From Antribacter soli (lineage in GTDB: Bacteria; Actinomycetota; Actinomycetes; Actinomycetales; Cellulomonadaceae): a DNA stretch of 64,000 nt. A program made the translations under genes and the position numbers. Positions 1 through 64,000 of this stretch are shown piece after piece. The stretch lies in NCBI RefSeq assembly GCF_021568775.1, contig NZ_JAKGSG010000022.1:1-64000 (forward strand), in the 5' to 3' direction. Each line of letters opens with the position of its first letter. Within the stretch, counting starts at the first letter, position 1. Under the pieces are notes generated by a model, which was given only the letters and a program-made list of their open reading frames with translations, searched no databases and was not told where the DNA came from.

Positions 1-75
1 CGCGCCCCCCCCCGCCCCCCCGGCGGGGGGGCCCCCCCCCCCCCGGGCGCCCCCCCCCCGGGGGGGGCCCCCCGC
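1..75. other. G/C homopolymer stretch, probably unreliable sequence
   Basis: The stretch is almost only alternating runs of G and C, without the mixed composition of the rest of the window. It lies just past the 3' end of the hsp20 gene, where a terminator hairpin is expected. A short normal hairpin (CCGCT/AGCGG around TGAC-gct-GTCA, 72-96) follows. A second stretch of the same kind occurs at 23683-23790. I read both as base-calling or polishing failure over a stable hairpin. Confidence 0.6.
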
Positions 76-101
76 TTCCCTGACGCTGTCAGCGGGCCGG
101 G

Positions 102-584
102 TCAGCCCTCGATGGTCTCCTGGCGCTTGGGAGAGCTCTCGATGGTCTGCGTGCCCTGGGTCGAGCCCGCGATCTGCGACATGGACCCGGAGTGCGACAC
201 CTCGATCTTGCGCGGCTTCGCCTCCTCGCTCACCGGGATCGTCAGCGAGAGCACGCCGTCCGCGTACGACGCCGAGATCTGGTCGAGCGCGAGGCCGCGA
301 CCCACGGTGAGCTGCCGGGCGAACGTGCCCGTCGGCCGCTCGCGCACCAGCCACTGCATGTCGCTGCTGGAGCGCTGCGTGCGCTCGGCTCGGATCGTGA
401 TGGTCTGGTCCTCGCAGGACACGTCGATCGTGCCCGGGTCCACTCCCGGCAGGTCGAGGGAGAGGACGTAGTGGTCGCCCGTCCGGAAGAGGTCCATCGG
501 CATGGCGCCCGTCTCACGTGCGCTCATGGCCAGAGTGCTGAGCAGCCGATCCATCTCCTGGAACGGGTCCCAACGGGTAGCCAT
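102..584 (-). CDS. Hsp20/alpha-crystallin family small heat-shock protein
   Basis: This 160-residue protein is an ATP-independent holdase that keeps unfolding proteins soluble in the cytosol. The alpha-crystallin domain spans about residues 30-125 and ends in the family signature GVLSLTIP (110-117). The tail of about 40 residues is polar and Ser/Thr/Gln-rich, longer than in many bacterial members, and I see no clear IxI motif in it. The ATG start is fixed by a strong ribosome site (AAAGGAGGTGATGCG) directly upstream. The leader holds a 22-bp palindrome (640-661) and a CIRCE-like operator (678-704), so control by the HrcA repressor is likely. Its 3' flank runs into the low-quality G/C stretch. 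Confidence 0.93.
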   Translation of the reverse strand: MATRWDPFQEMDRLLSTLAMSARETGAMPMDLFRTGDHYVLSLDLPGVDPGTIDVSCEDQTITIRAERTQRSSSDMQWLVRERPTGTFARQLTVGRGLALDQISASYADGVLSLTIPVSEEAKPRKIEVSHSGSMSQIAGSTQGTQTIESSPKRQETIEG

Positions 585-639
585 CGCGCATCACCTCCTT
601 TGACGATGCAGCCCCGGCCTGTCCGAGGCCGTCGCGCTC

Positions 640-661
640 GACGACGGCCGCGGCCGTCGTC
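640..661. repeat. Perfect 22-bp palindrome in the hsp20 leader
   Basis: The core ACGACGGCCGCGGCCGTCGT (641-660), with one further G-C pair outside it, is fully self-complementary. It lies between the CIRCE-like operator and the hsp20 start codon. As RNA it would form a very stable hairpin in the 5' leader; as DNA it could be a dimer binding site. Function unknown. Confidence 0.5.
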
Positions 662-677
662 CGGCTACATCTCTTTT

Positions 678-704
678 CTAGCACTCGCGTCGCCCGAGTG
701 CCAC
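678..704 (-). promoter_or_regulatory. CIRCE-like operator (HrcA site) of hsp20
   Basis: The arms CTAGCACTC (678-686) and GAGTGCCAC (696-704) are separated by exactly 9 nt. The CIRCE consensus is TTAGCACTC-N9-GAGTGCTAA, so 15 of 18 arm positions match and the spacer is exact. It is 94 nt upstream of the hsp20 start. HrcA repression of groE and dnaK operons through CIRCE is established; its use for this small heat-shock gene is inferred from position. Confidence 0.8.
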
Positions 705-754
705 CTCCCGATCGCTCGCCGCGAACCCGTCCGACGGCGGACGTGGGGGAACGC

Positions 755-812
755 GCGAGACCGTCTCCACATCGCTTTCGTGGTCGTTCGAGCGACCGGG
801 AGACGGTCTCGC
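755..812. terminator. Inverted repeat, likely metF terminator
   Basis: A perfect 14-bp stem (GCGAGACCGTCTCC at 755-768, complement at 799-812) encloses a 30-nt loop that can form an inner TCGCT/AGCGA stem. It lies 46 nt past the metF stop and upstream of the hsp20 promoter, so it probably separates the two transcripts. There is no T-run. Confidence 0.55.
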
Positions 813-857
813 CTGATCCCTCGCCGGCAGGTGGCTGCGTGCGTCCGGCCGCCGGGG

Positions 858-1805
858 TCAGGCAGCCGTGCGGGCGAGGAGGCCGACGCCCTCGAGGAGG
901 TCGAGTGCCGGCCGGTGCTTGTTGAACGTGTAGACGTGCAGGCCCGGGGCGCCCGCGTCGAGCACCTCGCGCGCGAGGCGTACCGAGTACGCGATGCCGT
1001 GCGCGTGCTGGGCTTCGGGGTCGTCCAGGTTGTCGAGCTCAGCCAGGAGCCGGGTCGGCGGCGTCACGCCCGTCAGCTCCTCGACCCGACGCAGGCGACG
1101 CGGCTCCGTCGTGGGAAGGACGCCGGCGAGGATCGGGATGGTCACCCCGGCGGCACGCGCGGCCGCGACGAAGTCCGTGTACGCGGACGCCTCGTAGAAG
1201 AGCTGGGTGATCGCGAAGCTCGCCCCCGCCTCCTGCTTCTCGACGAGGCGCCGCACCTCCTGCTCGCGCGTCGTCCCCGCGCCGGGGTTGCCGGTGGGGA
1301 ACGTCGCGACCGCGATCGTCAGCGGGCGGGCCGCACCCCGCAGGGCAGCGCCGGGATCCGCCTCGCAGCGGGCGTTCTCGACCTGCCGCAGCAGCCGGAC
1401 CAGCTCGATGCTCGAGTGGATGCCGTCCGACGCCGGCCGCCAGTCCGGCTGGTCCCGCGGCGGGTCTCCCCGCAGCGCGAGGAACGAGCGCACGCCCGAC
1501 TCGAGGAAGTCGCCGATGACCTCGGAGACGTCCTCGCGCGACGCGCCCACGCAGGTCAGGTGGGCGACGGGCAGCACGGGCGTGCCGGCGAGGAGCGTGC
1601 TGAGCACCTGCTGGGACGTCGCCCGGTCGCCGCCGCCGGCGCCGTACGTCACCGAGACGAAGTCGGGCCGGGCAGCGACGAGCTTCTGTGCCGTCTCCCA
1701 GAAGTTCGGGGCCGCGTCGGGGCGACGCGGCGGCATGAGCTCGAACGAGACCGTCGGACGACGGTGCCCGTTGTGCCGGGGGTTCGGATGTGCCTCTGCG
1801 ACCAT
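858..1805 (-). CDS. metF: Methylenetetrahydrofolate reductase MetF
   Basis: This enzyme reduces 5,10-methylene-THF to 5-methyl-THF, the methyl donor for methionine synthesis. The 315-residue protein has the MetF TIM-barrel features in order: FELMPPR near the start, DFVSVTYGAGG, FLALRGDPP, the TQLFY segment and HVYTFNK near the end. The reading frame stays open far upstream, but the ATG at 1805 is the only start with a ribosome site (TGGAG, 8 nt away), and that site is part of the SAM riboswitch stem. The riboswitch independently supports the assignment to methionine metabolism. The neighbouring divergent gene recycles methylthioadenosine, another methionine-linked step. Confidence 0.95.
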   Translation of the reverse strand: MVAEAHPNPRHNGHRRPTVSFELMPPRRPDAAPNFWETAQKLVAARPDFVSVTYGAGGGDRATSQQVLSTLLAGTPVLPVAHLTCVGASREDVSEVIGDFLESGVRSFLALRGDPPRDQPDWRPASDGIHSSIELVRLLRQVENARCEADPGAALRGAARPLTIAVATFPTGNPGAGTTREQEVRRLVEKQEAGASFAITQLFYEASAYTDFVAAARAAGVTIPILAGVLPTTEPRRLRRVEELTGVTPPTRLLAELDNLDDPEAQHAHGIAYSVRLAREVLDAGAPGLHVYTFNKHRPALDLLEGVGLLARTAA

Positions 1806-1815
1806 GGTGTCTGCT

Positions 1816-1912
1816 CCATCGGACCTGGCGTTAGCACCTTTGTCCTCGGGAGGCTTCCGTCGGCGGGTTGCTGCGGTGTCGACGAGCCAGGACTCTCGAC
1901 CGCTCTGGATGG
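1816..1912 (-). promoter_or_regulatory. SAM-I clan riboswitch controlling metF
   Basis: Read on the minus strand, the leader carries the S-box signatures in order: CCATCCAGAG, CCTGGCTCGTCGA, GCAGCAACC, AAGGTGCTAA and CGCCAGGTCC, then GATGG. P1 forms between CCATC (1912-1908) and GATGG (1820-1816); P2 includes GCGGT/ACCGC. There is little room for P4, so it may be the SAM-I/IV variant. The 3' strand of P1 overlaps the metF ribosome site, which suggests that SAM binding blocks translation. Confidence 0.9.
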
Positions 1913-2063
1913 TTGATCCGATCGTACAGCCGCCCACCATGCGGTCCAGATATCGTCCGCACGTCGAGACGACGCGATGTCGGCGCCGGCGGACCTGACC
2001 GGTCCCTGACGGTGCGGGCGTGCCGGTCCCGCCCGGACCTGCCGCCTCGCTACCGTGCGACCC

Positions 2064-2864
2064 ATGAGCGAACCCATCGGGATCATCGGCGGTTCCGGGA
2101 TGTACAGCCTGCTGACGGACGCGGAGACGGTGCCCGTCGAGACGCCGTACGGCCCGCCGTCGGAGGCGCCCGCGCGGGGCGTGCTCGGTGGTCGTGAGGT
2201 CGTGTTCCTCCCGCGGCACGGCGCCGACCACCGGTTCCCGCCGCACCTCGTCCCGGCCCGCGCGAACCTCTGGGCGCTGCGCGCGCTCGGCGTTCGGCAG
2301 CTGGTGACGACGTGCGCGGTCGGCGGGCTGGTTCCCGAGGCGCCTGCCGGGACGGTCGTGATCCCGGACCAGGTGATCGACCGGACGTGGGGCCGCGAGC
2401 ACACCTACTTCGACACGCTCGGTCCGGTGGTGCACGTCCCGTTCGCCGACCCGTACTGCCCGCGGGGCCGTGTCGCGGCGCTCGCGGCCGCGCATGCGGG
2501 TCCGCTGCCGGTTGTCGACGGCGGCACCATCGTCGTCATGCAGGGGCCGAGGTTCTCGTCGCGGGCCGAGTCCGCCCGCAACGCCCGCGACGGCGGCACG
2601 ATCGTCAACATGACAGCGATGCCGGAGACGGTCCTGGCCCGCGAGCTCGCCCTGTGCTGCACCACGCTCGCGCTGGTCACCGACGCGGACGCCGGGGTCG
2701 ACGGCGGTGAGCACGTGACGCAGGAGGCCGTGTTCGCGGCGTTCGCCCGCAACGTGGCTGATCTCGCGAGGGTCGTCGAGTCAACCGTCGCGGCCCTGCC
2801 CGACGACGACTGCGACTGCCGTCACCTGCTCGACGGGCTCACGCTCCCGATCGAGCTGCCGTAG
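2064..2864 (+). CDS. mtnP: S-methyl-5'-thioadenosine phosphorylase / purine nucleoside phosphorylase
   Basis: This is a PNP/MTAP-fold phosphorylase of 266 residues that would cleave methylthioadenosine (or methylthioinosine) with phosphate, starting methionine and adenine salvage. Visible family motifs are IGIIGGSGMY at the N-terminus, LPRHGADHRFPPH, the phosphate/ribose region TTCAVGGL, and the substrate loop NMTAMPE. ATG 2064 is chosen over GTG 2055 because a TACCGT -10 box (2051-2056) lies 7 nt upstream, the leaderless arrangement common here. It is divergent from SAM-controlled metF, which fits a methionine-cycle neighbourhood. The substrate (MTA, MTI or general purines) cannot be settled from sequence alone. 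Confidence 0.88.
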   Translation: MSEPIGIIGGSGMYSLLTDAETVPVETPYGPPSEAPARGVLGGREVVFLPRHGADHRFPPHLVPARANLWALRALGVRQLVTTCAVGGLVPEAPAGTVVIPDQVIDRTWGREHTYFDTLGPVVHVPFADPYCPRGRVAALAAAHAGPLPVVDGGTIVVMQGPRFSSRAESARNARDGGTIVNMTAMPETVLARELALCCTTLALVTDADAGVDGGEHVTQEAVFAAFARNVADLARVVESTVAALPDDDCDCRHLLDGLTLPIELP

Positions 2865-2900
2865 GAAACGCGACGGGGGCCGACCTCGTGCTGTCGCGGC

Positions 2901-4109
2901 TCAGGCGGCCGTCACGAGGTAGTCGTCCGCGGCGTCGTCCCAGGCCATGCTCACAGCTCCGGCGGCCTGCGCCGCCTTGCAGAACTGCAGGAACCCGCGG
3001 TAGCCCAGTGCTTTCTCGGAGAAGTCGGGTCGCTTCTTGCGGACCGCGTTCTTGAGCCCGGAGAGCACGGCGGACCCGCCCGACTCCTGCACGACCGCCC
3101 GCAGCAGCGCGAACGCCGCGTCGGTGCTGCCCTGCTCGGGCAGCGAGACCTCCGGGTCGCCGGCGGACGGCCCGGTGGCCAGCACGAGGAAGCCACGGTC
3201 CGCCAGGTAGCCGAGGAACTCGCCGAACGTGCGGAAGCCGTAGTCGGACTCGCTGAACGTGGGGTCCTTGCGGAGGAGGGTCCGCTTCAGGGCGGACGCG
3301 GTGACCGGCCCGCTGGTCGACCCCTGCAGGTCTGCGAGCGTCTGCGCGACGCGCACCTCCATCGTGGGCGGCTCGGCCTCAGCCGGCTCGACCTCCTCGG
3401 TTGCCTCCTGGACGACGCCGGCGGGCTCCTCGGGCGGCGGCGTCGCCTTGGCCCGGCGGCGCTTCGGCGCGGCGGCCGGCTCCTCCGCGGGCGCCGGCTC
3501 CGGTGCCGGCGCCGGCGTGGCGGGTGCTTGGGCGACCGCCTCGGCGGGTGCGGCCGGCGCGGCGGGGCCGCGCCGTCGGGCACCGCGCTTCGCGGTCGTG
3601 GCGCGTTCCCGGCCGGGCTCCTCGTCGGGCACGTCCACGCCCTCGAGGCGGTCGTAGAAGAGGAACTCGTCGCACGCCGGCGGCAGCAGGCGCGACGTGG
3701 ACTTTTCCACACCCACGCCGATGACCCGCTTGTTCAGCTCGCGGAGCTTGTGGACGAGCGGCGAGAAGTCGCTGTCACCCGTGCACATGACGAACGTCGA
3801 GATGTAGTCGCGCTCGAACGCCATCTCGATCGCGTCCACGACCATCTTGATGTCCGCCGCGTTCTTGCGGGAGGCGCCCATGCGCTGCGGCATCTCGATC
3901 AGCTCGACCTGGTGCCGGGTCAGGGCGCGGCGGTCCTCGTCGAAGTACGACCAGTCCGCGTACGCGCGCCGCACCACGACCCGTCCGCGCACCGCGAGGG
4001 CGTCCGCGATCGGCCCGAAGTCGAACTGCATGCCGCCCAGGTGCTCCCGGGCGCCGAGCGCCAGGTTCTCGTAGTCGATGAAGACGGCGAGGCGCTCTTC
4101 GTTGTCCAT
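2901..4109 (-). CDS. NYN (PIN-like) ribonuclease-type protein with two OST-HTH/LOTUS domains
   Basis: This 402-residue protein has an N-terminal NYN domain (about 5-155) with the acidic positions expected for a metal-dependent nuclease: AVFIDYENL, the KNAADIKMVVDA helix and CTGDSDFSPLV. A linker of about 100 residues rich in Ala, Pro and Glu (165-260) follows. Two C-terminal repeats (about 262-325 and 338-400) share the pattern LK..L.RKDPTFSE..YGFR.FGEFL / LKNAVRKKRPDFSE.ALGYRGFLQF, as in OST-HTH/LOTUS RNA-binding domains. The likely role is RNA binding and cleavage or RNA quality control. A TAGGGT box 6 nt before the ATG implies a leaderless mRNA. RNA target unknown. Confidence 0.87.
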   Translation of the reverse strand: MDNEERLAVFIDYENLALGAREHLGGMQFDFGPIADALAVRGRVVVRRAYADWSYFDEDRRALTRHQVELIEMPQRMGASRKNAADIKMVVDAIEMAFERDYISTFVMCTGDSDFSPLVHKLRELNKRVIGVGVEKSTSRLLPPACDEFLFYDRLEGVDVPDEEPGRERATTAKRGARRRGPAAPAAPAEAVAQAPATPAPAPEPAPAEEPAAAPKRRRAKATPPPEEPAGVVQEATEEVEPAEAEPPTMEVRVAQTLADLQGSTSGPVTASALKRTLLRKDPTFSESDYGFRTFGEFLGYLADRGFLVLATGPSAGDPEVSLPEQGSTDAAFALLRAVVQESGGSAVLSGLKNAVRKKRPDFSEKALGYRGFLQFCKAAQAAGAVSMAWDDAADDYLVTAA

Positions 4110-4229
4110 GCCGCCACCCTACGGGGCGCCTCTGACAACCACCGACCCGTTCGGTTTGTCCGCTCTTGGCGTTTCAATGAGACATGTTCCACTCTCACGC
4201 CACGGGTGCCTGCAGTGCACAATGACCTC

Positions 4230-4874
4230 GTGACGTACCGCATCCTCAAGCTGTTGTTGTCGCTCGTGACTCTCGTGCTGCTCCGGCCGCGCATCACCGG
4301 GCTGCATCACATCCCGCTCCGCGGGCCCGTCATCATCGCCAGCAACCATCTGTCGTTCATCGACTCGCTGATCATCCCGATCGTCACGCCGCGGCACGTC
4401 ACCTTCCTCGCGAAGGCCGAGTACTGGACAGGCACGGGGATCAAGGGCCGGGTGTCCCGCTGGTTCTTCACGACCATGGGTCACATCCCCGTCCAGCGCG
4501 ACGACCCGCGTGCCGGTCAGCGCTCCCTGGAGGACGCGCTCGAGGTGCTGCAGCGCGGGGGAGCCTTCGGCATCTACCCCGAGGGCACGCGCTCGCGCGA
4601 CGGCAAGCTCCACAAGGGGCACACCGGTGTCGCGTGGCTGTCGCTCGCCGGCGGCGTCCCGGTGGTGCCGCTCGCCCTGACGGGTACCGACAAGGTCAAG
4701 CCCGTCGGCAAGATGATCCGGTTCGCGCGCGTCGAGGTGAAGTTCGGACCGGCCATCGACCCGACGAGGCAGATCGCCACCGGGACCAAGCCCGCGCTCG
4801 CGCGCCGCGAGCTGACCGACGAGGTCATGGCCTCGATCCACGCGTTGAGCGGCCAGGAGCGCGCGGACAGCTGA
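4230..4874 (+). CDS. plsC: 1-acyl-sn-glycerol-3-phosphate acyltransferase (PlsC family)
   Basis: The enzyme would transfer a fatty acyl chain to lysophosphatidate at the membrane in phospholipid synthesis. The 214-residue protein has a hydrophobic N-terminus, the catalytic NHLSFID (NHx4D) box and the substrate-binding YPEGTRS box, with GHIPVQRDD between them as in the family. No ATG fits; GTG 4230 is chosen because CACAAT (4218-4223) lies 6 nt upstream as a leaderless -10. GTG 4215 in the same frame is the alternative. The frame stays open far upstream, but that stretch is antisense to the NYN gene. Confidence 0.88.
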   Translation: MTYRILKLLLSLVTLVLLRPRITGLHHIPLRGPVIIASNHLSFIDSLIIPIVTPRHVTFLAKAEYWTGTGIKGRVSRWFFTTMGHIPVQRDDPRAGQRSLEDALEVLQRGGAFGIYPEGTRSRDGKLHKGHTGVAWLSLAGGVPVVPLALTGTDKVKPVGKMIRFARVEVKFGPAIDPTRQIATGTKPALARRELTDEVMASIHALSGQERADS

Positions 4875-4886
4875 CGGCGCTCACCC

Positions 4887-5010
4887 TTCGCTGCACTTCG
4901 CGTCCAACCGGGGTTGGTGGCGCGCTTGGACGCTGCGTTCCGCTGCGGGCGAGTGCCTCGTTCCTCGGCCCTCACCCTTCGCTGCACTTCGCGTCCAACG
5001 CGTCGAGCCG
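4887..5010. repeat. Core-plus-arms intergenic repeat, copy group A (91-bp period)
   Basis: One 91-bp unit (from 4887) and a partial second unit (from 4978) lie between the convergent plsC and SRPBCC genes. Each unit has a conserved core (GTGCAGCGAAGGGTGAGGG, then CCGAGGAACGAGGCACTCGC on the minus strand) and inverted arms TTGGACG/CGTCCAA around a loop. The same core recurs at 20037-20243 with quite different but again complementary arms. The partial unit supplies the last codons and stop of the SRPBCC gene. Confidence 0.85.
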
Positions 5011-5595
5011 CTCCTTCCAGAACGCACGCAGCGTGTTCGCGTCCTCCGACGACGTGAGTCCGGCGTGCGTGATCGCCACCCGGACCTTGCCGGCGGGCGC
5101 GCCCGTCACGTCGGTGGGCTGGAAGAACGTCACGACGACCCGGCCGGTGCGGTCGTCCGGGGCTCCGACGGCGCCGGTCGGCCACGCCAGCCGCACCGAC
5201 TTCGACGGGGTCGAGGCCAGCACCTCGGACCGGTCGCCCGCACGGACCTCGAAGAGCGCGGGGTCGAGCCAGTCGGCGCGCTCGGCGTCGTCGGCGACGA
5301 GCTCGTAGGCGCGCACCAGCGTGCAGTCGAGCGACTTGGAGGGGCTCACCTCGAACGTGCCGTCCTCCCGCTGCCCCGGCTCGCGCCGGCCGCGGGCCTG
5401 CTCGTACGAGACCGTCAGCGACTGGGCCCACCAGCCGTCGACGCCCTGCGCGGAGAGGAGCCAGGTTGCGATGTCGCTGTGCGGCCACGTCATCGCGTCG
5501 TGGGCGTCGAGCAGCTCGAACCAGTAGGCGCGGGGCTGGCCGGTCGCTGCGACGACGGCGTCGTCGCCCACGGCCTCGTCGCTGGAGCGGACCAT
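4972..5595 (-). CDS. SRPBCC (AHSA1-like) domain protein
   Basis: This 207-residue cytosolic protein contains two parts. The N-terminal part (about 20-95) has the pattern YWFELLDAHDAMTWPHSDIATWL, often seen fused to AHSA1-like domains. The C-terminal START/SRPBCC-like half contains VRLAW...GRVVVTFF and ends in a helix (TLRAFWKERLDAL). Such domains bind small hydrophobic ligands or act in stress responses; no substrate can be named. A TAGGCT box 6 nt before the ATG fits a leaderless start. The last residues and stop (DAKCSEG) are encoded by the repeat element described at 4887-5010, so the C-terminus may have been rewritten by it. Confidence 0.75.
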   Translation of the reverse strand: MVRSSDEAVGDDAVVAATGQPRAYWFELLDAHDAMTWPHSDIATWLLSAQGVDGWWAQSLTVSYEQARGRREPGQREDGTFEVSPSKSLDCTLVRAYELVADDAERADWLDPALFEVRAGDRSEVLASTPSKSVRLAWPTGAVGAPDDRTGRVVVTFFQPTDVTGAPAGKVRVAITHAGLTSSEDANTLRAFWKERLDALDAKCSEG

Positions 5596-5645
5596 GCCAC
5601 CAGCCTAGGTCGGTGGCGCTGCATCCGCCCGGTGCAGGCCGGAGG

Positions 5646-6737
5646 TTACGGCGCGCTCGAGGCCCTGCCCAGGACACGCTCCAGCGCGTGCGCCAGGGCC
5701 TGGCCGTCCGGGCCGGACACGGTCGGCACGTCCGGATCAGGGGACCCACCCTCGTCGGGCAGCGGCGCGGGTGCGCCGTGCGAGAGAACCTGCTGTGCCG
5801 CGGTGAGGCGGCGGATAGCGACGGCGAGGAACCGATCGGGGTGCCGCTGCACCGCGCGGCGGTAGATGTCGGGGTCGTGCTGGCCGTCGTCACCGACCAG
5901 GAGCCACGTGACCTGCGGGAACATCTCGACGAGCCGGTCGATCGACGCGTCCTTGTGGGCGGGGCCGCTGCGGAACCAGCCCGTGTTCGTCGGTCCCCAG
6001 TCGGTCAGCAGCAGCGGGCCGGAAGGGAAGCCGTGCCGGGCGAGGAATCGCCGGAGCACCGAGGAGGTGTTCCACGCGCCCGTCGACACGTACACGAACG
6101 GGGCCGCAGGGTGGCGAGCATGGATGTCGCGGTACAGCGCGGACATGCCGGGCACGGGGCGCCGCGAGCTGGTGCGCAGCAGGAAGGTGTTCCACACGGC
6201 GAGCAGCGGGCGGGGGACGGCGGTGACCATCACCGTGTCGTCGATGTCGCTCACGACGCCGAAGGTCGCCTCGTCATCGATCACGACCACGCTGCCCGAC
6301 GTCGTACCGCCCACCTCGGGCGCGAACGTCACCTCCCGGACACCGGGTGCGAGCGCGACGTCGATCTCGGCGTCCACGTAGCCGGCGCGGTCCGCGACGA
6401 CGTCCGCCGTCGTGCCGCCGATCGTGACCCGGACCGGCTCGCCGGGGGCCGGGATGCCCAGATAGTTGCGAAAGCCGCGCCGGTCCGCCTTCGGCGGGGC
6501 CCAGTTGCGCGGCGCGAGCAGGACGCGGGCCAGGACCCGTACCCGGGTGGTCGTGCCGTACCCGGTGTACGCGTCGACGTGCGGGGTCCAGCCGAAGCGG
6601 CGGAGCGGGGCGGCCAGCATGGCGAGCACGCGGTCCTCCACGACGGCCGCGACGTGCGGCCGCTGCGTGTCAGGGTGCTCCGGGGCTTCGGCACCGTCCG
6701 GGACGGGCGCGTGCTCGGGCGAGTTCTGCGATGACAT
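5646..6737 (-). CDS. App1-type phosphatidate phosphatase (DUF2183)
   Basis: The 363-residue protein matches the App1 phosphatase catalytic family, HAD-like enzymes that remove phosphate from phosphatidic acid. The nucleophile motif DxDxT is present as VSDIDDTVM; downstream come FVYVSTGAWN and the metal-binding acidic motif LLVGDDGQHDPDIY. The N-terminal 150 residues form a mainly beta region typical of this family before the catalytic part. The start at 6737 has a GGAG ribosome site 6 nt upstream. It lies 32 nt downstream of the LLM oxidoreductase on the same strand, so co-transcription is possible. No signal peptide is seen. Confidence 0.85.
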   Translation of the reverse strand: MSSQNSPEHAPVPDGAEAPEHPDTQRPHVAAVVEDRVLAMLAAPLRRFGWTPHVDAYTGYGTTTRVRVLARVLLAPRNWAPPKADRRGFRNYLGIPAPGEPVRVTIGGTTADVVADRAGYVDAEIDVALAPGVREVTFAPEVGGTTSGSVVVIDDEATFGVVSDIDDTVMVTAVPRPLLAVWNTFLLRTSSRRPVPGMSALYRDIHARHPAAPFVYVSTGAWNTSSVLRRFLARHGFPSGPLLLTDWGPTNTGWFRSGPAHKDASIDRLVEMFPQVTWLLVGDDGQHDPDIYRRAVQRHPDRFLAVAIRRLTAAQQVLSHGAPAPLPDEGGSPDPDVPTVSGPDGQALAHALERVLGRASSAP

Positions 6738-6769
6738 CGGCTCCAGCCTGGCACATCGGTCGACGCCCG

Positions 6770-7660
6770 TCAGTCGTCCGACGGCAGCTCGGCGACGCGC
6801 GCCACGGCCGGCGCCACGGCGTCGCGCACCCAGGCGGCGAGCGGCGTTGCCGGCGGGCGCAGCATGACGGTGTCGACGCCGGCGGCGGCATAAGGCCGCA
6901 TCTCCGCGACGAACGCGTCGACGTCGCCCGCGATCAGCGCGCCGCCGTTGTGCACCATGGTCACCCGGATCTCGGCGGGGTCGCGGCCGACGTCCTCGCA
7001 GTGCCCGTGCAGCACGTCGAGCTTGTGGCGCAGCACGTCGGGGCTGTTCGCGTACTGGTTGAGGTTGCATGCGTCGGCGTACTGCGCGACGAGGCGCAGG
7101 GTCTTCTTCTCTCCGGACCCGCCGATCATGATCTCGGGCCGCGAGAGCGGCATCGGCGAGCACACGGTCTCGGCGAGCCGGTAGTGCTTGCCCTCGTACG
7201 GGCCTGTGCGCTCCGGGTCGTACATCTGCTTCGCGATCTGCACGGCCTCCTCGAGCATCTCGAACCGCTCCCGCAGCGGCGGGAACGGCACGCCGAACGC
7301 CTCGTGCTCGCGGCCGTACCAGGCCGCGCCGAGGCCGAACGTCGCCCGACCCCCCGAGAGCACGTCGAGGGTGGCGACGATCTTGGCCAGGAGGCCGGGA
7401 TATCGGTACGTCACGCCGGACACCAGGACCCCGAGCTGCACCGTCTCCGTGCGGCCGGCCAGGTAGCCGAGGGTGGTGTAGGCCTCCAGCATGGGGTCGT
7501 ACGCCGGGAACCCGGCCGGTTCCATCTGGAACCAGTGATCCATGACGGACAGCCAGCCGAGCCCAGCCTCCTCGGCCGCGGAGGCGGTGTCCGCGAGCTC
7601 CTGGCGGAGCTGCGCGGGCTGGACGGAGTCGAAGCGCATGAGGTGGGCACCGAGTCGCAT
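6770..7660 (-). CDS. LLM-class F420-dependent oxidoreductase
   Basis: This 296-residue luciferase-like TIM-barrel protein probably uses reduced F420 or FMN to act on an unidentified substrate. Features include LGWLSVMDHWFQM, LGVLVSGVTYRYPGLLAK (the region around the non-prolyl cis-peptide), SGGRATFGLGAAWY and IMIGGSGEKKTLRLVAQYADACN, all typical of the F420 branch. ATG 7660 is preferred over an in-frame GTG at 7675 because GGAGG lies 8 nt before the ATG and overlaps the GTG codon. Genes on either side share the strand with gaps of about 32-36 nt (App1 phosphatase downstream, tag upstream). Confidence 0.87.
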   Translation of the reverse strand: MRLGAHLMRFDSVQPAQLRQELADTASAAEEAGLGWLSVMDHWFQMEPAGFPAYDPMLEAYTTLGYLAGRTETVQLGVLVSGVTYRYPGLLAKIVATLDVLSGGRATFGLGAAWYGREHEAFGVPFPPLRERFEMLEEAVQIAKQMYDPERTGPYEGKHYRLAETVCSPMPLSRPEIMIGGSGEKKTLRLVAQYADACNLNQYANSPDVLRHKLDVLHGHCEDVGRDPAEIRVTMVHNGGALIAGDVDAFVAEMRPYAAAGVDTVMLRPPATPLAAWVRDAVAPAVARVAELPSDD

Positions 7661-7696
7661 GGTTCGATCCTCCACCCCCGGTTGCCCCCGTCAATC

Positions 7697-8347
7697 TCAG
7701 GAGTTGATGCGCGTCTTCCCCGCAGCCGAGGGGCACGTCGCCAGGTGGTCGTCCACCACGCCGCACGCCTGCATCGCCGCGTACATCGTGGTGGGGCCGA
7801 CGAACCGGAAGCCCGCCTTCTTGAGCGCCTTGCTCAGCGCGAGGGACTCGGGCGTGGTGGCCGGGACGTCCGTCCAGGTCGCGGGGCGGGCGGGACGGCT
7901 CGCTGGGTCGGGAGCGAAGGACCAGAACAGCTCGTCCAGGGTCTGCCCCGCGTCGCGGAGCGCGACGAGGGCGCGGGCGTTGTCGATCGTCGCCTCGATC
8001 TTGCGCCGGTTCCGGATGATCCGGGCGTCCTCCAGGAGCCGCGCCACGTCGGCCTCGCCGAAGGCCGCGACGGCCTCGGGCTCGAAGCTCGCGAAGACCT
8101 CGCGGAAGGCCGGTCTCTTGCGCAGCACGGTGATCCAGGCGAGCCCGGACTGGAAGCCCTCCAGCGCGATGCGCTCGAACAGCGCGCCGTCGCCGTGCAC
8201 GGGCAGGCCCCACTCGGTGTCGTGGTACGCCTCGTACATCGGGTCGCCGTCGCCGAAGCAACGGGCGCCCGGCGCCGGTGCGCCCAGCGGCTTCGGCTCG
8301 CCCGCGCCCTCGGCCGGCGTGCTCGCGTCGATCGTCTCCGTCGTCAT
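7697..8347 (-). CDS. tag: DNA-3-methyladenine glycosylase I (Tag)
   Basis: The 216-residue enzyme removes 3-methyladenine from alkylated DNA to start base-excision repair. It shows the Tag features in order: RCFGDGDPMYEAYHDTEWG at the N-terminus, LFERIALEGFQSGLAWITVL, ARIIRNRRKIEATIDNA, and KALKKAGFRFVGPTTMYAAM near the end. The family's zinc site uses a Cys and His at the N-terminus and His and Cys near the C-terminus; C30, H42 and the late H-x3-C pair (DDHLATCPS) fit. CACAGT lies 6 nt before the ATG, a leaderless arrangement. The frame stays open upstream to about 9.8 kb, which is not coding. Confidence 0.95.
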   Translation of the reverse strand: MTTETIDASTPAEGAGEPKPLGAPAPGARCFGDGDPMYEAYHDTEWGLPVHGDGALFERIALEGFQSGLAWITVLRKRPAFREVFASFEPEAVAAFGEADVARLLEDARIIRNRRKIEATIDNARALVALRDAGQTLDELFWSFAPDPASRPARPATWTDVPATTPESLALSKALKKAGFRFVGPTTMYAAMQACGVVDDHLATCPSAAGKTRINS

Positions 8348-8489
8348 GGGACCACTGTGCCCCCTGCCACCGACACGCCGCGCCCGCCGTGCACCAGGCT
8401 GGGGACAAGTCCGTGGGCAGACAGCTTGTGGTCGGAACCCCGGCCGCCCGCCGGCGTCAGGAGTGCCGGTGCGGCTGCGGCCGGGAGCC

Positions 8490-8849
8490 TCACCGGGAGC
8501 CCTCGTCAGGATCGCGCTTGCGGGCGATGTAGGCCTCGATCCCGTCGAGGAGGATCCCGACGGAGAACCCGACATCGTCCACGAGGACGGGGTCGTCCTC
8601 GGTCGGGCGGGGCGCGCCGGCGTCGTTGAACAGGCGGAACACCGCCGGGTAGTCGGCGGGCCGGGCAACGCGGGCGAGCAGGGCGCCGAAGTCGGCGTAC
8701 GGGTCGGCCGCGCGCACCGCATCGGGGTCGAGCTCCTCGTCGGGCGTGCCGTCGGGCACGTCGCCCGAGGCCCGGACGGATGCCAGGGCGGCAAGCCGCG
8801 TGGAGGTGCGGACGGCGCTGACGGCGCCGGCGAAGTCCGATGACCATGT
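8490..8849 (-). pseudogene. TetR regulator remnant: C-terminal half only
   Basis: About 118 residues in this frame resemble the TetR C-terminal ligand-binding domain (PF02909 type): a helical start around FAGAVSAVRTSTRLAALAS, then PADYPAVFRLFND and the ending DVGFSVGILLDGIEAYIARK. The DNA-binding HTH that should occupy the first 60-70 residues is missing; where it should be, the divergent DinB gene begins. There is no convincing start codon. The remnant may once have regulated a gene here, but it can no longer bind DNA. A short translated protein from GTG 8759 cannot be excluded. Confidence 0.6.
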
Positions 8850-8875
8850 CGGTGGCCCGCGGCAGACTGGCCGGC

Positions 8876-9484
8876 ATGGACGACGACGCCGGACGGTACG
8901 ACGAGAAGACGATCCTCAAGCGGTACCTGCAGCGGGCCCGCGAGGCGCTGCTGTGGAAGGTCGAGGGTCTGCCGGAGCGTGAGGCGCGGCTGCCGCGCAC
9001 GCCCACCGGCACGAACCTGCTGGGCATCGTCAAGCACGCCGCGACCATCGAGATCGGGTACTTCGGCGACACGTTCGGCCGCGCCTGGCCCACGCCGGAG
9101 GAGATCCCTTGGTACGACAGTCTGGAGGAGGACCCCCAGGCTGACTGGTACGCCACCAAGGACCAGTCGATCGAGCAGATCACGGGTCTGTACCGGCGCG
9201 TGTGGGCGTTCGCCGATGCCACGATCGACGAGCTCCCGCTCGACGCCCGGGGCCACGTCCCGTGGTGGGGCGAGAACGGTGACGTGTCGCTGTTCTGGAT
9301 CATCCTGCACGTCACCGCCGACCTGACGCAGCACGCCGGTCATGCCGACATCCTGCGGGAGCTCGCGGACGGCAGCGCCGGCCTGCGGGCGGACGCGTCG
9401 AACCTGCCCGGCTGGGACGAGGAGGAACGGCTCGCGTACCTGGGGAAGCTTCAGGGGATCGCGGAGGCGTTCCCCGGGCGCTGA
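8876..9484 (+). CDS. DinB family protein (mycothiol/bacillithiol transferase-like four-helix bundle)
   Basis: The 202-residue protein belongs to the DinB/YfiT four-helix superfamily, whose members are thiol-dependent transferases or metal-binding proteins of stress metabolism. The three-histidine metal site is seen as H in GIVKHAATIEIGYFG and the two histidines of LTQHAGHADILREL, with VFWIILHVTADLTQ-like context preceding. The ATG at 8876 is preceded by CAGACT and a 7-nt gap, the leaderless pattern; ATG 8840 upstream lacks any signal. It abuts the headless tetR remnant on the other strand. The cosubstrate thiol is unknown; mycothiol is likely in an actinobacterium. Confidence 0.87.
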   Translation: MDDDAGRYDEKTILKRYLQRAREALLWKVEGLPEREARLPRTPTGTNLLGIVKHAATIEIGYFGDTFGRAWPTPEEIPWYDSLEEDPQADWYATKDQSIEQITGLYRRVWAFADATIDELPLDARGHVPWWGENGDVSLFWIILHVTADLTQHAGHADILRELADGSAGLRADASNLPGWDEEERLAYLGKLQGIAEAFPGR

Positions 9485-9657
9485 CCAGCGCACCCACCGC
9501 CGCGGTGACCCCCACGGACGCCGCCGCGGCAGCCTGACGAACGGCGTCATGGCGGGCGTCGTGGCAGGCGTCCTGACGGCCGACACGCCGGGCCGACCCG
9601 ACCGGCGTGTCGGCGGTCCGCGTGCAGAGCGGTCCGCGGCAGACGAGACTGCCGGTT

Positions 9658-10920
9658 GTGATCTCCCAGGACACTGCTCGTCCGGGACCGTCGGATGCTT
9701 CCGCCACGGCCGGCGCCGGCGGACCGGCTCCGACGTCCACACCGGGCGAGCCCTCACCGCCTCGACGCGCGGCGCACCGTGGGTCCCGGCGTCCGGCACT
9801 GTCGGTCGTCACGCTGGTCGGCGCGCTCGTGCTCGGCCTCGTCGCCGTCGCAGCCGTGCGGGGTCTTCGAGAGCACCGGGCGAGCGAGCTGCGAGAGGCG
9901 CGCTCCGCTGTCGGGCAGATGCTTGACGAGGCGACCCGCGCGCAGGAGGCCCTGCGTGAGCAGGTGGCGGCCGGCGAGGAGCTCCTCGCGGCGTCGGAGG
10001 GCCACGTGGCCGACGACGCGGGCCGGGTCGCGCTGACCGTCGCCCTCGACGCGGCCGCGCCGTTCCGGGAGGCCGTGCCGCCCGCGGTCCCGGCGCCGGG
10101 CACCGACGAGGAGACCCTGGACGGCCTGCGCGAGGCCGCGGACGAAGTGTCCGCCTGGGCAGGCCAGGTGGCGTTGGCGACGAGGGACCTCGTCGCCGGC
10201 GTCGGCCGGGTCCGCGCTTCCCAGGAGGCGTGGCAGCTCGCCCGGTCCGTGGCGGCGCTCGACGCTGCGACCGCACGGCTCGACGGCTCCGTCGAGGGCG
10301 CGGGGTGGACGCTGCGGTGGGCGGACCGGGCCGGTGCGCCCGACGACGCCCGGGCCTCCCTCGCGGCCGCCATCGACTCGGGCGAGGCGCGCCTCGGCGA
10401 GGCCGTCGACCGGATCGACCGCGAGGCCGTCGACGCGGCGGTGAGCACCCTGACCGCGACGCGCGACGAGCTCGAGCGGGCCGCCTGGTCTGCTCGCGAC
10501 ACGCTCGCGACCGGCGGGAACGGGAGGTACGACCGCTCCGAGCTGTGCTCGCTGGGTCTGAACCAGGACGCGCAGGAGCAGTTCCTGCGGTGCGGTGCCG
10601 CCGAGGCGTGGGGGCGGATGTCGGAGGAGTTCGCGGAGGAGTTCGGGCACCCGATCCCGGTCGAGTTCGCCTACCGGCCGTACGACGTGCAGCTGTGGGC
10701 GTTCGCCGAGTACGGGGCGGGGCGGGCCGCCGAGCCCGCCACCTCGCAGCACGGCTGGGGCGCGGCGGTCGACCTGCCGGAGTACGGCGAGTACGACTAC
10801 GGACAGCCGAAGCGCGAGTGGATCGCGGCGAACGGTCCGCGCTTCGGGTGGGACGCGCCCGGGTGGGCGCAGGAGGACGGCGGCCGCGAGGAGCCGTGGC
10901 ACTTCGAGTTCACCGGGTGA
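9658..10920 (+). CDS. Membrane-anchored D-Ala-D-Ala carboxypeptidase-like M15 (VanY) peptidase
   Basis: This 420-residue protein has a proline-rich cytoplasmic N-terminus, one membrane anchor (about 50-70, LSVVTLVGALVLGLVAVAAV), a long alpha-helical extracytoplasmic stalk of about 250 residues and a C-terminal M15B peptidase domain. The zinc-site motifs are visible: SQHGWGAAVDL (SxHxxGxAxD) and EPWHFEF (the ExxWH site). It would trim D-alanine from peptidoglycan stem peptides. The helical stalk suggests spacing from the membrane or partner contact. The GTG 9658 start has GAGACT 7 nt upstream; GTG 9607 is the alternative start and would add 17 residues. Confidence 0.83.
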   Translation: MISQDTARPGPSDASATAGAGGPAPTSTPGEPSPPRRAAHRGSRRPALSVVTLVGALVLGLVAVAAVRGLREHRASELREARSAVGQMLDEATRAQEALREQVAAGEELLAASEGHVADDAGRVALTVALDAAAPFREAVPPAVPAPGTDEETLDGLREAADEVSAWAGQVALATRDLVAGVGRVRASQEAWQLARSVAALDAATARLDGSVEGAGWTLRWADRAGAPDDARASLAAAIDSGEARLGEAVDRIDREAVDAAVSTLTATRDELERAAWSARDTLATGGNGRYDRSELCSLGLNQDAQEQFLRCGAAEAWGRMSEEFAEEFGHPIPVEFAYRPYDVQLWAFAEYGAGRAAEPATSQHGWGAAVDLPEYGEYDYGQPKREWIAANGPRFGWDAPGWAQEDGGREEPWHFEFTG

Positions 10921-10957
10921 AATCGACGGGAAGACCGCCCGCTTAACGTCTTGTAAC

Positions 10958-11040
10958 ACGCGGGTGTTGTTTACGTGACATCAGTACGGATACCTTCTGA
11001 GCGCTATGTGCCCATATTTCACAGTGTGGGCACACACCGA
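10958..11040 (+). promoter_or_regulatory. Promoter region of the subtilase gene with two inverted repeats
   Basis: AT-richer than its surroundings. It holds AACAC-GCGG-GTGTT (a 5-bp inverted repeat) and GTGCCCA-N12-TGGGCAC (a 7-bp inverted repeat), upstream and downstream respectively of a possible -10 (GATACC). Both are candidate operators for the secreted protease gene. The regulator is unknown. Confidence 0.45.
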
Positions 11041-11068
11041 TCTCATACGCGCCTCAGAAGGGCAATCC

Positions 11069-14000
11069 ATGCGCTTGAGCAGACATCCCCTCACCCGGCT
11101 CGCGGCCGTCACCTCGTGCACCGCGCTCGCCCTGACCACTCTGGCCTCCACGGCTGCCGCGGCACCGTCGCCGCGCCCGACCGACTTCGCCGACGCGTCG
11201 GACGAGATCGTCTCGGTCACCGACGGCACCAAGTCGCCCACCAGCGCGTTGGCGCAGACGCCCGACAGCCTGCTGGGTCTGACCTCCGGCAACCCCGTCG
11301 ACGTCATCGTCAAGTACGACTACGACGCCGTGGCATCGTACGAGGGCGGCGTCGCGGGCTACTCCGCGACGAGTCCCAAGGTCACCGGCAAGGAGCTCTC
11401 GACGAAGGACACCGCGACGAGGCGGTACGAGGCCTTCGTCAAGGGCCAGGAGAGGGACATCACGGCTGACGTCAAGGCCGCGGTGCCCGGCGTCACGGTG
11501 CACGAGAGCTTCACCACCGTCTACGGCGGCGTGGCCGCGACGGTCCCGGGCGACAAGATCGACGAGCTGCTCGCGGTGCCGGGCGTGGTCGCCGTCCAGG
11601 AGGACGTCCTCAACCAGCCGCTGACCGACTCGAGCATCGAGTTCATCAATGCACCCGCCGCGTACGAGGCGCTGGGCACGGACAGCCTCGCCGGTGCCGG
11701 TGTCGTGTACGCGAACCTGGACACCGGCCTGTGGCCCGAGCACCCGTCCTTCACGGACGACGGCGCGCTGCCGGACTACACCGGGCCGGCGATCCCCTGC
11801 GAGTTCGGGGACAACCCGCTCACGCCGGAGGCCGACCCCTTCGAGTGCAACGACAAGCTCATCGGCGGTCGCCACTTCACCGACTCGTACGACCGCGCCT
11901 ACCCGCCGGGCACCCCGGAGGCGGACATGTACGCCGGTACGGCGCGTGACGGCGACGGCCACGGCTCGCACACCGCGTCGACGTCGTCCGGCGTGATCGT
12001 CGAGCACCCGCAGCCGTTCGGGCCCGACATCGCGAAGATCCAGGGTGTCGCCCCCGGCGCCCAGATCATCGAGTACAAGGTGTGCGGCCCGGAGGGCTGC
12101 CGCGGCGCCGACACGATGTCGGCCACGCAGCAGGCGATCCTCGACGGCGCCGACGTGCTCAACTACTCGATCTCGGGCGGCACCAGCCCGCTGACGGACC
12201 CGACCGAGCTCGCGTTCTTCGACGCCTACAACGCCGGCGTCTTCGTCGCGGCCTCGGCCGGCAACAACGGCCCGGCCGCGGCCACGGCGAACCACCTCTC
12301 GCCGTGGGTCACCACGGTGGCGGCCTCGACCCAGAAGCGCACGTTCACCTCGTCGTTCACGCTGACGGCCGACGACGGCACGACGTTCACCGGCACGGGC
12401 GCCTCGCTCACCGCCGGTGTCGAGACGCCTGCCCCCGTCGTGCTCGCGTCCTCGTTCGACGACCCGCTGTGCCAGAACCCGGCCCCGGCCGACGTCGTCG
12501 CCGGCAAGATCGTGCTGTGCCAGCGCGGCGTGAACGCCCGCGTGGCGAAGGGCTACAACGTCTCGCAGGGCGGTGCCGCCGGCATGATCCTGTTCAACGC
12601 GACCCTGGCCGACACCGCGCTGGACAACCACTACCTGCCGACGGTGCACGTCGCGGACGGCACGGAGCTCAAGGCGTGGGCGCTGGCCCACTCCGGCATC
12701 ACGGGCTCGTTCACCGCGGGCGTCCAGGCGGAGGCCACGGGTGACGTCATGGCGGCGTTCTCCTCGCGCGGCCCGGCCGGCGCGTTCATCAAGCCGGACA
12801 TCACCGCCCCGGGCGTGCAGATCCTCGCCGCGGCGACCCCGACGCCCCAGTCGACCGACGGCGGCCCCGCGGGGAACTACTACCAGGCCATCGGCGGTAC
12901 CTCGATGTCGTCCCCGCACATCGCGGGCGTCGCCATCCTGCTCAAGGCCGTGCACCCGGACTGGACGCCCGGCGAGATCAAGTCGGCGATCATGACGCAG
13001 TCGACCACCGCGGTCGTCAAGGAGGACCTCGTCACGCCGGCCGACCCGTTCGACATGGGCGCGGGACGCGTGGACGTGGGCGCCGCCCTCGACGCGCCGA
13101 TCACGATCTCGGACGACGCGCTGGACATGTTCCTCAAGACCGGCGACCCGGTGCACGCGGTCGACATCAACCTCCCGTCGATCAACGCTCCGCTCCTGCC
13201 GGGCCGCCTCACCACGGTCCGCACCCTGAAGAACATGACCGCGGACGAGATCGTGGTCCAGCCGAAGGCGACGGTGCCCGCGGGCTCGTCGATCACCTTC
13301 AACCGGAGGTCGTACACGATCCCCGCCGGCGGCACCGCCGACGTGGCGATCACGATCTCCACGTCGGCCGCCGAGGGCGTGCAGCAGTTCGGCCAGGTCG
13401 TGTTCCACACGAACAAGGGCGACTCGCACATCCCCGTCGCGTTCGTCCCCGGCCAGGGCGGCGTCACGCTCGACCAGAACTGCGACGCGACCGAGCTCCG
13501 CAGGGGCGCCACGACGACCTGCACGGTCACCGCGACGAACACGACGTTCACCGACCAGGAGGTCGACGTCGACACGTTCGTCAGCCGCGGGTCGGTCGCT
13601 GTGGGCGGCCAGACCTCCGCCTCGGGCGACCTGTCGGCCGCCGCGGAGGGCACCCCGTCGATGGTCGACACCGGCTCGCCGGCGTTCGTCGACCTCGGTG
13701 CGTTCGGCATCCCCGCGAACACGATCGGTGACGAGCAGTTCCTGAACTGGGACGTCCCGGCGTTCACGTTCAACGGTCAGACCTACACGCGCCTGTCGAT
13801 CAACTCGAACGGCTACATCGTGGCGGGGCCGGCCGGGTCCACGGACAACAACTGCTGCAACCTGCCCGGCGGCCCGTCGCCGGACCGCCCGAACAGCGTG
13901 ATGGCGCCGTTCTGGACGGACCTCGACGGCACCGGCGCGCCCGGCATCCGCATCGCGTCGTCCGGTCCGTACCGGATCGTCCAGTGGGAGGTCTTCGACT

Positions 14001-14338
14001 GGGGAACCCAGCACCTGCGCAAGTTCCAGGTGTGGGTCCTCACCGGGACGACCCAGGAGATCACGTACTCCTACTCCGAGCCGCAGGTGGCGTCGCTGGC
14101 CGGCGACTTCCTCGTCGGTGCGGAGAACGGTGCCGGCCTCGGCGACATGCGGGCGATCCTCCCGGCGAACGACATCCTCGTCGAGTCGAGCCCGGCGATC
14201 CCGGGCGGGTCCCTGACGTACTCGTTCACCCTGACGGGCATCAAGGCCGGAACGACGGCGACGGTGCGCACGGAGATGACGTCGCCGACGATCTCGGGCG
14301 TCACCGTGGTCCAGGACCGCATCCGCGTCGTGCGGTAG
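11069..14338 (+). CDS. Secreted S8 subtilisin-family protease with PA domain
   Basis: This 1089-residue exoenzyme has a Sec signal peptide (about 1-32, ending ASTAAAAP), an I9-type propeptide (about 75-185), then the subtilase domain. The catalytic triad is visible: Asp218 in ANLDTGLWP, His298 in DGHGSHTAS and Ser612 in GGTSMSSPH. A PA domain (about 450-560) is inserted between His and Ser, as in the fungal/plant-like subtilases. After Ser come beta-rich modules and a C-terminal domain with FNGQTYTRLSINSNGY and PFWTDLDG, seen in secreted actinobacterial proteases. ATG 11069 is preceded by AGAAGGGC. It ends before a strong terminator. Very likely degrades extracellular protein. Confidence 0.95.
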   Translation: MRLSRHPLTRLAAVTSCTALALTTLASTAAAAPSPRPTDFADASDEIVSVTDGTKSPTSALAQTPDSLLGLTSGNPVDVIVKYDYDAVASYEGGVAGYSATSPKVTGKELSTKDTATRRYEAFVKGQERDITADVKAAVPGVTVHESFTTVYGGVAATVPGDKIDELLAVPGVVAVQEDVLNQPLTDSSIEFINAPAAYEALGTDSLAGAGVVYANLDTGLWPEHPSFTDDGALPDYTGPAIPCEFGDNPLTPEADPFECNDKLIGGRHFTDSYDRAYPPGTPEADMYAGTARDGDGHGSHTASTSSGVIVEHPQPFGPDIAKIQGVAPGAQIIEYKVCGPEGCRGADTMSATQQAILDGADVLNYSISGGTSPLTDPTELAFFDAYNAGVFVAASAGNNGPAAATANHLSPWVTTVAASTQKRTFTSSFTLTADDGTTFTGTGASLTAGVETPAPVVLASSFDDPLCQNPAPADVVAGKIVLCQRGVNARVAKGYNVSQGGAAGMILFNATLADTALDNHYLPTVHVADGTELKAWALAHSGITGSFTAGVQAEATGDVMAAFSSRGPAGAFIKPDITAPGVQILAAATPTPQSTDGGPAGNYYQAIGGTSMSSPHIAGVAILLKAVHPDWTPGEIKSAIMTQSTTAVVKEDLVTPADPFDMGAGRVDVGAALDAPITISDDALDMFLKTGDPVHAVDINLPSINAPLLPGRLTTVRTLKNMTADEIVVQPKATVPAGSSITFNRRSYTIPAGGTADVAITISTSAAEGVQQFGQVVFHTNKGDSHIPVAFVPGQGGVTLDQNCDATELRRGATTTCTVTATNTTFTDQEVDVDTFVSRGSVAVGGQTSASGDLSAAAEGTPSMVDTGSPAFVDLGAFGIPANTIGDEQFLNWDVPAFTFNGQTYTRLSINSNGYIVAGPAGSTDNNCCNLPGGPSPDRPNSVMAPFWTDLDGTGAPGIRIASSGPYRIVQWEVFDWGTQHLRKFQVWVLTGTTQEITYSYSEPQVASLAGDFLVGAENGAGLGDMRAILPANDILVESSPAIPGGSLTYSFTLTGIKAGTTATVRTEMTSPTISGVTVVQDRIRVVR

Positions 14339-14392
14339 TCGTCGTGCGGTAGTCGCGACTCCGCCCGGGCGTGGCCCGGGCACCCGTAGCAC

Positions 14393-14432
14393 CCCGGGCG
14401 CCGGGTCCTCCACGGAGGGCCCGGCGCCCGGG
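14393..14432 (+). terminator. Strong hairpin terminator after the subtilase gene
   Basis: A perfect 13-bp stem, CCCGGGCGCCGGG (14393-14405) with its complement at 14420-14432, encloses a 14-nt loop, 55 nt past the stop codon. There is no U-tract, as is usual in high-GC actinobacteria. Confidence 0.75.
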
Positions 14433-14487
14433 CTCGTCCCGGGCTGTCTCGGTGGCGGGTGCCATGCTGGAGCCGGAGGTGATGACC

Positions 14488-14901
14488 GTGCCCGTTCCCC
14501 GCATCCGCCAGGTCGTCCTCGACACGACGGACGCCCGCGCCCTCGCGGAGTTCTACCGCGAGCTCTTCGGTCTCTCCTACCGGCCCGGCGACGAGCCGCC
14601 GGCCCCTGGCGAGCCCGACCCGAACGGCGAGGACTGGCTCGTGCTGCGCAACGAGGACGGCATGCCGCTGGCGTTCCAGCAGGTCGAGAGGATCGCGCGG
14701 CCGACGTGGCCGGATCCCGCCGTGCCGCAGCAGCTCCATCTGGACACGACGGTGCCCGACGTCGCAGCCCTCGACGAGGCGCACGCGCGCGCCCTCGCCC
14801 TCGGCGCCACCCTGCTGCACGACCGGTCCGACGATCCCCAGGAGCCGCTGCGGGTCTACGCCGACCCGCAGGGCCACCCGTTCTGCATCTTCGTGGGCTG
14901 A
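14488..14901 (+). CDS. VOC family (glyoxalase/dioxygenase fold) protein
   Basis: A 137-residue protein with the paired beta-alpha-beta-beta-beta modules of the vicinal-oxygen-chelate fold: RQVVLDTTDARALAEFYRELFG in the first half, LHLDTTVPDVAALDEAHARALALGAT in the second, ending with YADPQGHPFCIF. Members include glyoxalases, bleomycin-resistance binders and dioxygenases; the substrate is unknown. GTG 14488 is preferred because GGAGGT sits 7 nt upstream, whereas ATG 14482 would be 1 nt from that site. Its stop codon is shared with the -10 box of the next gene, rlmC. Confidence 0.82.
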   Translation: MPVPRIRQVVLDTTDARALAEFYRELFGLSYRPGDEPPAPGEPDPNGEDWLVLRNEDGMPLAFQQVERIARPTWPDPAVPQQLHLDTTVPDVAALDEAHARALALGATLLHDRSDDPQEPLRVYADPQGHPFCIFVG

Positions 14902-14911
14902 TAATCGACGG

Positions 14912-16171
14912 GTGCAGTGCCACCACTTCGACGCCGGCCGCTGCCACTCCTGCACCCTTCTGGAGATCGCCTACCCCACCCAGGTGCTCGACAAGGAGCG
15001 GCACGTCGCCGCACTCCTCGCCCCCTTTGCCGGCACCCTGACCTGGCTGCCGCCGGTCACGGGCGCGGAGTCGGCCTTCCGCAACAAGGCGAAGATGGTC
15101 GTGAGCGGCACCGTCGACGAGCCCGTGCTGGGCATCCTGGACAGGGAGGGCCCCACGGGCGGCCACGGCATCGACCTCACCGACTGCGGCCTCTACCCGC
15201 CGGCCCTGCAGGCCGCCTTCCCTGCCCTCGCCGCGTTCGTCACGCGGGCCCGCCTCGAGCCGTACACGGTCGCGGAGCCGCCGGCCGCCATGTCCCCGGT
15301 CGCGTCGGCCGAGCCCGGACGTCGGGCAGCAAAGGCGGCCCGCGCCGCGAAGCGTGGCGCACACCGCGGGGAGCTCAAGTACCTGCTGGTCACGCTGTCG
15401 CCCGACGGCGAGCTGATGGTGCGGTTCGTGCTGCGGTCCCAGGAGCCGGTGGCCCGGATGCGCAAGCACCTGCCGTGGCTGCAGGCGGAGCTGCCGCAGC
15501 TCGCGGTCGTGACGGCGAACATCCAGCCCGCCCACGCGGCGGTGCTGGAGGGCGACCTCGAGATCCCCCTCTCGGAGCGCACCGCCCTGCCGATGCGGCT
15601 CGACGGGATCACGCTCAACCTGCGCCCGCAGAGCTTCTTCCAGACCAACACCGAGGTCGCGGCCGCGCTGTACCGGCAGGCGCGCGAATGGGTCGACGCG
15701 GTGGACCCGGCGTCACTCTGGGACCTGTACTGCGGCGTGGGCGGGTTCGCGCTGCACTGCGCCGCGCCGGGCCGGTCCGTCACGGGTGTCGAGATCAGCG
15801 CCGAAGCGATCGCCGCGGCGTGGGAGTCGCGGGACGCGCTCGTCGCGTCGAGCCCCGAGGGCGCGGCCAGGTTCGGTGGTGTGCGCTTCGCCGCGGGCGA
15901 CGCGACGGCGGTCGGGGCGCCGGCCCTTGCCGGTCACGACCCTGACATGGTCATCGTCAACCCGCCGCGGCGCGGGATCGGTGCGGACCTGAGCCGCCGG
16001 CTGGAGCACGCGACGGGGGTGCGGCACGTCCTGTACTCGAGCTGCAACGCGACGACGCTCGCGAAGGACCTCGCCGCGATGCCGTCGTTCGTGCCGCGCC
16101 AGGCTCGCGTCCTCGACATGTTCCCCCAGACCTCGCACTACGAGGTGCTGGTCCTCCTGGAACGTGCCTGA
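14912..16171 (+). CDS. rlmC: 23S rRNA (uracil-C5)-methyltransferase, RlmC/TrmA family
   Basis: The 419-residue enzyme uses SAM to methylate C5 of a uracil in 23S rRNA. The N-terminus has the Fe-S cluster cysteines typical of RlmC (CHHFDAGRCHSCT), followed by a TRAM-free central domain. The catalytic half shows the SAM motif DLYCGVGGFALHCA, IVNPPRRG, and the nucleophile segment YSSCNATTLAKDL with the catalytic Cys; a Lys/Arg-rich insert lies at about 130-150. The GTG start lies 6 nt after GATAAT, whose first bases are the end of the VOC gene's stop region, so a leaderless promoter overlaps the upstream gene. RlmC versus RlmCD specificity is not settled. Confidence 0.88.
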   Translation: MQCHHFDAGRCHSCTLLEIAYPTQVLDKERHVAALLAPFAGTLTWLPPVTGAESAFRNKAKMVVSGTVDEPVLGILDREGPTGGHGIDLTDCGLYPPALQAAFPALAAFVTRARLEPYTVAEPPAAMSPVASAEPGRRAAKAARAAKRGAHRGELKYLLVTLSPDGELMVRFVLRSQEPVARMRKHLPWLQAELPQLAVVTANIQPAHAAVLEGDLEIPLSERTALPMRLDGITLNLRPQSFFQTNTEVAAALYRQAREWVDAVDPASLWDLYCGVGGFALHCAAPGRSVTGVEISAEAIAAAWESRDALVASSPEGAARFGGVRFAAGDATAVGAPALAGHDPDMVIVNPPRRGIGADLSRRLEHATGVRHVLYSSCNATTLAKDLAAMPSFVPRQARVLDMFPQTSHYEVLVLLERA

Positions 16172-16187
16172 CCCAGGGCCGAGGCTG

Positions 16188-17894
16188 CTAGCCCTGGCCC
16201 CGCAGCGTGCCCGCCAGCTCCGCCAGGGTGGTCGTGGTGCCGGTCAGCGTGCCGGTGAGGCCGTCGACGGTGTCACCGATCAGGCCGCCCAGGGGGCCGA
16301 GAAGGCCGGTCCATTCGGACGTCCCGTCGCCCGTGCTGCCCAGCAGGCTGGTGAGCAGCTCCGTGAGGGCGCCCTGTTCTTCCTGGGAGGCCGGGACGAG
16401 GTCCACGGATGCCTCGACGTCCACGGAGGCGCCCTGCGGGCTGAGCACCGTGACCGTGGCGCTCACGTCGATGGGCACCAGCGCGGTCGTCAGCGGGATG
16501 ACGTAGAAATGGTCGTCGAGCCGGGTGATGGCCGCCAGCTCCTCGTCGACGGTGACGGCCGTGATCGTGATCTCGTCCGAGAGGGGCACGATCTTGTAGG
16601 CCGCCTCGAGCAGCGTGCCGCCCGCCGTGACGTTGACCTGCGCCTCGACGGCGCCGTCATCGAGCGAGAGGCCGACGCCGGCTCCGGCGTCCACGACGCC
16701 CGTCCCGAGGTCGGCCCTGAGGGACGCCCCGACCTCGGGCACGACGGCCTGGCCCGCCGGCAGTGCCACGCTCGGGGCGGCGAGCTCGGGCGATGAGAGA
16801 GACGTGTCAGCGGGGGCGTAGACCTGCGGCGCGGCCGACGTCTTCGCGACAGCCCGCGGCTCGGCCGACACCTCCACGGCGGGCTCCAGGAGCGGGAGGG
16901 CGCCCGCCTGGTACGCCACGCCCGTCGCGGCGGACGTCGCGACCAGGCCGCCCACCACTGCGGCGGTGAGGCTCAGCGGGTCCATGAGCAGCGAGCGGAC
17001 GAGCACGGCGATCTTCTGACCGAGGCCGGCGACGGCCGAGCCGGCCGTGCTCGCGTGCGCAGCCGCAGCCCCGACGGCCGCGCCACCGGCCCCGGCCGCG
17101 ACGAGGGCGGCCGCCTTTCCCCCGAGCACAGTGCCGAGCAGCAGGATCGGTGCGGCCGCGCGCAGCATCCAGTACGACTCGCGGACGTCCACGAACGCAC
17201 GCGTGCAGCCGGCGCAGCTGAGCATGTGGTCCTCGAAGCGGCGCCGGTGGCGAGGCATGAGGTGGTGCCGGACGTAGTCGTGCATCGAGGCCCGCGTCGT
17301 GCGGCACACCTCGTCGACCGCGGCGGCGGCATGCACCTCGGCGAACCCGGACGCGAGCTGGTTCTCCGCACGGCGCAGCCGACGTCGGGCCGCGTACGGA
17401 AGGACGCCGATCTGGCCGGCGATCTGTGCCACGGGCGTGTCGTTCACGTGCCGGTCCCAGAGGAGCTGCTGCTCCTGGGTCGGCAGCTTCTCCATCGCGG
17501 TGTGCAGCCGCTCGAGGTCGAGCGCGCGCTGGACGGGCTCGGCGACGGGCGGCACCACGCCGGAGCGGGGCCGCGCGGTGGCCGCGTCCGCGGTGGCACG
17601 GGTTGAACCCGACGTCACGACGCCCACGAGCGCCGGGACAGCGGCCTGGGCCGTGCGGGCGTGCCGCGAGGTGGCCTCGCCGGCCATGGCGAGCGCGGCC
17701 CTCACGGCGGCGTCGCTCCAGAAGGCGACCGGCTCGTCGACGGCGCCGCGGGCGACGATCGCTCGGACCAGCGCCTCGAGCCCGCGGGCAGCGGCGAGCT
17801 CGGGATCAACCCCGGGGACACGTCGCGACACCGTGAAGACGACCGCGCGCCGATGTGCAGCCCACTCGCTGAGATCGGTGCTGAGTGCGGTCAC
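16188..17894 (-). CDS. Membrane sigma-factor/anti-sigma fusion protein, paralogue 1
   Basis: This 568-residue protein joins parts normally made as separate proteins. Residues 15-75 resemble a degenerate sigma region 2; 130-185 form a region 4-like HTH (LWDRHVNDTPVAQIAGQIGV, then ARRRLRRAENQL). Residues 195-240 are a zf-HC2 anti-sigma zinc finger with H223-x3-C227-x2-C230 and an upstream C197. Two hydrophobic stretches (243-280 and 305-328) precede an Ala/Val/Asp-rich C-terminal region of about 240 residues that contains a beta-type segment shared with the paralogue upstream. The GTG start has GGAGGAGGAC just before it. It probably senses an envelope signal; target genes unknown. ECF factors with C-terminal regulatory extensions are known, but a twin arrangement is unusual. 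Confidence 0.75.
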   Translation of the reverse strand: MTALSTDLSEWAAHRRAVVFTVSRRVPGVDPELAAARGLEALVRAIVARGAVDEPVAFWSDAAVRAALAMAGEATSRHARTAQAAVPALVGVVTSGSTRATADAATARPRSGVVPPVAEPVQRALDLERLHTAMEKLPTQEQQLLWDRHVNDTPVAQIAGQIGVLPYAARRRLRRAENQLASGFAEVHAAAAVDEVCRTTRASMHDYVRHHLMPRHRRRFEDHMLSCAGCTRAFVDVRESYWMLRAAAPILLLGTVLGGKAAALVAAGAGGAAVGAAAAHASTAGSAVAGLGQKIAVLVRSLLMDPLSLTAAVVGGLVATSAATGVAYQAGALPLLEPAVEVSAEPRAVAKTSAAPQVYAPADTSLSSPELAAPSVALPAGQAVVPEVGASLRADLGTGVVDAGAGVGLSLDDGAVEAQVNVTAGGTLLEAAYKIVPLSDEITITAVTVDEELAAITRLDDHFYVIPLTTALVPIDVSATVTVLSPQGASVDVEASVDLVPASQEEQGALTELLTSLLGSTGDGTSEWTGLLGPLGGLIGDTVDGLTGTLTGTTTTLAELAGTLRGQG

Positions 17895-18006
17895 CTGTCC
17901 TCCTCCTCGCGCGTGCGACGCCGCGTGATATGTCAGTAATTGGTGCCTCGGACATCTTTTCACTCGGTTCGGGCGCACGGAAGCACCGGACGAATCACGT
18001 CTGTGA

Positions 18007-18059
18007 ATCTGGGCAGGCGCCCAGATGAGGTATGCGGACGCCCTCGGTGAGGGCGTCCG
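18007..18059. terminator. Two hairpins between the sigma-fusion genes
   Basis: ATCTGGGC-AGGC-GCCCAGAT (18007-18026, 8-bp perfect stem) and CGGACGCCCTC-GGT-GAGGGCGTCCG (18035-18059, 11-bp perfect stem) lie 15-70 nt past the stop of paralogue 2. The second is a good terminator for it. The first may be an operator or part of the leader of paralogue 1. Confidence 0.65.
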
Positions 18060-18074
18060 GAGGGCTGCTGTGGG

Positions 18075-19715
18075 TCAGTGCTTGGAGGCGTCCTTGAACG
18101 GCACGGGCGTGTCCCCACCCCCACGACCGAGCTCGTCGCCGGGGTTCCGCGCGCCGCCCACGCCACCGACAGCACCCGGTGTGCTCTTCACGATCTCAGC
18201 GGCCGAGCCTGCCGGGCCGGTCAGCGTCACGACGACGGAGGTGTCCGCAAAGGTCTCCTGCTCCGGCCGCCAGCGCGTGCTCGGGTAGGCGATCACGAAC
18301 CACGAGCCGTTCTCCTCGTCGAAGATCACCAGGTCCTCGCTGCTCGACGACTGGACGCCGGTGACCGTGGCACCACCGCTCGGCACGATCTGGAAGACGG
18401 CGAGCGCGCTCGGCGCGCTTGCCGAGAGCGGGACCGTGAACTCCTGCGGCACGACCGGCGACGGTGTCGGTGTCGGTGCGAGCGGTGCCGGCGCGAGCGG
18501 ATCCGGCAGCGAGGCGGGCTCCACCGGGCCGGCGATCACCGGTGCTTGTGGTGGCGTCGTCTCCTGCGTCGCCGGCTGGTCGACCTGCGCGGCCGCGTCC
18601 GGGAGCGCCGGGGGCTGCGCCGCCTGGGTAGGTGCCGCCTGGGTCGGCACAGGTGTGGCGGCGTGCACGGTGGGCGGGGTGTGCTCCCCGACGCCGATCT
18701 CCGGCCCGTTCAGCAAGAGCGCCACCGTGCCGCCGATGGCGGCGACGGAAGCGACCCTGCGGGCGGCGGTCACGGCGTGCCTGCCGGCCGACGTCGGCCT
18801 CCATACGGCGCGGAAGAGGGCGACGACCCCATGGGTCGCGGCACTCGTCGTCGCGGCGGCCGCCACGGCACCCGTCGCCAGGCCGGCGACGACGACGACC
18901 TGGCCGGCGTCGCGGAGCATCCACGAGACCTCGCGGACGTCGATGAACGCGCGGGTGCAGTCCGCGCAGCCGTCGAGGTGTGCCTCGAGGCGCTTCTGGC
19001 GGCGCGGCAGGAGCCGTCCCTTGAGGTAGTCGTGCATGGCGGCGCGCGTGGTGCGGCACTCGGGCGCGCTGACCTCGCGGGCGTGCGCGGCGGCGAACCC
19101 GGCGGCGAGCCGCTCCTCCGCCCGGCGCAGTCGCATCGTCACGGCGTGGGGGCGCACCCCGAGGTCGTCCGCGATCGCGCTGACCGCGCGGTCGTGCACG
19201 TGCCGGTCGAACAGCAGCCGGCGGTCGTCGTCGGCCAGGGCCGCGAGGGCCGACCGGAGCATCTTGACGTCCTCGGCGCGCTCCGCGGAGAGCTCGGCGC
19301 CGCCGACAGCGGGCGTCATCCGGGCGAGCGCCCGGTCCTCGACGGGGTGGGCACGGCCCGCCTCGCGCGTCATCGAGATGGCCTCGTTGACGGCGGCCCG
19401 GCGCCAGTAGGGGGCAGGATCGTCGATGGTCCCGCCCGCCGAGAACAGGCGGATCATCTTCTCGAGCGCGCGGCTGGCCGCCTCCTCGGCATCCACCCCC
19501 GGCACCCGAGCAGCGACCGAGCGCACGACGTTGGGTCGATGGATGACCCAGTCGCCGAGGTGCACGTCGGTCCGTGCCACCCGCGCCGCCCTCCCCGTGC
19601 TCGGTGGTGCGCCCATGTCCTCTGACTCGATGGTCCATGATTCAACCACGGTGTCTGGATTGTGCAAATCTCCCTCGTGGTTTGCAATGGCCGGCGCCCG
19701 CACGGTGGCCGTCAC
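18075..19715 (-). CDS. Membrane sigma-factor/anti-sigma fusion protein, paralogue 2
   Basis: The 546-residue protein repeats the architecture of the neighbour with better-preserved sigma motifs: region 2-like at 60-121 (AAVNEAISMTREAGR resembles region 2.3/2.4), region 4 HTH at 150-205 (RRLLFDRHVHDRAVSAIADD), zinc finger H246-x3-C250-x2-C253 plus C220 (CRTTRAAMHDY, shared with paralogue 1). Hydrophobic segments lie at about 271-298 and 320-336. A Pro/Ala/Thr linker (340-440) leads to a C-terminal beta-type domain (445-525). GTG 19715 is the start because it overlaps the upstream stop codon as GTGA, implying coupled translation. Likely a one-protein envelope-signal transducer. Confidence 0.77.
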   Translation of the reverse strand: MTATVRAPAIANHEGDLHNPDTVVESWTIESEDMGAPPSTGRAARVARTDVHLGDWVIHRPNVVRSVAARVPGVDAEEAASRALEKMIRLFSAGGTIDDPAPYWRRAAVNEAISMTREAGRAHPVEDRALARMTPAVGGAELSAERAEDVKMLRSALAALADDDRRLLFDRHVHDRAVSAIADDLGVRPHAVTMRLRRAEERLAAGFAAAHAREVSAPECRTTRAAMHDYLKGRLLPRRQKRLEAHLDGCADCTRAFIDVREVSWMLRDAGQVVVVAGLATGAVAAAATTSAATHGVVALFRAVWRPTSAGRHAVTAARRVASVAAIGGTVALLLNGPEIGVGEHTPPTVHAATPVPTQAAPTQAAQPPALPDAAAQVDQPATQETTPPQAPVIAGPVEPASLPDPLAPAPLAPTPTPSPVVPQEFTVPLSASAPSALAVFQIVPSGGATVTGVQSSSSEDLVIFDEENGSWFVIAYPSTRWRPEQETFADTSVVVTLTGPAGSAAEIVKSTPGAVGGVGGARNPGDELGRGGGDTPVPFKDASKH

Positions 19716-19933
19716 CTCCGTGAGCCGTCGAAGGCCTCGGACACGACGTCGAGACCACGGGGACCGGCCGTCGCATGAATGACGGCGAGGGCGACCTCAC
19801 AGGCTGCTGCGCACAGATCGGCCGCTCCCCAGGCGTCCGCCAGACGGTACAGGTTGACGGCGTCGCCGTCCGCGTACGCGCGCAGGTACTGGGCGCCCAG
19901 TCGGACCAGTTCCGGATGCTCGGTGTGAGTCAT
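19712..19933 (-). CDS. Small helical protein co-translated with the sigma-fusion gene
   Basis: A 73-residue, Ala- and Leu-rich protein with no family I recognise: HPELVRLGAQYLRAYADG then LADAWGAADLCAAACEVALAV, compatible with three short helices. It contains two cysteines (CAAAC). Its TGA stop overlaps the GTG start of the next gene (GTGA), so the two are translationally coupled and probably act together, for example as a modulator of the sigma fusion (inference). The ATG at 19933 lies 8 nt after the CGTC of the promoter-like element 19942-19974. An upstream in-frame ATG would extend it by 11 residues. Confidence 0.6.
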   Translation of the reverse strand: MTHTEHPELVRLGAQYLRAYADGDAVNLYRLADAWGAADLCAAACEVALAVIHATAGPRGLDVVSEAFDGSRR

Positions 19934-19941
19934 GCCCCATA

Positions 19942-19974
19942 GACGCTCGAACCCGGCGGATGTCACACCACTTC
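19942..19974 (-). promoter_or_regulatory. Putative ECF-type promoter of the sigma-fusion operon
   Basis: On the minus strand the sequence reads GAAGTGGTGTGACATCC, then 12 nt, then CGTC, 8 nt before the ATG of the small co-translated gene. An almost identical block with the same 12-nt spacing to CGTC occurs at 38874-38906 on the plus strand. ECF promoters commonly have a CGTC-type -10, so self-regulation is a reasonable inference. Confidence 0.5.
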
Positions 19975-20036
19975 GGGCACCTTTTTGGGGAGGTTCCGTC
20001 CGGTTCGCGTGGCCCGACGTCGGCGCCGCCCCACAC

Positions 20037-20243
20037 TGCGCTGCACCTCGGGCTCAGGCGGCGTTTTCTTGTTCGCCTGAGCCTGCGGTTCCGCTCCGGG
20101 CGGGTGCCTCGTCCCTCGGCCCCCACCCTGCGCTGCACCTCCGGCTCAGGCGGCGTTTTCTTGTTCGCCTGAGCCTGCGGTTCCGCTCCGGGCGGGTGCC
20201 TCGTCCCTCGGCCCCCACCCTGCGCTGCACCTCCGGCTCAGGC
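20037..20243. repeat. Core-plus-arms intergenic repeat, copy group B (92-bp tandem)
   Basis: Two full 92-bp units (20037 and 20129) and a partial third (20221) fill the space between the sigma operon promoter and the ion-channel gene. On the minus strand each unit reads arm CGCCTGAGCC, core (GTGCAGCGCAGGGTG and GAGGCACCCGCCCGGAGCGG), arm GGCTCAGGCG, then an A-rich 11-nt loop AACAAGAAAAC. The core matches the element at 4887-5010, but the arms differ and instead copy the 3' end of the adjacent channel gene, including its TGA. This also accounts for the gene-free stretch 19975-20237. Confidence 0.88.
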
Positions 20244-21029
20244 GATCAGGTCGCGGGGCTCCTCGCGCAGCTCGGCGACCTCCGCCCGCAGGGCGCGCAG
20301 CTCGGCGAGGATCAGGTCGTCCTTCGTGCCCACGGCCTCCAGCTCGTCCTGGACCTGGTGCTCCATGCCGCTGACGATCACGGCGATGAACAGGTTCAGT
20401 ACCGCGAAGCTGACGACGAGGATGTAGACGACGAAGAAGACCCACGCGCCGGGGTGGCTGTCCATGACCTCGGCCGCGATGTCGGGCCACGCCTCGCCCG
20501 TCATGGTCTGGAACAGGGTGAACAGGGTGGTGCCCAGGTTGCCGAAGCGGTCCGGCGACGTCGCGCCGAACAGGTTGGTCGCGATGACCGCCGACACGTA
20601 GATCACGAGCGCGAGGAGGGCCCCCACCGACGCCATGCCCGGGACGGCCGCGAGCAGACCGGCGACGACGCGCCGCAACGACGGCACGGCGGAGACGAGG
20701 CGCAGCACCCGCAGGATCCGCAGCGCGCGCAGCACGGCGAGCGGCCCGGCCGCCGGGAGCAGCGAGATCCCGACGACGACCAGGTCGAAGACGCTCCAGG
20801 GGTCGCGGAAGAACCGCGGCCCGTGCGCGTACAGGCGCAATACCAGCTCCACGACGAAGAACGCGAGCATCGCGTGGTCCAGGACGTGCAGGGTCGACCC
20901 GGTGGCGCTCATCAGAGACCGCGACGTCTCCAGCCCGAGCAGCGCCGCGTTCGCCACGATCACCCAGATGACGATCATCTGGAACCGCTCGTGCTCCACG
21001 AGCGTGCGAACCTGCCCCCGGAACCCCAC
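20238..21029 (-). CDS. Voltage-gated cation channel (bacterial NavBac/CavBac-like ion transporter)
   Basis: A 263-residue single-domain six-helix channel that would form tetramers in the membrane. S4 carries four arginines at every third position (R101, R104, R107, R110 in RALRILRVLR). The pore loop has TLFQTMTGEAWPD, with filter TGEAW at 177-181 in place of the T-x-E-S-W of NavAb and NaChBac. S6 is VFFVVYILVVSFAVLNLFIAVIV. A C-terminal coiled coil (about 232-258) fits the bacterial tetramerisation helix. The GTG start has AAGGAGGG 5 nt upstream. Ion selectivity (Na or Ca) cannot be told from sequence. The stop codon lies in a repeat arm. Confidence 0.9.
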   Translation of the reverse strand: MGFRGQVRTLVEHERFQMIVIWVIVANAALLGLETSRSLMSATGSTLHVLDHAMLAFFVVELVLRLYAHGPRFFRDPWSVFDLVVVGISLLPAAGPLAVLRALRILRVLRLVSAVPSLRRVVAGLLAAVPGMASVGALLALVIYVSAVIATNLFGATSPDRFGNLGTTLFTLFQTMTGEAWPDIAAEVMDSHPGAWVFFVVYILVVSFAVLNLFIAVIVSGMEHQVQDELEAVGTKDDLILAELRALRAEVAELREEPRDLIA

Positions 21030-21162
21030 AGAACCCTCCTTCGCGCGCCCGCTTGACGAACCGGCAGCGTAACGCGGGCTTCCGGAGGTGAGTGACGCAG
21101 ATCGGTGCCAATGTAGGTCTTGTAAGTATCGGACAGATCCACCGGACAGGAGGAACAACCCC

Positions 21163-21426
21163 ATGGGGTTCTTCGCCTTCATTCTGCTCGGCCTGATCGC
21201 GGGCGCCATCGCCCGCGCCATCCTGCCGGGCCGCCAGCCGGGGGGCTGGTTCGTCACCCTCATCCTCGGCGTCCTCGGAGCCTTCCTCGGGGGCTGGCTC
21301 GGCGGTCTGATCTTCGACGTCGACTTCGATGAGTTCTTCTCGATCACCACGTGGCTCTGGGCGATCATCGGCGCCCTGATCGTCGTCTTCGTCTATCAGG
21401 CGATCCGTAACCGGGCGAGGGCCTGA
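21163..21426 (+). CDS. GlsB/YeaQ/YmgE family stress-response membrane protein
   Basis: An 87-residue membrane protein of three helices with the family's glycine-zipper pattern: GLIAGAIARAILPGRQPGGW, then LGVLGAFLGGWLGGL, and a last helix WLWAIIGALIVVFVYQ. Members are widespread in actinobacteria, often induced by general stress and anchoring Asp23-type proteins; the molecular role is unclear. ATG 21163 has ACAGGAGGA 9 nt upstream, and a TAAGTAT -10-like box lies further up. The gene ends in a clear hairpin shared with the convergent HxlR gene. Confidence 0.92.
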   Translation: MGFFAFILLGLIAGAIARAILPGRQPGGWFVTLILGVLGAFLGGWLGGLIFDVDFDEFFSITTWLWAIIGALIVVFVYQAIRNRARA

Positions 21427-21455
21427 ACCTCGCCCGACAAGGGCTCGTCTCATGC

Positions 21456-21493
21456 ACCAGAGGTGCCGTTCCTTCGGGGACGGCACCTCTGGT
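21456..21493. terminator. Bidirectional terminator between glsB-type and hxlR genes
   Basis: ACCAGAGGTGCCGT (21456-21469) pairs perfectly with 21480-21493 (14 bp), with a 10-nt loop containing TTCG. It is 30 nt past the stop of the plus-strand gene and 19 nt past that of the minus-strand gene. Confidence 0.85.
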
Positions 21494-21511
21494 GCTCTCA
21501 CGCGCGGGCTC

Positions 21512-21880
21512 TCACGCGCCGCGTTCCCGCGTGACCGCGTCGCCCAGGTCCGCCGAGTGGCGCCGGCCCCAGGCGGCGAGCGGCTCGAGGGCCGCCATGA
21601 GCTCGGCGCCGGCAGGGGTGGGCCGGTAGAGGATCTGGACCGGCATCGTCGGCACCACCTCGCGCTCGATGTAGCCCTGCCGTTCAAGCTCCCGGAGCCG
21701 GGCGGTGAGCAGCTTGTCGGAGATGCCCGGCACCGCGCGCCGGTACTCGCCGAAGCGACGGGCGCCGGCGACGCCCGCGAACAGGATCGCGCCCGACCAG
21801 CGTCGCCCCACGCTCTCGAGGGTCCTCTGGAAGGTTGTGCACTCGTCGTGCGAGATGGGCTCGCTGGTCTCGGAAGTCAC
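21512..21880 (-). CDS. HxlR family transcriptional regulator
   Basis: A 122-residue winged-helix regulator of the HxlR/MarR-like group. The pattern is canonical: CTTFQRTLESVGRRWSGAILFAG, then RRFGEYRRAVPGISDKLLTARLRELERQGYIER, and YRPTPAGAELMAALEPLAAWG. Such proteins respond to reactive electrophiles or redox state and usually control the neighbouring divergent gene, here the DoxX-type protein at 22010. The GTG start at 21880 lies inside a palindrome (21879-21895) that overlaps another (21889-21903), which suggests autorepression. Confidence 0.92.
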   Translation of the reverse strand: MTSETSEPISHDECTTFQRTLESVGRRWSGAILFAGVAGARRFGEYRRAVPGISDKLLTARLRELERQGYIEREVVPTMPVQILYRPTPAGAELMAALEPLAAWGRRHSADLGDAVTRERGA

Positions 21881-21903
21881 TTACCCATGGTGAGTTGCTC
21901 ACC
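21879..21903. promoter_or_regulatory. Overlapping palindromes, probable HxlR operator
   Basis: ACTTACC-CAT-GGTGAGT (21879-21895, one mismatch) overlaps GGTGAG-TTG-CTCACC (21889-21903, perfect). Both cover the hxlR start codon and face the DoxX-type gene, as expected for an autoregulated divergent regulator. Confidence 0.55.
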
Positions 21904-22009
21904 CGGCATTTGGCAAGGTGGACGGCGGGACCGGACACTTGCGCCGGGTCGCCCCGCCGGGGCCGGCCCCCCGTCACCCAGGCCACCCCGCCCAGCCCTT
22001 GGAGCTCCC

Positions 22010-22360
22010 GTGCTCGTCGCCTCCGTCGTCGTCTCCGCCCTGCTCGCCCTCGTCACGTTCGCGTCGGGCGGCAACAAGATCGTCCGCAACAAGACGTTCG
22101 TCACGCAGCTCACCGGGCTCGGTGTCCCCGAAAAGTACATCCCGGTGCTCGGGACGCTGCTCGTGGCCGGCGGCGCCGGACTGGTCCTGGGCATCTGGTG
22201 GGCGCCGCTCGGCATCGCCGCCGCGGCAGCGCTCGCCCTGTACTTCCTCGGCGCGGTCGTGACGCACCTGCGGGCGGGCGACACGAAGGGCGTCGTCCCC
22301 GTCGTCGTGCTGACGCTGCTCTCGGCCGCCGCCCTGGTGCTGCGGGTCCTGTCGCTCTGA
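22010..22360 (+). CDS. DoxX-like small membrane protein
   Basis: A 116-residue four-helix membrane protein: LVASVVVSALLALVTFASGGNKI, a loop with VTQLTGLGVPEKYIPVLGTLLVAGGAGLVLG, then two further helices. This is the DoxX/DoxD-like pattern, found in proteins linked to quinone and redox balance. It is divergent from the HxlR regulator, which probably controls it. The GTG start has GGAG 5 nt upstream. The gene after it encodes another DoxX-like N-terminus, so the two may be one transcriptional unit. Confidence 0.78.
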   Translation: MLVASVVVSALLALVTFASGGNKIVRNKTFVTQLTGLGVPEKYIPVLGTLLVAGGAGLVLGIWWAPLGIAAAAALALYFLGAVVTHLRAGDTKGVVPVVVLTLLSAAALVLRVLSL

Positions 22361-22433
22361 CCTGGCCTTCCGCCGGCGTGTCGGTGCCCGTCACTATGGT
22401 GACCTGGTCCCGACACACCGTCCCGGAGGTCCC

Positions 22434-23660
22434 GTGGCTGCCGCCACCCTGATCCTGCCCGTGCTGCTCGCCGTGATCACGCTCGGCTCCGGCCTGGCGA
22501 TCCTGCGCGGTACGGACCCTGCGGGCACCTCCGGGCGGGAGCAGGTCCTCGGCGGGCTGCTTCTCGCCGGTGCAGCCGGGCTCGTGCTCGGCTTCGCCTG
22601 GCCGTGGATCGGTGTGGTCGCCGCCGCCGGCCTGGCCGCGTACTTCGTCACCACGGTCGTCGGCCGGGTGCGCCGAACGGCCGTCGGCGTCGGCCAGGCC
22701 GCCCTCGCCGCGGTCCTGGCGGTCGCGGTCCTCGCCCTGGGCGTCGCCGGCATCGCCCGCGCCGGCGGTGCGGCCGGCTCGGGCGTCGCGACGCCGGACG
22801 CGCCCGGTCCGGTCAGCACCCTCGGTCCGGTGCCCGACGACGTCCTGGCCGCCCTTCGCGTCGAGCTGCGCCAAGGCCGGACCCAGTACGCGGGCCGCGA
22901 GGCCGTCCTGCACATCACGAACGACTCCGCGGAGACCCTCACCCTTCTCGACGGCTCGCTCGACGCCGAAGGCTTCGGCCCGTCGACGCCCACGAAGCCG
23001 GGCCGCGAGCTCGTCCTGCGCCCGGGTGCGGGACGCGACGTCTACCTGCGGCTCGGCGACCCGGTCTGCGCTCCGGGCGACGGGGCAGCCGACGCGGGCG
23101 AGCCGGCTCCGAGCACCCCTCCGGCAGCCACGGTGACCGTGGCCCTGGGTGACGGGGAGGGCCGGGGCGACCCGACCGCCGTCGGGCACCCGGTGGACGA
23201 CCCGAACGGTCACCTGGCCCGCAACCATGCCGTCGACTGCGCCGTGACCGCGCTGGCGGCCGGCGCCACCCTGACCGTCGCGGACACGGTGCGGACCGAG
23301 GTCGGCGCCGGGGAGCCGGTCGCCGTCGTGACGGTGGACGTCTCGCCCGTTCCCGGCGGGCCCGAGGTCAGGGTGACGCGCATCGCCGGGACGACGCTCA
23401 TGTCGGCGCCCGGGGGCATCGCCGCGTGGGAGGGCGCCGCGCTCGCCGGGCAGGACGCGGGCCGGATCGAGCTGTCCGTGGTGCCGACGCGGTGCGACCA
23501 GCACGCCGTCGCGGAGGACAAGCGCGGCACGTTCGTGCCGGTGCACGCGACGGTCGGCGGGGTGGAGCAGCACGTCGTCTACCTGACGATGCCCGATTCG
23601 GCGCGCGGCGACCTGTACGACTTCATCGGCGTCGCCTGCGGCTGGCCGGCCGCAGGCTGA
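22434..23660 (+). CDS. Membrane protein with DoxX-like N-terminus and large extracytoplasmic domain
   Basis: A 408-residue protein I cannot assign to a named family. The first 110 residues contain four hydrophobic helices with DoxX-like spacing. The rest (about 115-408) has no membrane segment and contains beta-type stretches such as GREAVLHITNDSAETLTLLDG and IELSVVPTRCDQHAVAEDKRGTFVP, plus four cysteines that could form disulfides outside the cell. The GTG start has GGAGGT 5 nt upstream. It lies 73 nt after the DoxX-like gene and ends at a hairpin region that is badly sequenced. Role unknown; a membrane-anchored binding domain is plausible. Confidence 0.68.
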   Translation: MAAATLILPVLLAVITLGSGLAILRGTDPAGTSGREQVLGGLLLAGAAGLVLGFAWPWIGVVAAAGLAAYFVTTVVGRVRRTAVGVGQAALAAVLAVAVLALGVAGIARAGGAAGSGVATPDAPGPVSTLGPVPDDVLAALRVELRQGRTQYAGREAVLHITNDSAETLTLLDGSLDAEGFGPSTPTKPGRELVLRPGAGRDVYLRLGDPVCAPGDGAADAGEPAPSTPPAATVTVALGDGEGRGDPTAVGHPVDDPNGHLARNHAVDCAVTALAAGATLTVADTVRTEVGAGEPVAVVTVDVSPVPGGPEVRVTRIAGTTLMSAPGGIAAWEGAALAGQDAGRIELSVVPTRCDQHAVAEDKRGTFVPVHATVGGVEQHVVYLTMPDSARGDLYDFIGVACGWPAAG

Positions 23661-23671
23661 CCGACGACGAC

Positions 23672-23795
23672 GGCCGTTGGGGCGGCCCCCGGGGGGGGGG
23701 CGGGCCCCGCCCCCGACCGGGGGGGGGGCCCCCCGCCGGCCCCCCCCCCCCCCCCGGGCTGGCCCGCCCCGGGGGGGGGCGCCCCCCCAACGGCC
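23672..23795. other. Low-complexity G/C tract inside a terminator-like inverted repeat
   Basis: Outer arms GGCCGTTGGGG (23672-23682) and CCCCAACGGCC (23785-23795) are perfectly complementary and lie between convergent genes, as a bidirectional terminator would. The roughly 100 nt between them are runs of G and C unlike any other DNA here except 1-75. I take the centre as miscalled sequence over a hairpin. Confidence 0.6.
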
Positions 23796-23813
23796 GCTAC
23801 GTGCGTGGAGAGA

Positions 23814-24497
23814 TCAGGCGACCCGGACGAAGACCGGGTTGTCCTGCCACATCTCGGTGTACCGGACGGGCTTGCCGGCCTCGTACGCCTCGATGACCAT
23901 GCCGTTGCCCGCGTAGAGCGCGACGTGACCGGGCGTCCACACGATGTCGCCGGCCCTGGGGGTGCTGACGACGGTGCCGGAGTAGCGGAGGTCTGACGAC
24001 GAGTGCGGCAGCGAGACGCCGAGCTTGCCGTAGACGTACTTGATGAGGCCGGAGCAGTCGAAGCCCTCGGCCGGGGTGTCGCCGCCCAGCACGTAGATGA
24101 TGCCGACGTACTGGAGGGCGATGCTCACGGCGCGGTTGCCGATCGGGACCACCGGCTTGGGGGCCGGGGCCGGCGTCACGCTGACGGCGGCCTGCTCCAC
24201 CGAGAAGGTGGCGTCGGACGCGACGGTGATGATCGGTGCGGCAGCGACCGCGGTCCGGGCAGTGGACGAGATGGCGTCGAGGTCCATCATCGTGACGCGG
24301 GTCTTGACGTCGGTCGCCGGTGCGGCGTGCGCCGAGGTGGCGAGCGTCGAGACGAGGACACCTGCTCCGGCGGCGGCGATGGCGCCCTTGCGGGCGAGCG
24401 CCCCGGCGTTCTCGGCCGCGGCGCGAGCGACGATGGTGATGGGGGTCGTGATGGGTCGGTCCGCCCGATGGCGGCCTCGAGGGGTGGCAGTCGTCAC
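23814..24497 (-). CDS. Secreted NlpC/P60 (C40) peptidoglycan hydrolase
   Basis: A 227-residue endopeptidase expected to cut stem peptides of the cell wall. The N-terminus has the motif RGRHRADRPIT shared with the second NlpC protein here, then a signal-like hydrophobic stretch ending ATSAHAA. The C-terminal NlpC/P60 domain (about 125-227) shows the catalytic Cys in EGFDCSGLIKYVY and His in WTPGHVALYAG. GTG 24497 has AGGAG 8 nt upstream. A c-di-AMP riboswitch directly precedes the start, linking expression to osmotic or wall status as for RpfA and NlpC genes of other actinobacteria. Confidence 0.93.
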   Translation of the reverse strand: MTTATPRGRHRADRPITTPITIVARAAAENAGALARKGAIAAAGAGVLVSTLATSAHAAPATDVKTRVTMMDLDAISSTARTAVAAAPIITVASDATFSVEQAAVSVTPAPAPKPVVPIGNRAVSIALQYVGIIYVLGGDTPAEGFDCSGLIKYVYGKLGVSLPHSSSDLRYSGTVVSTPRAGDIVWTPGHVALYAGNGMVIEAYEAGKPVRYTEMWQDNPVFVRVA

Positions 24498-24512
24498 CTG
24501 ATTGTCTCCTGT

Positions 24513-24688
24513 GGCCGCCTGCGAGGTGAGCTGTCGGGTTCGGGTGGGAGATGCTGGCACCCGGCCGTACGGTCACTGGGGTTCCCGTCCGGCTTCACCC
24601 CGAGGACGCCGTCTCCGGCGCCCGGTGGTGGTTCCCCCGTCCCTGTCATGTCTTCCTGGTCGTGGGGCGGTGACAGGGCTCGGCGGCC
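24513..24688 (-). promoter_or_regulatory. c-di-AMP riboswitch (ydaO/yuaA class)
   Basis: The minus-strand leader contains the ydaO signatures: ACGGGGGAACC, GGGGTGAAGCC, then CACCCGAACCCGACAGCTCA and CCTCGCAGGCGGCC. P1 is formed by GGCCGCC (24688-24682) and GGCGGCC (24519-24513). The 3' strand of P1 ends 2 nt before the AGGAG ribosome site. Ligand binding generally turns these genes off; whether by termination or by blocking translation is not clear here. Confidence 0.93.
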
Positions 24689-24715
24689 GTCCCACGACTT
24701 CGCCGGGCGGCGAAG

Positions 24716-24768
24716 CGAGACCGAACGTACACTGTGCGGCTCGCATTGTCACGATCGGGTCACGGGGG
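24716..24768 (-). promoter_or_regulatory. Promoter block of NlpC gene 1 with GTCAC direct repeat
   Basis: The plus-strand direct repeat GTCAC-GATCGG-GTCAC (24748-24763) overlaps the expected -35, and TGTACG with TCGGTCTCGCT follows downstream on the minus strand. The same block precedes the second NlpC gene (27105-27153). Direct repeats of this form with an 11-bp period are used by MtrA/GlnR-type regulators in actinobacteria, and MtrA is known to act on wall-hydrolase genes; assignment here is inference. Confidence 0.5.
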
Positions 24769-24797
24769 GCGGCGCGGAGGGTGTACGTTCGGGCGCC

Positions 24798-25640
24798 ATG
24801 GCCGACACCGAGTCCCGGATCCCCGCGTGGGGAGCCCTGCCGCTGTCCGCGCTCGCCTGGTGGGTGGGCGGGTTCCTGCCATGGCTCCTCCAGGAGGTGT
24901 ACCGGCTGGAGGGCTTCGACCCGCTTCCGGTCGCGCCCGGTGCGGCGGTGGCCGGGGTGGCGTCGATGGGGCTGCTGGGCGGCGTTCTCGCCGGGGCGTG
25001 CGCCCGCCGGGCGGAGTCCCGGCTGTGGGGCACCGTGGCCGCGGCGGTCAGCACCGTGGTGACGTTCGCCGGCGTGACGTGGTGGCAGTCGGTCACGGTG
25101 GGAGTCGAGCGGGACGCGGTGCTCCTGGCCGGTACGGCGACGGCGGTCGGCCTGGCGCTCGGCCTGCTGGTGGCGACCGGCCCCGTGTGGCTGCGCGGCA
25201 CGGCCCTCGCCCTGCCCGTGGTCCTGCTGGACGGGTGGGTCCGGGGTCTGGTCCCCGACGCCGCCGTGGAGCCGCACGGCACGTGGTGGGTGCTGGCGAT
25301 CGGACTGGGCGTGGCGCTCGGCCTGACGGCGGGCACGCGGCCCCTGCAGATCCTGGGCTGGATCCCGGCCGCGCTCGCGGTGTGGGTTGCGCAGGCGTAC
25401 GTCGCCGCGCTGCAGGACGCGCCGTTCCTCCTCACGGAGCCGGGCAGCGTGCTGGACGCGCTGGGTGGTCTCGTGCGGAACCTCGGCACCGACGGCGCGG
25501 AGCACCAGCTGCTCGGCTGGGTGGCGGGCCTGCTCCTGGCCGGGGCGATCGCGGCGCTGCGCCTCTCGCGGGGCGCAGCGCCGGAGACGGACGAGACGGA
25601 GGACTACCCGGCGTTCCGGGCGGAGGGCGTGAGCCTGTAG
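24798..25640 (+). CDS. Multi-pass membrane protein of unknown function
   Basis: A 280-residue integral membrane protein with about seven hydrophobic helices, for example SALAWWVGGFLPWLL, VAGVASMGLLGGVLAGA and LLGWVAGLLLAGAIAAL, and a short acidic cytoplasmic tail (PETDETEDYPAF). No family is recognised. The ATG lies 8 nt after TACGTT, the leaderless pattern, and its promoter is back-to-back with that of the NlpC gene. The last 37 bp overlap the convergent GNAT gene. Typical GC-rich codon use gives no sign of transfer. Confidence 0.75.
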   Translation: MADTESRIPAWGALPLSALAWWVGGFLPWLLQEVYRLEGFDPLPVAPGAAVAGVASMGLLGGVLAGACARRAESRLWGTVAAAVSTVVTFAGVTWWQSVTVGVERDAVLLAGTATAVGLALGLLVATGPVWLRGTALALPVVLLDGWVRGLVPDAAVEPHGTWWVLAIGLGVALGLTAGTRPLQILGWIPAALAVWVAQAYVAALQDAPFLLTEPGSVLDALGGLVRNLGTDGAEHQLLGWVAGLLLAGAIAALRLSRGAAPETDETEDYPAFRAEGVSL

Positions 25641-26086
25641 ACCGCCGTCGGGCGGAGCTCGAAGCCGGCCCGGCGGTTGAGCACCTGCGCCTCGGTGCGG
25701 GACATCCGGGACGCGAGGTCGATGTCGTGGGCGCCCCGGGCGGCGGCGTGCCGGATCGCCGCCACGACGAGCACCTCGGCCACGTTCCGTCCTCGGGCGT
25801 CCTCGTCGACGACGAGATCCTCGATCCAGGCGCGGCGCCCGCTGGCGAGCGGGAAGACCGCGATGGTCACGGTCCCGACGATCACGCCGTCGACCTTCGC
25901 GAGGAGCATGGTCGTGGCGTCGGAGGTGACGATCTCCTTCAAGGTGGCCTCGGCGACCTCTTCGGGGGCGCCCGGGACGGCGACGGCGAGCTGGGGGGCG
26001 AGCCGTGCCCAGGCCGCGACGAGCTCGGGACCGACGGTCTCGGCGACTTCGACGGTGACCTCGGTCGATACTGCAGCAGCATCCAT
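25604..26086 (-). CDS. GNAT family N-acetyltransferase
   Basis: A 160-residue acetyltransferase that would move acetyl from acetyl-CoA to an unidentified amine. The fold's markers are visible: a beta strand MLLAKVDGVIVGTVTIAVF, WIEDLVVDEDARGRNVAEVLVVAAIRHA covering the acetyl-CoA loop (R-G-R-N-V in place of the usual Q/RxxGxG/A), and a final VLNRRAGFELR segment. The ATG at 26086 follows TACGCT by 8 nt. Its 3' end overlaps the convergent membrane-protein gene by 37 bp, so the two cannot both be shortened freely. Confidence 0.88.
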   Translation of the reverse strand: MDAAAVSTEVTVEVAETVGPELVAAWARLAPQLAVAVPGAPEEVAEATLKEIVTSDATTMLLAKVDGVIVGTVTIAVFPLASGRRAWIEDLVVDEDARGRNVAEVLVVAAIRHAAARGAHDIDLASRMSRTEAQVLNRRAGFELRPTAVYRLTPSARNAG

Positions 26087-26211
26087 GGGCGCTGAGCGTA
26101 GTGGGCGAGATCGAGTCGTTCTGCACATGTCGCCCGGCGTGAGACGGCGGCCGGCTGCGGCCAGGCCCACCGCGTGGAGCGGACGGGCGCGAAGAACCTG
26201 CCGAAGCAGAA

Positions 26212-26238
26212 CGGGCCGGGTGCGTCGCACCCGGCCCG
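26212..26238. terminator. Hairpin terminator of NlpC gene 2
   Basis: CGGGCCGGGTGC (26212-26223) pairs perfectly with 26227-26238 around a 3-nt loop, 28 nt past the NlpC stop codon. It is followed on the minus strand by the partly T-rich CGTTCTGCTTCGG. Confidence 0.8.
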
Positions 26239-26266
26239 GTCAACCGGCGCCAGGCGCCGGGATGTC

Positions 26267-27016
26267 TCAGTAGACGCGGAGGACCGTGTAGCTGTCCTGC
26301 CAGATCGGCGCGTAGCGCGAGGCCGTGCCCGCGTAGACCGCCTCGACCTGCATGCCGTCGCCGGCGTAGATCGCGATGTGGCCGGGCGACCAGAGGAGGT
26401 CGCCGGGGAGCATCTCGGACGCCGGGATCACGGTGCCCATGTCGCGGATCGCCGACGACGAGTGCGGCACGTAGATGCCGAGCTGTGCGTAGACGTAGCT
26501 CACGAGGCCGGAGCAGTCGAAGCCCTCCGCCGGCGAGGAGCCGCCGGAGACGTAGCGGATGCCGGTCAGCTGGAGAGCCACCGACACCGCGCGCGCCCCG
26601 ATGGAGCCGTCCGTGGACACGGTCACGCTCGGGACCGCCGTGCGCTCGGTGGTGCGGGACGTGGCCTCGGTCCGCGACACCGTCTCCGCCGCGCCAGCCG
26701 GCGCCGTGACCTGCACGGCCGCCGACTCGACGGCGAACGGCGCATCGGACGCCACCGCGATGACGGGTGCCGCCGCGAGGGCCTCGCGGGCCTGGGAGGT
26801 CAGGGCGTCGAAGTCGACGGTGCTGATCTTCGCGGGTTCGCTGTGGGTGGCCGCCTGCGCGCCCGGTGCGAGCGCGGTGGCGACGAGGCCGGACGATGCG
26901 GCGGCGACGAGCACGCTCCTGCGAGCGGCGGCGCCTGCGGTCCGGGACAGCGTGGTGAGAGGGGTGATGGGCGCTCGGTCGGCGCGATGTCGTCCGCGTC
27001 CGTCGGTATAGCTCAC
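26267..27016 (-). CDS. Secreted NlpC/P60 (C40) peptidoglycan hydrolase, second copy
   Basis: A 249-residue paralogue of the hydrolase at 23814. It shares the N-terminal RGRHRADR motif, an export signal ending APGAQAA, a Val/Ala/Thr-rich middle and a C-terminal NlpC/P60 domain with EGFDCSGLVSYVY (catalytic Cys) and WSPGHIAIYAG (catalytic His). GTG 27016 has GGAGACC upstream. Unlike the first copy it has no c-di-AMP riboswitch, although the promoter block is shared, so the two enzymes are probably expressed under different additional conditions. The membrane-protein and GNAT genes lie between the copies. Confidence 0.92.
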   Translation of the reverse strand: MSYTDGRGRHRADRAPITPLTTLSRTAGAAARRSVLVAAASSGLVATALAPGAQAATHSEPAKISTVDFDALTSQAREALAAAPVIAVASDAPFAVESAAVQVTAPAGAAETVSRTEATSRTTERTAVPSVTVSTDGSIGARAVSVALQLTGIRYVSGGSSPAEGFDCSGLVSYVYAQLGIYVPHSSSAIRDMGTVIPASEMLPGDLLWSPGHIAIYAGDGMQVEAVYAGTASRYAPIWQDSYTVLRVY

Positions 27017-27104
27017 CAAGGGTCTCCAGTCAGTTCCGGGGAACGTGGTCCCGGTCCGCCGAGGTGGCGTTCCGTGGCCGCGGCTGCGCTTTCCGGGGAG
27101 CGTA

Positions 27105-27153
27105 GCGAGACCGACGGTACAAGGACCATCGCCGGTTGTCACAATGTGATCAC
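27105..27153 (-). promoter_or_regulatory. Promoter block of NlpC gene 2 with GTCAC-type direct repeat
   Basis: GTCAC-AATGTG-ATCAC (27138-27153) has the same 11-bp period and position as the repeat before NlpC gene 1, and TGTACC with TCGGTCTCGCT follows at the same distance. The conservation between two otherwise different leaders marks it as a functional promoter/operator. No riboswitch was found in the rest of the leader (27017-27104). Confidence 0.5.
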
Positions 27154-27271
27154 GGAAGGCACACACTATCTTTTTGCAGGCGCCTCGTGAAAATTCGTGA
27201 CACCGCAGGTGGCGCGCGACGGAGGGCGGGCCGGGACGGAGTGTCGCACCCCGCCCCGGCCCACCCGTGTG

Positions 27272-29578
27272 TCAGCACCGGGTCAGTACCGGCCCGACCT
27301 TGGCATCGGACGTGACGCGGATCGTCACCGTCGTCGCAGCCGCCTCCACTGCCGCGTCGCCGAGGTACCGGACCTCGATCGCGACCGTGCCCTTCCGGAA
27401 CGGCCCGACCCGCAGCTCGGCCGCGCCGTCGGCCAGCTCCGCCGAGTCCAGGACGACCCCGTTGACGACCGCCTCGACGGTGCCCGTCGGGACCAGGCCG
27501 GCGGCACCGACCGTGACGTCCAGCGTGGCGACGTCCTTCTTGTGCTTGATCGTGGCGGGCGCCTCGACCGCCAGCGTCGGGACCGCCTGCACGACCGTCA
27601 CGGGCACGACCGTGCTGGTGCCCGTGGCAGCGCCGGTCAGGACCAGCTCGGCCGGGCCGACCGGCGTGCTCGCCGGGAGCACGACGTCCACGGAGGCAGT
27701 GCCGTAGTCGTCGAAGGTCGCGGTCCCGATCGTGGTGTCCACCGGGAAGGTGCCGAGCTCGGCGCCGCCGAGCGACACCGTGACCGCCGTGTCCTTGACG
27801 TCCGAGGCGCCCGACATCGTCCATGAGGACACCCCGAAGGCCACGTGCGCGCCCGGCGTGTAGGTCGCCGGAGCGCCCGCCGGGAACGACACGCCGACCG
27901 CGCGCTGCGTGTAGTCGACGGGCAGCGCCTTCAGACTGGCGAACTCGTCGAGGTAGTCCACCATCGCGGTCAGGTCGATCTTGCCGGTGTCGCGCTTGCC
28001 GGTGCCGCCCGCGAAGGCGCGGAAGTTGTCGCCACCCGACGCGAGGAACGAGTTCACCGTGACGGAGTACGACGCCGTGAGGTCGAGCGGGGCGCCGTCG
28101 AGCCACATGCCGGTGATGCGGTCACCCTCCGGCCGGGCGGCGTCGAACGTGTAGGTGAAGCCTTCGGACACACCCAGCCGCAGGAACGGACGCGTCGGCA
28201 CGTTGCCGGCGCTGTCCCGCTGCCACTGCTGCTCCAGCGCGCTCTTGACCTGCGCCCCGGTCAGGGACATGTTCACCAGCGTGTTCGCGAACGGCTGGAC
28301 CACGGCCGCCTGCTTGTAGGTCAGGGTGCGCGGGAACGGGCCCGTGCCGGTGCCCGCCATGTCGGCACGCAGGCCACCGGGGTTCATGAACGCGATCTGC
28401 GCCGCGCCCGACTCCGGGGCCGACGTCGCCCACTGCTGCACCTCGGCGACCAGGTTGCCCAGAGTGGACTCGCCGCCGCGGTTCTCGGAGCCGCTCGCGA
28501 GCTTCGCGCGGTCGAACGAGCCGGCGATCTGGCCCAGCGGCTGCGCGCCGAGCACGCCGGCCTGCGCCACGGCGTCGCTGACCAGCGACGTGACGGCCGG
28601 GTCCGCCGGGTACCGGCCGGCGAGCGCCAGCAGGGTCTGCGTCTTCCCGACGACCTCGCCGGTCTCCGGGTCGACCGAGAAGACGAGCTGGTTCAGGTTG
28701 TAGCCGTACTGGCCGGCCGAGACGACGGGACGCTCGGTGACCGCGCGGCCGGACCACCCGGCGACGGGGAACGCGCAGTTGTAGGCGAGGTGCGTGTGCC
28801 CGGACACGATCGCGTCCACGTCGGCGCTCGTGTCGTTGACGATGTCGGCGAACGCGCCGGAGTCGTCCATCGTGGCGCAGTCCGTGGAGGGGGCGCCTTC
28901 GTGCACGAGCAGCACGACGACGTCGGCGCCCTCCGCCTTCAGGATGCCGGCCTCCTCGTTCACCGAGGTCACGATGTCGGTGACCTCCAGCTCGGCGATC
29001 CCGGCCGGGCTGACGAGCGCCGGCAGCTCCTCGGTCACGGCGCCGACGAAGCCGACCTGGACGCCGCCCATCTCCTTGATCCAGGTGGCGGGCACGGCGT
29101 CGTCCCCGGTGGCGCGGAACTTCACGTTTGCGCCGATGTACTGCCACTGCGCGCCGCCGAACGGGTTCGTGACGGGGTCGTAGGGGGCCATGACGCGGTT
29201 CACGAGGTCCGCGTAGCCCTGGTCGAACTCGTGGTTGCCCACGGCCGAGACCTCGAGGCCCGCCGCGTTGAGGGCGTCGATCGTCGGCTTGTCCTGCTGG
29301 ATGAAGGACTCGAACGTCGAGGCGCCGATGAGGTCGCCTGCGGCCGCGAAGACCGTGTTCGGGTTCGCGGCACGTAGCTGCTGCACGGCGCCGGCGAGGA
29401 CGGCCGCGCCGGCCTCGGAGCCGCTGGCCTGGATGCGGCCGTGGAAGTCGTTCGTGGCCAGGACCTGGATATCGACGGCGTCGGCCGCCTGGGCCGGGGC
29501 CAGCGCGAGGCCGCTCAGGCCGCTCACCGTCAGGCCGAGGCAGACCGCCCCGGCGAGACGGGTACGAGCTGGGGACAT
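27272..29578 (-). CDS. Secreted bifunctional metallophosphatase/5'-nucleotidase
   Basis: A 768-residue exported enzyme that would release phosphate from extracellular nucleotides. It has a signal peptide (about 1-32, ending APAQAADA), a calcineurin-like metallophosphatase domain with LATNDFHGRI, FAAAGDLIGAS, GNHEFDQGY and SGHTHLAYN, then the C-terminal 5'-nucleotidase domain (about 340-560, including FMNPGGLRADM and NTLVNMSLTGAQ). The last 200 residues are Ig-like beta repeats without a sortase motif. ATG 29578 follows AGGAG by 8 nt. A PHO-box-like repeat lies in the divergent promoter region. Confidence 0.93.
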   Translation of the reverse strand: MSPARTRLAGAVCLGLTVSGLSGLALAPAQAADAVDIQVLATNDFHGRIQASGSEAGAAVLAGAVQQLRAANPNTVFAAAGDLIGASTFESFIQQDKPTIDALNAAGLEVSAVGNHEFDQGYADLVNRVMAPYDPVTNPFGGAQWQYIGANVKFRATGDDAVPATWIKEMGGVQVGFVGAVTEELPALVSPAGIAELEVTDIVTSVNEEAGILKAEGADVVVLLVHEGAPSTDCATMDDSGAFADIVNDTSADVDAIVSGHTHLAYNCAFPVAGWSGRAVTERPVVSAGQYGYNLNQLVFSVDPETGEVVGKTQTLLALAGRYPADPAVTSLVSDAVAQAGVLGAQPLGQIAGSFDRAKLASGSENRGGESTLGNLVAEVQQWATSAPESGAAQIAFMNPGGLRADMAGTGTGPFPRTLTYKQAAVVQPFANTLVNMSLTGAQVKSALEQQWQRDSAGNVPTRPFLRLGVSEGFTYTFDAARPEGDRITGMWLDGAPLDLTASYSVTVNSFLASGGDNFRAFAGGTGKRDTGKIDLTAMVDYLDEFASLKALPVDYTQRAVGVSFPAGAPATYTPGAHVAFGVSSWTMSGASDVKDTAVTVSLGGAELGTFPVDTTIGTATFDDYGTASVDVVLPASTPVGPAELVLTGAATGTSTVVPVTVVQAVPTLAVEAPATIKHKKDVATLDVTVGAAGLVPTGTVEAVVNGVVLDSAELADGAAELRVGPFRKGTVAIEVRYLGDAAVEAAATTVTIRVTSDAKVGPVLTRC

Positions 29579-29686
29579 GGTGGTGCTCCTACCGGGAAAG
29601 GGGAGGGAGATGAGGGGGTCGAGCGACCACACCGTACCGCCGGATTGTTGCGAATAGTCGCTCTTAGCGGGCGGAATTTGAGCCGT

Positions 29687-29703
29687 GTTCAGTAGATGTT
29701 CAG
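29687..29703. promoter_or_regulatory. PHO-box-like direct repeat
   Basis: GTTCAG-TAGAT-GTTCAG has the 11-bp period and GTTCA core of actinobacterial PhoP boxes (consensus GTTCACC repeats). It lies between the divergent secreted nucleotidase and the YcaQ-like gene. Phosphate-starvation control of a 5'-nucleotidase would make sense, but only two units are clear. Confidence 0.45.
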
Positions 29704-29731
29704 ACCGGTGAGCCCGACTAGCCTCGGTGCC

Positions 29732-30823
29732 ATGGCCACGATCCGGCTCACCCGGCAGGAGGCGCGGCGCATCGCGGTGCGCGGGCAGCTCCTGGACGCC
29801 CGGCGTCCGACGGACCTGATCGCCATGGTGGAGCACCTGACGTTCCTGCCGGTGGACCCGACGAACGCGATCGCGCCCGCCGTCGACCTGCTGTCCTGGT
29901 CCCGGATGGGTCGGGCGTACTGGCCGGGCGCCGTGGACGACGCCGTCTCCGACAGGATGCTGTACCAGCTCGTCGGGACGGTCCGCTCGATGGCAGACCT
30001 GCCGCTTTACCTCGCCGAGATGGCGGCCTGGCCGCCCCCGGAGCAGCCGCACGGGCAGCGCTGGCTGGCGGCGAACGACGCGTTCCGGCGGGACGTCCTC
30101 GCCCGCATCGCGGCCGAGGGGCCGCTGCTGTCCCGGGAGATCCCTGATACGGCAGCGGTGCCGTGGGAGTCGAGCGGGTGGACCGGCAACCGCAGCGTCA
30201 ACCTCATGCTCGAGCTGCTGAGCGTGCGGGGTCTGGTGGCGATCTCCGGCCGCGCCAAGCGCGAGCGGCTCTGGGACCTCGCCGAGCGGGTGTACCCGCC
30301 GATGGAGGCCGTACCGCTGGAGGAGGCCAGGGCCGAGCGCGCCCGGCGCCGGATGCAGGCCCTGGGGATCTCGCGCCCGAAGATTCCGGCGAACGCGGCG
30401 GGCGAGGGCTGGTACGCCTTCCCTGCGGGCGCGCCGGCTGAGGTCGAGGGGGTCGACGGCGCCTGGGTGGTCGACCCGGACGCGGTCGCGGCCCTCGACG
30501 AGTACGAGCCCCGTACGGCGCTGATCTCTCCGTTCGACCGCCTCGTCCACGACCCGGCCCGTCGCGCCGACCTCTTCGACTTCGACTACGTCCTCGAGAT
30601 GTACAAGCCGGCCGCGAAGCGCCGCTGGGGCTACTTCGCCCTGCCGATCGTGCACGGGGAGCGCTTCGTGGGGAAGGTGGACGCGACGGCCGACCGCAGG
30701 TCCGGCGTCCTGCGGGTCACGGCGATCCACGAGGACCTGCCGTTCTCGGCGGAGGTGGGCGACGCGGTCGACGCCGAGCTGGCGGACCTCGCGCGCTGGC
30801 TCCACCTCGACCTCGACCGATAG
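29732..30823 (+). CDS. Winged-helix protein of the YcaQ/HTH_42 family (DNA glycosylase-related)
   Basis: A 363-residue protein of the family that includes AlkZ/YcaQ, glycosylases that open DNA crosslinks and remove bulky alkylpurines. Matching segments are LTRQEARRIAVRGQLL, FLPVDPTNAIAPAVDLLSWSR, LPLYLAEMAAW, SRGL-like VRGLVAISGRAKRERLWDLAERV, and LISPFDRLVHDPARRADLFDFDYVLEMYKPAAKRRWGY near the end. The catalytic QxQ/QxD motif of AlkZ could not be located with confidence, so glycosylase activity is inference. TAGCCT lies 7 nt before the ATG (leaderless). It ends in a long inverted repeat. Confidence 0.8.
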   Translation: MATIRLTRQEARRIAVRGQLLDARRPTDLIAMVEHLTFLPVDPTNAIAPAVDLLSWSRMGRAYWPGAVDDAVSDRMLYQLVGTVRSMADLPLYLAEMAAWPPPEQPHGQRWLAANDAFRRDVLARIAAEGPLLSREIPDTAAVPWESSGWTGNRSVNLMLELLSVRGLVAISGRAKRERLWDLAERVYPPMEAVPLEEARAERARRRMQALGISRPKIPANAAGEGWYAFPAGAPAEVEGVDGAWVVDPDAVAALDEYEPRTALISPFDRLVHDPARRADLFDFDYVLEMYKPAAKRRWGYFALPIVHGERFVGKVDATADRRSGVLRVTAIHEDLPFSAEVGDAVDAELADLARWLHLDLDR

Positions 30824-30889
30824 TCCGCCTCGAGAACACCGTCCGGTATCGCGGAGCTGGCCCGAGCGATGCCTGTTCTCGAGGCGGAC
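30823..30889. terminator. 16-bp inverted repeat between convergent genes
   Basis: GTCCGCCTCGAGAACA (30823-30838) pairs perfectly with 30874-30889, loop 35 nt. It starts at the last base of the YcaQ-type stop codon and ends 6 nt before the convergent oxidoreductase stop, so it serves both genes. Confidence 0.7.
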
Positions 30890-30895
30890 CCAGCG

Positions 30896-31795
30896 TCACG
30901 GCACGAGGACGACCTTTCCGCCCGCGTGACCGCCGCCGACGAGGCGGTGCGCCTCGGCCGCCTCCGTGAACGGCAGCACGGCCGCGACGGGGACCGACAC
31001 CTCGCCGCGGGCGACGCGGCCGAGCAGGTCGGCCAGGTCCGCGGCAGACGGCTCGCTGCGTTCATTGAACTCGACGCCCAGCTCGTGGGCGGCCGGGTCG
31101 GCGATGGTCAGGACGCGGTCGGTGCCGCCGCGCAGCGTGATGCTGTCCGGCAGCGCGCCGCGGCCTGCGGCGTCGAACACCGCGTCGACCCCCTGCGGGG
31201 CGAGGGCACGGACCCGCTCGACGAGGCCCTCGCCGTAGGTCGTGGGCGTGGCGCCGAACGCCGCCACGCGCGACTGGTTGCCCGCCGACGCCGTGCCGAT
31301 CACGGTGACGCCGTCCGCGACGGCGAGCTGGGTCGCAACTCCGCCCACACCGCCGCTCGCTCCGTGCACGAGCAGCGTCTCGCCCGGTAACACCGCGAGG
31401 AGGCGCAGCGCACGGCGGGCGGCCTCACCCACCACGGGCAGCGCTGCCGCCTGGGAAGCGTCGAGGCCGTCAGGCACCGGTGCACACAGGTTCAGGAGCG
31501 CCAGCTCCGCATAGCCGCGGCTCGTCCACCCGGCGACGCGATCGCCCGGGGTGACGCCCTCGACGCCCTCGCCGACCTGGTCGACGACGCCCGCGACCTC
31601 TACCCCGAGGACTGCCGGGAGCTTCGTGCGGAACACGCCCTCCATGGCGCCCGACCGGACCTTCCCGTCGAAGCGATTGACCGCGGCGGCCTCGACCCGG
31701 ACGCGGACCTGGCCGGGTCCGGCCTCCGGCTCCCGCACCTCGCCGACGTGCAGGACCTCCGGTCCGCCGAACTGGTCGATGACGACTGCTCGCAT
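30896..31795 (-). CDS. NADP-dependent quinone oxidoreductase (zinc-free MDR family)
   Basis: A 299-residue medium-chain reductase, probably reducing quinones or enones with NADPH. Family markers are MRAVVIDQFGGPEVL at the start, VRVEAAAVNRFDGKVRSG, the LGVEVAGVV segment, GDRVAGW, and the nucleotide-binding HGASGGVGGVATQLA. The catalytic and structural zinc cysteines of alcohol dehydrogenases are absent, as expected in this subgroup. TGAGAT lies 6 nt before the ATG, the leaderless spacing. It is divergent from the Csp-type copper protein gene across 147 nt. Confidence 0.92.
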   Translation of the reverse strand: MRAVVIDQFGGPEVLHVGEVREPEAGPGQVRVRVEAAAVNRFDGKVRSGAMEGVFRTKLPAVLGVEVAGVVDQVGEGVEGVTPGDRVAGWTSRGYAELALLNLCAPVPDGLDASQAAALPVVGEAARRALRLLAVLPGETLLVHGASGGVGGVATQLAVADGVTVIGTASAGNQSRVAAFGATPTTYGEGLVERVRALAPQGVDAVFDAAGRGALPDSITLRGGTDRVLTIADPAAHELGVEFNERSEPSAADLADLLGRVARGEVSVPVAAVLPFTEAAEAHRLVGGGHAGGKVVLVP

Positions 31796-31942
31796 GGTGC
31801 CATCTCAGGCGTTCACTGGTTCGTGGTCAAGAGAGGGATGGTCGCCGTGGCCGCGCGGCCGCGTGCGAGTGGCGGCTCACGCTCCTAGCGTCAAGGGGAC
31901 GTCGCTCCCGTTCCGGCGAACGACCCGATCCGGAGGTGAGTG

Positions 31943-32368
31943 ATGAACACGAACGAGATGCTCAAGGCGTACCCGCACGAGGTAGAGACCGACGTGAATC
32001 TCGTCGCGCGAGTGGTCGACGCCCTCAACGAGTGCGCCGAGGCCTGTACGGCCTGCGCCGACGCGTGTCTTGCGGAGGTCTACATCGGCGACCTGCGCCT
32101 GTGTATCCGCACCGACCTCGACTGCGCCGACAGCTCCATGGCGCTCGCCCGCATGCTCACCCGCCGGCTCGGGTTCCCGGGTGCCGTGATCATGGCGCAC
32201 CTGCAGGCCACCATCGTCGCGTCCAGCACCTGCGCGGTCCAGTGCGAGCAGCACGCCGAGATGCACGACCACTGCCGGCTCTGTGCCGAGGCGTGCCGCA
32301 CGGCCGAGGCGGCGTGTCGCGAGCTGCTGTCCGCGATGGAGTCGGCCGCGAAGGTGGTGCCGGCCTGA
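31943..32368 (+). CDS. Four-helix-bundle copper-storage protein (Csp-like, DUF326)
   Basis: A 141-residue cytosolic protein with many cysteines spaced along four helices: NECAEACTACADACLAEVY, LCIRTDLDCADSS, STCAVQCEQHAEMHDHCRLC and AEACRTAEAAC. This is the pattern of Csp3-type proteins that bind large amounts of Cu(I) inside the bundle. No export signal is present, which fits the cytosolic Csp3 type. ATG 31943 has GGAGGT 5 nt upstream; GTG 31940 is adjacent and less likely. A hairpin follows the stop. No copper exporter is nearby. Confidence 0.9.
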   Translation: MNTNEMLKAYPHEVETDVNLVARVVDALNECAEACTACADACLAEVYIGDLRLCIRTDLDCADSSMALARMLTRRLGFPGAVIMAHLQATIVASSTCAVQCEQHAEMHDHCRLCAEACRTAEAACRELLSAMESAAKVVPA

Positions 32369-32370
32369 GG

Positions 32371-32403
32371 CCCTCCCGGGTACCCGGCGGGCAACCGGGA
32401 GGG
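32371..32403. terminator. Hairpin between csp-like and protease genes
   Basis: CCCTCCCGG (32371-32379) pairs with CCGGGAGGG (32395-32403). The palindrome CCGGGTACCCGG appears within it and again directly after (32407-32418). It lies between convergent genes. Confidence 0.7.
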
Positions 32404-32421
32404 CGCCGGGTACCCGGCAGG

Positions 32422-33315
32422 TCAGCGTCCGGGGAGCGTGACGAAGGGCTCCAGGAAGGCCCGGGCCGACGGGCTGTCGAGGCGGTAGGCCACGTTGGTG
32501 GCGTAGCACGGAGTGTCGCCCGTGATGGTGGTGGCCGCGAGGACGAGCTCGCCGTCGAGCTCGACGAAGTTCGGGCCCCCCGAGTCGCCGTAGCAGGCGC
32601 CGCCGTTGCCCTGCGGTGCGGTCATCGCCAGGCGCACCCACGTCTTGTTGAGGGCGTCGAAGTCGACGGGCGCCTTGAGGCGCACGCCGCCGCCCGGGTG
32701 CGTCTGGCCGCCCGGCTGGCGCACCGCCTCCTGGGTGCCGTACCCGGCGACGGTCCACTCGGCCGCGTCGAGCGCGCGGCTGCCGAGCGCGTCCAGCGCG
32801 CCCGCGGCGGGAAGCGTGGCGGGCACGAAGTCCCAGACGTCGGCGGGCGTCACCGAGCGGGCCGCGAAGTCGATGACGCCGATGTCGTGGGAGTCGGACG
32901 CGGTGCCCGGGTAGGCGGCATCCTGGAACGTGTCGCCCTCGACCAGCTTCCCGGCGGCGAGGAGGGTCGCGGCCTGCTCGTCCGGCGTTCCCGACGTCGT
33001 GTCGAACAGGGCCTGGACGTCCTGCTCGAGCGAGACGAAGAAACGGGTCCCGGCAGGCCAGTCGTCGGTGCAGTGCGCGGCCGTGAGGTAGGTGTCGGCG
33101 TCGATCATCGTGCCGCTGCACACCCAGTCGAGGCGGTCGGCGACACCGTCGTCGGTCCGGTCCCAGAGGGCGACGAACGCGCCGGTCTCGGTGCGCTCCG
33201 GTGCCGGGGACGCGTTGTACGAGTTGATCGCGGAGGCCTGGCCCGCGGTGAGGGCGGTCGCGCCGAGGGCGACGGCCGTGCCGAGAAGGAGAGCTGCTGG
33301 ACGGGGTGTGCGCAT
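32422..33315 (-). CDS. Secreted trypsin-like serine protease (S1)
   Basis: A 297-residue exported protease with signal peptide (about 1-29, ending AGQASA). The triad is visible as His in YLTAAHCTDD, Asp in SHDIGVIDF and Ser in CYGDSGGPNF; paired cysteines (VCSGTMIDA/AAHC and ACYG/TPCYA) are placed for disulfides. The Asp-rich S1 pocket position (residue 6 before the Ser) is occupied by Gly-Gly-Ala-Cys-Tyr, so trypsin-type specificity is not assured. The start is ATG 33315 (RBS not obvious in the GC-rich leader). It lies between the Csp-like gene (convergent) and the WYL regulator on the same strand. Confidence 0.9.
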   Translation of the reverse strand: MRTPRPAALLLGTAVALGATALTAGQASAINSYNASPAPERTETGAFVALWDRTDDGVADRLDWVCSGTMIDADTYLTAAHCTDDWPAGTRFFVSLEQDVQALFDTTSGTPDEQAATLLAAGKLVEGDTFQDAAYPGTASDSHDIGVIDFAARSVTPADVWDFVPATLPAAGALDALGSRALDAAEWTVAGYGTQEAVRQPGGQTHPGGGVRLKAPVDFDALNKTWVRLAMTAPQGNGGACYGDSGGPNFVELDGELVLAATTITGDTPCYATNVAYRLDSPSARAFLEPFVTLPGR

Positions 33316-33357
33316 GGCTCGTGGCCTTTTGTCGGTTCCGGTGTGGTTGCCCGGATC

Positions 33358-34338
33358 CTAGGGGCGCGGGTGAAGCGGGCGGAAGGGCTGTGCCCGCGAG
33401 GCGCGCGCGTAGCGAGCGGCCAGCTCCCGGACGTGGTCGACGAGCTCCGGAGGTTCCTCGATCGTGAAGTCGAGGCCCAGCATGCTGGTCCAGACGGCGA
33501 CGATCTCCAGGCTGTCCCCGCCTGTGACGAGCACGCAGCGGCCGTCGGGCAATGGCTCGACCGTGCCGACGGTGGGGTTGATGCGGGCGAGGACCTCGTC
33601 CGCCGCGGCGTCCAGCACGATGCGTGCGTGCACGGCCCACCCGGTCCGCGCCACCTCGCGCACCACGAACTCCGTCAGGTCACCGGGGAACGGCTGCGGC
33701 ACGAACCGGCCGCCGCCGGGGGTCTTGAGCCGCAGCCAGTCGACCCGGTACGGCGCCCACTCGCCGGTGGTCCGGTCGCGACCCACGAGGTACCAGCGGC
33801 GCTGCCAGGCGACCACCTGGTACGGCTCGATCTCCGCGCGCTCCCCGCGGAAGTCGCAGCGGACCGTCTGGTGGTCGCGGATCGCCGCGGCCAGCTCGTT
33901 GAGGACCGCTGCCTCGACGACGGGGTCCTCCACGTTGGAGTCGGTGTTGACCGGGCCGGCGCTCGTCGCGTCGCGGAGCGCGGTCAGACGCCGGCGAAGC
34001 CGGTCGGGCAGCACCTGCTCCAGCTTCGTGAGGGCCCGGGTGCCGGTCTCCTCGAACCCCGCCATCCCCGTGGCGGCCCGCAGCCCGACCGCGACGGCGA
34101 CCGCCTCGTCGTCATCCAGGAGCAGCGGAGGCAGCTTGGCGCCGGCGCCGAGCCGGTAGCGGCCGCCCGGCCCGCGCACGGCGTCCACCGGGTAGTCCAG
34201 GTCGCGCAGGCGCGCGACGTCGTTGCGGATCGTGCGGTCCGTGACACCGAGGCGTTCCGCGAGCTCGGCACCGGACCAGTCGGCGCGCGACTGCAGGAGC
34301 CCGAGCAGTGCGAGCAGACGCGCGGAGGTCGTCGACAT
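33358..34338 (-). CDS. WYL-domain (YafY-type) transcriptional regulator
   Basis: A 326-residue regulator with an N-terminal HTH_11 domain (LLALLGLLQSRADWSGAELAERLGV and DRTIRNDVARLRDLDYPV), a central WYL domain (VVAWQRRWYLVGRDRTTGEWAPYRVDWL) and a C-terminal WCX extension. WYL domains bind nucleic acid or small ligands and act as repressors or activators. TATTCT lies exactly 6 nt before the ATG, a leaderless start. It is divergent from the epoxide hydrolase gene, its most likely target, across 92 nt containing an inverted repeat. Confidence 0.93.
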   Translation of the reverse strand: MSTTSARLLALLGLLQSRADWSGAELAERLGVTDRTIRNDVARLRDLDYPVDAVRGPGGRYRLGAGAKLPPLLLDDDEAVAVAVGLRAATGMAGFEETGTRALTKLEQVLPDRLRRRLTALRDATSAGPVNTDSNVEDPVVEAAVLNELAAAIRDHQTVRCDFRGERAEIEPYQVVAWQRRWYLVGRDRTTGEWAPYRVDWLRLKTPGGGRFVPQPFPGDLTEFVVREVARTGWAVHARIVLDAAADEVLARINPTVGTVEPLPDGRCVLVTGGDSLEIVAVWTSMLGLDFTIEEPPELVDHVRELAARYARASRAQPFRPLHPRP

Positions 34339-34349
34339 TCGTCGAGAAT

Positions 34350-34365
34350 AACGGAAAGAACCGTT
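34350..34365. promoter_or_regulatory. Inverted repeat in the WYL/epoxide-hydrolase promoter region
   Basis: AACGG-AAAGAA-CCGTT overlaps the -10 region of the WYL gene and lies 65 nt before the hydrolase start. It is a candidate site for the WYL regulator. Confidence 0.4.
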
Positions 34366-34430
34366 CCTGAATGATTCGTAGCGTTGTTCTCAGCAGCCCG
34401 CACAGGAGCTGGTCCACAAGGAGGAGCACC

Positions 34431-35561
34431 ATGAACGCCACGACCGACATCCGCCCGTTCACCGTCGCCGTCCCGCAGAGCGACCTGGACGACCTGCAGC
34501 GGCGCCTCGAGCAGACCCGTTTCGCCCCCGCAGCGCCCGGCGACTCGTGGGACTACGGCACGCCGGAGTCGTACCTGCGCGAGATGGTCGGCTACTGGAA
34601 GGACGGCTTCGACTGGCGCGCGCAGGAGGCGCGGATCGACGCGTTCCCGAACTTCCTCACCGAGATCGACGGGCAGACGATCCACTTCCTGCACGTGCGG
34701 TCCACGGTGCCCGGCGCCAGGGCCCTGGTGCTCACCCACAGCTACCCCGGTTCGATCATCGACTTCCTCGACGTGATCGGGCCGCTCACCGACCCCGTGG
34801 CGCACGGTGGCCGGGCGGAGGACGCCTTCGACGTCGTCGTCCCGTCGATCCCCGGGTTCGGCTTCAGCACCCCGCTGGCCGACGGCGGCTGGACCATCGC
34901 CCGCGTGGCGCGCACCTGGGACGTCCTGATGCGCCGTCTCGGATACGACTCCTACGGCGCTCACGGCAGCGACGCGGGCGCGATGGTCTCGCGCGAGCTC
35001 GCCGTGCTGGACCCCGAGGGCTTCCTCGGAGCGCACGTGCTGCAGCTCTTCTCGTTCCCGAACGGCACGCCGGGCGAGATGGACGGGTTCGGGCCGAAGG
35101 AGTTCGCGGCGCTGGGGCACCTGCAGTGGTTCCAGAGCGTGGGCGGCTACAACTCGATGAACGGCACCCGTCCGCAGACCGTCGCCGCCGGCCTCACCGA
35201 CTCGCCAGTCGGCCAGCTCGCCTACAGCGAGCTGTTCGAGAACTTCGGCAACGGCACCAGCCTGGTCACCCGCGACCAGGTCCTCGCCCAGGTGAGCCTC
35301 TACTGGCTGACCAGCACGGCAGCGACGTCGGTGCGGTACCACTTCGAGGACCAGCGGTCCGGCGCGGAGCCGGTCGTGAGCACGGGGCGCATCGGCGTCG
35401 CGGTCTTCAAGGACGACTTCCAGACGATCCGGGCCTTCGCCGAGCGCGACAACGCCAACATCGTGCACTGGGCCGAGTACCCGAAGGGAGGGCACTACGC
35501 GGCCATGGAGGCGCCGGAGGACCTGGTCGCGGACCTGCGGGTGTTCTTCGCGGGGGTGTGA
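34431..35561 (+). CDS. Epoxide hydrolase (EHN-domain alpha/beta hydrolase)
   Basis: A 376-residue microsomal-type epoxide hydrolase. The N-terminal EHN segment (about 1-110: PFTVAVPQSDLDDLQRRLEQTRF, then YWKDGFDWRAQEARIDAFPNF) precedes the alpha/beta core with LTHSYPGSIIDF (oxyanion HxxP region), SIPGFGFST, and the nucleophile Asp in GAHGSDAGAMVSREL. The His of the triad is in PKGGHYAAMEAPE. The usual nucleophile elbow GGDWG is here GSDAG, a small deviation. ATG 34431 has AAGGAGGA 7 nt upstream. Control by the divergent WYL regulator is likely. Substrate unknown. Confidence 0.9.
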   Translation: MNATTDIRPFTVAVPQSDLDDLQRRLEQTRFAPAAPGDSWDYGTPESYLREMVGYWKDGFDWRAQEARIDAFPNFLTEIDGQTIHFLHVRSTVPGARALVLTHSYPGSIIDFLDVIGPLTDPVAHGGRAEDAFDVVVPSIPGFGFSTPLADGGWTIARVARTWDVLMRRLGYDSYGAHGSDAGAMVSRELAVLDPEGFLGAHVLQLFSFPNGTPGEMDGFGPKEFAALGHLQWFQSVGGYNSMNGTRPQTVAAGLTDSPVGQLAYSELFENFGNGTSLVTRDQVLAQVSLYWLTSTAATSVRYHFEDQRSGAEPVVSTGRIGVAVFKDDFQTIRAFAERDNANIVHWAEYPKGGHYAAMEAPEDLVADLRVFFAGV

Positions 35562-35592
35562 CGACCGGAACGGACGACCACTGGCGACCATG

Positions 35593-35643
35593 GACGGGCC
35601 CACTACCTCGGCATCGAGATGGTGCCGAGGTAGTGGGCCCGTC
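35593..35643. terminator. 21-bp perfect hairpin after the epoxide hydrolase gene
   Basis: The arms (35593-35613 and 35623-35643) are complementary over 21 bp around a 9-nt loop; the centre reads CTACCTCGGCA...TGCCGAGGTAG. A related hairpin (CTACCTCG...CGAGGTAG, flanked by CGGACGG/CCGTCCG) follows the EamA gene at 51479-51532, so this is a repeat family used at gene ends. Confidence 0.8.
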
Positions 35644-35977
35644 GGACGGCACCCCTACCTCGCGGGCCCGGGCCGGCTGTGCCGGCGCACAGTCAATGAA
35701 TCTCTTCATGGGCGCCCGTGGCGGTCCGCAGCTATTTCTCGGGGCAAGTCTCGACGTGGTCGCATTGATTTCGACGACGACGGCCCGTGATCCCAGGAAA
35801 TGCTCCGGAGTGCGTCAAACACTTCCCCGTTGCGGGGTGTCTCACCAGTGCTTATGTTGGCGGGGCGCTGCCGATCCAGAAGCATCGGCAGGCATTCCGC
35901 CGCTATGCCACCGGGGGTCGGCGAGCGGAGATCCGTGGCAATTCCTGTCAGGGAAAGTGTATATCACAGGGGGTAAT
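35644..35977. other. Gene-free, AT-richer stretch before the secreted hydrolase
   Basis: No convincing gene is seen here. The part from about 35690 to 35970 is noticeably less GC-rich than the window and holds a hairpin TGCCGAT-N8-ATCGGCA (35869-35890). It probably contains the promoter and a long 5' leader of the alpha/beta-hydrolase gene. An in-frame extension of that gene reaches ATG 35697, but it has no ribosome site and no homologous sequence I can recognise. Confidence 0.5.
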
Positions 35978-37147
35978 GTGAAGAGCGCGCTCACCCGTGC
36001 AATCATCGGCCGGGCCATTGCTGTCACGGCGGCTGCGGGGGCAGTCGTCCTGGCGGTCTCGCCGGCGACCGGGGTCGCGTTCGGCGACCCCGCGGCAGTC
36101 CCGTCGGGCGCCGCCGACGTCGTCTCCGCCGGGGTGGACGTCGCGGCGGCACCGCCCCTCGAAGCGGCCGGCGCCGGAGCACCCGGGGACGGTGCCTACA
36201 CCGCGATCCTCGGCCTGCGGTACGCGGACCTGCCCGGCAACGCGGGCACCGTCGACCTCTTCGTGCCGACCGGCGTCCACGGCAAGGTGCCCGTCGTCGT
36301 GTGGTCGGCCGGCTCCGGCTTCATGGCCGACAACGGCAACCGGGGCGGCGAGCGGATCGCGCAGGAGCTCGCACCGCACGGCTACGCCGTCGCCGCCGTC
36401 GCCGTGCGGTCCAGCAGCCAGGCGGTGTTCCCGGCCCAGGTCAACGACGCGAAGGCCGCCGTGCGGTGGCTGCGCGCCAACGCCGTCGAGTACCGGCTCG
36501 ACCCCGGCCGCTTCGCCGCGATGGGCAACTCCTCGGGCGGCTGGGTCGCCGCCATGCTCGGCGTCACCGGCAACGACCTCGGGCTGGAGGGCTCGGTCGG
36601 CGTGACCCGCGGCCGGAGCGACGTACAGGCCGTGGTCGACCTGTTCGCGCCGACCGACTTCCTCCAGCAGGACGCGCACATGCTGCCTGGCGGGTGCGAC
36701 ATCATCAACCGCATGGGCGGCGGGACCGACTGCCACGCCGACGCCCTGAGCCCCGAGTCGCGCCTGATCGGCATGCCGATCGAGGAGCAGCCGATGATCA
36801 CAGCGCTCGCCGACCCGGTCTCGTACATCGACAAGCACACGCCGCCGTTCCTCGTCGCGCACGGGACGGACGACCTGCTCGTGCCGACGCACCAGAGCGA
36901 GCTGCTGTTCGAGGCGCTCAGCGCGGCGGGGGTGCCCGCGACGTACTCCGCCGTCGGCGGCTACGGCCACGACATGTCGTTCCTCGACCGGACCGGCTTC
37001 GACCCGACCGCCGCGGAGACCGTCCTGGTCAGCGACGGGCGCGGGGACGTCACCCCGCTCGACGGAGGGCACGTGACGTGGGAGTCGGTGGCGGACTTCC
37101 TCGACGCCGCGCTCGGGGCTCGGGCGAGCGGCGTCACGGGATCGTGA
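35978..37147 (+). CDS. Secreted alpha/beta hydrolase (dienelactone hydrolase/esterase-like)
   Basis: A 389-residue exported hydrolase with signal peptide (about 1-30, IAVTAAAGAVVLAVSPATG) and an alpha/beta core. The nucleophile elbow is GNSSGGWVA; the acid is in HGTDDLLVP and the His in GGYGHDMSF. It resembles the BD-FAE/esterase-lipase group that follows VVVWSAGSGFMADN (oxyanion region) and contains cysteines (GGCDIIN, TDCHA). GTG 35978 has AGGGGG 6 nt upstream. Its 3' end overlaps the convergent GH25 gene by 14 bp. Substrate probably an ester such as acetylated polysaccharide (inference). Confidence 0.85.
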   Translation: MKSALTRAIIGRAIAVTAAAGAVVLAVSPATGVAFGDPAAVPSGAADVVSAGVDVAAAPPLEAAGAGAPGDGAYTAILGLRYADLPGNAGTVDLFVPTGVHGKVPVVVWSAGSGFMADNGNRGGERIAQELAPHGYAVAAVAVRSSSQAVFPAQVNDAKAAVRWLRANAVEYRLDPGRFAAMGNSSGGWVAAMLGVTGNDLGLEGSVGVTRGRSDVQAVVDLFAPTDFLQQDAHMLPGGCDIINRMGGGTDCHADALSPESRLIGMPIEEQPMITALADPVSYIDKHTPPFLVAHGTDDLLVPTHQSELLFEALSAAGVPATYSAVGGYGHDMSFLDRTGFDPTAAETVLVSDGRGDVTPLDGGHVTWESVADFLDAALGARASGVTGS

Positions 37148-37904
37148 GCGCCTCCAGCTCGCCGAGAGCTCCCGCGAAGACGTTCAGGTCGATGTACTGC
37201 TCGGCGCCGTCGTAGCCGGGTAGCCGGTCGCGGTTCGAGTACTGCCAGAACGCCCACTCGCGGCCGTCGGGCAGCGACGGCGGCGTGGCGACAGACCGGA
37301 TCCAGATCGGGTTGTCCGGGTAGGCGTCCCGCACGTAGGCGTCGTAGGCGTCCTCGGTGGTGTAGATGACCGGCGGCACTCCGTAGTGCTGCCCGAGGCC
37401 GACGAGGAGCGGGTCCAGGATGTCCCGCACGGTGTCCGCCGTCGGCGGGTCGTCGAAGTAGCCGCCGTAGTACTCCAGGTCGACGACCGGCGGCAGCGTC
37501 CCCGGCGTCGCCGGCACGTGGTCGACGACGCTCTGCGCCTGGGTCTCGCCCGAGCTCTCGAAGCTCATGAAGTGGTAGGCGCCGACGAGGAGCGACGTGC
37601 TCGTCGCGCCGGCCCAGTTCGCCTCGAACCGCTCGTCCACGTGCGAGGACCCCTCGGTCGCCTTGATGTAGGCGAACCCGATGTCCTGCTGGGCCAGGAC
37701 GTCCCAGTCGATGGTGCCCTGGTACCTCGACACGTCGATCCCGCGGACCTCGTACCCGGCGGCCGCGAGCCGGTTGGGCCACAGGACACCTGACCAGACC
37801 AGCAGTGCGAGGACGGCGGCGGCGGCCGCGGCGCCGGCCGCCCACGGCCACCGGCGCCGGCGGGTCAGGCGGGGCGGCGGCTGCGGGCCGGTGGGAGGGG
37901 TCAC
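37134..37904 (-). CDS. Membrane-anchored GH25 lysozyme (muramidase)
   Basis: A 256-residue glycoside hydrolase 25 protein that would cut MurNAc-GlcNAc bonds in peptidoglycan. The N-terminus has Arg-rich cytoplasmic residues and one membrane anchor (about 20-42). The catalytic domain (about 52-250) shows RGIDVSRYQGTIDWD, FAYIKATEGSSH, GAYHFMSFES, the catalytic pair in VVDLEYYGG, and WAFWQYSNRD near the end. The GTG start at 37904 has GAGACT upstream. It overlaps the convergent secreted hydrolase by 14 bp. No binding modules. Confidence 0.92.
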   Translation of the reverse strand: MTPPTGPQPPPRLTRRRRWPWAAGAAAAAAVLALLVWSGVLWPNRLAAAGYEVRGIDVSRYQGTIDWDVLAQQDIGFAYIKATEGSSHVDERFEANWAGATSTSLLVGAYHFMSFESSGETQAQSVVDHVPATPGTLPPVVDLEYYGGYFDDPPTADTVRDILDPLLVGLGQHYGVPPVIYTTEDAYDAYVRDAYPDNPIWIRSVATPPSLPDGREWAFWQYSNRDRLPGYDGAEQYIDLNVFAGALGELEALTIP

Positions 37905-37940
37905 GCGGGACAGTCTCCCGGACCCCGTGCGTCCCGACGC

Positions 37941-38570
37941 TCAGCGGCCCGACGTCAGTACCGCGGTGCGGCCCACCCAGCTGCCCGCGACGGCCGAGTC
38001 CAGGAGGAACGTGGCGACGTCGGCACGCGAGACCATCGGCACGCCAGGGAGGCGCTCCAGGTCGGTCAGGTCGATCGCGCGGGCGCCCGTGCCGGAACCG
38101 TTCTTCAGAAGGACCGGGTACGCGAGCGTCCAGTCGAGGCCGGACGCGGCCAGGACGCTCTCGCCGGCCGCCTTGTCGGCGAACGTCACCGTGCCGCCCT
38201 TGTACAGCTGCCGCGCGAGCCATGAGGCCTTGCGAGGGAGTCCCCGACCCCGAACGCCGACATGATCAGTACCCGCCGCACTCCCACCCTGCCGGCGGCG
38301 TCGACGATCGCGCGGGTGCTGTCGAGGATCAGGTCGTCCGGGTCCTTTGCCCTGCCCAGCCCCAGCGTGCTCACGACCGCGTCCACGCCGTCCATCGCCT
38401 TGGCGAGTCCGTCGGCGTCGCGCACGTCTCCTCCGACGGCGGTGACCCCCGGCCGTGGTGCGAGCCGATCGGGGTTGCGCGCGTAGGCGACCACGTCGTG
38501 GTCGTTCTCCAGGGCCTTGTCGATGAACAGCCCGCCGGTAGCGCCCGTGGCGCCCAGGACGAGGAACTTC
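37941..38570 (-). pseudogene. NAD(P)-binding SDR/NmrA-like oxidoreductase, frameshifted
   Basis: The first part (from ATG 38570, ribosome site GGAGA) reads MKFLVLGATGATGG, DHDVVAYARNP and VRRVLIMSAFGVGDSLA, then runs out of frame and stops at 38186. The remainder (TFADKAAGESVLAASGLDWTLAYPVLLKNG, down to 37941) continues in another frame. One extra G at about 38228-38229 (GGCC to GGGCC on the minus strand) would restore SLARASWLARQLYKGGTVTFADKAAG, as in intact relatives. Either a recent pseudogene or a sequencing error in a short run. Family: YwnB-type NAD(P)H-binding, about 209 residues if intact. Confidence 0.8.
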
Positions 38571-38589
38571 ATGGGATTCTCCGATCTCA

Positions 38590-38841
38590 GTGGAGCTGCG
38601 CCGTGCGGTCGGCGGCGTGTCCGACCGGATGCTGTCGCAGACGTTGCAGCGGCTGGAGGCCGACGGCCTCGTGTCACGGACGCAGCACGCGACGATCCCA
38701 CCCCGGGTCGACTACGAGCTCACCGAGCTCGGGCGTCCGATCGCGGAGCGGATCGGCGACCTCATCGAGGCGATCTACGCCCAGCTGCCGGGCATCGTGG
38801 CCCACCAGCGGAAGCAGGGACGCTCGCGGGACGCGCAGTAG
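38590..38841 (+). pseudogene. HxlR regulator remnant lacking its N-terminus
   Basis: The 83 residues from GTG 38590 match the HxlR family only from the recognition region on: ELRRAVGGVSDRMLSQTLQRLEADGLVSR, then PRVDYELTELGRPIAERI. The 40-50 N-terminal residues with the conserved cysteine and first helices are absent; sequence upstream of 38585 in this frame runs into the SDR start region. A deletion has probably fused what was a divergent HxlR-SDR pair. It may be untranslated or make a truncated, inactive protein. Confidence 0.7.
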
Positions 38842-38873
38842 GCAACCGCCGCGCGCCCGACGAATTGCCGCCT

Positions 38874-38906
38874 GAAGTGCTGTGACATCCCGGCTCGTCG
38901 CTCGTC
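38874..38906 (+). promoter_or_regulatory. Second copy of the ECF-type promoter element
   Basis: GAAGTGCTGTGACATCC, then 12 nt, then CGTC. It matches the element before the sigma-fusion operon at 16 of 17 positions with the same spacing. It precedes the HAD hydrolase gene (ATG 39073); a longer in-frame start at 38908/38911 lies just after it. Confidence 0.5.
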
Positions 38907-39072
38907 GGTGATGCATCCGCAGGTCGACGAGGCCGACGACCTCGCCCTCGGTGCGTCTCGCGTGGCCGACATGGACAAATCGGTCGGCGTTTTTCCGCTA
39001 CCGTACGGATCGGTCCATCAGGGGGACACGCAGTGCTGTGCCCTGGCGCACAAGGAACGACGAGGTGGCCCC

Positions 39073-39891
39073 ATGGTGATGGATGAACGGCAGGTCTCGC
39101 CGCAGGCGGTCGGGACCCCCCTCGCGCTGGTCGCGCTCGACATCGACGGGACGTTGCTGGGGCGGGACATGGTGATCCCGGCGGTGACGATCGAGGCCGT
39201 GATGCGGGTCCGCGCGGCCGGCCACCACGTCGTGCTCGCGTCGGGTCGGTCCCTGGTGGGGATCCTGCCGGTGGCCCGGCTGCTGGGGATCGACCGTGGG
39301 TGGGTCGTGGCCTCGAACGGAGCCGTCGTGGCGCGCGTGTCACAGGAGCTCCCCGGCGGGTATGCGCTCGTCGACGTGCGGACGTTCGACGTCGAGCCGG
39401 TCGTCCGCCTGGTGCGCGCGGCGATGCCCGGGGTGCTGATCGGCGTCGAGGAGATCGGGTGGGGCTACCGGGTCACCGAGCGCTTCGCCGACGGGCTGGT
39501 GAACGGCGAGCAGCGGGTGGTGCGTGACGAGGGGCTGTGGGGGATGCCGGTCTCCCGGGCGATCCTTCGCGGCGACGGCGTTCTGGACCTCCTGGGACCC
39601 CTGCGCTCGCTCGGGGTCACGGCCACGCCGGCGGGGCCGGACTGGATCGACGTCACGCCGGTGCACCTGAGCAAGGCCACCGTTCTCGAGCGGGTGCGCG
39701 TCCTGCTCGGAGTCGAGGCGGCCCGGACGGTTGCCGTGGGCGACGGCGTCAACGACCTGGAGATGATCGCCTGGTCCGCGCGCGGGGTCGCGATGGGGCA
39801 CGCGCCGGCCGCGGTCCGCGACGCGGCCGACGAGGTGACGGGCACCATCGACGAGCACGGCGTCGTGAGCGTGCTGCACTCGCTCCTCTGA
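39073..39891 (+). CDS. HAD-IIB (Cof-type) phosphatase
   Basis: A 272-residue sugar-phosphate or phospholipid-like phosphatase of the Cof subfamily. Motif I is LVALDIDGTLLG, motif II LASGRSL, motif III a Lys in PVHLSKATVLERV, and motif IV VAVGDGVNDLEMI, all in order and intact; the type IIB cap lies between II and III. ATG 39073 has GAGGTGG upstream; ATG 39079 is an alternative, and an in-frame extension reaches GTG 38908 beside the ECF-type element. Substrate unknown. Confidence 0.9.
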   Translation: MVMDERQVSPQAVGTPLALVALDIDGTLLGRDMVIPAVTIEAVMRVRAAGHHVVLASGRSLVGILPVARLLGIDRGWVVASNGAVVARVSQELPGGYALVDVRTFDVEPVVRLVRAAMPGVLIGVEEIGWGYRVTERFADGLVNGEQRVVRDEGLWGMPVSRAILRGDGVLDLLGPLRSLGVTATPAGPDWIDVTPVHLSKATVLERVRVLLGVEAARTVAVGDGVNDLEMIAWSARGVAMGHAPAAVRDAADEVTGTIDEHGVVSVLHSLL

Positions 39892-39904
39892 GCTGCGCCT
39901 CGCC

Positions 39905-40549
39905 TCATCGCAGGATCAGGGCCAGGTATGCGCGCACGTGAGCGGCCATGTCGACGCGCTCGGACCGCGGGCCGTCGAAGGACAGCAGCCATTGGACCTG
40001 CAGGCCGTCCATCAGGGCGATGATCGAGCGAGCGGCCTGTGCAGGCTCGACCCCGGGGGCGAGCCCGCCCCCGGCGGCCCGCTCGGTGAGCTGCTCGGTG
40101 CTCTCCCGCACGAGGCGGTCGTACCGACGGCTGAAGAACTCGTGCGCCGGGTGCTCCGGCGTCGTCGCCTCGGTCGACAACGCCGCGAAGAGCTCGACGA
40201 GCGGCCGGCGCACCTGGTTGCGCTCGACGATGCGCACGAGCGCCTCGAAGTAGTCGGTGCCGCGCGCGCGGTCCTCGCGGAACGCCTCGCCGTCGACGGT
40301 GTCGCGGTACTCGAGCACCGCCTCCAGGAGCGCGGCCTTGGTGGGGAAGTGGTGCAGCAGGCCCGGGTGCGAGATGCCGGCCCGGGCGGAGATGTCGCGC
40401 AGCGAGGCGCCGTGGTACCCCACCTCGGCGAATGCGAGGATCGCGGTCTCGATGATCTCCGACCGCTTGGCGCGGCCTTTCGCGTACCTGCCGCGTGCCG
40501 GCCCGACCGCGGGGCCGTTCACCGCCTCCGCCGTCGTCTTCGCGGGCAT
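39905..40549 (-). CDS. TetR family regulator of the beta-glucosidase operon
   Basis: A 214-residue TetR repressor. The HTH (about 25-75) reads KRSEIIETAILAFAEVGYHGASLRDISARAGISHPGLLHHFPTKAALL; the ligand domain ends with ARSIIALMDGLQVQWLLSFDG. Its ribosome site (AAGGGGG) overlaps the stop codon of the GH3 gene 9 nt upstream, so the two are co-translated. It very probably binds the palindrome CCTACC-GAGT-GGTAGG upstream of the GH3 gene and responds to a sugar or glucoside (inference). Confidence 0.93.
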   Translation of the reverse strand: MPAKTTAEAVNGPAVGPARGRYAKGRAKRSEIIETAILAFAEVGYHGASLRDISARAGISHPGLLHHFPTKAALLEAVLEYRDTVDGEAFREDRARGTDYFEALVRIVERNQVRRPLVELFAALSTEATTPEHPAHEFFSRRYDRLVRESTEQLTERAAGGGLAPGVEPAQAARSIIALMDGLQVQWLLSFDGPRSERVDMAAHVRAYLALILR

Positions 40550-40558
40550 GGCGCCCCC

Positions 40559-42880
40559 TTACCTGGCCGCCGCGAGCAGGGCCGTCAGGCGCTCGTGGTC
40601 GAAGCCGGCCATGCCGAAGTCGGCGACGACCGCCAGCGGCATGTCGCCGATCATGCCGAGCATGTCGTCGGCCACGCCGCCGCCGTAGACGAACTCGCGC
40701 ACATGCTCGCCCACGCGCGGGTCGTCGAGCGCCTCGGCCACGGTGGACAGCGGCTGCAGCGGCGAACGCACGTCCTCCCCCTCGACCTGCGCGGACACCG
40801 AGCCGCGCAGGTCGCGCGACGACGCGCCCACCGACACGATGAACTCCCCGCCCTCGACCGCCCAGCGGCGCAGCACGGGGTGCCAGTAGGCGAGGTCGCG
40901 GGCGTCGAGGTCGAACGCGACCTCGCGCGACTCGCCCGCCTCCAGGTGAACCTTGGCGAACGCCTTGAGCTCGCGCTCGGGGCGCTGCACCTGGGCCTGC
41001 GGGTCGGCCACGTACACCTGGACGACGTCGGCCCCCGCGCGCTCGCCCGTGTTGGTCACGCGGACGGTGACCCGCACGCCCGCCTCGGCGCCCGCACCGG
41101 TCACGACCGCGTCGACGTCGTCGTACGCGAACCGGGTGTACGACAGGCCGTGGCCGAAGGGGTAGGCGACCTCGACGCGACGGGCGTCGTACCAGCGGTA
41201 GCCGACCAGGACGCCCTCGCCGTAGCGCACGTGGCCGAGCTCGCCGGGGAAGTTGCCGTAGGACGGGTTGTCCTCGAGGCGCAGCGGGATCGTCTCCGCG
41301 AGGCGTCCGGACGGGTTGACGGTGCCGAGCAGCACGTCAGCGATGGCGGAACCGCCCGCCTGGCCGCCGAGCCAGCCCTCGACGATCGCGGGCGTGAGCT
41401 CCCGCCAGGGCGCGACGGCCACGGCCGAGCCGTTCGACAGGACCGCCACGACCCGCCGGTTCACGGCGGCGACGGCGTCGAGCAGGAGCACCTGCTCGGC
41501 GGGCAGGTCCAGGTGCTCGCGGTCGTAGCCCTCGGACTCGTACGACGCGGGCAGGCCCAGGAACACGACGACGGTCTGCGCGGCCTCGGCCACCTCGACG
41601 GCCTCGGCGCGCAGCGCCTCGGCGTCGGTGCCGGAGCCGTGGTCGGCGCCGTCGACGGTGTAGCCCGCCGCGAACGGGACGTCGGTGCCGGTGGCTTCGC
41701 GGAGCGCGGACAGCGCGTCGTCCAGCCGGGTGGGGTTGACCTGCGAGGAGCCTGCCCCCTGATAGCGGGGCGTGCGGGCGAGCTCGCCGATCACGGCGAG
41801 CCCGTCGCCGCCCGCGAGCGGCAGCAGCGGGGCACCGTCCACGGGCTCGTTGCGCAGCAGCACCGTTCCGGCCGCCGCCGCCTCGCGGGCAAGGGCGTGG
41901 TGGGCTTCGGCGTCGTACGAGCCGGGCTCGGCCAGGGCCGGCTGCGCCTGCGCGACCAGGCGCAGCACGCGGCGCGCGGCCTGGTCGACGACGGCCTCGT
42001 CGAGGCGGCTCTCGCGGACGGCGGCCATGACGTCCGCGTCCGAGCGTCCGCCGGTGGCGGGCATCTCGAGGTCGAGCCCGGCGGCGACGGCGGCGACACG
42101 GTCGCGGACGGCGCCCCAGTCCGAGACGACCATGCCTTCGAAGCCCCACTCGTCGCGCAGTACCTCGGTGAGCAGCCAGCGGTTCTGCGAGGCGTAGACG
42201 TCGTTCACCTTGTTGTACGAGCACATGACGGTCCACGGCTGTGCCTTGCGCACGACGCGCTCGAACCCGGCCAGGTAGATCTCGCGCAGGGTGCGCTCGT
42301 CGACGTCGGCCGAGACGCGCATGCGGTCGGCCTCCTGGTTGTTGGCCGCGTAGTGCTTGAGCGACGTGCCCACGCCCTGCGACTGGATGCCCTCGACCAG
42401 GGCGGCGCCGAGCTCGCCGGAGATCACCGGGTCCTCGGAGAGGTACTCGAAGTTGCGGCCGCACAGCGGCGACCGCTTGATGTTGATGCCCGGGCCCAGC
42501 AGGACGGCGACGTCGTTGGCGCGGGTCTCGCGGCCGAGCGCCTCGCCGACGCGGCGCAGCAGGTCCCGGTCCCAGGTGGAGCCGAGAGCGGCGGCCGTCG
42601 GGAAGCAGGTCGCGGGTACCGAGACGCCGAGACCCAGGTGGTCGGGCGTCTCGGCCTGCTTGCGCAGGCCGTGGGGGCCGTCGGTGACCATGACGCTCGG
42701 CACGAGCACGCGACGGTCGCGAACCACCGGCTGGGTGTTCCAGAAGTCCAGGCCAGAGAGCAGGGACGCCTTCTCCTCGAGCGTCAGCCCGGCGAGCAGG
42801 TGCTCGACGTCGGACGGCGGGACGGTGGCGGTGCCCTGGGCGGCGTCGGTTGTCGCCGCGTTGCTCACGGTGCTGGCCAT
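40559..42880 (-). CDS. Beta-glucosidase-type glycoside hydrolase family 3
   Basis: A 773-residue cytosolic GH3 enzyme without a signal peptide, so it acts on imported oligosaccharides. Domain order: TIM barrel (about 25-330) with VTDGPHGLRKQ, AANNQEADRMRVSADVDERTLREIYL and the nucleophile Asp in VVSDWGAV; alpha/beta sandwich (about 380-600) with VVFLGLPASYESEGYDREHLDLP; C-terminal fibronectin-III-like domain (about 660-770). It probably cleaves cellobiose or other beta-glucosides. ATG 42880 has GAGGAG upstream. It forms an operon with the TetR gene that follows. Confidence 0.95.
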   Translation of the reverse strand: MASTVSNAATTDAAQGTATVPPSDVEHLLAGLTLEEKASLLSGLDFWNTQPVVRDRRVLVPSVMVTDGPHGLRKQAETPDHLGLGVSVPATCFPTAAALGSTWDRDLLRRVGEALGRETRANDVAVLLGPGINIKRSPLCGRNFEYLSEDPVISGELGAALVEGIQSQGVGTSLKHYAANNQEADRMRVSADVDERTLREIYLAGFERVVRKAQPWTVMCSYNKVNDVYASQNRWLLTEVLRDEWGFEGMVVSDWGAVRDRVAAVAAGLDLEMPATGGRSDADVMAAVRESRLDEAVVDQAARRVLRLVAQAQPALAEPGSYDAEAHHALAREAAAAGTVLLRNEPVDGAPLLPLAGGDGLAVIGELARTPRYQGAGSSQVNPTRLDDALSALREATGTDVPFAAGYTVDGADHGSGTDAEALRAEAVEVAEAAQTVVVFLGLPASYESEGYDREHLDLPAEQVLLLDAVAAVNRRVVAVLSNGSAVAVAPWRELTPAIVEGWLGGQAGGSAIADVLLGTVNPSGRLAETIPLRLEDNPSYGNFPGELGHVRYGEGVLVGYRWYDARRVEVAYPFGHGLSYTRFAYDDVDAVVTGAGAEAGVRVTVRVTNTGERAGADVVQVYVADPQAQVQRPERELKAFAKVHLEAGESREVAFDLDARDLAYWHPVLRRWAVEGGEFIVSVGASSRDLRGSVSAQVEGEDVRSPLQPLSTVAEALDDPRVGEHVREFVYGGGVADDMLGMIGDMPLAVVADFGMAGFDHERLTALLAAAR

Positions 42881-42903
42881 GGTGACGCTCCTCGTCGCAA
42901 ATA

Positions 42904-42919
42904 CCTACCGAGTGGTAGG
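42904..42919. promoter_or_regulatory. TetR operator of the GH3 operon
   Basis: CCTACC-GAGT-GGTAGG is a perfect palindrome 23 nt upstream of the GH3 start codon, where a repressor would block transcription or the leader. The TetR gene is the second gene of the same operon. Confidence 0.75.
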
Positions 42920-42999
42920 CGACAACGTACACCGGCCCGTGGCGGCAGGCCAGAGGTGCCGGCCGCCCCGGGAGGCGACCGGCACCGCGTCGTGGGAGA

Positions 43000-43506
43000 T
43001 CAGCGCGTGCTCAGCACCTCGCGCACGAACCGCTCGGACCGCTCCTGCAGCCCGGCGATGCGCCGCTCGATGATCTGCGCGCGGACGGTGTCGTCCGTAC
43101 CCGCCTCCGCGCGCGTCGGGGTGCGACGCACGTTCTGCGAGCACAGGAAGTCCGTGCAGATCAGGGTGCCGATCGTGTTGCCCGCCCGGCCCGCTGCGCC
43201 GCCGCGGCGGGCGACGTACAGCGAGACGTCCTCGGTGACGACGACGTCCTCGCACCAGGCGCACACGCCCTTGCGCCGGGCGCGGCCGGACCTGGCGTCG
43301 GCGGCGCGGAACAGCATGCCGGTGGGTTCGCCGTCGAGCAGGAGCACGACGTACGCGGACAGCGGCGCCTTGCGGTCGCGCCAGCCGATGTAGTCGAGCC
43401 GGTCCCAGGGGAGCGCGGCGAGGTCGGGGAGGGCCGCCTGCGTGGCCTCGCGCTTCGTGGCGTTGACGAAGGACGCGCGGATCTGCTTCTCGGTCAGGGG
43501 GTTCAT
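43000..43506 (-). CDS. FBP domain protein (EF-G-binding, treble-clef zinc finger)
   Basis: A 168-residue protein of the FBP family, related to FusB-type proteins that bind elongation factor G. The N-terminal helical part reads MNPLTEKQIRASFVNATKREA and PDLAALPWDRLDYIGWRD; the C-terminal zinc finger has CAWC and CTDFLC pairs, with VSLYVARRGGAAGRAGNTIGTLIC between. Such proteins can release stalled EF-G and give fusidic-acid tolerance; this role is inferred from family. ATG 43506 has no strong ribosome site and may be leaderless. Confidence 0.85.
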   Translation of the reverse strand: MNPLTEKQIRASFVNATKREATQAALPDLAALPWDRLDYIGWRDRKAPLSAYVVLLLDGEPTGMLFRAADARSGRARRKGVCAWCEDVVVTEDVSLYVARRGGAAGRAGNTIGTLICTDFLCSQNVRRTPTRAEAGTDDTVRAQIIERRIAGLQERSERFVREVLSTR

Positions 43507-43911
43507 GAGGATGCTCGGCTTCCGGTTCGTCGGGGGGCCGCCGGCCGGTGCGGGCCGCGTGCGCGGTGCACGACGACATACCGGTCGCCCGGGAGGTCGA
43601 GTCACGGGGCGGTTGGCGGCGGGGCAGGGGCGACTCCGCGCCCGCCCCTCCGACGCCCGGCTGCTTGGCGCACGACCACCGTCGCGGTGGTGCGGCCTGC
43701 TGCCGAGCTGGGTCAGAAGTGCGTGACGCGGTCCCAGGGACTGCCCGAGCAGGCCGAGACGGCCACCCCGCATCCCGCAGCGACGTCCTGCATCTGCTCG
43801 CTCCTCGTGTGCCCTGGTGAGCCGGCCGATGCGTCCCCGTGCGGTCGCCGACCGGCCGATGCTACGCCCGTCCGAGCCGGACGGTCAGCATGATTTCGGC
43901 GCCGCCTGCAC
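43507..43911. other. 405-nt gene-free stretch
   Basis: No gene of normal size is seen. On the minus strand a 26-codon open frame (43713-43793) has a good ribosome site (GAGGAGCGAGCAG before ATG) and encodes a cysteine-containing peptide starting MQDVAAGCGVAVSACSG. It is too short to judge. The rest shows no hairpin or repeat I would defend. Confidence 0.35.
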
Positions 43912-45111
43912 CTACGGGGACGCCGGGAAGGCGCGGCGGGCCACCAGGACCACCCCCACGCCGGCCAGCACCAACGCCGCACCGACGAACGGCAACGACC
44001 CGAGCCCGGGCCCGGCGAGCACCGCGCCGCCGAGAGCCGCTCCCGCGCCGATGCCGACGTTCGCCGTGGAGTTCACGAGCGCGCCCACGACGTCGGGCGA
44101 CGCGCCCCGCGTGCGGATCGCCGCCGTCTGGAAGACGGACGCGACGCCGCCGGCGCCGGCGCCCCACAGGGCTGCGGCGGCGAGCACCCCGCCCAGGGCG
44201 GGGAACGTCAGCCCGAGGGCGACGAGACCCAGCGCCAGGACCCCGAGCACCGTGAGGATGCTCGCCCGAGGGTGTCGGTCGAGCGACACCCCGGCGTACC
44301 ACGTCCCCAGGAGACCCAGGCCTCCCAGGGCGAGAAGCACAGGACCCACGCATGACACCGAGAGGCCGGCGGCGAGGAGCACCACGGCAACGTAGGTGTA
44401 GACCGAGTACTGCCCCAGGTAGACGACGGCGTTCGTCACCGAGACCACGGCGAGGCGGGCGCCGGACGAGCCCCGCCCGGGGTCGTCCTGCCCCCCGCCA
44501 CCGCCCGCGACCGCCGGCAGGAGCGCCGCCACGAGCACCGCCGTGAGGGCAGAGACAGCGGCGAGCACGCCGAACGCGGCGCGCCACCCCACCGCCGTCC
44601 CCAGCGACGTCGACAACGGCACGCCGAGGACGAAACCAGCGGACGCCCCGGCTGTCACGAGCGAGAGGGCGCGCCCCGTGAAGTGCGGCCGCACGAGGCG
44701 CGCTCCGTATCCGATGCACACCGAGAAGAACAGCGCGTGAGCGAGGCCGCCCACGGCCCGCCCCGCGGCGAGCGCGGCGAAGGCCGGTGCGACGGCGACG
44801 ATGACGTTGCTCGCGGTGTAGGCGACGAGGGTCCCGACCAGCAGCCCCTTGCGGGGGAGGCGAGCCGTCCACACGGTCAACGGCACAGCGAGCGCGGCGA
44901 CCATGAACGCGTACACGGTGACGAGCAGGCCCGTCGTCGACTCCGAGATGTCGAGCTCGGCCCCGATCAGTGGAAGCAGCCCGACCGGGAGCATCTCGGT
45001 GGTGACGGCGAGGAACGTCGCGAGCGACAGTGCGACGATCCCGCCGGCCGCGTCCCGCACGGTCCCGGGACACCAGCCCGACTTCGGCAGCCCGTCGTGC
45101 GGATCGCCCAT
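43912..45111 (-). CDS. MFS transporter (drug/sugar efflux type)
   Basis: A 399-residue major-facilitator protein with 12 hydrophobic segments in two halves. The AraJ/YdhP-like start TTEMLPVGLLPLIGAELDISESTTGLLVTVYAFM and the loop-2/3 motif WTARLPRKGLLVGT are typical of proton-driven exporters. The central loop is Gly/Asp-rich (GGGGGQDDPGRGSSG). ATG 45111 follows CATCCT by 6 nt (leaderless); the frame stays open upstream antisense to other genes. Substrate cannot be inferred. No regulator is adjacent except the mobile-mystery module downstream of its promoter. Confidence 0.9.
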   Translation of the reverse strand: MGDPHDGLPKSGWCPGTVRDAAGGIVALSLATFLAVTTEMLPVGLLPLIGAELDISESTTGLLVTVYAFMVAALAVPLTVWTARLPRKGLLVGTLVAYTASNVIVAVAPAFAALAAGRAVGGLAHALFFSVCIGYGARLVRPHFTGRALSLVTAGASAGFVLGVPLSTSLGTAVGWRAAFGVLAAVSALTAVLVAALLPAVAGGGGGQDDPGRGSSGARLAVVSVTNAVVYLGQYSVYTYVAVVLLAAGLSVSCVGPVLLALGGLGLLGTWYAGVSLDRHPRASILTVLGVLALGLVALGLTFPALGGVLAAAALWGAGAGGVASVFQTAAIRTRGASPDVVGALVNSTANVGIGAGAALGGAVLAGPGLGSLPFVGAALVLAGVGVVLVARRAFPASP

Positions 45112-45142
45112 GCAGGCAGGATGGCACGCGCCCGCCGCGCGG

Positions 45143-45760
45143 TCATGAGCGCGCGAACGTGATGAGCGCGCCGAGTGCGGTGACGTCTTCGGGGTTGCGG
45201 TCGATCTGGCGTAGCGCGGTGAGGTAAGCGTCCCGGTCCGGGTTGGTGGCCTGCAGGTCGCTGCCGCCGCCCCAGGTGAACGGTGGGCGGCCTGAGGCGC
45301 GGGCGAGCACGTCCGTGAACGCGCGTGCAAGTCGGCCGTTGCCGTTCGGGAACGGATGGATGGCGACGAGGCGGTGGTGGACCTTGCACAATGCTTCGTC
45401 CGGGCTGATCCATGTGACGCCGTCTGCAAACCAGTGGCGGGCGTTGTCCATGAGGTCTCGCACAGCCACGGGCACCTGGTACGGGTCTATACCGATGTTG
45501 CGTTCGGTCGTCCGGTACGTGCCGGCCCAAGCCCACACGTCGCCGAACATGCGCCGGTGCATGTCGCGCACGAACTTGTCGTCGAGCACCTGGTCCAGGC
45601 TGCGGGATCGACGCCGGAAGAGCAGCGTGGTGAGCGCGTCGGCGATGTTCGCCTGCTCGACGGTGTTCAGCTCCTCACGGGTGGCCACCCAGTCTGCGAG
45701 GAGTCCGTCACGCTCGTCGTCGGAAAGTGGAGTCGCACCTTCAGGGTCCGGCCCGAACAT
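45143..45760 (-). CDS. Mobile mystery protein B (Fic/DOC family)
   Basis: A 205-residue Fic-fold protein that would AMPylate or otherwise modify a target with a nucleotide. The N-terminus WVATREELNTVEQANI is the signature of mobile mystery protein B. The Fic core is HPFPNGNGRLAR (residues 135-146), where the usual acidic Mg-binding residue is Asn139. The beta-hairpin flap precedes it (RNIGIDPYQVPV). Its ATG shares the A of the upstream stop codon (TGATG), so translation is coupled to the Xre partner. Probably the effector of a two-gene, toxin-antitoxin-like module. Confidence 0.9.
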   Translation of the reverse strand: MFGPDPEGATPLSDDERDGLLADWVATREELNTVEQANIADALTTLLFRRRSRSLDQVLDDKFVRDMHRRMFGDVWAWAGTYRTTERNIGIDPYQVPVAVRDLMDNARHWFADGVTWISPDEALCKVHHRLVAIHPFPNGNGRLARAFTDVLARASGRPPFTWGGGSDLQATNPDRDAYLTALRQIDRNPEDVTALGALITFARS

Positions 45761-46209
45761 CAGGCAAGCTCCCGCCACAGATGCGGTGACGTGGTGAGAG
45801 CACGGACGCGTTCTGCGCGGAGCCGATCACGCTCGCGCGCGTCCTCGACGCGTTGGTCCTCCAGGGCCATGGTCGTCTCGACACGACGCAGCTGCTCGGC
45901 GGCGACCTTCTCGGCCTGGTCCCGCACGATCTCCTCGAGCGAGGCGCGAGGCACGAACGCGTAGACGAGATCGCACCCCATGGCGTCGGCGGCGCGTGCC
46001 AGCGTGTCCAAGCGCGCGGTGCCGGCACGCTCGGACGCCTCGAGCTTGCGGACGGCGACCGGAGTCACGCCGAGCCGGCGCGCGAGGTCGGTCGTACTCA
46101 TGCCGAGTGCGGAACGGATCGCGCGGACCCACCCACCGGCCGGCCGCGCGGTCATGGCCCTGTTCTGACGCAGTGGGGCAAGCCTGCCATCGATGCTGCG
46201 CCGCATCAT
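45760..46209 (-). CDS. Mobile mystery protein A (Xre-type DNA-binding partner)
   Basis: A 149-residue helix-turn-helix protein of the mobile mystery A type: MMRRSIDGRLAPLRQNR at the start, HTH in GWVRAIRSALGMSTTDLARRLGVTPVAVRKLEASE, DALGCDLVYAFVP-like segment (AADAMGCDLVYAFVP), then a helical C-terminus. It is the expected regulator/antitoxin of the Fic gene that overlaps it. The start is uncertain: ATG 46209 is used; GTG 46224 is possible. Three matching palindromes (46219-46303) lie directly upstream and across the start, pointing to autoregulation. Confidence 0.86.
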   Translation of the reverse strand: MMRRSIDGRLAPLRQNRAMTARPAGGWVRAIRSALGMSTTDLARRLGVTPVAVRKLEASERAGTARLDTLARAADAMGCDLVYAFVPRASLEEIVRDQAEKVAAEQLRRVETTMALEDQRVEDARERDRLRAERVRALTTSPHLWRELA

Positions 46210-46218
46210 CTGCTGGTT

Positions 46219-46303
46219 CGACACCTTGAGGTTTCCTCTCGCGGCATTGTTCGATACCTGTAGGTTATCCTCAGGTGGGTCGCTTGGAAACCCTGGGGTT
46301 TCC
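46219..46303 (-). promoter_or_regulatory. Three phased operators of the mobile mystery operon
   Basis: Three palindromes with the core ACCT-N2-AGGT lie at centres 46227.5, 46260.5 and 46294.5, i.e. 33 and 34 bp apart (about three helical turns). The third, GGAAACCC-TG-GGGTTTCC in its plus-strand form (46286-46303), is perfect over 8 bp per arm. They probably bind mobile mystery protein A. Confidence 0.75.
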
Positions 46304-46359
46304 AAACGGACCACGGTGGACGGACGGGACGGCTGTGCGTCCCGTCCGGCTGTGGGGCG

Positions 46360-47124
46360 TCAGGCCTGGTCGGTGGGCATGATCCACATCTCGGCGACCG
46401 ACGCGTGGCGGGGCCGGGTGATCATGTAGGCCACGCCGTCGGCGATGTCCTCGGGGGCGAGGACCTCGGTCTGCTCGTAGAACGGCGTGGTCATCTGCTC
46501 CTGGATCTCGGGCGCGTTGTGCGAGGCCAGCTCGGTCGCGACCCCGCCCGGCTCGATCACGCCGACGCGCAGGTGCCGGCGCGTGACCTCCTGCCGCAGC
46601 GACTCGGTGAAGCCGTTGACGCCGAACTTGGTCAGGTTGTAGACGCCGTAGCCGCCCCACGCGACGCGGCCGGCGATCGAGCTGATGTTGACGATGTCCG
46701 CGACCTGTCGCGGGCTGTCGTCCGCGGCCTTGAGCAGGTGTGGCAGGGCGGCGTGCGTCGTATGGAGCAGGCCCCGGACGTTGACCGCGATCATGCGGTC
46801 CCACTCCGCGGGGTCCGCGCCGACGACGGGGCCCAGGAGCATCACGCCCGCGTTGTTGACCAGCGTGTCCAGTCGTCCGAACCGGTCGACGACCTGCTGG
46901 ACGGCGGCCTCGGCCTGGTCTCGGTCGGTGATGTCCGCCTCGACGGCCAGCGCGGTACCGCCGGCCTGCTCGATCTCGGCGGCCAGCGACTCGAGGCGGT
47001 CGCCGCGCCGGGCGACGAGCGCGACGGACGCGCCGTGCTCGGCGAGCCGGCGAGCGGTGGCCGCGCCGATCCCGCTGCTCGCGCCGGTGATCAGTGCGAT
47101 GGTGCCGGTCAGTGTCGTTGTCAT
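46360..47124 (-). CDS. SDR family oxidoreductase 1
   Basis: A 254-residue short-chain dehydrogenase/reductase with TGASSGIGAATA (cofactor site), VNNAGVM, IVNISSIAGRVAWGGYGVYNLTKFGVNGFTES with the catalytic Ser, Tyr and Lys, and IEPGGVATELASHN. The VARRGD residues after beta-2 suggest NADP preference. ATG 47124 has AAGGAACC upstream. The next gene on the same strand encodes a second SDR 29 nt away, so they are probably co-transcribed from the promoter divergent to the XRE gene. Substrate unknown. Confidence 0.94.
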   Translation of the reverse strand: MTTTLTGTIALITGASSGIGAATARRLAEHGASVALVARRGDRLESLAAEIEQAGGTALAVEADITDRDQAEAAVQQVVDRFGRLDTLVNNAGVMLLGPVVGADPAEWDRMIAVNVRGLLHTTHAALPHLLKAADDSPRQVADIVNISSIAGRVAWGGYGVYNLTKFGVNGFTESLRQEVTRRHLRVGVIEPGGVATELASHNAPEIQEQMTTPFYEQTEVLAPEDIADGVAYMITRPRHASVAEMWIMPTDQA

Positions 47125-47153
47125 GTACGGGTTCCTTCCCGGGATCAGGTGTG

Positions 47154-48008
47154 TCAGACGCCGTCGTGGGCGAGCGCGGCGGACAGGCTGCGGTGGGCGT
47201 CGGCCTGGGCGAGGAGCGCGTGGGCCTTGGCCTCGAAGGCCCCGACGGCGTCGGCGCCTGCGGCGAAGCGCACGGGCGGCTCGTCCAGGGCGGTCAGCTG
47301 GACCAGGGCCGCGGCGAGCTTGGCGGGGTCGCCGCCCTGCTGGCCGTCCATGCTCTGCCAGCCGGCGACCGTCTGCGCGGTGCGCTCGGCGTAGTCGGCG
47401 ATCGAGGCGGCGGCGTACTGCGTGGACTGCGGCGTCAGGAGCTCGGTGCGGAAGAAGCCGGGCTCGACGAGCATCGTGCGGATGCCGAACGGCGCGACCT
47501 CGGGCGCCAGGGACTCCATCCAGCCCTCCACGCCGAACTTGGAGGCGGCGTACGCGGTGCAGAACGCCTGCCCGGAGATGCCCGCGGTCGAGGAGATCGT
47601 CACGACCAGGCCGGAGCGCTGGGCCCGCATGACGGGCAGCACGACGCGGGCGACGTTGATCGGGCCGAACAGGGTGGTCTCGATCTGTGCGCGGAAGTCC
47701 TCGGGGGTGATCTCCTCGAAGAAGCCGGCGTTGAAGTTGCCCGCGTTGTTGACCAGGACGTCGATCCGGCCGAACCGGTCCACCGCGGCCTGCACGGCGG
47801 CCTGCGCGTCGGCCGGGGAGGTGACGTCGAGCTGCACGGTCAGCAGGTTCTCGGTAGCGCCGACAGCGGCCGTCACCTTCTCGGGGTTGCGACCGGTCGC
47901 GACAACCGCATGGCCCGCGGCCAGGGCGGCGCGGGCGATGTCCACGCCCATGCCGCGGCTGGCACCGGTGACCAGCCAGACCTGCTTGTCTGTCGTGTAC
48001 TGCGTCAT
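47154..48008 (-). CDS. SDR family oxidoreductase 2
   Basis: A 284-residue SDR with TGASRGMGVDIARAA, VLVNNAGNFNAGFFEE, and the catalytic Ser-Tyr-Lys set in VTISSTAGISGQAFCTAYAASKFGVEGWMES; it has an extended C-terminus like the classical oxidoreductases of this subgroup. ATG 48008 has GTGAGGAC close upstream; upstream in-frame ATG 48086 lacks one. It is divergent from the XRE-type regulator 48179 with 170 nt between, and 29 nt upstream of SDR 1. Control by that regulator is inferred. Confidence 0.93.
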   Translation of the reverse strand: MTQYTTDKQVWLVTGASRGMGVDIARAALAAGHAVVATGRNPEKVTAAVGATENLLTVQLDVTSPADAQAAVQAAVDRFGRIDVLVNNAGNFNAGFFEEITPEDFRAQIETTLFGPINVARVVLPVMRAQRSGLVVTISSTAGISGQAFCTAYAASKFGVEGWMESLAPEVAPFGIRTMLVEPGFFRTELLTPQSTQYAAASIADYAERTAQTVAGWQSMDGQQGGDPAKLAAALVQLTALDEPPVRFAAGADAVGAFEAKAHALLAQADAHRSLSAALAHDGV

Positions 48009-48178
48009 GTCCTCACGTCCTTCGTCGGGTGGTGTGGCGGGTGCGGCGGATCGGTTCCTCGTCCACCACGTCCCTGCGACACCCACCCTGCGACCGTGCC
48101 TGGGCGTGAAGAAGTCACTGCTGGAGGGTGTACCGACAGCCCATCCCTCACGGCGCGAGGTCGGCCTAGCCTGGATGG

Positions 48179-49081
48179 ATGAACAACCGTGACGAGGTCA
48201 GGGCCTTCCTCAGCTCCCGGCGGGCCAAGACCACGCCGGAGCAGGCGGGACTGGCCGCCTACGGCCGCAACCGGCGCGTGCCGGGACTGCGACGCAGCGA
48301 GGTCGCGGACCTGGCCGGGGTCAGCGTCGAGTACTACGCCCAGCTCGAACGCGGCAACCTCGCCGGAGTCTCCGAGAGCGTGCTCGACGCCCTGGCCCGC
48401 GCGCTGCGGCTCGACGACGCGGAACGCTCCCACCTGGCTGACCTCGCCCGCGCCGCCGGCCCCGCGTCCCGGGCCCGACGGCGCGCACCGGCACCTCGGG
48501 TCCGGCCCACCGTGCAGCGGCTGCTCGACCTGATGAGCGAGGTGCCCATCCTGATCAACGACGCGCGCCTGGACGTCGTCGGATCCAACCCCCTGGCCGA
48601 AGCGCTCTTCGCCCCCGTCTTCGACACCTCGGCCCGTCCGGTCAACCACGCCCGGTTCACGTTCCTCGACCCCCGCGCCCACGACTTCTGGATCCACTGG
48701 GAACGAGCCGCCGACGACGCCGTGGCTCAGCTGCGCACCGAGGCCGGCAGGGACCCGCACGACAAGCGGCTCAGCGACCTCGTCGGGGAGCTGTCCACCC
48801 GCAGCGAGGACTTCCGGGTCCGTTGGGCAGCGCACGACGTCCGCCTGCACCGCGCCGGGACCAAGCACATCCACCACCCCGGCGTCGGCGACCTCCACCT
48901 CGCCTACGACGTCCTCGAGCTCCCCGCCGACCCCGGCCTGTCCCTCGTCGCGTTCAGCGCACCCGCCGGGTCACCCGACGACGACGCCCTCCGCGTCCTG
49001 GCCAGCTGGGCCGCCACCCGACGCGCCGGCGCCCTCGCCTCGGCGGCCACGAGCGCGGACGCGGATCGCACCGGAGCGTGA
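48179..49081 (+). CDS. XRE-type regulator with MmyB-like ligand domain
   Basis: A 300-residue regulator. HTH_31 at about 5-80 (LSSRRAKTTPEQAGL, RRVPGLRRSEVADLAGVSVEYYAQLERGN) is followed by an MmyB-like, PAS-related ligand domain with PILINDARLDVVGSNPLAEALFAPVF and HHPGVGDLHLAYDVLELPADPGLSL. Proteins of this group usually repress a divergent SDR gene, matching SDR 2 at 48008. TAGCCT lies 6 nt before ATG 48179, a leaderless start. C-terminal tail is Ala-rich. Confidence 0.92.
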   Translation: MNNRDEVRAFLSSRRAKTTPEQAGLAAYGRNRRVPGLRRSEVADLAGVSVEYYAQLERGNLAGVSESVLDALARALRLDDAERSHLADLARAAGPASRARRRAPAPRVRPTVQRLLDLMSEVPILINDARLDVVGSNPLAEALFAPVFDTSARPVNHARFTFLDPRAHDFWIHWERAADDAVAQLRTEAGRDPHDKRLSDLVGELSTRSEDFRVRWAAHDVRLHRAGTKHIHHPGVGDLHLAYDVLELPADPGLSLVAFSAPAGSPDDDALRVLASWAATRRAGALASAATSADADRTGA

Positions 49082-49121
49082 CCCGTCCATGCAGACCGTG
49101 GGCTGACCCCGGCCGGCGTCT

Positions 49122-50531
49122 TCAGACCTGGCGCGCGAGGGCCAGGCCGATGCGCTGAGCACCCGCCGGGAACGCACCGGGGTTGGGCCCCGAGTAGTTG
49201 AGCCGCATGAAGGGCCCGGCCGGTTCGGCGGGGAACCACTCGTTGCCGGGTGCGATCAGCACCCCCGCGGCCTCGCAGTCCCGGACGAGCTCGTGGAGGT
49301 CGGTCGCGTCCGGTAGGCCCACCCAGAGGTTGAGACCACCGGTCGGCACGCTGGTGATGTGGGCTTGCGGGGCGTGCTCGCGCAGGCTCGTGACGAGCAG
49401 GTCCCGCCGTGCCCGCAGCTGGTGGCGGAGGGTGCGGAGGTGGGTCTGCCAGCCGGGCTGGGTCACGACGTCCAGCGCCGCCGCTTGGAGCAGGCCGCTC
49501 ACGTACATCGAGCTGGCACTGAGGTCGGCCGAGATCCGCTGCTTGGCGGGGCCGCGGGCGATGACGGCCGCGACGCGGACGGAGGGGGACACGCTCTTGG
49601 TCAGCGAGCGGAGGTAGACGACATGGCCGGTGTCGTCGAGCGCGACGAGAGGCCTGGGGTCGGAGTCGATGGCGAAGTCGTGCGCCCAGTCGTCCTCGAC
49701 GAGGAACGCGCCGTAGGTGCGGATCACGTCCAGGACCTGGTGAGTGACCGCGCCGGACCACCGTGCGCCGGTGGGGTTGGCGAAGTTCGGCTGAGCGTAG
49801 AAGACGCGCGCGCCCGTCTCCTCGAAGGCTCGCGCCAGCTCGTCCGGGTCCGGACCCTCGGGTCCGCTCGGCACGGGGACGACCTGCACACCGGCCTGAG
49901 CCGCGGCGAGGATCGCACCCCAGTACGTCGGGGACTCCATGAGCAACGGCTGCCCGGTCATGACCAGGGCGCGGAAGATGGAGCTGAGCCCGCTCTGGCT
50001 GCCGGGCAGCACGAGGACGTCGCCGGCGGCGGGAGGCGTGACGCCCACGGGCGTCGAACCGCCGACCTCGCTCGCGAACCAGGACTGCAGCTCGGGCAGC
50101 CCGGCCGCTGGAGGCCGCGTGAGCGCCGCATCGCTGCGCGCAGCGCGTGCGAGTGCGGACCGGAGGAGACGTTGCGGCAGGAGCTCGCGATCGGGATAGC
50201 CGGCATGGAGGGCGATGGCGTCGCCCGGGCCCCCGCGCATCGTCGCTGACGAGGCAGGGATGCGACTGCGAGGAGATCGGAGGGCCGCGCTCTGCCAGCC
50301 GTGGTCGAGCGGCCGCGCCGTCCGCACAGCGCGAACGAAGGTCCCCGCGCCCGGCCTGCTCTCGATCAGTCCCTGAGCGGCAAGGGTGCGCATCGCCTTC
50401 TGGACCGTGACCGGGCTGGCCCCGTACTCGGCGACCAGTGACCGAGACGACGGCAGGCGCCCCCCGGGTGGAGCCTGGGCGATCCACTCGCGTAGTCCCG
50501 CGACGATCCTGGCACTGCTATCGTCGGTCAT
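49122..50531 (-). CDS. MocR/PdxR family regulator (GntR HTH plus aminotransferase domain)
   Basis: A 469-residue regulator. The GntR winged helix (about 8-75) contains GRLPSSRSLVAEYGASPVTVQKAMRTLAAQGLIESRPGAGTFV. The rest is an aminotransferase-I-like domain with PLP-site features: GSQSGLSSIF, AQPNFANPTG, EDDWAHDFAID, and the PLP Lys in RSLTKSVSPSVRVAAV. These proteins sense PLP or an amino acid. The start at 50531 shares the CATG with the divergent EamA transporter gene, its probable target; TACTGT lies upstream. Confidence 0.93.
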   Translation of the reverse strand: MTDDSSARIVAGLREWIAQAPPGGRLPSSRSLVAEYGASPVTVQKAMRTLAAQGLIESRPGAGTFVRAVRTARPLDHGWQSAALRSPRSRIPASSATMRGGPGDAIALHAGYPDRELLPQRLLRSALARAARSDAALTRPPAAGLPELQSWFASEVGGSTPVGVTPPAAGDVLVLPGSQSGLSSIFRALVMTGQPLLMESPTYWGAILAAAQAGVQVVPVPSGPEGPDPDELARAFEETGARVFYAQPNFANPTGARWSGAVTHQVLDVIRTYGAFLVEDDWAHDFAIDSDPRPLVALDDTGHVVYLRSLTKSVSPSVRVAAVIARGPAKQRISADLSASSMYVSGLLQAAALDVVTQPGWQTHLRTLRHQLRARRDLLVTSLREHAPQAHITSVPTGGLNLWVGLPDATDLHELVRDCEAAGVLIAPGNEWFPAEPAGPFMRLNYSGPNPGAFPAGAQRIGLALARQV

Positions 50532-50577
50532 GTTGATGCACAGTAGCGCTACCGTCCGCCGTCCACCAGTGCTATCG
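50513..50577. promoter_or_regulatory. MocR operator region: direct repeats and palindrome
   Basis: CACTGCTATCG (50513-50523) and CAGTGCTATCG (50567-50577) are direct repeats 54 bp apart with a perfect palindrome GTAGCGCTAC (50543-50552) between them, over the divergent start codons. MocR proteins commonly bind spaced direct repeats. Confidence 0.6.
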
Positions 50578-51453
50578 GCTTCGACGGCTGGTCTCTGGTG
50601 GGGTCTGCTCGGCGTCGTGGCGTTCTCGTTCACCATGCCATTCACCCGCGTCGCCGTGGGCAGCCTGTCGCCGCTGTTCATCGGCTGCGGCCGAGCGGTC
50701 GTCGCCGCGGTGCTCGCGGCGGCCGCTCTGGCACTGACCAGGCAGCGCCTCCCCCAAGGAACCCACTGGGTTCGCCTTGCCGTCGTGGCCGGCGGAGTCG
50801 TGGTCGGCTTCCCCTTGCTGTCGTCCTTCGCGCTGACCACGGCGCCCGCAAGCCATGGCGCAGTCGTCGTCGCGCTGCTCCCGGCAGCGACCGCGGTCAT
50901 GGCCGTCCTTCGCGGCAAGGACCGGCCCCCGCTGTCGTTCTGGACGATGGGCGGCGTCGGCGCTCTGGCCGCCGTCGTGTTCGCCTCGCTGCAGGGCGGC
51001 GGGCTCGGCCAGCTCCACCGGTCGGACCTGCTCCTCTTCGGCGCGGTCGTCTCGGCGGCGATCGGGTACGCAGAAGGCGGACTCCTCGCCCGCGAGCTCG
51101 GCGCATGGCAGACCGTGTCGTGGGCCTTGGTGCTGTCCTTTCCGCCGATGCTGGTCCTGACCGTCGTCGCGGCGATCCGTCAGCCGCCGTCGGGCACACC
51201 GACGGAGTGGGCCGCGTTCGCCTACCTCGCCGTCGTGAGCATGTTCCTCGGCTTCTTCGCCTGGTATCGAGGTCTCGCGCTCGGACCCATGGCGCAGGTC
51301 AGCCAGGTGCAGCTCGTCCAGCCCGTGCTGAGCATCTCCTGGGCAGGCCTGCTCCTGGGCGAAGACCTCACCTGGACCACGGTCGTCGGCGGCCTGGTCG
51401 TCGTGGTCTGCGCCGGGAGCGCGGTGCGGGCCCGGCTCGGCCGACGGGCCTGA
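50530..51453 (+). CDS. EamA-type (DMT) exporter
   Basis: A 307-residue drug/metabolite transporter with ten predicted helices arranged as two EamA repeats: repeat 1 from GLLGVVAFSFTMPFTRVAVGSLSP, repeat 2 from DLLLFGAVVSAAIGYAEGGL to LSISWAGLLLGEDLTWTTVVGG. It probably exports an amino acid or related metabolite sensed by the divergent MocR regulator. ATG 50530 overlaps the start of the regulator; ATG 50536 is the next possible start. A repeat-type hairpin follows the gene. Confidence 0.9.
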   Translation: MLMHSSATVRRPPVLSASTAGLWWGLLGVVAFSFTMPFTRVAVGSLSPLFIGCGRAVVAAVLAAAALALTRQRLPQGTHWVRLAVVAGGVVVGFPLLSSFALTTAPASHGAVVVALLPAATAVMAVLRGKDRPPLSFWTMGGVGALAAVVFASLQGGGLGQLHRSDLLLFGAVVSAAIGYAEGGLLARELGAWQTVSWALVLSFPPMLVLTVVAAIRQPPSGTPTEWAAFAYLAVVSMFLGFFAWYRGLALGPMAQVSQVQLVQPVLSISWAGLLLGEDLTWTTVVGGLVVVVCAGSAVRARLGRRA

Positions 51454-51478
51454 GCGTTCATCGTGGGGCCGGTCGCGT

Positions 51479-51532
51479 CGGACGGAGTGACTACCTCGCC
51501 GGCTTCGTCTTGCCGAGGTAGCGACCCGTCCG
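51479..51532. terminator. Hairpin of the CTACCTCG repeat type after the EamA gene
   Basis: CTACCTCG (51491-51498) pairs with 51514-51521, and the outer arms CGGACGG/CCGTCCG (51479-51485, 51526-51532) extend it. The right arm resembles that of the hairpin at 35593-35643 (GCCGAGGTAG, then CCCGTC), indicating a family. Confidence 0.65.
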
Positions 51533-51542
51533 AACGGCCTGA

Positions 51543-51956
51543 CTACGGCGAACGCGTCTCGTTCCAGCTGTGAGCGACGGCCTCGCAGCGCTGTCGATCG
51601 GCATCCTTCACGACGAGGACCAGGTTGCCCGCATGGTCGCTGTACTGGACCAGGAGGTTCACGTCCGCGTCGCCCAGCAGGCGGGCCAGCGCGCCGAGCT
51701 GACCGGGGGTCTCCTGGTCCAGGCGTGCCATGACGATGTCGCGCGTCCGTGCCGGACCGATGCCCGCGGACCGCAGGGCGTCCAGTGCGCCCGCGCCGTC
51801 GTCGACCAGGTAGTGCGCGACGGCCGCACCTCGGTGCGTCACCACGCCGCCGCCCTCGAGGCTCACCCCGGCGCGACCGAGCGCCTGACCGAGGTCGGCG
51901 AGGGCGCCGGGACGATCCTCGAGCTCGACCTCGAGGTCCTGCAGGCGGGCGCTCAC
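51543..51956 (-). CDS. ACT-domain protein
   Basis: A 137-residue protein with two ACT-type modules: LEVELEDRPGALADLGQALGRAGVSLEGG and VMARLDQETPGQLGALARLLGDADVNLLVQYSDH. ACT domains bind amino acids and regulate enzymes or act as stand-alone sensors. GTG 51956 overlaps the stop of the OsmC gene as GTGA, so translation is coupled. What it senses or partners is unknown; a link with OsmC-type thiol protection is only positional. Confidence 0.82.
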   Translation of the reverse strand: MSARLQDLEVELEDRPGALADLGQALGRAGVSLEGGGVVTHRGAAVAHYLVDDGAGALDALRSAGIGPARTRDIVMARLDQETPGQLGALARLLGDADVNLLVQYSDHAGNLVLVVKDADRQRCEAVAHSWNETRSP

Positions 51957-52411
51957 GACTCGCTCACCGTGACGTCGACCTCCACCGGCACGGACAGGCT
52001 GTTGGCGACGAAACACTTCCCGTGTGCCTCGTGGGCGAGCTCGCGCACCAGGTCCGGGTCGGTGCCGGGGGCCACCCGCACGGTGGCCGAAAGCCGGATC
52101 GCGCCGAGCCTGGCGGGCTTCGCGGCGAGGTCGAGGTGCGAGGTGGCCTCGTCGTCGTACCCGATCACGTCAACCCCGGCACGGGCCGCGATGCTCAGGA
52201 ACGTCAGCATCTGGCAGGAGGACGCGGCCATGACCACGAGCTGCTCGGGGTTGAGCCGGTCGGGCGACCCGTGGAAGCCCGGGTCGGCAGTGAGATCGAC
52301 CCCGGCGACGGCGGGCGGTGCGGTGGCGACGTGGTCGCGGGAGTAGCCGCGGACCCCGGCCGCGGTGCTGCCGTCCCAGTGGAGTCGGGTGTGATAGGCG
52401 TGATCGCTCAT
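51953..52411 (-). CDS. OsmC/Ohr family protein
   Basis: A 152-residue member of the OsmC superfamily, thiol-dependent reductases of organic hydroperoxides. The redox cysteines are present in MAASSCQMLTFLSIAARAG and the later HGKCFVANSLSVPV, with RLNPEQLVVMAASSC as in the group. TACGGT lies 6 nt before the ATG (leaderless). It is co-translated with the ACT protein downstream and divergent from the ArsR-type regulator at 52477, which probably controls it. Confidence 0.93.
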   Translation of the reverse strand: MSDHAYHTRLHWDGSTAAGVRGYSRDHVATAPPAVAGVDLTADPGFHGSPDRLNPEQLVVMAASSCQMLTFLSIAARAGVDVIGYDDEATSHLDLAAKPARLGAIRLSATVRVAPGTDPDLVRELAHEAHGKCFVANSLSVPVEVDVTVSES

Positions 52412-52476
52412 GCCCGGACCGTACGGCCGGGACGCTTCGGCCGCCGCCGAAACGTCGTCGCCGTAGTGTCGAGGCC

Positions 52477-53166
52477 ATGAGCCGGGACCGGGACTTCTCC
52501 ACGATCGGAAGAGCGCTCGCGACTCCCGCCCGGTCCGCCTTCCTCAACCTGCTCATGGACGGCACCAGCCGGCCGGCGGGCGAGCTCGCGCAGGCGGCCG
52601 GGGTGAGCGCGTCGACGGCGAGCGAGCACCTGGCGATCCTGGTCGAGGCCGGTCTGGTGACCTGCGCGGCGCAGGGCCGACGGCGGCTCTACCGGCTCGC
52701 GGACGCCTCGGTCGCCGAGGCGCTCGAGGCGCTGGGCGTGCTGGCCGATCCGACGCCCGTGACCGGGTACCGGCGCTCCCGCCAGGCCGAGCACCTGGCC
52801 GCGGCCCGGTTCTGCTACGACCACCTGGCCGGGCGCCTCGGGACCGCCCTGGCACGTGCGTGGGTCGAGGCCGGCTGGCTCGCCGGCCGCGACGTGCTCG
52901 CGCTCACCACGGCAGGTGAGGACGGGTTCCGTGCCCTCCGGGTCGACGTGGACGGCGCGTTGGTCGCGCGCCGTCCGACGACGCGGGCGTGCCCCGACTG
53001 GACCGAGCGTCGCCCGCACCTCGCCGGGGCGCTCGGCGCCGCCGTCGGACGGCGGTTCCTGGAGGCCGGGTGGGTGGTACGGCACCGTGCCGGGCGCGGG
53101 CTGGCAGTCACCGGGCCGGGGCTGGCGGAACTGCGAGAGCGATGGGGAGTCAGCCTGCGCGGTTAA
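52477..53166 (+). CDS. ArsR-type winged-helix regulator
   Basis: A 229-residue regulator: ArsR HTH at about 5-90 (ALATPARSAFLNLLMDGTSRPAGELAQAAGVSASTASEHLAILVEAGLV) with a C-terminal extension of about 130 residues containing ARFCYDHLAGRLGTALARAWVEAG and CPDWTERRPHLAGALGAA, typical of a larger ArsR subgroup. A metal or thiol site is suggested by the Cys and His residues (RFCYDH, RACPDW) but not proven. TAGTGT lies 7 nt before the ATG (leaderless), facing the OsmC promoter across 65 nt. Confidence 0.92.
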   Translation: MSRDRDFSTIGRALATPARSAFLNLLMDGTSRPAGELAQAAGVSASTASEHLAILVEAGLVTCAAQGRRRLYRLADASVAEALEALGVLADPTPVTGYRRSRQAEHLAAARFCYDHLAGRLGTALARAWVEAGWLAGRDVLALTTAGEDGFRALRVDVDGALVARRPTTRACPDWTERRPHLAGALGAAVGRRFLEAGWVVRHRAGRGLAVTGPGLAELRERWGVSLRG

Positions 53167-53206
53167 TCCGCTGGGCCCGATGGGGACCGCCTGACAGGAT
53201 CGCGTC

Positions 53207-54259
53207 GTGGTTGCTGAGACTCTGACGCCAGAGACCTCCGGGATCGAGCTGGCGCGCACCTACTGGACCGACGTCGTGCGTCCGGTCCTCGACCGGGAGC
53301 TCCCCGGCCTGCCGCGCGCCGCCGGGCGGCTGGGCTCGGGCTCCGACGTGCTCGGCCTCGACGACGAGGTGTCGCGCGACCACGACTGGGGCCTGCGTCT
53401 GACGCTCCTGGTCCCGGAGGACCGGGTCGCCGACGTCGACCGGCTGCTGGCCGACCGGCTCCCGGAGACCTACCGCGAACTGCCGACCCGGTTCGCGACC
53501 ACCTGGGACCCGCGCGTCACGCACAAGGTCGAGGTCGCGACGGCTTCCGGCTTCGCCCGGTCGCGGACCGGCGTCGACGCGAGCCGGGACCTGACGCCGG
53601 CCGAGTGGGTCGCGCTCACCGGCCAGTCGGTCCTGGAGGTCACCGCGGGACCGGTCTTCGAGGACGGGCCGGGTGAGATCACCGCCGTGCGGGATCGCCT
53701 CGCCTGGTACCCGCGCGACCTGTGGCTGCACGTCCTGGCCGCGGAGTGGCGGCGCGTGGGCCAGGAGCTGTACCTCGCGGGCCGAGCGGGGCACCGCGGC
53801 GACGACCTGGGCTCGCGCGTGATCGCGGCCCGGGTCGCGGGGAGCCTTGTCCGGCTCGGTTTCCTCCTGGAGCGGGCCTGGCCGCCGTACCCGAAGTGGT
53901 CCGGCACGCTGTTCGCCCGGCTGCCGGTCGCGGCCGCCGTCGGCCCGGCCCTCGCGGCGGCGCTGGCCGCGACGACATGGCCGGAGCGGGACGCCGCCCT
54001 GGGCGCCGCGTGCGACGCCGCCCACGACCGCCAGCGGGAGCTGGGGCTGCCGGCCCTGGATGGCCCTGCCGTGACGCAGTTCTACGACCGGCCGTACCGA
54101 GGGCTGCGGGGTGTCCCCGAGCTGCTCGCGGACGGGATCACCGACGAGGCCGTGCGGGCGCTGCCCCTCGAGGGTGCCGTGGAGCAGTGGGTCGACGGGG
54201 TGGGCGTCCTGATGGAACCGGCGCGCCGCCTGGCGGTGGCGCGACAGCTGCTGGCCTGA
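53207..54259 (+). CDS. DUF4037 nucleotidyltransferase-like protein
   Basis: A 350-residue protein of the DUF4037 family, related to nucleotidyltransferases. The N-terminal part has AGRLGSGSDVLGLDDEVSRDHDWGLRLTLLV, a GS-x-DxD-like arrangement of the family; the C-terminal half is helical (ALAATTWPERDAALGAACDAAHDRQ and RPYRGLRGVPELLADGI). Substrate unknown. CAGGAT lies 6 nt before GTG 53207. It follows the ArsR gene by 40 nt. A strong hairpin closes it. Confidence 0.85.
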   Translation: MVAETLTPETSGIELARTYWTDVVRPVLDRELPGLPRAAGRLGSGSDVLGLDDEVSRDHDWGLRLTLLVPEDRVADVDRLLADRLPETYRELPTRFATTWDPRVTHKVEVATASGFARSRTGVDASRDLTPAEWVALTGQSVLEVTAGPVFEDGPGEITAVRDRLAWYPRDLWLHVLAAEWRRVGQELYLAGRAGHRGDDLGSRVIAARVAGSLVRLGFLLERAWPPYPKWSGTLFARLPVAAAVGPALAAALAATTWPERDAALGAACDAAHDRQRELGLPALDGPAVTQFYDRPYRGLRGVPELLADGITDEAVRALPLEGAVEQWVDGVGVLMEPARRLAVARQLLA

Positions 54260-54343
54260 GCGGCGCTGCCCGGGTCTCACTGCTGCCGAGCTTTCGGATC
54301 CCTGTCCGGCGGGACCGTCTTCGGCGCGCTGCGTTGACCTCCC

Positions 54344-54377
54344 GGGTGCGGGTGGCGCAGGCTCGCCACCCGCACCC
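54344..54377. terminator. Bidirectional terminator, DUF4037/PucR genes
   Basis: GGGTGCGGGTGGCG (54344-54357) pairs perfectly with 54364-54377 (14 bp, 6-nt loop), between convergent stop codons 85 nt and 16 nt away. Confidence 0.85.
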
Positions 54378-54392
54378 CGCCTCGGGTCGCGG

Positions 54393-55409
54393 CTACGTCG
54401 CGGCGTCGACCGTCGCCTCGGCGCGGTGGAGGCGTCGCAGCGCGAAGGCGAGCTGCAGCCGGAACCTTCCGTTCGGCGACGTGATCGACCACCCGAGCAC
54501 GCGCTCCGCCCGCGACGCCCGCTCCTGGACGGTGGAGTGGTGCATGTGGAGCGAGGTGGCCGCGTCCCGCAGGCTGCTGGTGACGCTGATCGCGTGCAGC
54601 GTCTCGAGCAGGGGGGGCGCGGTCGTCGCCACCCGGTCGAGCGCGACGACGTCGTCGGACACGGGCGTGGTCGAAGTGATCGACCGTGCCAGGGCGAGGA
54701 GCCCGCCCGCCTCGGACGACAGGACCACCCGCTCCCCCGGGTCCGTCGAGGTTCCCTCGGCGGAGAGCCGCAACGCCAGCCGTGCCTCCTCCCAGGACCG
54801 CGGCAGCTCGAGCGCGGGGACCACCGGTCCGACGCCGGCACGACGGTCACCAGCAGATTGCCGCGCGAGATCCGCCGTCCGGAAGATCACCGGAGGCCCG
54901 TCGAGCATGGCGACCGCGCACGCCGTGCTCTTGTCGTTCAGGCCGAGGCGCTGCAACGCTCCGACCCTGGCCTCGGGCGACGCCTGAGGGTCGACGACGA
55001 CGGTCGCCCACCGTCCCTCGTCCGCGCTGTCCGGAGCGGACGGCCGGGTCCGGTCCAGGGACTCGACCGCCAGTCGAGCCCGCTCGAGGATCAGCGTGTG
55101 CAGACCGGTGGGATCGTCACGGCACTCGATCCAGAGGACCGGTGACGACGATGGCGGGGTCGACAGCCACGCCGGGTCCGGACCGGCTTCCGCGGCGGCG
55201 CCAGAGGTGCCGTCGGGGAGGACACGGATGCGGAGGTGCCGGCGCTCGTCAGCCAGCCCGGCCGGGAACCCGCTGAGCACCGCCGCGCCGCGGACGACCG
55301 CCGACAGGCCCGCATGATGCTCGACGAGCGCGTCGAAGTACGAGATCACGCGCATGGCGTCCGCCGCGCCGGGGTCGAGCGCAGCGAGCCGGATCGTCAG
55401 GTCCCTCAT
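54393..55409 (-). CDS. PucR-type helix-turn-helix regulator
   Basis: A 338-residue regulator ending in a PucR C-terminal HTH (LETLHAISVTSSLRDAATSLHMHHSTVQERASRAERVLGW). The N-terminal 250 residues lack a clear GGDEF-like domain and form a mixed alpha/beta sensor of unknown ligand. ATG 55409 has AGGAG 7 nt upstream and is preferred over the more distal ATG 55424. It lies 78 nt downstream of the esterase gene on the same strand, separated by a strong hairpin, so it is likely expressed on its own or by read-through. Confidence 0.85.
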   Translation of the reverse strand: MRDLTIRLAALDPGAADAMRVISYFDALVEHHAGLSAVVRGAAVLSGFPAGLADERRHLRIRVLPDGTSGAAAEAGPDPAWLSTPPSSSPVLWIECRDDPTGLHTLILERARLAVESLDRTRPSAPDSADEGRWATVVVDPQASPEARVGALQRLGLNDKSTACAVAMLDGPPVIFRTADLARQSAGDRRAGVGPVVPALELPRSWEEARLALRLSAEGTSTDPGERVVLSSEAGGLLALARSITSTTPVSDDVVALDRVATTAPPLLETLHAISVTSSLRDAATSLHMHHSTVQERASRAERVLGWSITSPNGRFRLQLAFALRRLHRAEATVDAAT

Positions 55410-55454
55410 GAGCGGCTCCTGCATCGACAGCGACACGACGCCTAGGCAAAGACA

Positions 55455-55484
55455 GGGTGGGTGGGGCATCTGCCCCACCCACCC
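55455..55484 (-). terminator. Terminator of the esterase gene
   Basis: GGGTGGGTGGGGCA (55455-55468) and 55471-55484 form a perfect 14-bp stem 3 nt past the stop codon. On the minus strand it is followed by CTGTCTTTG, a weak T-tract. Confidence 0.85.
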
Positions 55485-55487
55485 CCA

Positions 55488-56486
55488 TCATGCACCGAGC
55501 ACGCGCCGCAACCAACGGCGTCGGGCCTCCTCGGTGTCCTGCGAGACGGCGGCCTGCGGGGCCACGACGTCGTACCCGTGCCAGCCGCCGGCCAAGACGT
55601 GCAGCTCGCACCGTCCGCCGGCCTGCCAGATCCGGCTGGCGTAGGTGACCGCCTCGTCGCGGAAGGTCTCGGCGGAGCCGACGTCGATGAACGTCGCGGG
55701 CAGACCGGACAGGTCCGTCGCGCGCGCGGGCGCGGCGTAGGGCGACACGTCGTCGGTCCCGCGTGCAGCACCGAGCAGGGCTGTCCAGCCAGTCTCGTTG
55801 GCAACGCGGTCCCAGAGGCCGCCCAGGCCCTCCATCTGGACCGACGACGGGGTCTCGTTGCGGTCGTCGAGCATCGGGCACATCAGGAGCTGGGCGAGCG
55901 GCTCAGGGCCCCGGCGGTCGCGAGACAGGAGCGTCGTGGCCGCGGCGAGCCCGCCTCCAGCGCTGGCGCCGGCGATCACGATACGGGCGGGATCGATGCC
56001 GAGCTCGTCGGCGTGGGCTGCCGTCCAGACGAGGCCGGCGTAGCAGTCCTCGACCGGCCCCGGGTGAGGGGTCTCCGGGGCCAGCCGGTACTCCACCGAC
56101 ACGACCGCCGCGTCGAACTCGGCAACCATCGCGATCACGCCCGAGAGGAACGTCGTTGCGTCACCGACGACCATCCCGCCGCCGTGGATGTGGTAGACGA
56201 CCGGCACCGCCCGAGCCGCACCCACCGGACGGCAGATGACGAGCGAGATGTCCGGCGCCCCCGCGGGTCCCGGGACCGTGCGCTCCTCGACGGTGTACCT
56301 TCCGCCGAGGGTGATGTCGTCGTCCGGCGGGGCCATCTGGAACTCCCGGGCCGCGGGGATGCTCTCCAGGCTCTCGAACTTCGGGATCCCTGCGAGCATC
56401 GGCAGCACGGCGGCGAGCTCCGGGTCGAACGGGGGCGGCGGGCCGATCTGCGGCGTCGTCGCGGGGGTGGTGGTTGTCGTCACCAT
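55488..56486 (-). CDS. HSL-family alpha/beta hydrolase (esterase)
   Basis: A 332-residue esterase of the hormone-sensitive-lipase group. Motifs are complete: YHIHGGGMVVG (oxyanion HGGG), VIAGASAGGGLA (nucleophile), TFIDVGSAETFRDE (Asp) and GGWHGYDVVAP (His). Cytosolic by lack of signal. ATG 56486 directly follows GGAGGTC; GTG 56483 one codon later has better spacing, and ATG 56522 is a longer alternative. The PucR regulator lies downstream on the same strand. Substrate probably a short acyl ester. Confidence 0.92.
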   Translation of the reverse strand: MVTTTTTPATTPQIGPPPPFDPELAAVLPMLAGIPKFESLESIPAAREFQMAPPDDDITLGGRYTVEERTVPGPAGAPDISLVICRPVGAARAVPVVYHIHGGGMVVGDATTFLSGVIAMVAEFDAAVVSVEYRLAPETPHPGPVEDCYAGLVWTAAHADELGIDPARIVIAGASAGGGLAAATTLLSRDRRGPEPLAQLLMCPMLDDRNETPSSVQMEGLGGLWDRVANETGWTALLGAARGTDDVSPYAAPARATDLSGLPATFIDVGSAETFRDEAVTYASRIWQAGGRCELHVLAGGWHGYDVVAPQAAVSQDTEEARRRWLRRVLGA

Positions 56487-56644
56487 GACCTCCTGCATCG
56501 TCGAAGTGGTCGTGGCGCTCATCGTTGCACCGCCGGTGTTGGTCCGGACACAGCCAGGCGGCGGGGCTTTCCCGCCATCTGGCGGGGCCCGGACCTGTTG
56601 ACCGTCACGACGACGAGGGCGGCGCACGGCACCCGGTGCGGGCC

Positions 56645-57013
56645 CTATTGAGGCCTGGTGCCTGCCGGCGCGGTCAGGTTGACGTCCGTCCACACCTCGG
56701 TCAGGTCGACGACGAGGTCGTTGCGCACGGTGATGAAGGTCGCCACCTCGAAGTGCTGCATCTCGCCATCGGTCATCCCCGTGACGTGGGCGCGGCCAAC
56801 GGCGCGGTCGCGCTCGGCAACGCAGTCGACGAGCCGGAAGTTCTGGAAGCCGGGGTACTCCGCGTTGACGCGCACCCACGAGTCCCGGTCGAACGTCTCG
56901 CCAGTGTGCACGTAGTGGCAAGAGAACTCGGGATGGAGCAGTAGCGGGAGCTCGTCCCACCGGTGCGCGTCGATGACCTCTGCGAGCCGCTTCATCATCT
57001 CTCGTGCTGGCAT
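56645..57013 (-). CDS. SnoaL-like (NTF2 fold) protein
   Basis: A 122-residue NTF2-like protein: MMKRLAEVIDAHRWDELPLLLHPEFSCHYVHTGETFDRDSWVRVNAEYPGF and the later VVDLTEVWTDVN. Such proteins are small-molecule isomerases or cyclases, or binding proteins. ATG 57013 follows CATCCT by 6 nt, the leaderless pattern, and is preferred over the long open frame upstream. No partner enzyme is adjacent. Function unknown. Confidence 0.82.
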   Translation of the reverse strand: MPAREMMKRLAEVIDAHRWDELPLLLHPEFSCHYVHTGETFDRDSWVRVNAEYPGFQNFRLVDCVAERDRAVGRAHVTGMTDGEMQHFEVATFITVRNDLVVDLTEVWTDVNLTAPAGTRPQ

Positions 57014-57203
57014 CGACGCAGGATGCCAGACGTCAGGAGGGATTCGCCACGTCACGCGACCCGGGGGTGGACAGGATCCGCGCGTGACCGCTCGAAGAGA
57101 ACCGTCGGGCCGTGTCTTCACCGCGTTCGGTCTTGGTGGTCGGTCGGATCGGTGAAGCCGGGTCACCACCGCCTCGACTGGCGGACCCTGCCATGCTTGC
57201 GGG

Positions 57204-57638
57204 GTGGAGCTGCGGTTCGGTGGTGAGGTCGTGTGGTGGCGCGGGCCGGCGCCGTTCCACTTCGTCGCGCTCCCCGAGCCCGAGGCGGCTCGCCTGCGCG
57301 CCGTCGCGTCGCGGGTCACCTACGGCTGGGGCTGCATCCCCGCGACCGTGACGCTGGGCGCGACCATGTTCACCACGTCGATCTTCCCGAAGGACGGCGG
57401 CTTCCTCGTCCCGGTCAAGACGGCCGCGCGCCGCGCGGAGGGCGTCGAGCTCGGGGACGACGTCCGCTTGGTCGTCGTCATCGCCGACCCGGACCGGCCC
57501 GAGGACGACGTCGACGACGACGCCCTACCGGTGGCCGTGGCCCGTCCGGCCGTCCCCCACCACGAGCCGGCGGACGACGACGACTATTACGACCCGGCGG
57601 TCGACCCGCCCATGGGCAGGCCGACGGCCGCCGGCTGA
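57204..57638 (+). CDS. DUF1905 domain protein
   Basis: A 144-residue protein with an N-terminal DUF1905 beta-barrel (about 1-90: FGGEVVWWRGPAPFHFVALPEPEAARLR, WGCIPATVTLGATMFTTSIFPKDGGFLVPVKTAARRAEGVELGDDVRLVV) and an acidic, disordered tail (DDDDYYDPAVDPP). The family's role is unknown, sometimes linked to antibiotic or oxidative stress. GTG 57204 follows CATGCT by 6 nt. Nothing else in the neighbourhood explains it. Confidence 0.88.
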   Translation: MELRFGGEVVWWRGPAPFHFVALPEPEAARLRAVASRVTYGWGCIPATVTLGATMFTTSIFPKDGGFLVPVKTAARRAEGVELGDDVRLVVVIADPDRPEDDVDDDALPVAVARPAVPHHEPADDDDYYDPAVDPPMGRPTAAG

Positions 57639-57796
57639 CGGACGGCCTGCGGCCGCCGGTTCACCCCTGTGACGCGCGAGCGACGAAGGGCGCGGGCCGG
57701 GCGGGCACGCGTTCAGCGCCTGCGGCAGCGATGATTCTCCCGGCCCCCCGAGGTCTACGGTTCGTTCCCCTCCCGTCACTCGAACCAGGAGACATC

Positions 57797-58468
57797 GTGA
57801 AACTCCTTCTTACGTCGGCAGGCGTCAAGAACACGAGCATCCACGACGCGCTGCTCGGCCTCCTCGGCCGGCCGGTCGCCGACTGCGACGCCCTCTGCAT
57901 CCCGACCGCGATGTACGGTCACCCCCAGGCCGGCCCGGGAGCCGAGGCCTGGAACTTCATCGCCGGACGCTCCGAAGCGCCCATGACCGAGCTGGGCTGG
58001 AAGTCCGTGGGGGTGCTGGAGCTGACCGCGCTGCCCACCATCGACGAGGAACACTGGGTCCCCCTGGTCCGGGACGCGGACGTCCTGCTGGTGTCCGGCG
58101 GCGACGCCCTGTACCTGAACTACTGGATGCGAGAGTCCGGGTTTGCGGATCTCCTGCCCTCGTTCACCGAGAAGGTCTACGTGGGGATGAGCGCGGGAAG
58201 CATGGTGATGACCCCCCGCATCGGGCAGTACTTCGTCGAGTGGGCGCCGCCGTCGGGCGACGACGCCACGCTGGGGGTCGTCGACTTCTCGATCTTCCCG
58301 CACGTCGGCCACCCGATGCTGCCGTACAACACGATGGCCGCCGCCGAGCGGTGGGCGGCCGGGATCGGCGGTCCGGCGTACGCGATCGACGACGACACGG
58401 CCATCGTGGTGGCCGACGGGGCCGTCGAGGTCGTCTCCGAGGGGAACTGGAAGCTCTTGGGCGGCTGA
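57797..58468 (+). CDS. Peptidase E-like (S51, class-I amidotransferase fold) protein
   Basis: A 223-residue protein with the class-I glutamine-amidotransferase fold of peptidase E. The nucleophile Ser lies in VYVGMSAGSMVMT, where S51 enzymes have the GxSAG elbow; LLVSGGDALYLNYWM precedes it and HPMLPYNTM contains a possible His. It may cut Asp-X dipeptides, or be an inactive relative. GTG 57797 has CAGGAG 8 nt upstream. The gene stands alone between the DUF1905 and AI-2E genes. Confidence 0.87.
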   Translation: MKLLLTSAGVKNTSIHDALLGLLGRPVADCDALCIPTAMYGHPQAGPGAEAWNFIAGRSEAPMTELGWKSVGVLELTALPTIDEEHWVPLVRDADVLLVSGGDALYLNYWMRESGFADLLPSFTEKVYVGMSAGSMVMTPRIGQYFVEWAPPSGDDATLGVVDFSIFPHVGHPMLPYNTMAAAERWAAGIGGPAYAIDDDTAIVVADGAVEVVSEGNWKLLGG

Positions 58469-58537
58469 GGCGACTCATGGGCTGAAGCGCCAGCGACGCG
58501 ATTCCCATGCGGCAAAGAGGTGGAGGATCTCGCGCCC

Positions 58538-59722
58538 TCAGACGGTCTCGGAGCGCTTCTTGCGGGCGAACCGTGCCGGCAGGTCTGGTCCGTCCCACAC
58601 CTCGATCGCGCGCCAGATCGACGCTGCGATCGGCACGGCGAGCACGGCGCCGGTGATGCCGACGAGCACCGTCCCCGTGGTCAGGGCGAACAGGATGACG
58701 AGCGGGTGCAGGCGCAGGGTCCGGCCCATGACGATCGGCTGGAGGAAGTCGCCCTCGATCTGGTTCACGACGACGACGATCGCGACGACGATGAGCGCCT
58801 CGACCGGTCCGACGGCGACGAGCGTGACCAGGGCCGCGAGGATGCCGGCCAGGGTGGCGCCGACCAGGGGGATGAACGCGAGCAGGAAGACGAGCACGGA
58901 AAGCGGGATGACGAGCGGCACGCCCACGATCGCGAGTCCGATCCCGATGGCGACCGCGTCGACGATCGCCACGATCGCCGTCCCGCGCACGTAGCCGCCG
59001 AGCGTGCGGACGGTCGTGGCGCCGACGCGCCGACCTCGCTCGTACCGGTGCCCCTCGAACGGCCGCAGCAGGAACTCCCACATCGCCGGGCCGTCCTTCA
59101 GGAAGAAGAACAGGACGACGATCATGATGAAGAAGCCCGCGACGAAGTCGGCGGTCTGGGAGACGCCCGCGATCGCGCCGGAGCCCACGGCGTCGGACTG
59201 CAGCAGGCTCACGGCGGACTCGCGCACCGACTCGATCTGCTCGTCGGTGATGTCGAAGGGCAGGTCCTGGACGTAGTCCTGCAGGGCGTCGGAGCCCTCG
59301 AGCGCCTGGTCCCGCAGCTCGTCCCACTGGCCCACGACGGCCCGCACGACGAGCCACACGATCGCCGACAGCAGTGCGACCAGCGTCAGGAGCGAGATCC
59401 ACGTCGCGAGCAGCGACGGCAGACCACGGCGACGCAGGAACGAGACCAGCGGGGAGATCGCCGCCGACAGCACGAGCGCGATGAGGACGGGGATCACGAC
59501 GAGGGTCAGGCGCGTGCCCACGAACCCGAAGGCGGCGATGACCGCGACGACCGCGAGGATCTGCAGCGACCGCGTGCCGACGCGGCCGAAGCCGTCCGAC
59601 CACAGCCGAGACGCCCCGCGATCGGCGGGTGCCACGTACTCGGCGGGCAGCCGCGCCTCGACGCGGGTCGCCTCGACGCTCGGGCGGGCGGGCGGCGGTG
59701 TGCGGCGGCCGAAGAGACCCAT
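58538..59722 (-). CDS. AI-2E family transporter
   Basis: A 394-residue membrane protein of the AI-2 exporter-like superfamily (TqsA/YdiK type). It has eight predicted helices, with a long extracytoplasmic domain between helices 3 and 4 containing QWDELRDQALEGSDALQDYVQDLP. Conserved segments are FFFLKDGPAMWEFLL and NQIEGDFLQPIVMGRTLRLHPLVILFAL. Some members export autoinducer-2 or sodium/proton; the cargo is unknown here. ATG 59722 has AAGGAGGACCGGGG directly upstream. Confidence 0.92.
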   Translation of the reverse strand: MGLFGRRTPPPARPSVEATRVEARLPAEYVAPADRGASRLWSDGFGRVGTRSLQILAVVAVIAAFGFVGTRLTLVVIPVLIALVLSAAISPLVSFLRRRGLPSLLATWISLLTLVALLSAIVWLVVRAVVGQWDELRDQALEGSDALQDYVQDLPFDITDEQIESVRESAVSLLQSDAVGSGAIAGVSQTADFVAGFFIMIVVLFFFLKDGPAMWEFLLRPFEGHRYERGRRVGATTVRTLGGYVRGTAIVAIVDAVAIGIGLAIVGVPLVIPLSVLVFLLAFIPLVGATLAGILAALVTLVAVGPVEALIVVAIVVVVNQIEGDFLQPIVMGRTLRLHPLVILFALTTGTVLVGITGAVLAVPIAASIWRAIEVWDGPDLPARFARKKRSETV

Positions 59723-60010
59723 CCCCGGTCCTCCTTGTGCTGGGTCCGGCGGGAGCCGGACGTGCCGACGCTAATGCGGTCGGGCCCGGGTCGCGCGGCG
59801 ACTTCAGGACCGCCAGCGGCCCATGTCCCGCCGGTAGGTGCGGGGGACGGTCGGGGACAGCAGCGTGGAGGCGGGCAGGTCGTGCGGCGGCGGGTCCGCG
59901 GGCAGGTGCGATCGTTGCCGCAGGGACTGTCAGAGACCCTTTGGCCCAGCCGCGATTGTTGCGGGGCGGGAGGATCTTGCAATCTAGGCTGCGCGGCGGC
60001 AGTGACGCCG

Positions 60011-61378
60011 CTAGACCTGCATGTCGACGAAGCGTTGGTAGTGCCCTTGGAACGCGACGGTGATCACGTCCGTCGGGCCGTTACGGTGCTTGGCGATGAT
60101 GAAGTCGGCCTCGCCCGCGCGCGGGGACTCCTTCTCGTAGGCGTCCTCGCGGTGCAGAAGGATGACAACGTCGGCATCTTGCTCAATCGAGCCGGATTCA
60201 CGCAAATCCGACATCTGCGGTTTTTTGTCTGTGCGCTGCTCCGGGCCACGGTTCAGCTGCGAGATCGCGATGACCGGGACCTCGAGCTCCTTCGCGAGGA
60301 GCTTCAGCGCACGGGAGAACTCGGAGACCTCTTGCTGACGCGACTCGACGCGCTTGCCTGACGACATGAGCTGGAGGTAGTCGATCACGACGAGCTTGAG
60401 GTCGTGGCGCTGCTTGAGCCGGCGGCACTTGGCTCGGATCTCCATGAGCGACATGTTCGGCGAGTCGTCGATGAACAGCGGGGCGTCGGACACCTTGCCC
60501 ATCGTCGCAGCGAGCTTCTGCCAGTCGCCGTCGTCCATCTTCCCGGAGCGCATACGCGTGAGCGGAACTCGCGCCTCGGCCGCGAGCATACGCATCGTGA
60601 TCTCGTTGCGGCTCATCTCAAGCGAAAAGATGACGGACGCCATGTTGTGGTGGATAGCGGCATGAGACGCCACATTGATGCCCAAAACGGACTTGCCGAC
60701 TGCCGGTCGGGCAGCCACCACGATCATCTGGCCGGGGTGCAGGCCGTTCGTCAGGCGGTCGAAGTCCGAGTACCCGGTGGGCACGCCCGTCATGCCCTCG
60801 CCCCGGCCCTGCGCAGCGTCGATCTCGTCGAACGTGGGCCCGATGATCTCCGACAACGGCAGGTAGTCCTCCGACGCCCGCCGCTCGGTGACCGCGTACA
60901 CCTCGGCCTGGGCGTTGTTGACGATGTCGTCGACCTCGCCGCCGTCGGTCGCATAGCCCATCTGCACGATGCGGGTACCGGCCTCGACGAGGCGCCGCAG
61001 CACCGCGCGCTCGCGCACGATCCGCGCGTAGTAGCCCGCGTTGGCCGCTGTCGGCACGCCCGCCATGAGGTCGTGGATGTAGGGCGCGCCGCCGATGCGG
61101 GCGAGCTCGCCGCGCCGCGCCAGCTCCGCCACGACGGTGATCGCGTCGGCCGGCTCTCCGCGGCCGTACAGGTCGATGATCGCGTCGTAGACCGCCTCGT
61201 GGGCAGGCCGGTAGAAGTCGTTCCCGCGGATCTGCTCGATGACGTCGGCGATCGCGTCCTTCGAGAGCAGCATGCCGCCCAGGACGCTCATCTCGGCCGC
61301 GATGTCCTGCGGCGGGGTGCGATCGAACCCGGACCCTCCCGTCGGGGCATAGCCCGACTCGAGTTCCTCGATCGACAT
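60011..61378 (-). CDS. dnaB: Replicative DNA helicase DnaB
   Basis: The 455-residue hexameric helicase unwinds DNA at the replication fork. The N-terminal primase-interaction domain (about 15-115: PPQDIAAEMSVLGGMLLSKDAIADV) is followed by a linker helix and the RecA-like motor with Walker A ARPAVGKSVLG, FSLEMSRNEITMRMLAAEA, Walker B VVIDYLQLM and the arginine-finger region LNRGPEQRTDKKPQMSDLRESGSIEQDADVV. No intein is present. ATG 61378 has AGGAGGTGCG upstream. The region before it carries a cluster of DnaA-box-like sequences. Confidence 0.98.
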   Translation of the reverse strand: MSIEELESGYAPTGGSGFDRTPPQDIAAEMSVLGGMLLSKDAIADVIEQIRGNDFYRPAHEAVYDAIIDLYGRGEPADAITVVAELARRGELARIGGAPYIHDLMAGVPTAANAGYYARIVRERAVLRRLVEAGTRIVQMGYATDGGEVDDIVNNAQAEVYAVTERRASEDYLPLSEIIGPTFDEIDAAQGRGEGMTGVPTGYSDFDRLTNGLHPGQMIVVAARPAVGKSVLGINVASHAAIHHNMASVIFSLEMSRNEITMRMLAAEARVPLTRMRSGKMDDGDWQKLAATMGKVSDAPLFIDDSPNMSLMEIRAKCRRLKQRHDLKLVVIDYLQLMSSGKRVESRQQEVSEFSRALKLLAKELEVPVIAISQLNRGPEQRTDKKPQMSDLRESGSIEQDADVVILLHREDAYEKESPRAGEADFIIAKHRNGPTDVITVAFQGHYQRFVDMQV

Positions 61379-61719
61379 CGCACCTCCTACTTTCTGCCGC
61401 CCGACGCCGGCCCTCTGCCCGGGCGCACCATGTCCCGCTGACTCAGTTGTACTCCGGGTCACCAACACGGCCGTGCACCCGCGCCCAGGCGGTCGGTCCG
61501 GCGATTCCGGACGCGCGCCCGTTGACGGTACGGCGGCGTGGTCAGGACTGCAACGACACCTGTGGACACCTCTGTGCACAGGAGTGTGGAAAGGTGGCAC
61601 AGGGCTGTGCACGCCAGGTGGACAACCCTGTGCACAACTGGGGACAGAGCCTGTGTACAACGTCACATAGGGCATCTGACCTGCGCTGATAGTTCCCTCA
61701 GGCTGTGGAGGAAAGAAAG
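61379..61719. promoter_or_regulatory. dnaB/MATE intergenic region with a DnaA-box-like cluster
   Basis: The 341-nt gap holds repeated 9-mers resembling the DnaA box TTGTCCACA (minus strand) or its complement: TGTGGACAC (61561), TGTGCACAG (61573), TGTGGAAAG (61585), GGTGGACAA (61617), TGTGCACAA (61629) and TGTGTACAA (61652). Four of these differ from TGTGGACAA at one position. One more (CTGTCCACA, 61829) is in the MATE gene in opposite orientation. The rest of the gap (61379-61560) shows no gene. Confidence 0.6.
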
Positions 61720-63150
61720 TTGGGCGAGTTCCGCCACACCCGCCGTACGGACTCCGGCAACCCGGGCGACACCGCCAGTTCAGACGGGCTCCCGACCGCC
61801 GAGCCCGGCACCCCGGCGCCGGCACAGGCTGTCCACAGGCGGGCCCTCGACCGAGAGATCCTCGCGCTCGCCGTCCCCGCCCTGGGTGCCCTCGTCGCGG
61901 AGCCGCTCTTCACGCTGGTCGACAGCGCGGTGGTGGGGCACCTCGGCACCCCAGAGCTCGCCGGCCTGTCCCTGGCGTCCACGCTGCTGATCACGCTCGT
62001 CGGCCTGTGCATCTTCCTCGCGTACGCCACCACGGCGCAGGTGGCGCGGCTCAGCGGCGCGGGTCGCGAGGCCGAGGCGATGAAGGCCGGCATCGACGGC
62101 CTGTGGCTGGCGCTCGCGCTGGGCGTCGTGCTCGCCGTCGCACTGGTGGCCACGGCCCCGCTGGCCGTGGACGCCTTGGGGGCGCAGGACGCCGTCGGGC
62201 AGCATGCCGTGACGTACCTGCGCTGGTCCGCGCCGGGCCTGCCCGGGATGCTGCTGGTCCTGGCCACGACGGGCGTGCTGCGCGGGCTGCAGGACACGCG
62301 GACCCCGCTCGTCGTCGCGACGGCCGGGGCTGTCCTCAACGCCGTACTGAATGTCGTGCTCGTCTACGGCGCGGGCCTGGGGATCGCGGGGTCCGGCCTG
62401 GGGACGGCGGTCACGCAGCTCCTCATGGGTGCGGTGCTGGTGGCCAGGGTCGCCCGCGGGGCGCGGGCGCGCGGGGCGAGCCTGCGCCCGCACGTGTCCG
62501 GCATCGGGGCGAGCGCACGGGCGGGCGCGCCCCTGCTGGTGCGCACCGTCTCCTTGCGCGCGGCGATCCTGCTGACCGTGCACGCCGCGACCGCGCTGGG
62601 CCCGGTGACGCTCGCCGGTCACCAGGTCGTCAACAGCCTGTGGGCGCTGGCGGCGTTCGCGCTGGACGCGCTGGCGATCGCGGCGCAGGCGCTGATCGGC
62701 CACGCGCTCGGGGCGGGCGACGTGGCGCGCGTCCGTGCGATCCTGCGCCGCACCGTGCAGTGGGGCGCCTGGGCCGGGGCGGCCGGGGGACTCGTTCTCG
62801 CCGCTGCCGGCTGGTGGCTCGCGCCCCTCTTCACCGCCGACCCCGGCGTGCGCGTCGCCGTCGCCCTCGCGATGCTCCCGTGCGGTCTGCTCATGCCGCT
62901 GACGGGCGTGGTCTGCGTGCTCGACGGGGTGCTCATCGGCGCGGGCGACGGTCGCTACCTCGCCTGGGTGGGCGTTGCGAACCTCGTCGCGTACGTCCCG
63001 TTCGTCCTCACGCTTCCGCTCTGGGTGCCCGACGGCGGCGCTCGCCTCGCGTGGTTGTGGCTCGCCTGGTCCGGGGTCTTCATGGGAGTCCGGACCCTGA
63101 CGACCGCCCTGCGCGCCCGGGGTGCGGGCTGGCTGGTCACAGGGGCCTGA
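61720..63150 (+). CDS. MATE family efflux transporter (DinF-like)
   Basis: A 476-residue exporter of the MATE superfamily with 12 helices. The N-terminal half contains REILALAVPALGALVAEPLFTLVDSAVVGHLGTPELAG, typical of the DinF branch; the second half starts at GAPLLVRTVSLRAAILLTVHAA. It probably exports cationic toxic compounds using a proton or sodium gradient. TTG 61720 is chosen because GGAGGA lies 8 nt upstream; GTG 61705 overlaps that site. Divergent from dnaB across the DnaA-like cluster. Confidence 0.93.
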   Translation: MGEFRHTRRTDSGNPGDTASSDGLPTAEPGTPAPAQAVHRRALDREILALAVPALGALVAEPLFTLVDSAVVGHLGTPELAGLSLASTLLITLVGLCIFLAYATTAQVARLSGAGREAEAMKAGIDGLWLALALGVVLAVALVATAPLAVDALGAQDAVGQHAVTYLRWSAPGLPGMLLVLATTGVLRGLQDTRTPLVVATAGAVLNAVLNVVLVYGAGLGIAGSGLGTAVTQLLMGAVLVARVARGARARGASLRPHVSGIGASARAGAPLLVRTVSLRAAILLTVHAATALGPVTLAGHQVVNSLWALAAFALDALAIAAQALIGHALGAGDVARVRAILRRTVQWGAWAGAAGGLVLAAAGWWLAPLFTADPGVRVAVALAMLPCGLLMPLTGVVCVLDGVLIGAGDGRYLAWVGVANLVAYVPFVLTLPLWVPDGGARLAWLWLAWSGVFMGVRTLTTALRARGAGWLVTGA

Positions 63151-63152
63151 CT

Positions 63153-63171
63153 GCGCGGGCTGCGCCCGCGC
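63153..63171. terminator. Terminator between MATE and winged-helix genes
   Basis: GCGCGGGC-TGC-GCCCGCGC is a perfect 8-bp stem with a 3-nt loop, 3 nt past the MATE stop codon and 24 nt past that of the convergent gene. Confidence 0.7.
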
Positions 63172-63195
63172 CGGGCGCTCCGCGCACTGGACGGG

Positions 63196-63909
63196 CTACA
63201 CCGGGACCATGAGGCGGTAGCCGACCCCGCGGACCGAGGCGACCTCCAGGCCGCGGACGGGCCGCAGGCGCTTTCGTAAACGTTTGACGGCGGACGTCAC
63301 CGGGTCTGGGTCGCCGAGGTAGCCGGTGCGCCACACGTGCGCGGTGAGCTCGGCGAAGGACCACACGCGGTCCACCTCCGAGGCGAGGGTCGCCAGCAGG
63401 TCGAACTCGCGCACGGAGAGGTGGACGTGCTGGCCGTGGACGGTGACCTCGCGCGTGGCGAGGTCCACGGAGAGGGGCCCTCGGACGAGCGGCGCCGGGC
63501 GGATCACGGGGATCGCCTCGGTCGCGGTGAGGACTCCGGCCCGGGCGCCCCGGGGCATCGCCTGCGCGGTGTACGCGGTCTGCGCCGCGTACGGCTGCGC
63601 CCCGTACGCCTGCGCCGGGTACGCCTGCGCCGCGGCCGCGGTCGCGGCCGCGGACGCTGCGGCGACGTGGCGGCCGGACGGCCGGGGCGGCGGTGCGGCG
63701 GGGACCACGCTCGCGGCGCTCGGGGCAGGCTCGCGGTACGGGCGCGCAGCGGGCGGCCCGAGGAGCGCGCGTGCGCCGTCGGTGTCGGCGGTGGCCAGCA
63801 CGACCGACTGGCCGCGGAGCAGCCGGGCGATCTCGCTGACGAGATGTAGCGGCAGCCCGACGCAGACGACGTAGCTGCCGTCGGTTCCCACAACAGGTTC
63901 GCGCGCCAT
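63196..63909 (-). CDS. Orphan OmpR/PhoB-type winged-helix DNA-binding protein
   Basis: A 237-residue protein with a C-terminal winged helix (about 145-235): GPLSVDLATREVTVHGQHVHLSVREFDLLATLASEVDRVWSFAELTAHVW and AVKRLRKRLRPVRGLEVASVRGVGYRL. There is no phosphoacceptor receiver domain; instead the N-terminus is a short beta-type region (SYVVCVGLPLHLVSEIARLLRGQSVVLATAD) followed by a low-complexity linker with AQAY/AQPY/AQTAY repeats (about 95-120). ATG 63909 has AGGAGGGTGGG upstream. It may be a signal-responsive regulator lacking a classical partner kinase. Confidence 0.87.
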   Translation of the reverse strand: MAREPVVGTDGSYVVCVGLPLHLVSEIARLLRGQSVVLATADTDGARALLGPPAARPYREPAPSAASVVPAAPPPRPSGRHVAAASAAATAAAAQAYPAQAYGAQPYAAQTAYTAQAMPRGARAGVLTATEAIPVIRPAPLVRGPLSVDLATREVTVHGQHVHLSVREFDLLATLASEVDRVWSFAELTAHVWRTGYLGDPDPVTSAVKRLRKRLRPVRGLEVASVRGVGYRLMVPV

Positions 63910-64000
63910 GGACCCACCCTCCTGAGGACCGGAACAACCTGGTGTGCGCGGCCCCCTCATCGCAGAGCCGATGGACAGTGTTATCACGAACGGTGCCGTT

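Follow-up and report, generated by a model that had tools for sequence, protein, structure and literature searches.

A candidate membrane-tethered ECF sigma system in Antribacter soli with a small predicted regulon that returns pieces of itself

Single-chain proteins that join a sigma factor, a zinc finger and a transmembrane segment are an already known class (PMC8999054, PMC5826349). The ECF52 protein SCO4117 of Streptomyces coelicolor combines an ECF sigma part, a zf-HC2 domain, a transmembrane region, a proline-rich linker and a C-terminal ectodomain in one chain; it is the first ECF52 member to be characterised, autoregulation has been suggested for it, and its putative motif, CSGYN-17-SRHA, is unlike the earlier prediction (PMC5826349). 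ECF48 and ECF53 proteins carry a C-terminal zinc finger followed by one or two transmembrane helices and are expected to be released by proteolysis, and IutY (ECF243) of Pseudomonas putida, in which a sigma factor is joined to an anti-sigma part in the membrane, is freed by Prc and RseP (PMC8999054).

The window considered here is a 64,000-nt stretch of Antribacter soli (contig NZ_JAKGSG010000022.1, positions 1 to 64,000). On its minus strand lie two neighbouring paralogues, gene 1 and gene 2, which share 41% identity across 249 aligned residues and which an earlier note, made from the sequence of the window, had correctly recognised as a tandem pair. The operon runs in the order P0003 (a 73-aa protein), gene 2, gene 1, and is anchored by synteny to a plus-strand gene (14912..16171) that we take to encode a rumA/RlmC-like methyltransferase. 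On balance, though by no wide measure, we favour the reading that this is an ECF sigma system tethered to the membrane, whose very small regulon is autoregulated and returns pieces of the system itself.

Compared by description, gene 2 resembles SCO4117 in having sigma part, zf-HC2, transmembrane segment and ectodomain in one chain; SCO4117, however, has a carbohydrate-binding domain, whereas no Pfam domain is found C-terminal of zf-HC2 in gene 1 or gene 2 at E up to 1, and the promoter, the twin genes, the 73-aa partner and a regulon of loose domains set the present system apart from what that source describes (PMC5826349). A fused zinc finger and transmembrane segment are likewise shared, again by description, with ECF48 and ECF53, for which the account available mentions no twin, small partner or free-domain regulon; IutY, for which the same account mentions no zinc finger, differs in serving iron-starvation cell-surface signalling (PMC8999054). 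The single-chain layout belongs to a class already described as ECF48, ECF52 and ECF53 (PMC8999054, PMC5826349). What is new is the promoter, its target set, an apparently homogenised module and rumA-adjacent orthologues that lack region 2. The earlier note mentions neither promoter nor regulon, nor the free-standing domains, nor that copies of the module look homogenised within a genome, and the literature searched, as far as its accessible text goes, holds no account of the promoter, the free-domain regulon or the homogenised module.

Gene 2 (18075..19580, minus strand, counted from a conserved GTG) encodes a 501-aa chain of sigma2, sigma4, zf-HC2, transmembrane segment and ectodomain. Its region 2-like domain (19362..19559) is recognised by ECF models, profile match and fold: TIGR02983 matches residues 74-205 (2.7e-11) and TIGR02937 residues 64-203 (1.5e-9), both in the numbering of the 546-aa ORF and both under the curated cut-offs, the gene 2 profile matches SigL (6dv9_F, E 5.3e-4) over profile positions 17-150, which cover both regions, and residues 1-76 of the predicted model superpose on sigmaE region 2 (4lup_C; Z 7.9, rmsd 3.4, 74 aligned). 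The predicted fold of the region 4 helix-turn-helix (19107..19262) matches 3hug_C (Z 8.7, rmsd 2.3, 76 aligned), and gene 2 therefore holds regions 2 and 4 in one protein, as an ECF factor should. The ZAS-type zf-HC2 zinc finger (18957..19058) matches the profile of RsiW (5wuq_C, E 0.0047). An Arg-rich stretch, presumably on the inner side judging by its charge, precedes a probable membrane segment (18699..18767), predicted by hydropathy only and of presumed topology, and the C-terminal ectodomain of about 90 aa (18171..18443) resembles the C-termini of relatives, which completes the ECF48/ECF52/ECF53-like layout of sigma part, zinc finger, membrane segment and ectodomain in one chain. Gene 1 (16188..17894, minus strand, 568 aa) has region 4, zf-HC2, hydrophobic segments and a related ectodomain, and its putative region 2, which is degenerate, is visible only by homology to gene 2.

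The earlier note had seen in both chains a membrane segment and an anti-sigma-type zf-HC2 domain joined to sigma-like parts, and rightly so. Among Pfam profiles, zf-HC2 scores above the cut-off in both genes (gene 2, 1.9e-8; gene 1, 2.6e-5) and Sigma70_r4_2 in gene 1 (1.5e-6), gene 2 staying under the cut-off at 3.8e-4, and Sigma70_r2 matches neither gene at E up to 1. The zinc ligands C170, H178, H196, C200 and C203 are invariant in all 24 rows of alignment A1, so that the H-x3-C-x2-C motif with its upstream cysteine holds and, with scores above cut-off, identifies a ZAS/zf-HC2 domain. Sigma factors usually carry an acidic-x-x-Q-E signature in region 2.2. No such signature stands in obvious register here, and because of this and the missing Sigma70_r2 match, binding of core RNA polymerase by gene 2 is only putative.

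The unmatched Sigma70_r2 profile also speaks for another reading, in which the fusions would be membrane-bound regulators that use the region 4 helix-turn-helix with the zinc finger as a switch, and a different ECF sigma factor in these same genera would read the promoter. We consider this unlikely: it has to contend with the region 2-like fold of gene 2 and with the tryptophan, alanine and asparagine of region 2.4, which are kept in 19/19 gene 2-type rows. The asparagine (of AAxNEA) is missing, on reading by eye, from all five gene 1-type rows of the same alignment, and gene 1 is thus, as the earlier note held, the more degenerate paralogue in region 2.

P0003 (19712..19933, minus strand) is an all-helical protein, predicted to be translated from a leaderless message, whose AF2 model shows four helices at pLDDT 88. 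Of the 150 genomes of the family, 18 encode it, always as one copy, and dN/dS is 0.03-0.23 (28 pairs from 8 sequences). No convincing match to its fold was found in the PDB (best Z 2.8) and none to the protein in plasmids; profile comparison, at a probability of 0.1, gives no support to a diverged region 2 domain, and this identity was rejected.

The mechanical ORF of gene 2 (546 aa, start 19715, minus strand) overlaps the P0003 stop at a GTGA, from which the earlier note deduced a co-translated small protein. Among 12 loci compared, the sole start codon that is invariant in all is a GTG after a purine-rich stretch near a DDW motif, at 19580 in the window, and the distance from the P0003 stop to the DDW motif ranges from 156 to 247 nt, with shifts of frame among loci. 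In Myceligenerans, the gene 2 frame opens about 165 nt past the P0003 stop in three of four loci (L023, L024, L109) and 44 nt past it in the fourth (L007). Judged from this alignment, the true start most likely lies 135 nt downstream of the ORF start; a start at GTG 19580 gives 501 aa, not 546, and leaves a 131-nt spacer (19581..19711) with a partly conserved GGTG..ATCAT stretch. With an invariant GTG downstream and variable spacing and frame, translational coupling at the GTGA is probably an ORF artefact: the small protein is real, by its occurrence and selection, while the overlap finds no support.

Ahead of the operon stands an ECF-like motif, AAGTGCTGTGACATCC-N12-CGTC, whose copy in the window (19942..19973, minus strand) reads AAGTGGTGTGACATCC-N12-CGTC, which departs from the pattern by 1 mismatch; the motif is supported by an alignment of the regions upstream of 12 loci, by pattern searches and by offset statistics. 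Its CGTC ends 8 nt before the P0003 ATG, and a leaderless mRNA is therefore predicted. All 12 loci retain AGTGnnGTGACAT and CGTC/CGTG amid variable flanks. An ATG lies at exactly +8 in 52 of 70 distinct sites from retrieved loci (CGT was required in the -10 element, which leaves the CATC site of G015 uncounted, and some sites are without a locus), and every other offset from 0 to 19 has at most three; the remaining 18 sites have no ATG there, and 14 of these are accounted for by a divergent copy that lies upstream of the operon. The regulatory extension of ECF41 factors is SnoaL_2-like and, in contrast to the extension here, cytosolic and without zinc finger or membrane segment. Possession of a fused extension is nonetheless a likeness, as is the ECF41 promoter, TGTCACA-n16-CGTC, which resembles TGTGACA-N15-CGTC here, CGTC with a spacer of about 16 nt being typical of ECF promoters; mapped ECF41 promoters, however, have a leader of 22/23 nt, whereas leaderless transcripts are predicted here (PMC3426412).

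At up to 2 mismatches, the motif occurs in 18 of the 19 genomes from the three genera with close gene 2 relatives (g1, g6, g14), at 2-6 copies each, whereas 21 genomes from 13 other genera have no copy (Fisher 1.7e-10, with kinship ignored and two g10 genomes omitted); as the three genera are related, this co-occurrence of motif and gene 2 is confounded by phylogeny. With up to 3 mismatches allowed, two hand-picked, non-random genome sets were searched: in the set of 12, 10 genomes contain 41 sites (reversed-pattern controls, 2), and in the set of 30, 11 genomes contain 39 (controls, 4). Two other genera include three genomes (G010, G051, G024) that encode a full-length fusion, region 2 included, but show no site even with 3 mismatches allowed, which speaks for a regulator that is not the sigma factor of this promoter, as does conservation of the -35 part over about 13 nt, beyond the usual ECF -35 element. 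G010 has an exact core, TGTGACAT-N14-CGTC, before a P0003-like gene. G047 keeps gene 2, gene 1 and a single 3-mismatch site, with no match to P0003; G044 and G015, of other genera, have one 3-mismatch site apiece; and the 60-contig draft G086 retains two module paralogues and two target sites, gene 1 and P0003 not being found in it.

Besides the operon, the motif precedes stand-alone region 2-like proteins (12 sites), stand-alone zf-HC2 proteins (3 sites), a protein of about 101 aa and an HAD phosphatase, the last in the window and at 12 sites of the same class elsewhere. The second copy in the window (38875..38906, plus strand, 0 mismatches) lies upstream of a Cof-type HAD phosphatase ORF (38911..39891, plus strand; Pfam Hydrolase_3, 2e-37); there is no ATG at +8, and translation may begin at the in-frame ATG 39073, which fits relatives better. 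A rare, strictly placed promoter with recurrent targets, together with the conservation of P0003, weighs against the plainer alternative, a redundant duplication of an ECF48/52/53-like fusion that forms no special circuit. That explanation, which we think quite improbable, draws on the known single-chain layout and on a more distant fusion (L004), alike in layout but with an ectodomain of great length, which is present in the Antribacter soli genome and in many relatives.

Three free region 2-like proteins were compared with the twins, and each is nearer to gene 1 (53.7-65.4% identity) than to gene 2 (43.1-46.0%). Purifying selection acts on the free region 2-like proteins of Promicromonospora, with dN/dS of 0.15-0.22 over 10 pairs; dN/dS was computed between sequences of equal length, the solo region 2 protein of G002 and the ~101-aa protein of G127 being omitted. 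The closeness to gene 1 and the selection, like the lost asparagine of region 2.4, agree with the suggestion of the earlier note that gene 1 is a dedicated anti-sigma or decoy partner holding the sigma part of gene 2, as does the Myceligenerans orthologue of gene 1 (ORFs of 237-290 aa), which, by eye, keeps the zinc finger but no longer has the membrane segment or the greater part of region 4. Region 4 of gene 1 in the window, however, outscores that of gene 2, and gene 1 may therefore still bind DNA. Such a partnership, compatible with the tethered-sigma reading, is a possibility that we hold short of favouring.

In Promicromonospora, the sigma/zinc-finger module is found beneath different ectodomains, and in 5 of the 7 multi-copy genomes that were compared its copies appear to have been homogenised within the genome. 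The module alignment comprises 25 of 29 copies, the remaining four being P. sukumoe halves truncated by contig ends, and means were taken over 21 copies (210 pairs), with the window and three Myceligenerans rows omitted. Fusion types A, B and C were assigned by us from ectodomains and flanks, flanks being compared in 10 B or C pairs; A and A2 of G104, of the same ectodomain type, may stem from recent duplication. The exact promoter core is absent from type B loci L006, L008, L012-L014, L016, L020, L061 and L068, of which only 6 of 9 were properly anchored in the upstream alignment, and from type C loci L015, L018 and L062. Short N-terminal matches in a number of genomes had been considered as silent donor cassettes, a reading rejected for the three fetched, L072-L074, which are contig ends.

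At the rumA-adjacent loci of g9, g18 and g21 (13/13), the best alignment begins at the linker before region 4, by which the orthologues are without region 2 and retain region 4 and zf-HC2. This retention suits regulators that work through region 4; against them, these genera also lack the motif, with no site in the 9 genomes searched.

Under the preferred reading, gene 2 would be a membrane-tethered ECF-type sigma factor that its own zf-HC2 domain keeps in check. Signals reaching the ectodomain would lead to release of the sigma part, probably through proteolysis as in IutY and the ECF52 model, and the freed sigma would drive leaderless transcripts at AAGTGCTGTGACATCC-N12-CGTC-N8-ATG from the operon that encodes it (P0003, gene 2, gene 1) and from a small number of further units. 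As targets include free region 2-like and free zf-HC2 proteins, the output would return to the system parts that act as decoys and inhibitors. The domains, the conservation, the promoter motif and its targets are computational results, while the sigma factor that uses the promoter, the release step and the decoy or inhibitor roles are inferred. Gene 1, whose region 2 is degenerate, would probably be no working sigma factor and might serve as a sensor or titrating partner.

More tentatively, the circuit may be both fused and dismantled: several sensors would share one gene-converted module and one leaderless promoter, regulon pieces and P0003 would tune the module, and region 2 would have been shed in some lineages. 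Because differing ectodomains stand over one shared module, many inputs would then drive one leaderless promoter, with free region 2-like products acting as decoys and free zinc-finger products as inhibitors. Control of loose region 2-like and zinc-finger proteins by the same promoter would represent a new kind of feedback; the sharp motif with its short, recurrent target list makes the question of targets testable with one reporter. The rumA locus, in turn, offers a natural series from a full sigma fusion to forms without region 2.

The operon lies on the minus strand and begins with the gene for the 73-residue protein P0003 (19933-19712), followed by the paralogues gene 2 (19580-18075) and gene 1 (17894-16188). 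In the gene 2 product a region 2-like part is followed by region 4 and a zf-HC2 zinc finger, then by a membrane segment and, at the C-terminus, an ectodomain; gene 1 has the same domain plan. The earlier note's reading of both chains as sigma/zf-HC2 fusions is borne out in part by profile searches: zf-HC2 exceeds its Pfam cut-off in both and region 4 does so in gene 1, but region 4 of gene 2 falls below it and Pfam Sigma70_r2 matches neither chain. For gene 2, NCBIfam ECF models extend over both region 2 and region 4, albeit with scores under their curated cut-offs. In the PDB, a profile from 24 related modules (the shared sigma/zinc-finger part) matched SigL over regions 2 and 4 (6dv9_F, 5.3e-4) and the anti-sigma factor RsiW (5wuq_C, 0.0047). 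Within an AF2 model of the gene 2 module (pLDDT 77, pTM 0.57), residues 1-76 superpose on sigmaE region 2 (4lup_C; Z 7.9, rmsd 3.4, 74 aligned) and those from 88 to 163 on region 4 of SigL (3hug_C; Z 8.7, rmsd 2.3, 76 aligned); these Z scores are modest for helical domains, with sigma factors forming the majority of the top rows. Foldseek alone returned nothing at E <= 0.001, its best match being sigmaE (1or7_A, 1.8e-3).

The GTGA overlap once proposed between P0003 and gene 2 is probably not real, because the sole invariant gene 2 start in all 12 loci compared is a GTG near DDW, after a purine-rich stretch, and both the distance to P0003 (156-247 nt) and the frame vary. The spacer in the window (19581-19711) contains a partly conserved GGTG..ATCAT stretch.

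At E <= 1e-8 the module occurs in 121 of 150 family genomes, distant forms being numerous among these; at E <= 1e-15 it is found in 10 of 198 genomes of the wider order, seven of which belong to the same family as the window. P0003 is present as a single copy in 18 of the 150 (genera g1, g6, g10, and g14), and in G010 and G051 (g10) the fusion has a P0003-like neighbour, 53-54% identical, encoded on the other strand. Synteny is retained in loci of g1, g6, and g14, with a presumed rumA (an RlmC-like methyltransferase gene) on one side and a presumed ion-channel gene on the other. L004 (G000:C14:55524-56432) is a distant sigma/zf-HC2/TM fusion whose ectodomain is very long and repeat-like, and similar long-ectodomain forms occur in many family genomes.

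Upstream of P0003, AGTGnnGTGACAT and GCGT are conserved across the 12 aligned loci within otherwise variable DNA. For the exact core TGTGACAT-N14-CGTC, 20 matches were counted across seven genomes, and none for the reversed pattern. The window holds the core twice (0.22 expected at up to one mismatch; at least two in 2 of 100 shuffles), within the motif sites at 19942-19973 before the operon and at 38875-38906 before a Cof-type HAD phosphatase gene. With up to three mismatches, the extended ECF-like pattern (-35 part, N12, CGTC) was present 41 times in one set of genomes (10 of 12 with sites; controls, 2) and 39 times in another (11 of 30; controls, 4). At up to two mismatches there were 72 sites, all in g1, g6, and g14, where 18 of the 19 genomes carry two to six each. 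G010 and G051 have none, and neither does any of 21 genomes from 13 further genera; two of the 21 (G044 and G015) have one three-mismatch site each. Fisher's test (18/19 vs 0/21) gives 1.7e-10, which overstates the evidence as the genomes are related. Region 2 and the motif are not coupled everywhere, since G010, G051, and G024 possess a fusion with region 2 and lack the motif.

An ATG follows CGTC at +8 in 52 of 70 distinct sites in the loci compared. By best match, the 70 sites precede P0003 (15), HAD (13), a ~101/106-aa protein (11), a solo region 2-like gene (11), a solo zf-HC2 gene (3), or nothing matched (17). One site counted as HAD (L181, G002) is followed by a solo region 2 gene and then directly by HAD, bringing the solo region 2 total to 12; 11 of these genes encode 85-97 residues, and the frame in L219 (G132) is open for 497 codons. 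Unlike L181, the HAD site in the window has no intervening solo region 2 gene, and none was found elsewhere in the window. Ratios of dN/dS were 0.03-0.23 for P0003 (28 pairs), 0.15-0.22 for solo region 2 (10 pairs), and 0.20-0.27 for the ~101-aa protein (6 pairs). Five solo zf-HC2 loci of Promicromonospora (L063, L064, L065, L069, and L070; G104, G116) have no motif site at up to three mismatches.

Among the 17 unmatched sites, three stand apart (L182, L187, L190) and 14 are divergent and close upstream of the operon, 13 adjoining the P0003 gene and one in P. soli, where P0003 is absent. This second copy (L059 7914(+), L007 5432(-), L188, L189, and others) lies ~150-185 bp from the first, has no ATG at +8, is closely followed by GACGCG in 13 of the 14 cases, and possibly serves a small RNA or divergent transcript. 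The palindrome-like GTGCGTTGACGCAC upstream of type B fusion genes (L061, L012, L006, L014; types denote ectodomain and flanks) is perhaps an operator.

Compared between genomes, module DNA has a mean identity of 85.4% within a locus type (maximum 90.5, 60 pairs) and 84.6% between types (maximum 90.0, 136 pairs). Within genomes, six of 14 copy pairs reach 94.5-99.2% and eight 85.9-90.8%. Five of the six high-identity pairs join different types (the exception being G104 A/A2), and the flanks of type B and C loci remain orthologous from one species to the next; this combination points to gene conversion of the module in five of the seven multi-copy genomes compared (P. sp. AC04, umidemergens, panici, kroppenstedtii, and G116). 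Types B and C of G104 are not homogenised, and P. citrea is so only weakly (86.4-90.8).

The suggestion that paralogue 1 is the more degenerate was upheld: the region 2.4 Asn, read from the alignment, is present in 19/19 gene 2-type rows and 0/5 gene 1-type rows. Gene 1 is degenerate, and in its Myceligenerans counterpart the membrane segment and most of region 4 are, by eye, missing. Region 2 is missing from rumA-adjacent orthologues of g9, g18, and g21 in all 13 loci examined (L075, L076, L078, L099-L102, L105-L107, L111, L113, L114), where the best alignment per ORF begins at the linker before region 4. More distant fusions (L098 in g24 and L110 in another family) retain region 2, which suggests loss rather than gain. 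The gene 1 and gene 2 ectodomains are related to the C-termini of relatives such as these: in a set of 12 sequences, gene 2 matched L106 at E = 4.9e-7, gene 1 matched its orthologue L104 at 3.8e-20, and L104 matched gene 2 at 8.2e-5.

We infer that the motif is read by the sigma part of the fusion, which, by analogy with published models, would be released by proteolysis. In G086, a draft of about 60 contigs, gene 1 and P0003 were not found, and the type B and C fusions, the HAD site, and the ~101-aa site are all retained, as expected if paralogues share output. G047 presents the opposite case, with fusions retained and P0003 and nearly all sites gone. ECF48, ECF52, and ECF53 are likewise single-chain sigma/zinc-finger/TM proteins, so the layout itself is already known; literature searches met no earlier description of the twins, the P0003 partner, the promoter, the free-domain targets, or the homogenised module. 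A tethered sigma factor governing a small, autoregulated regulon is consistent with the data.
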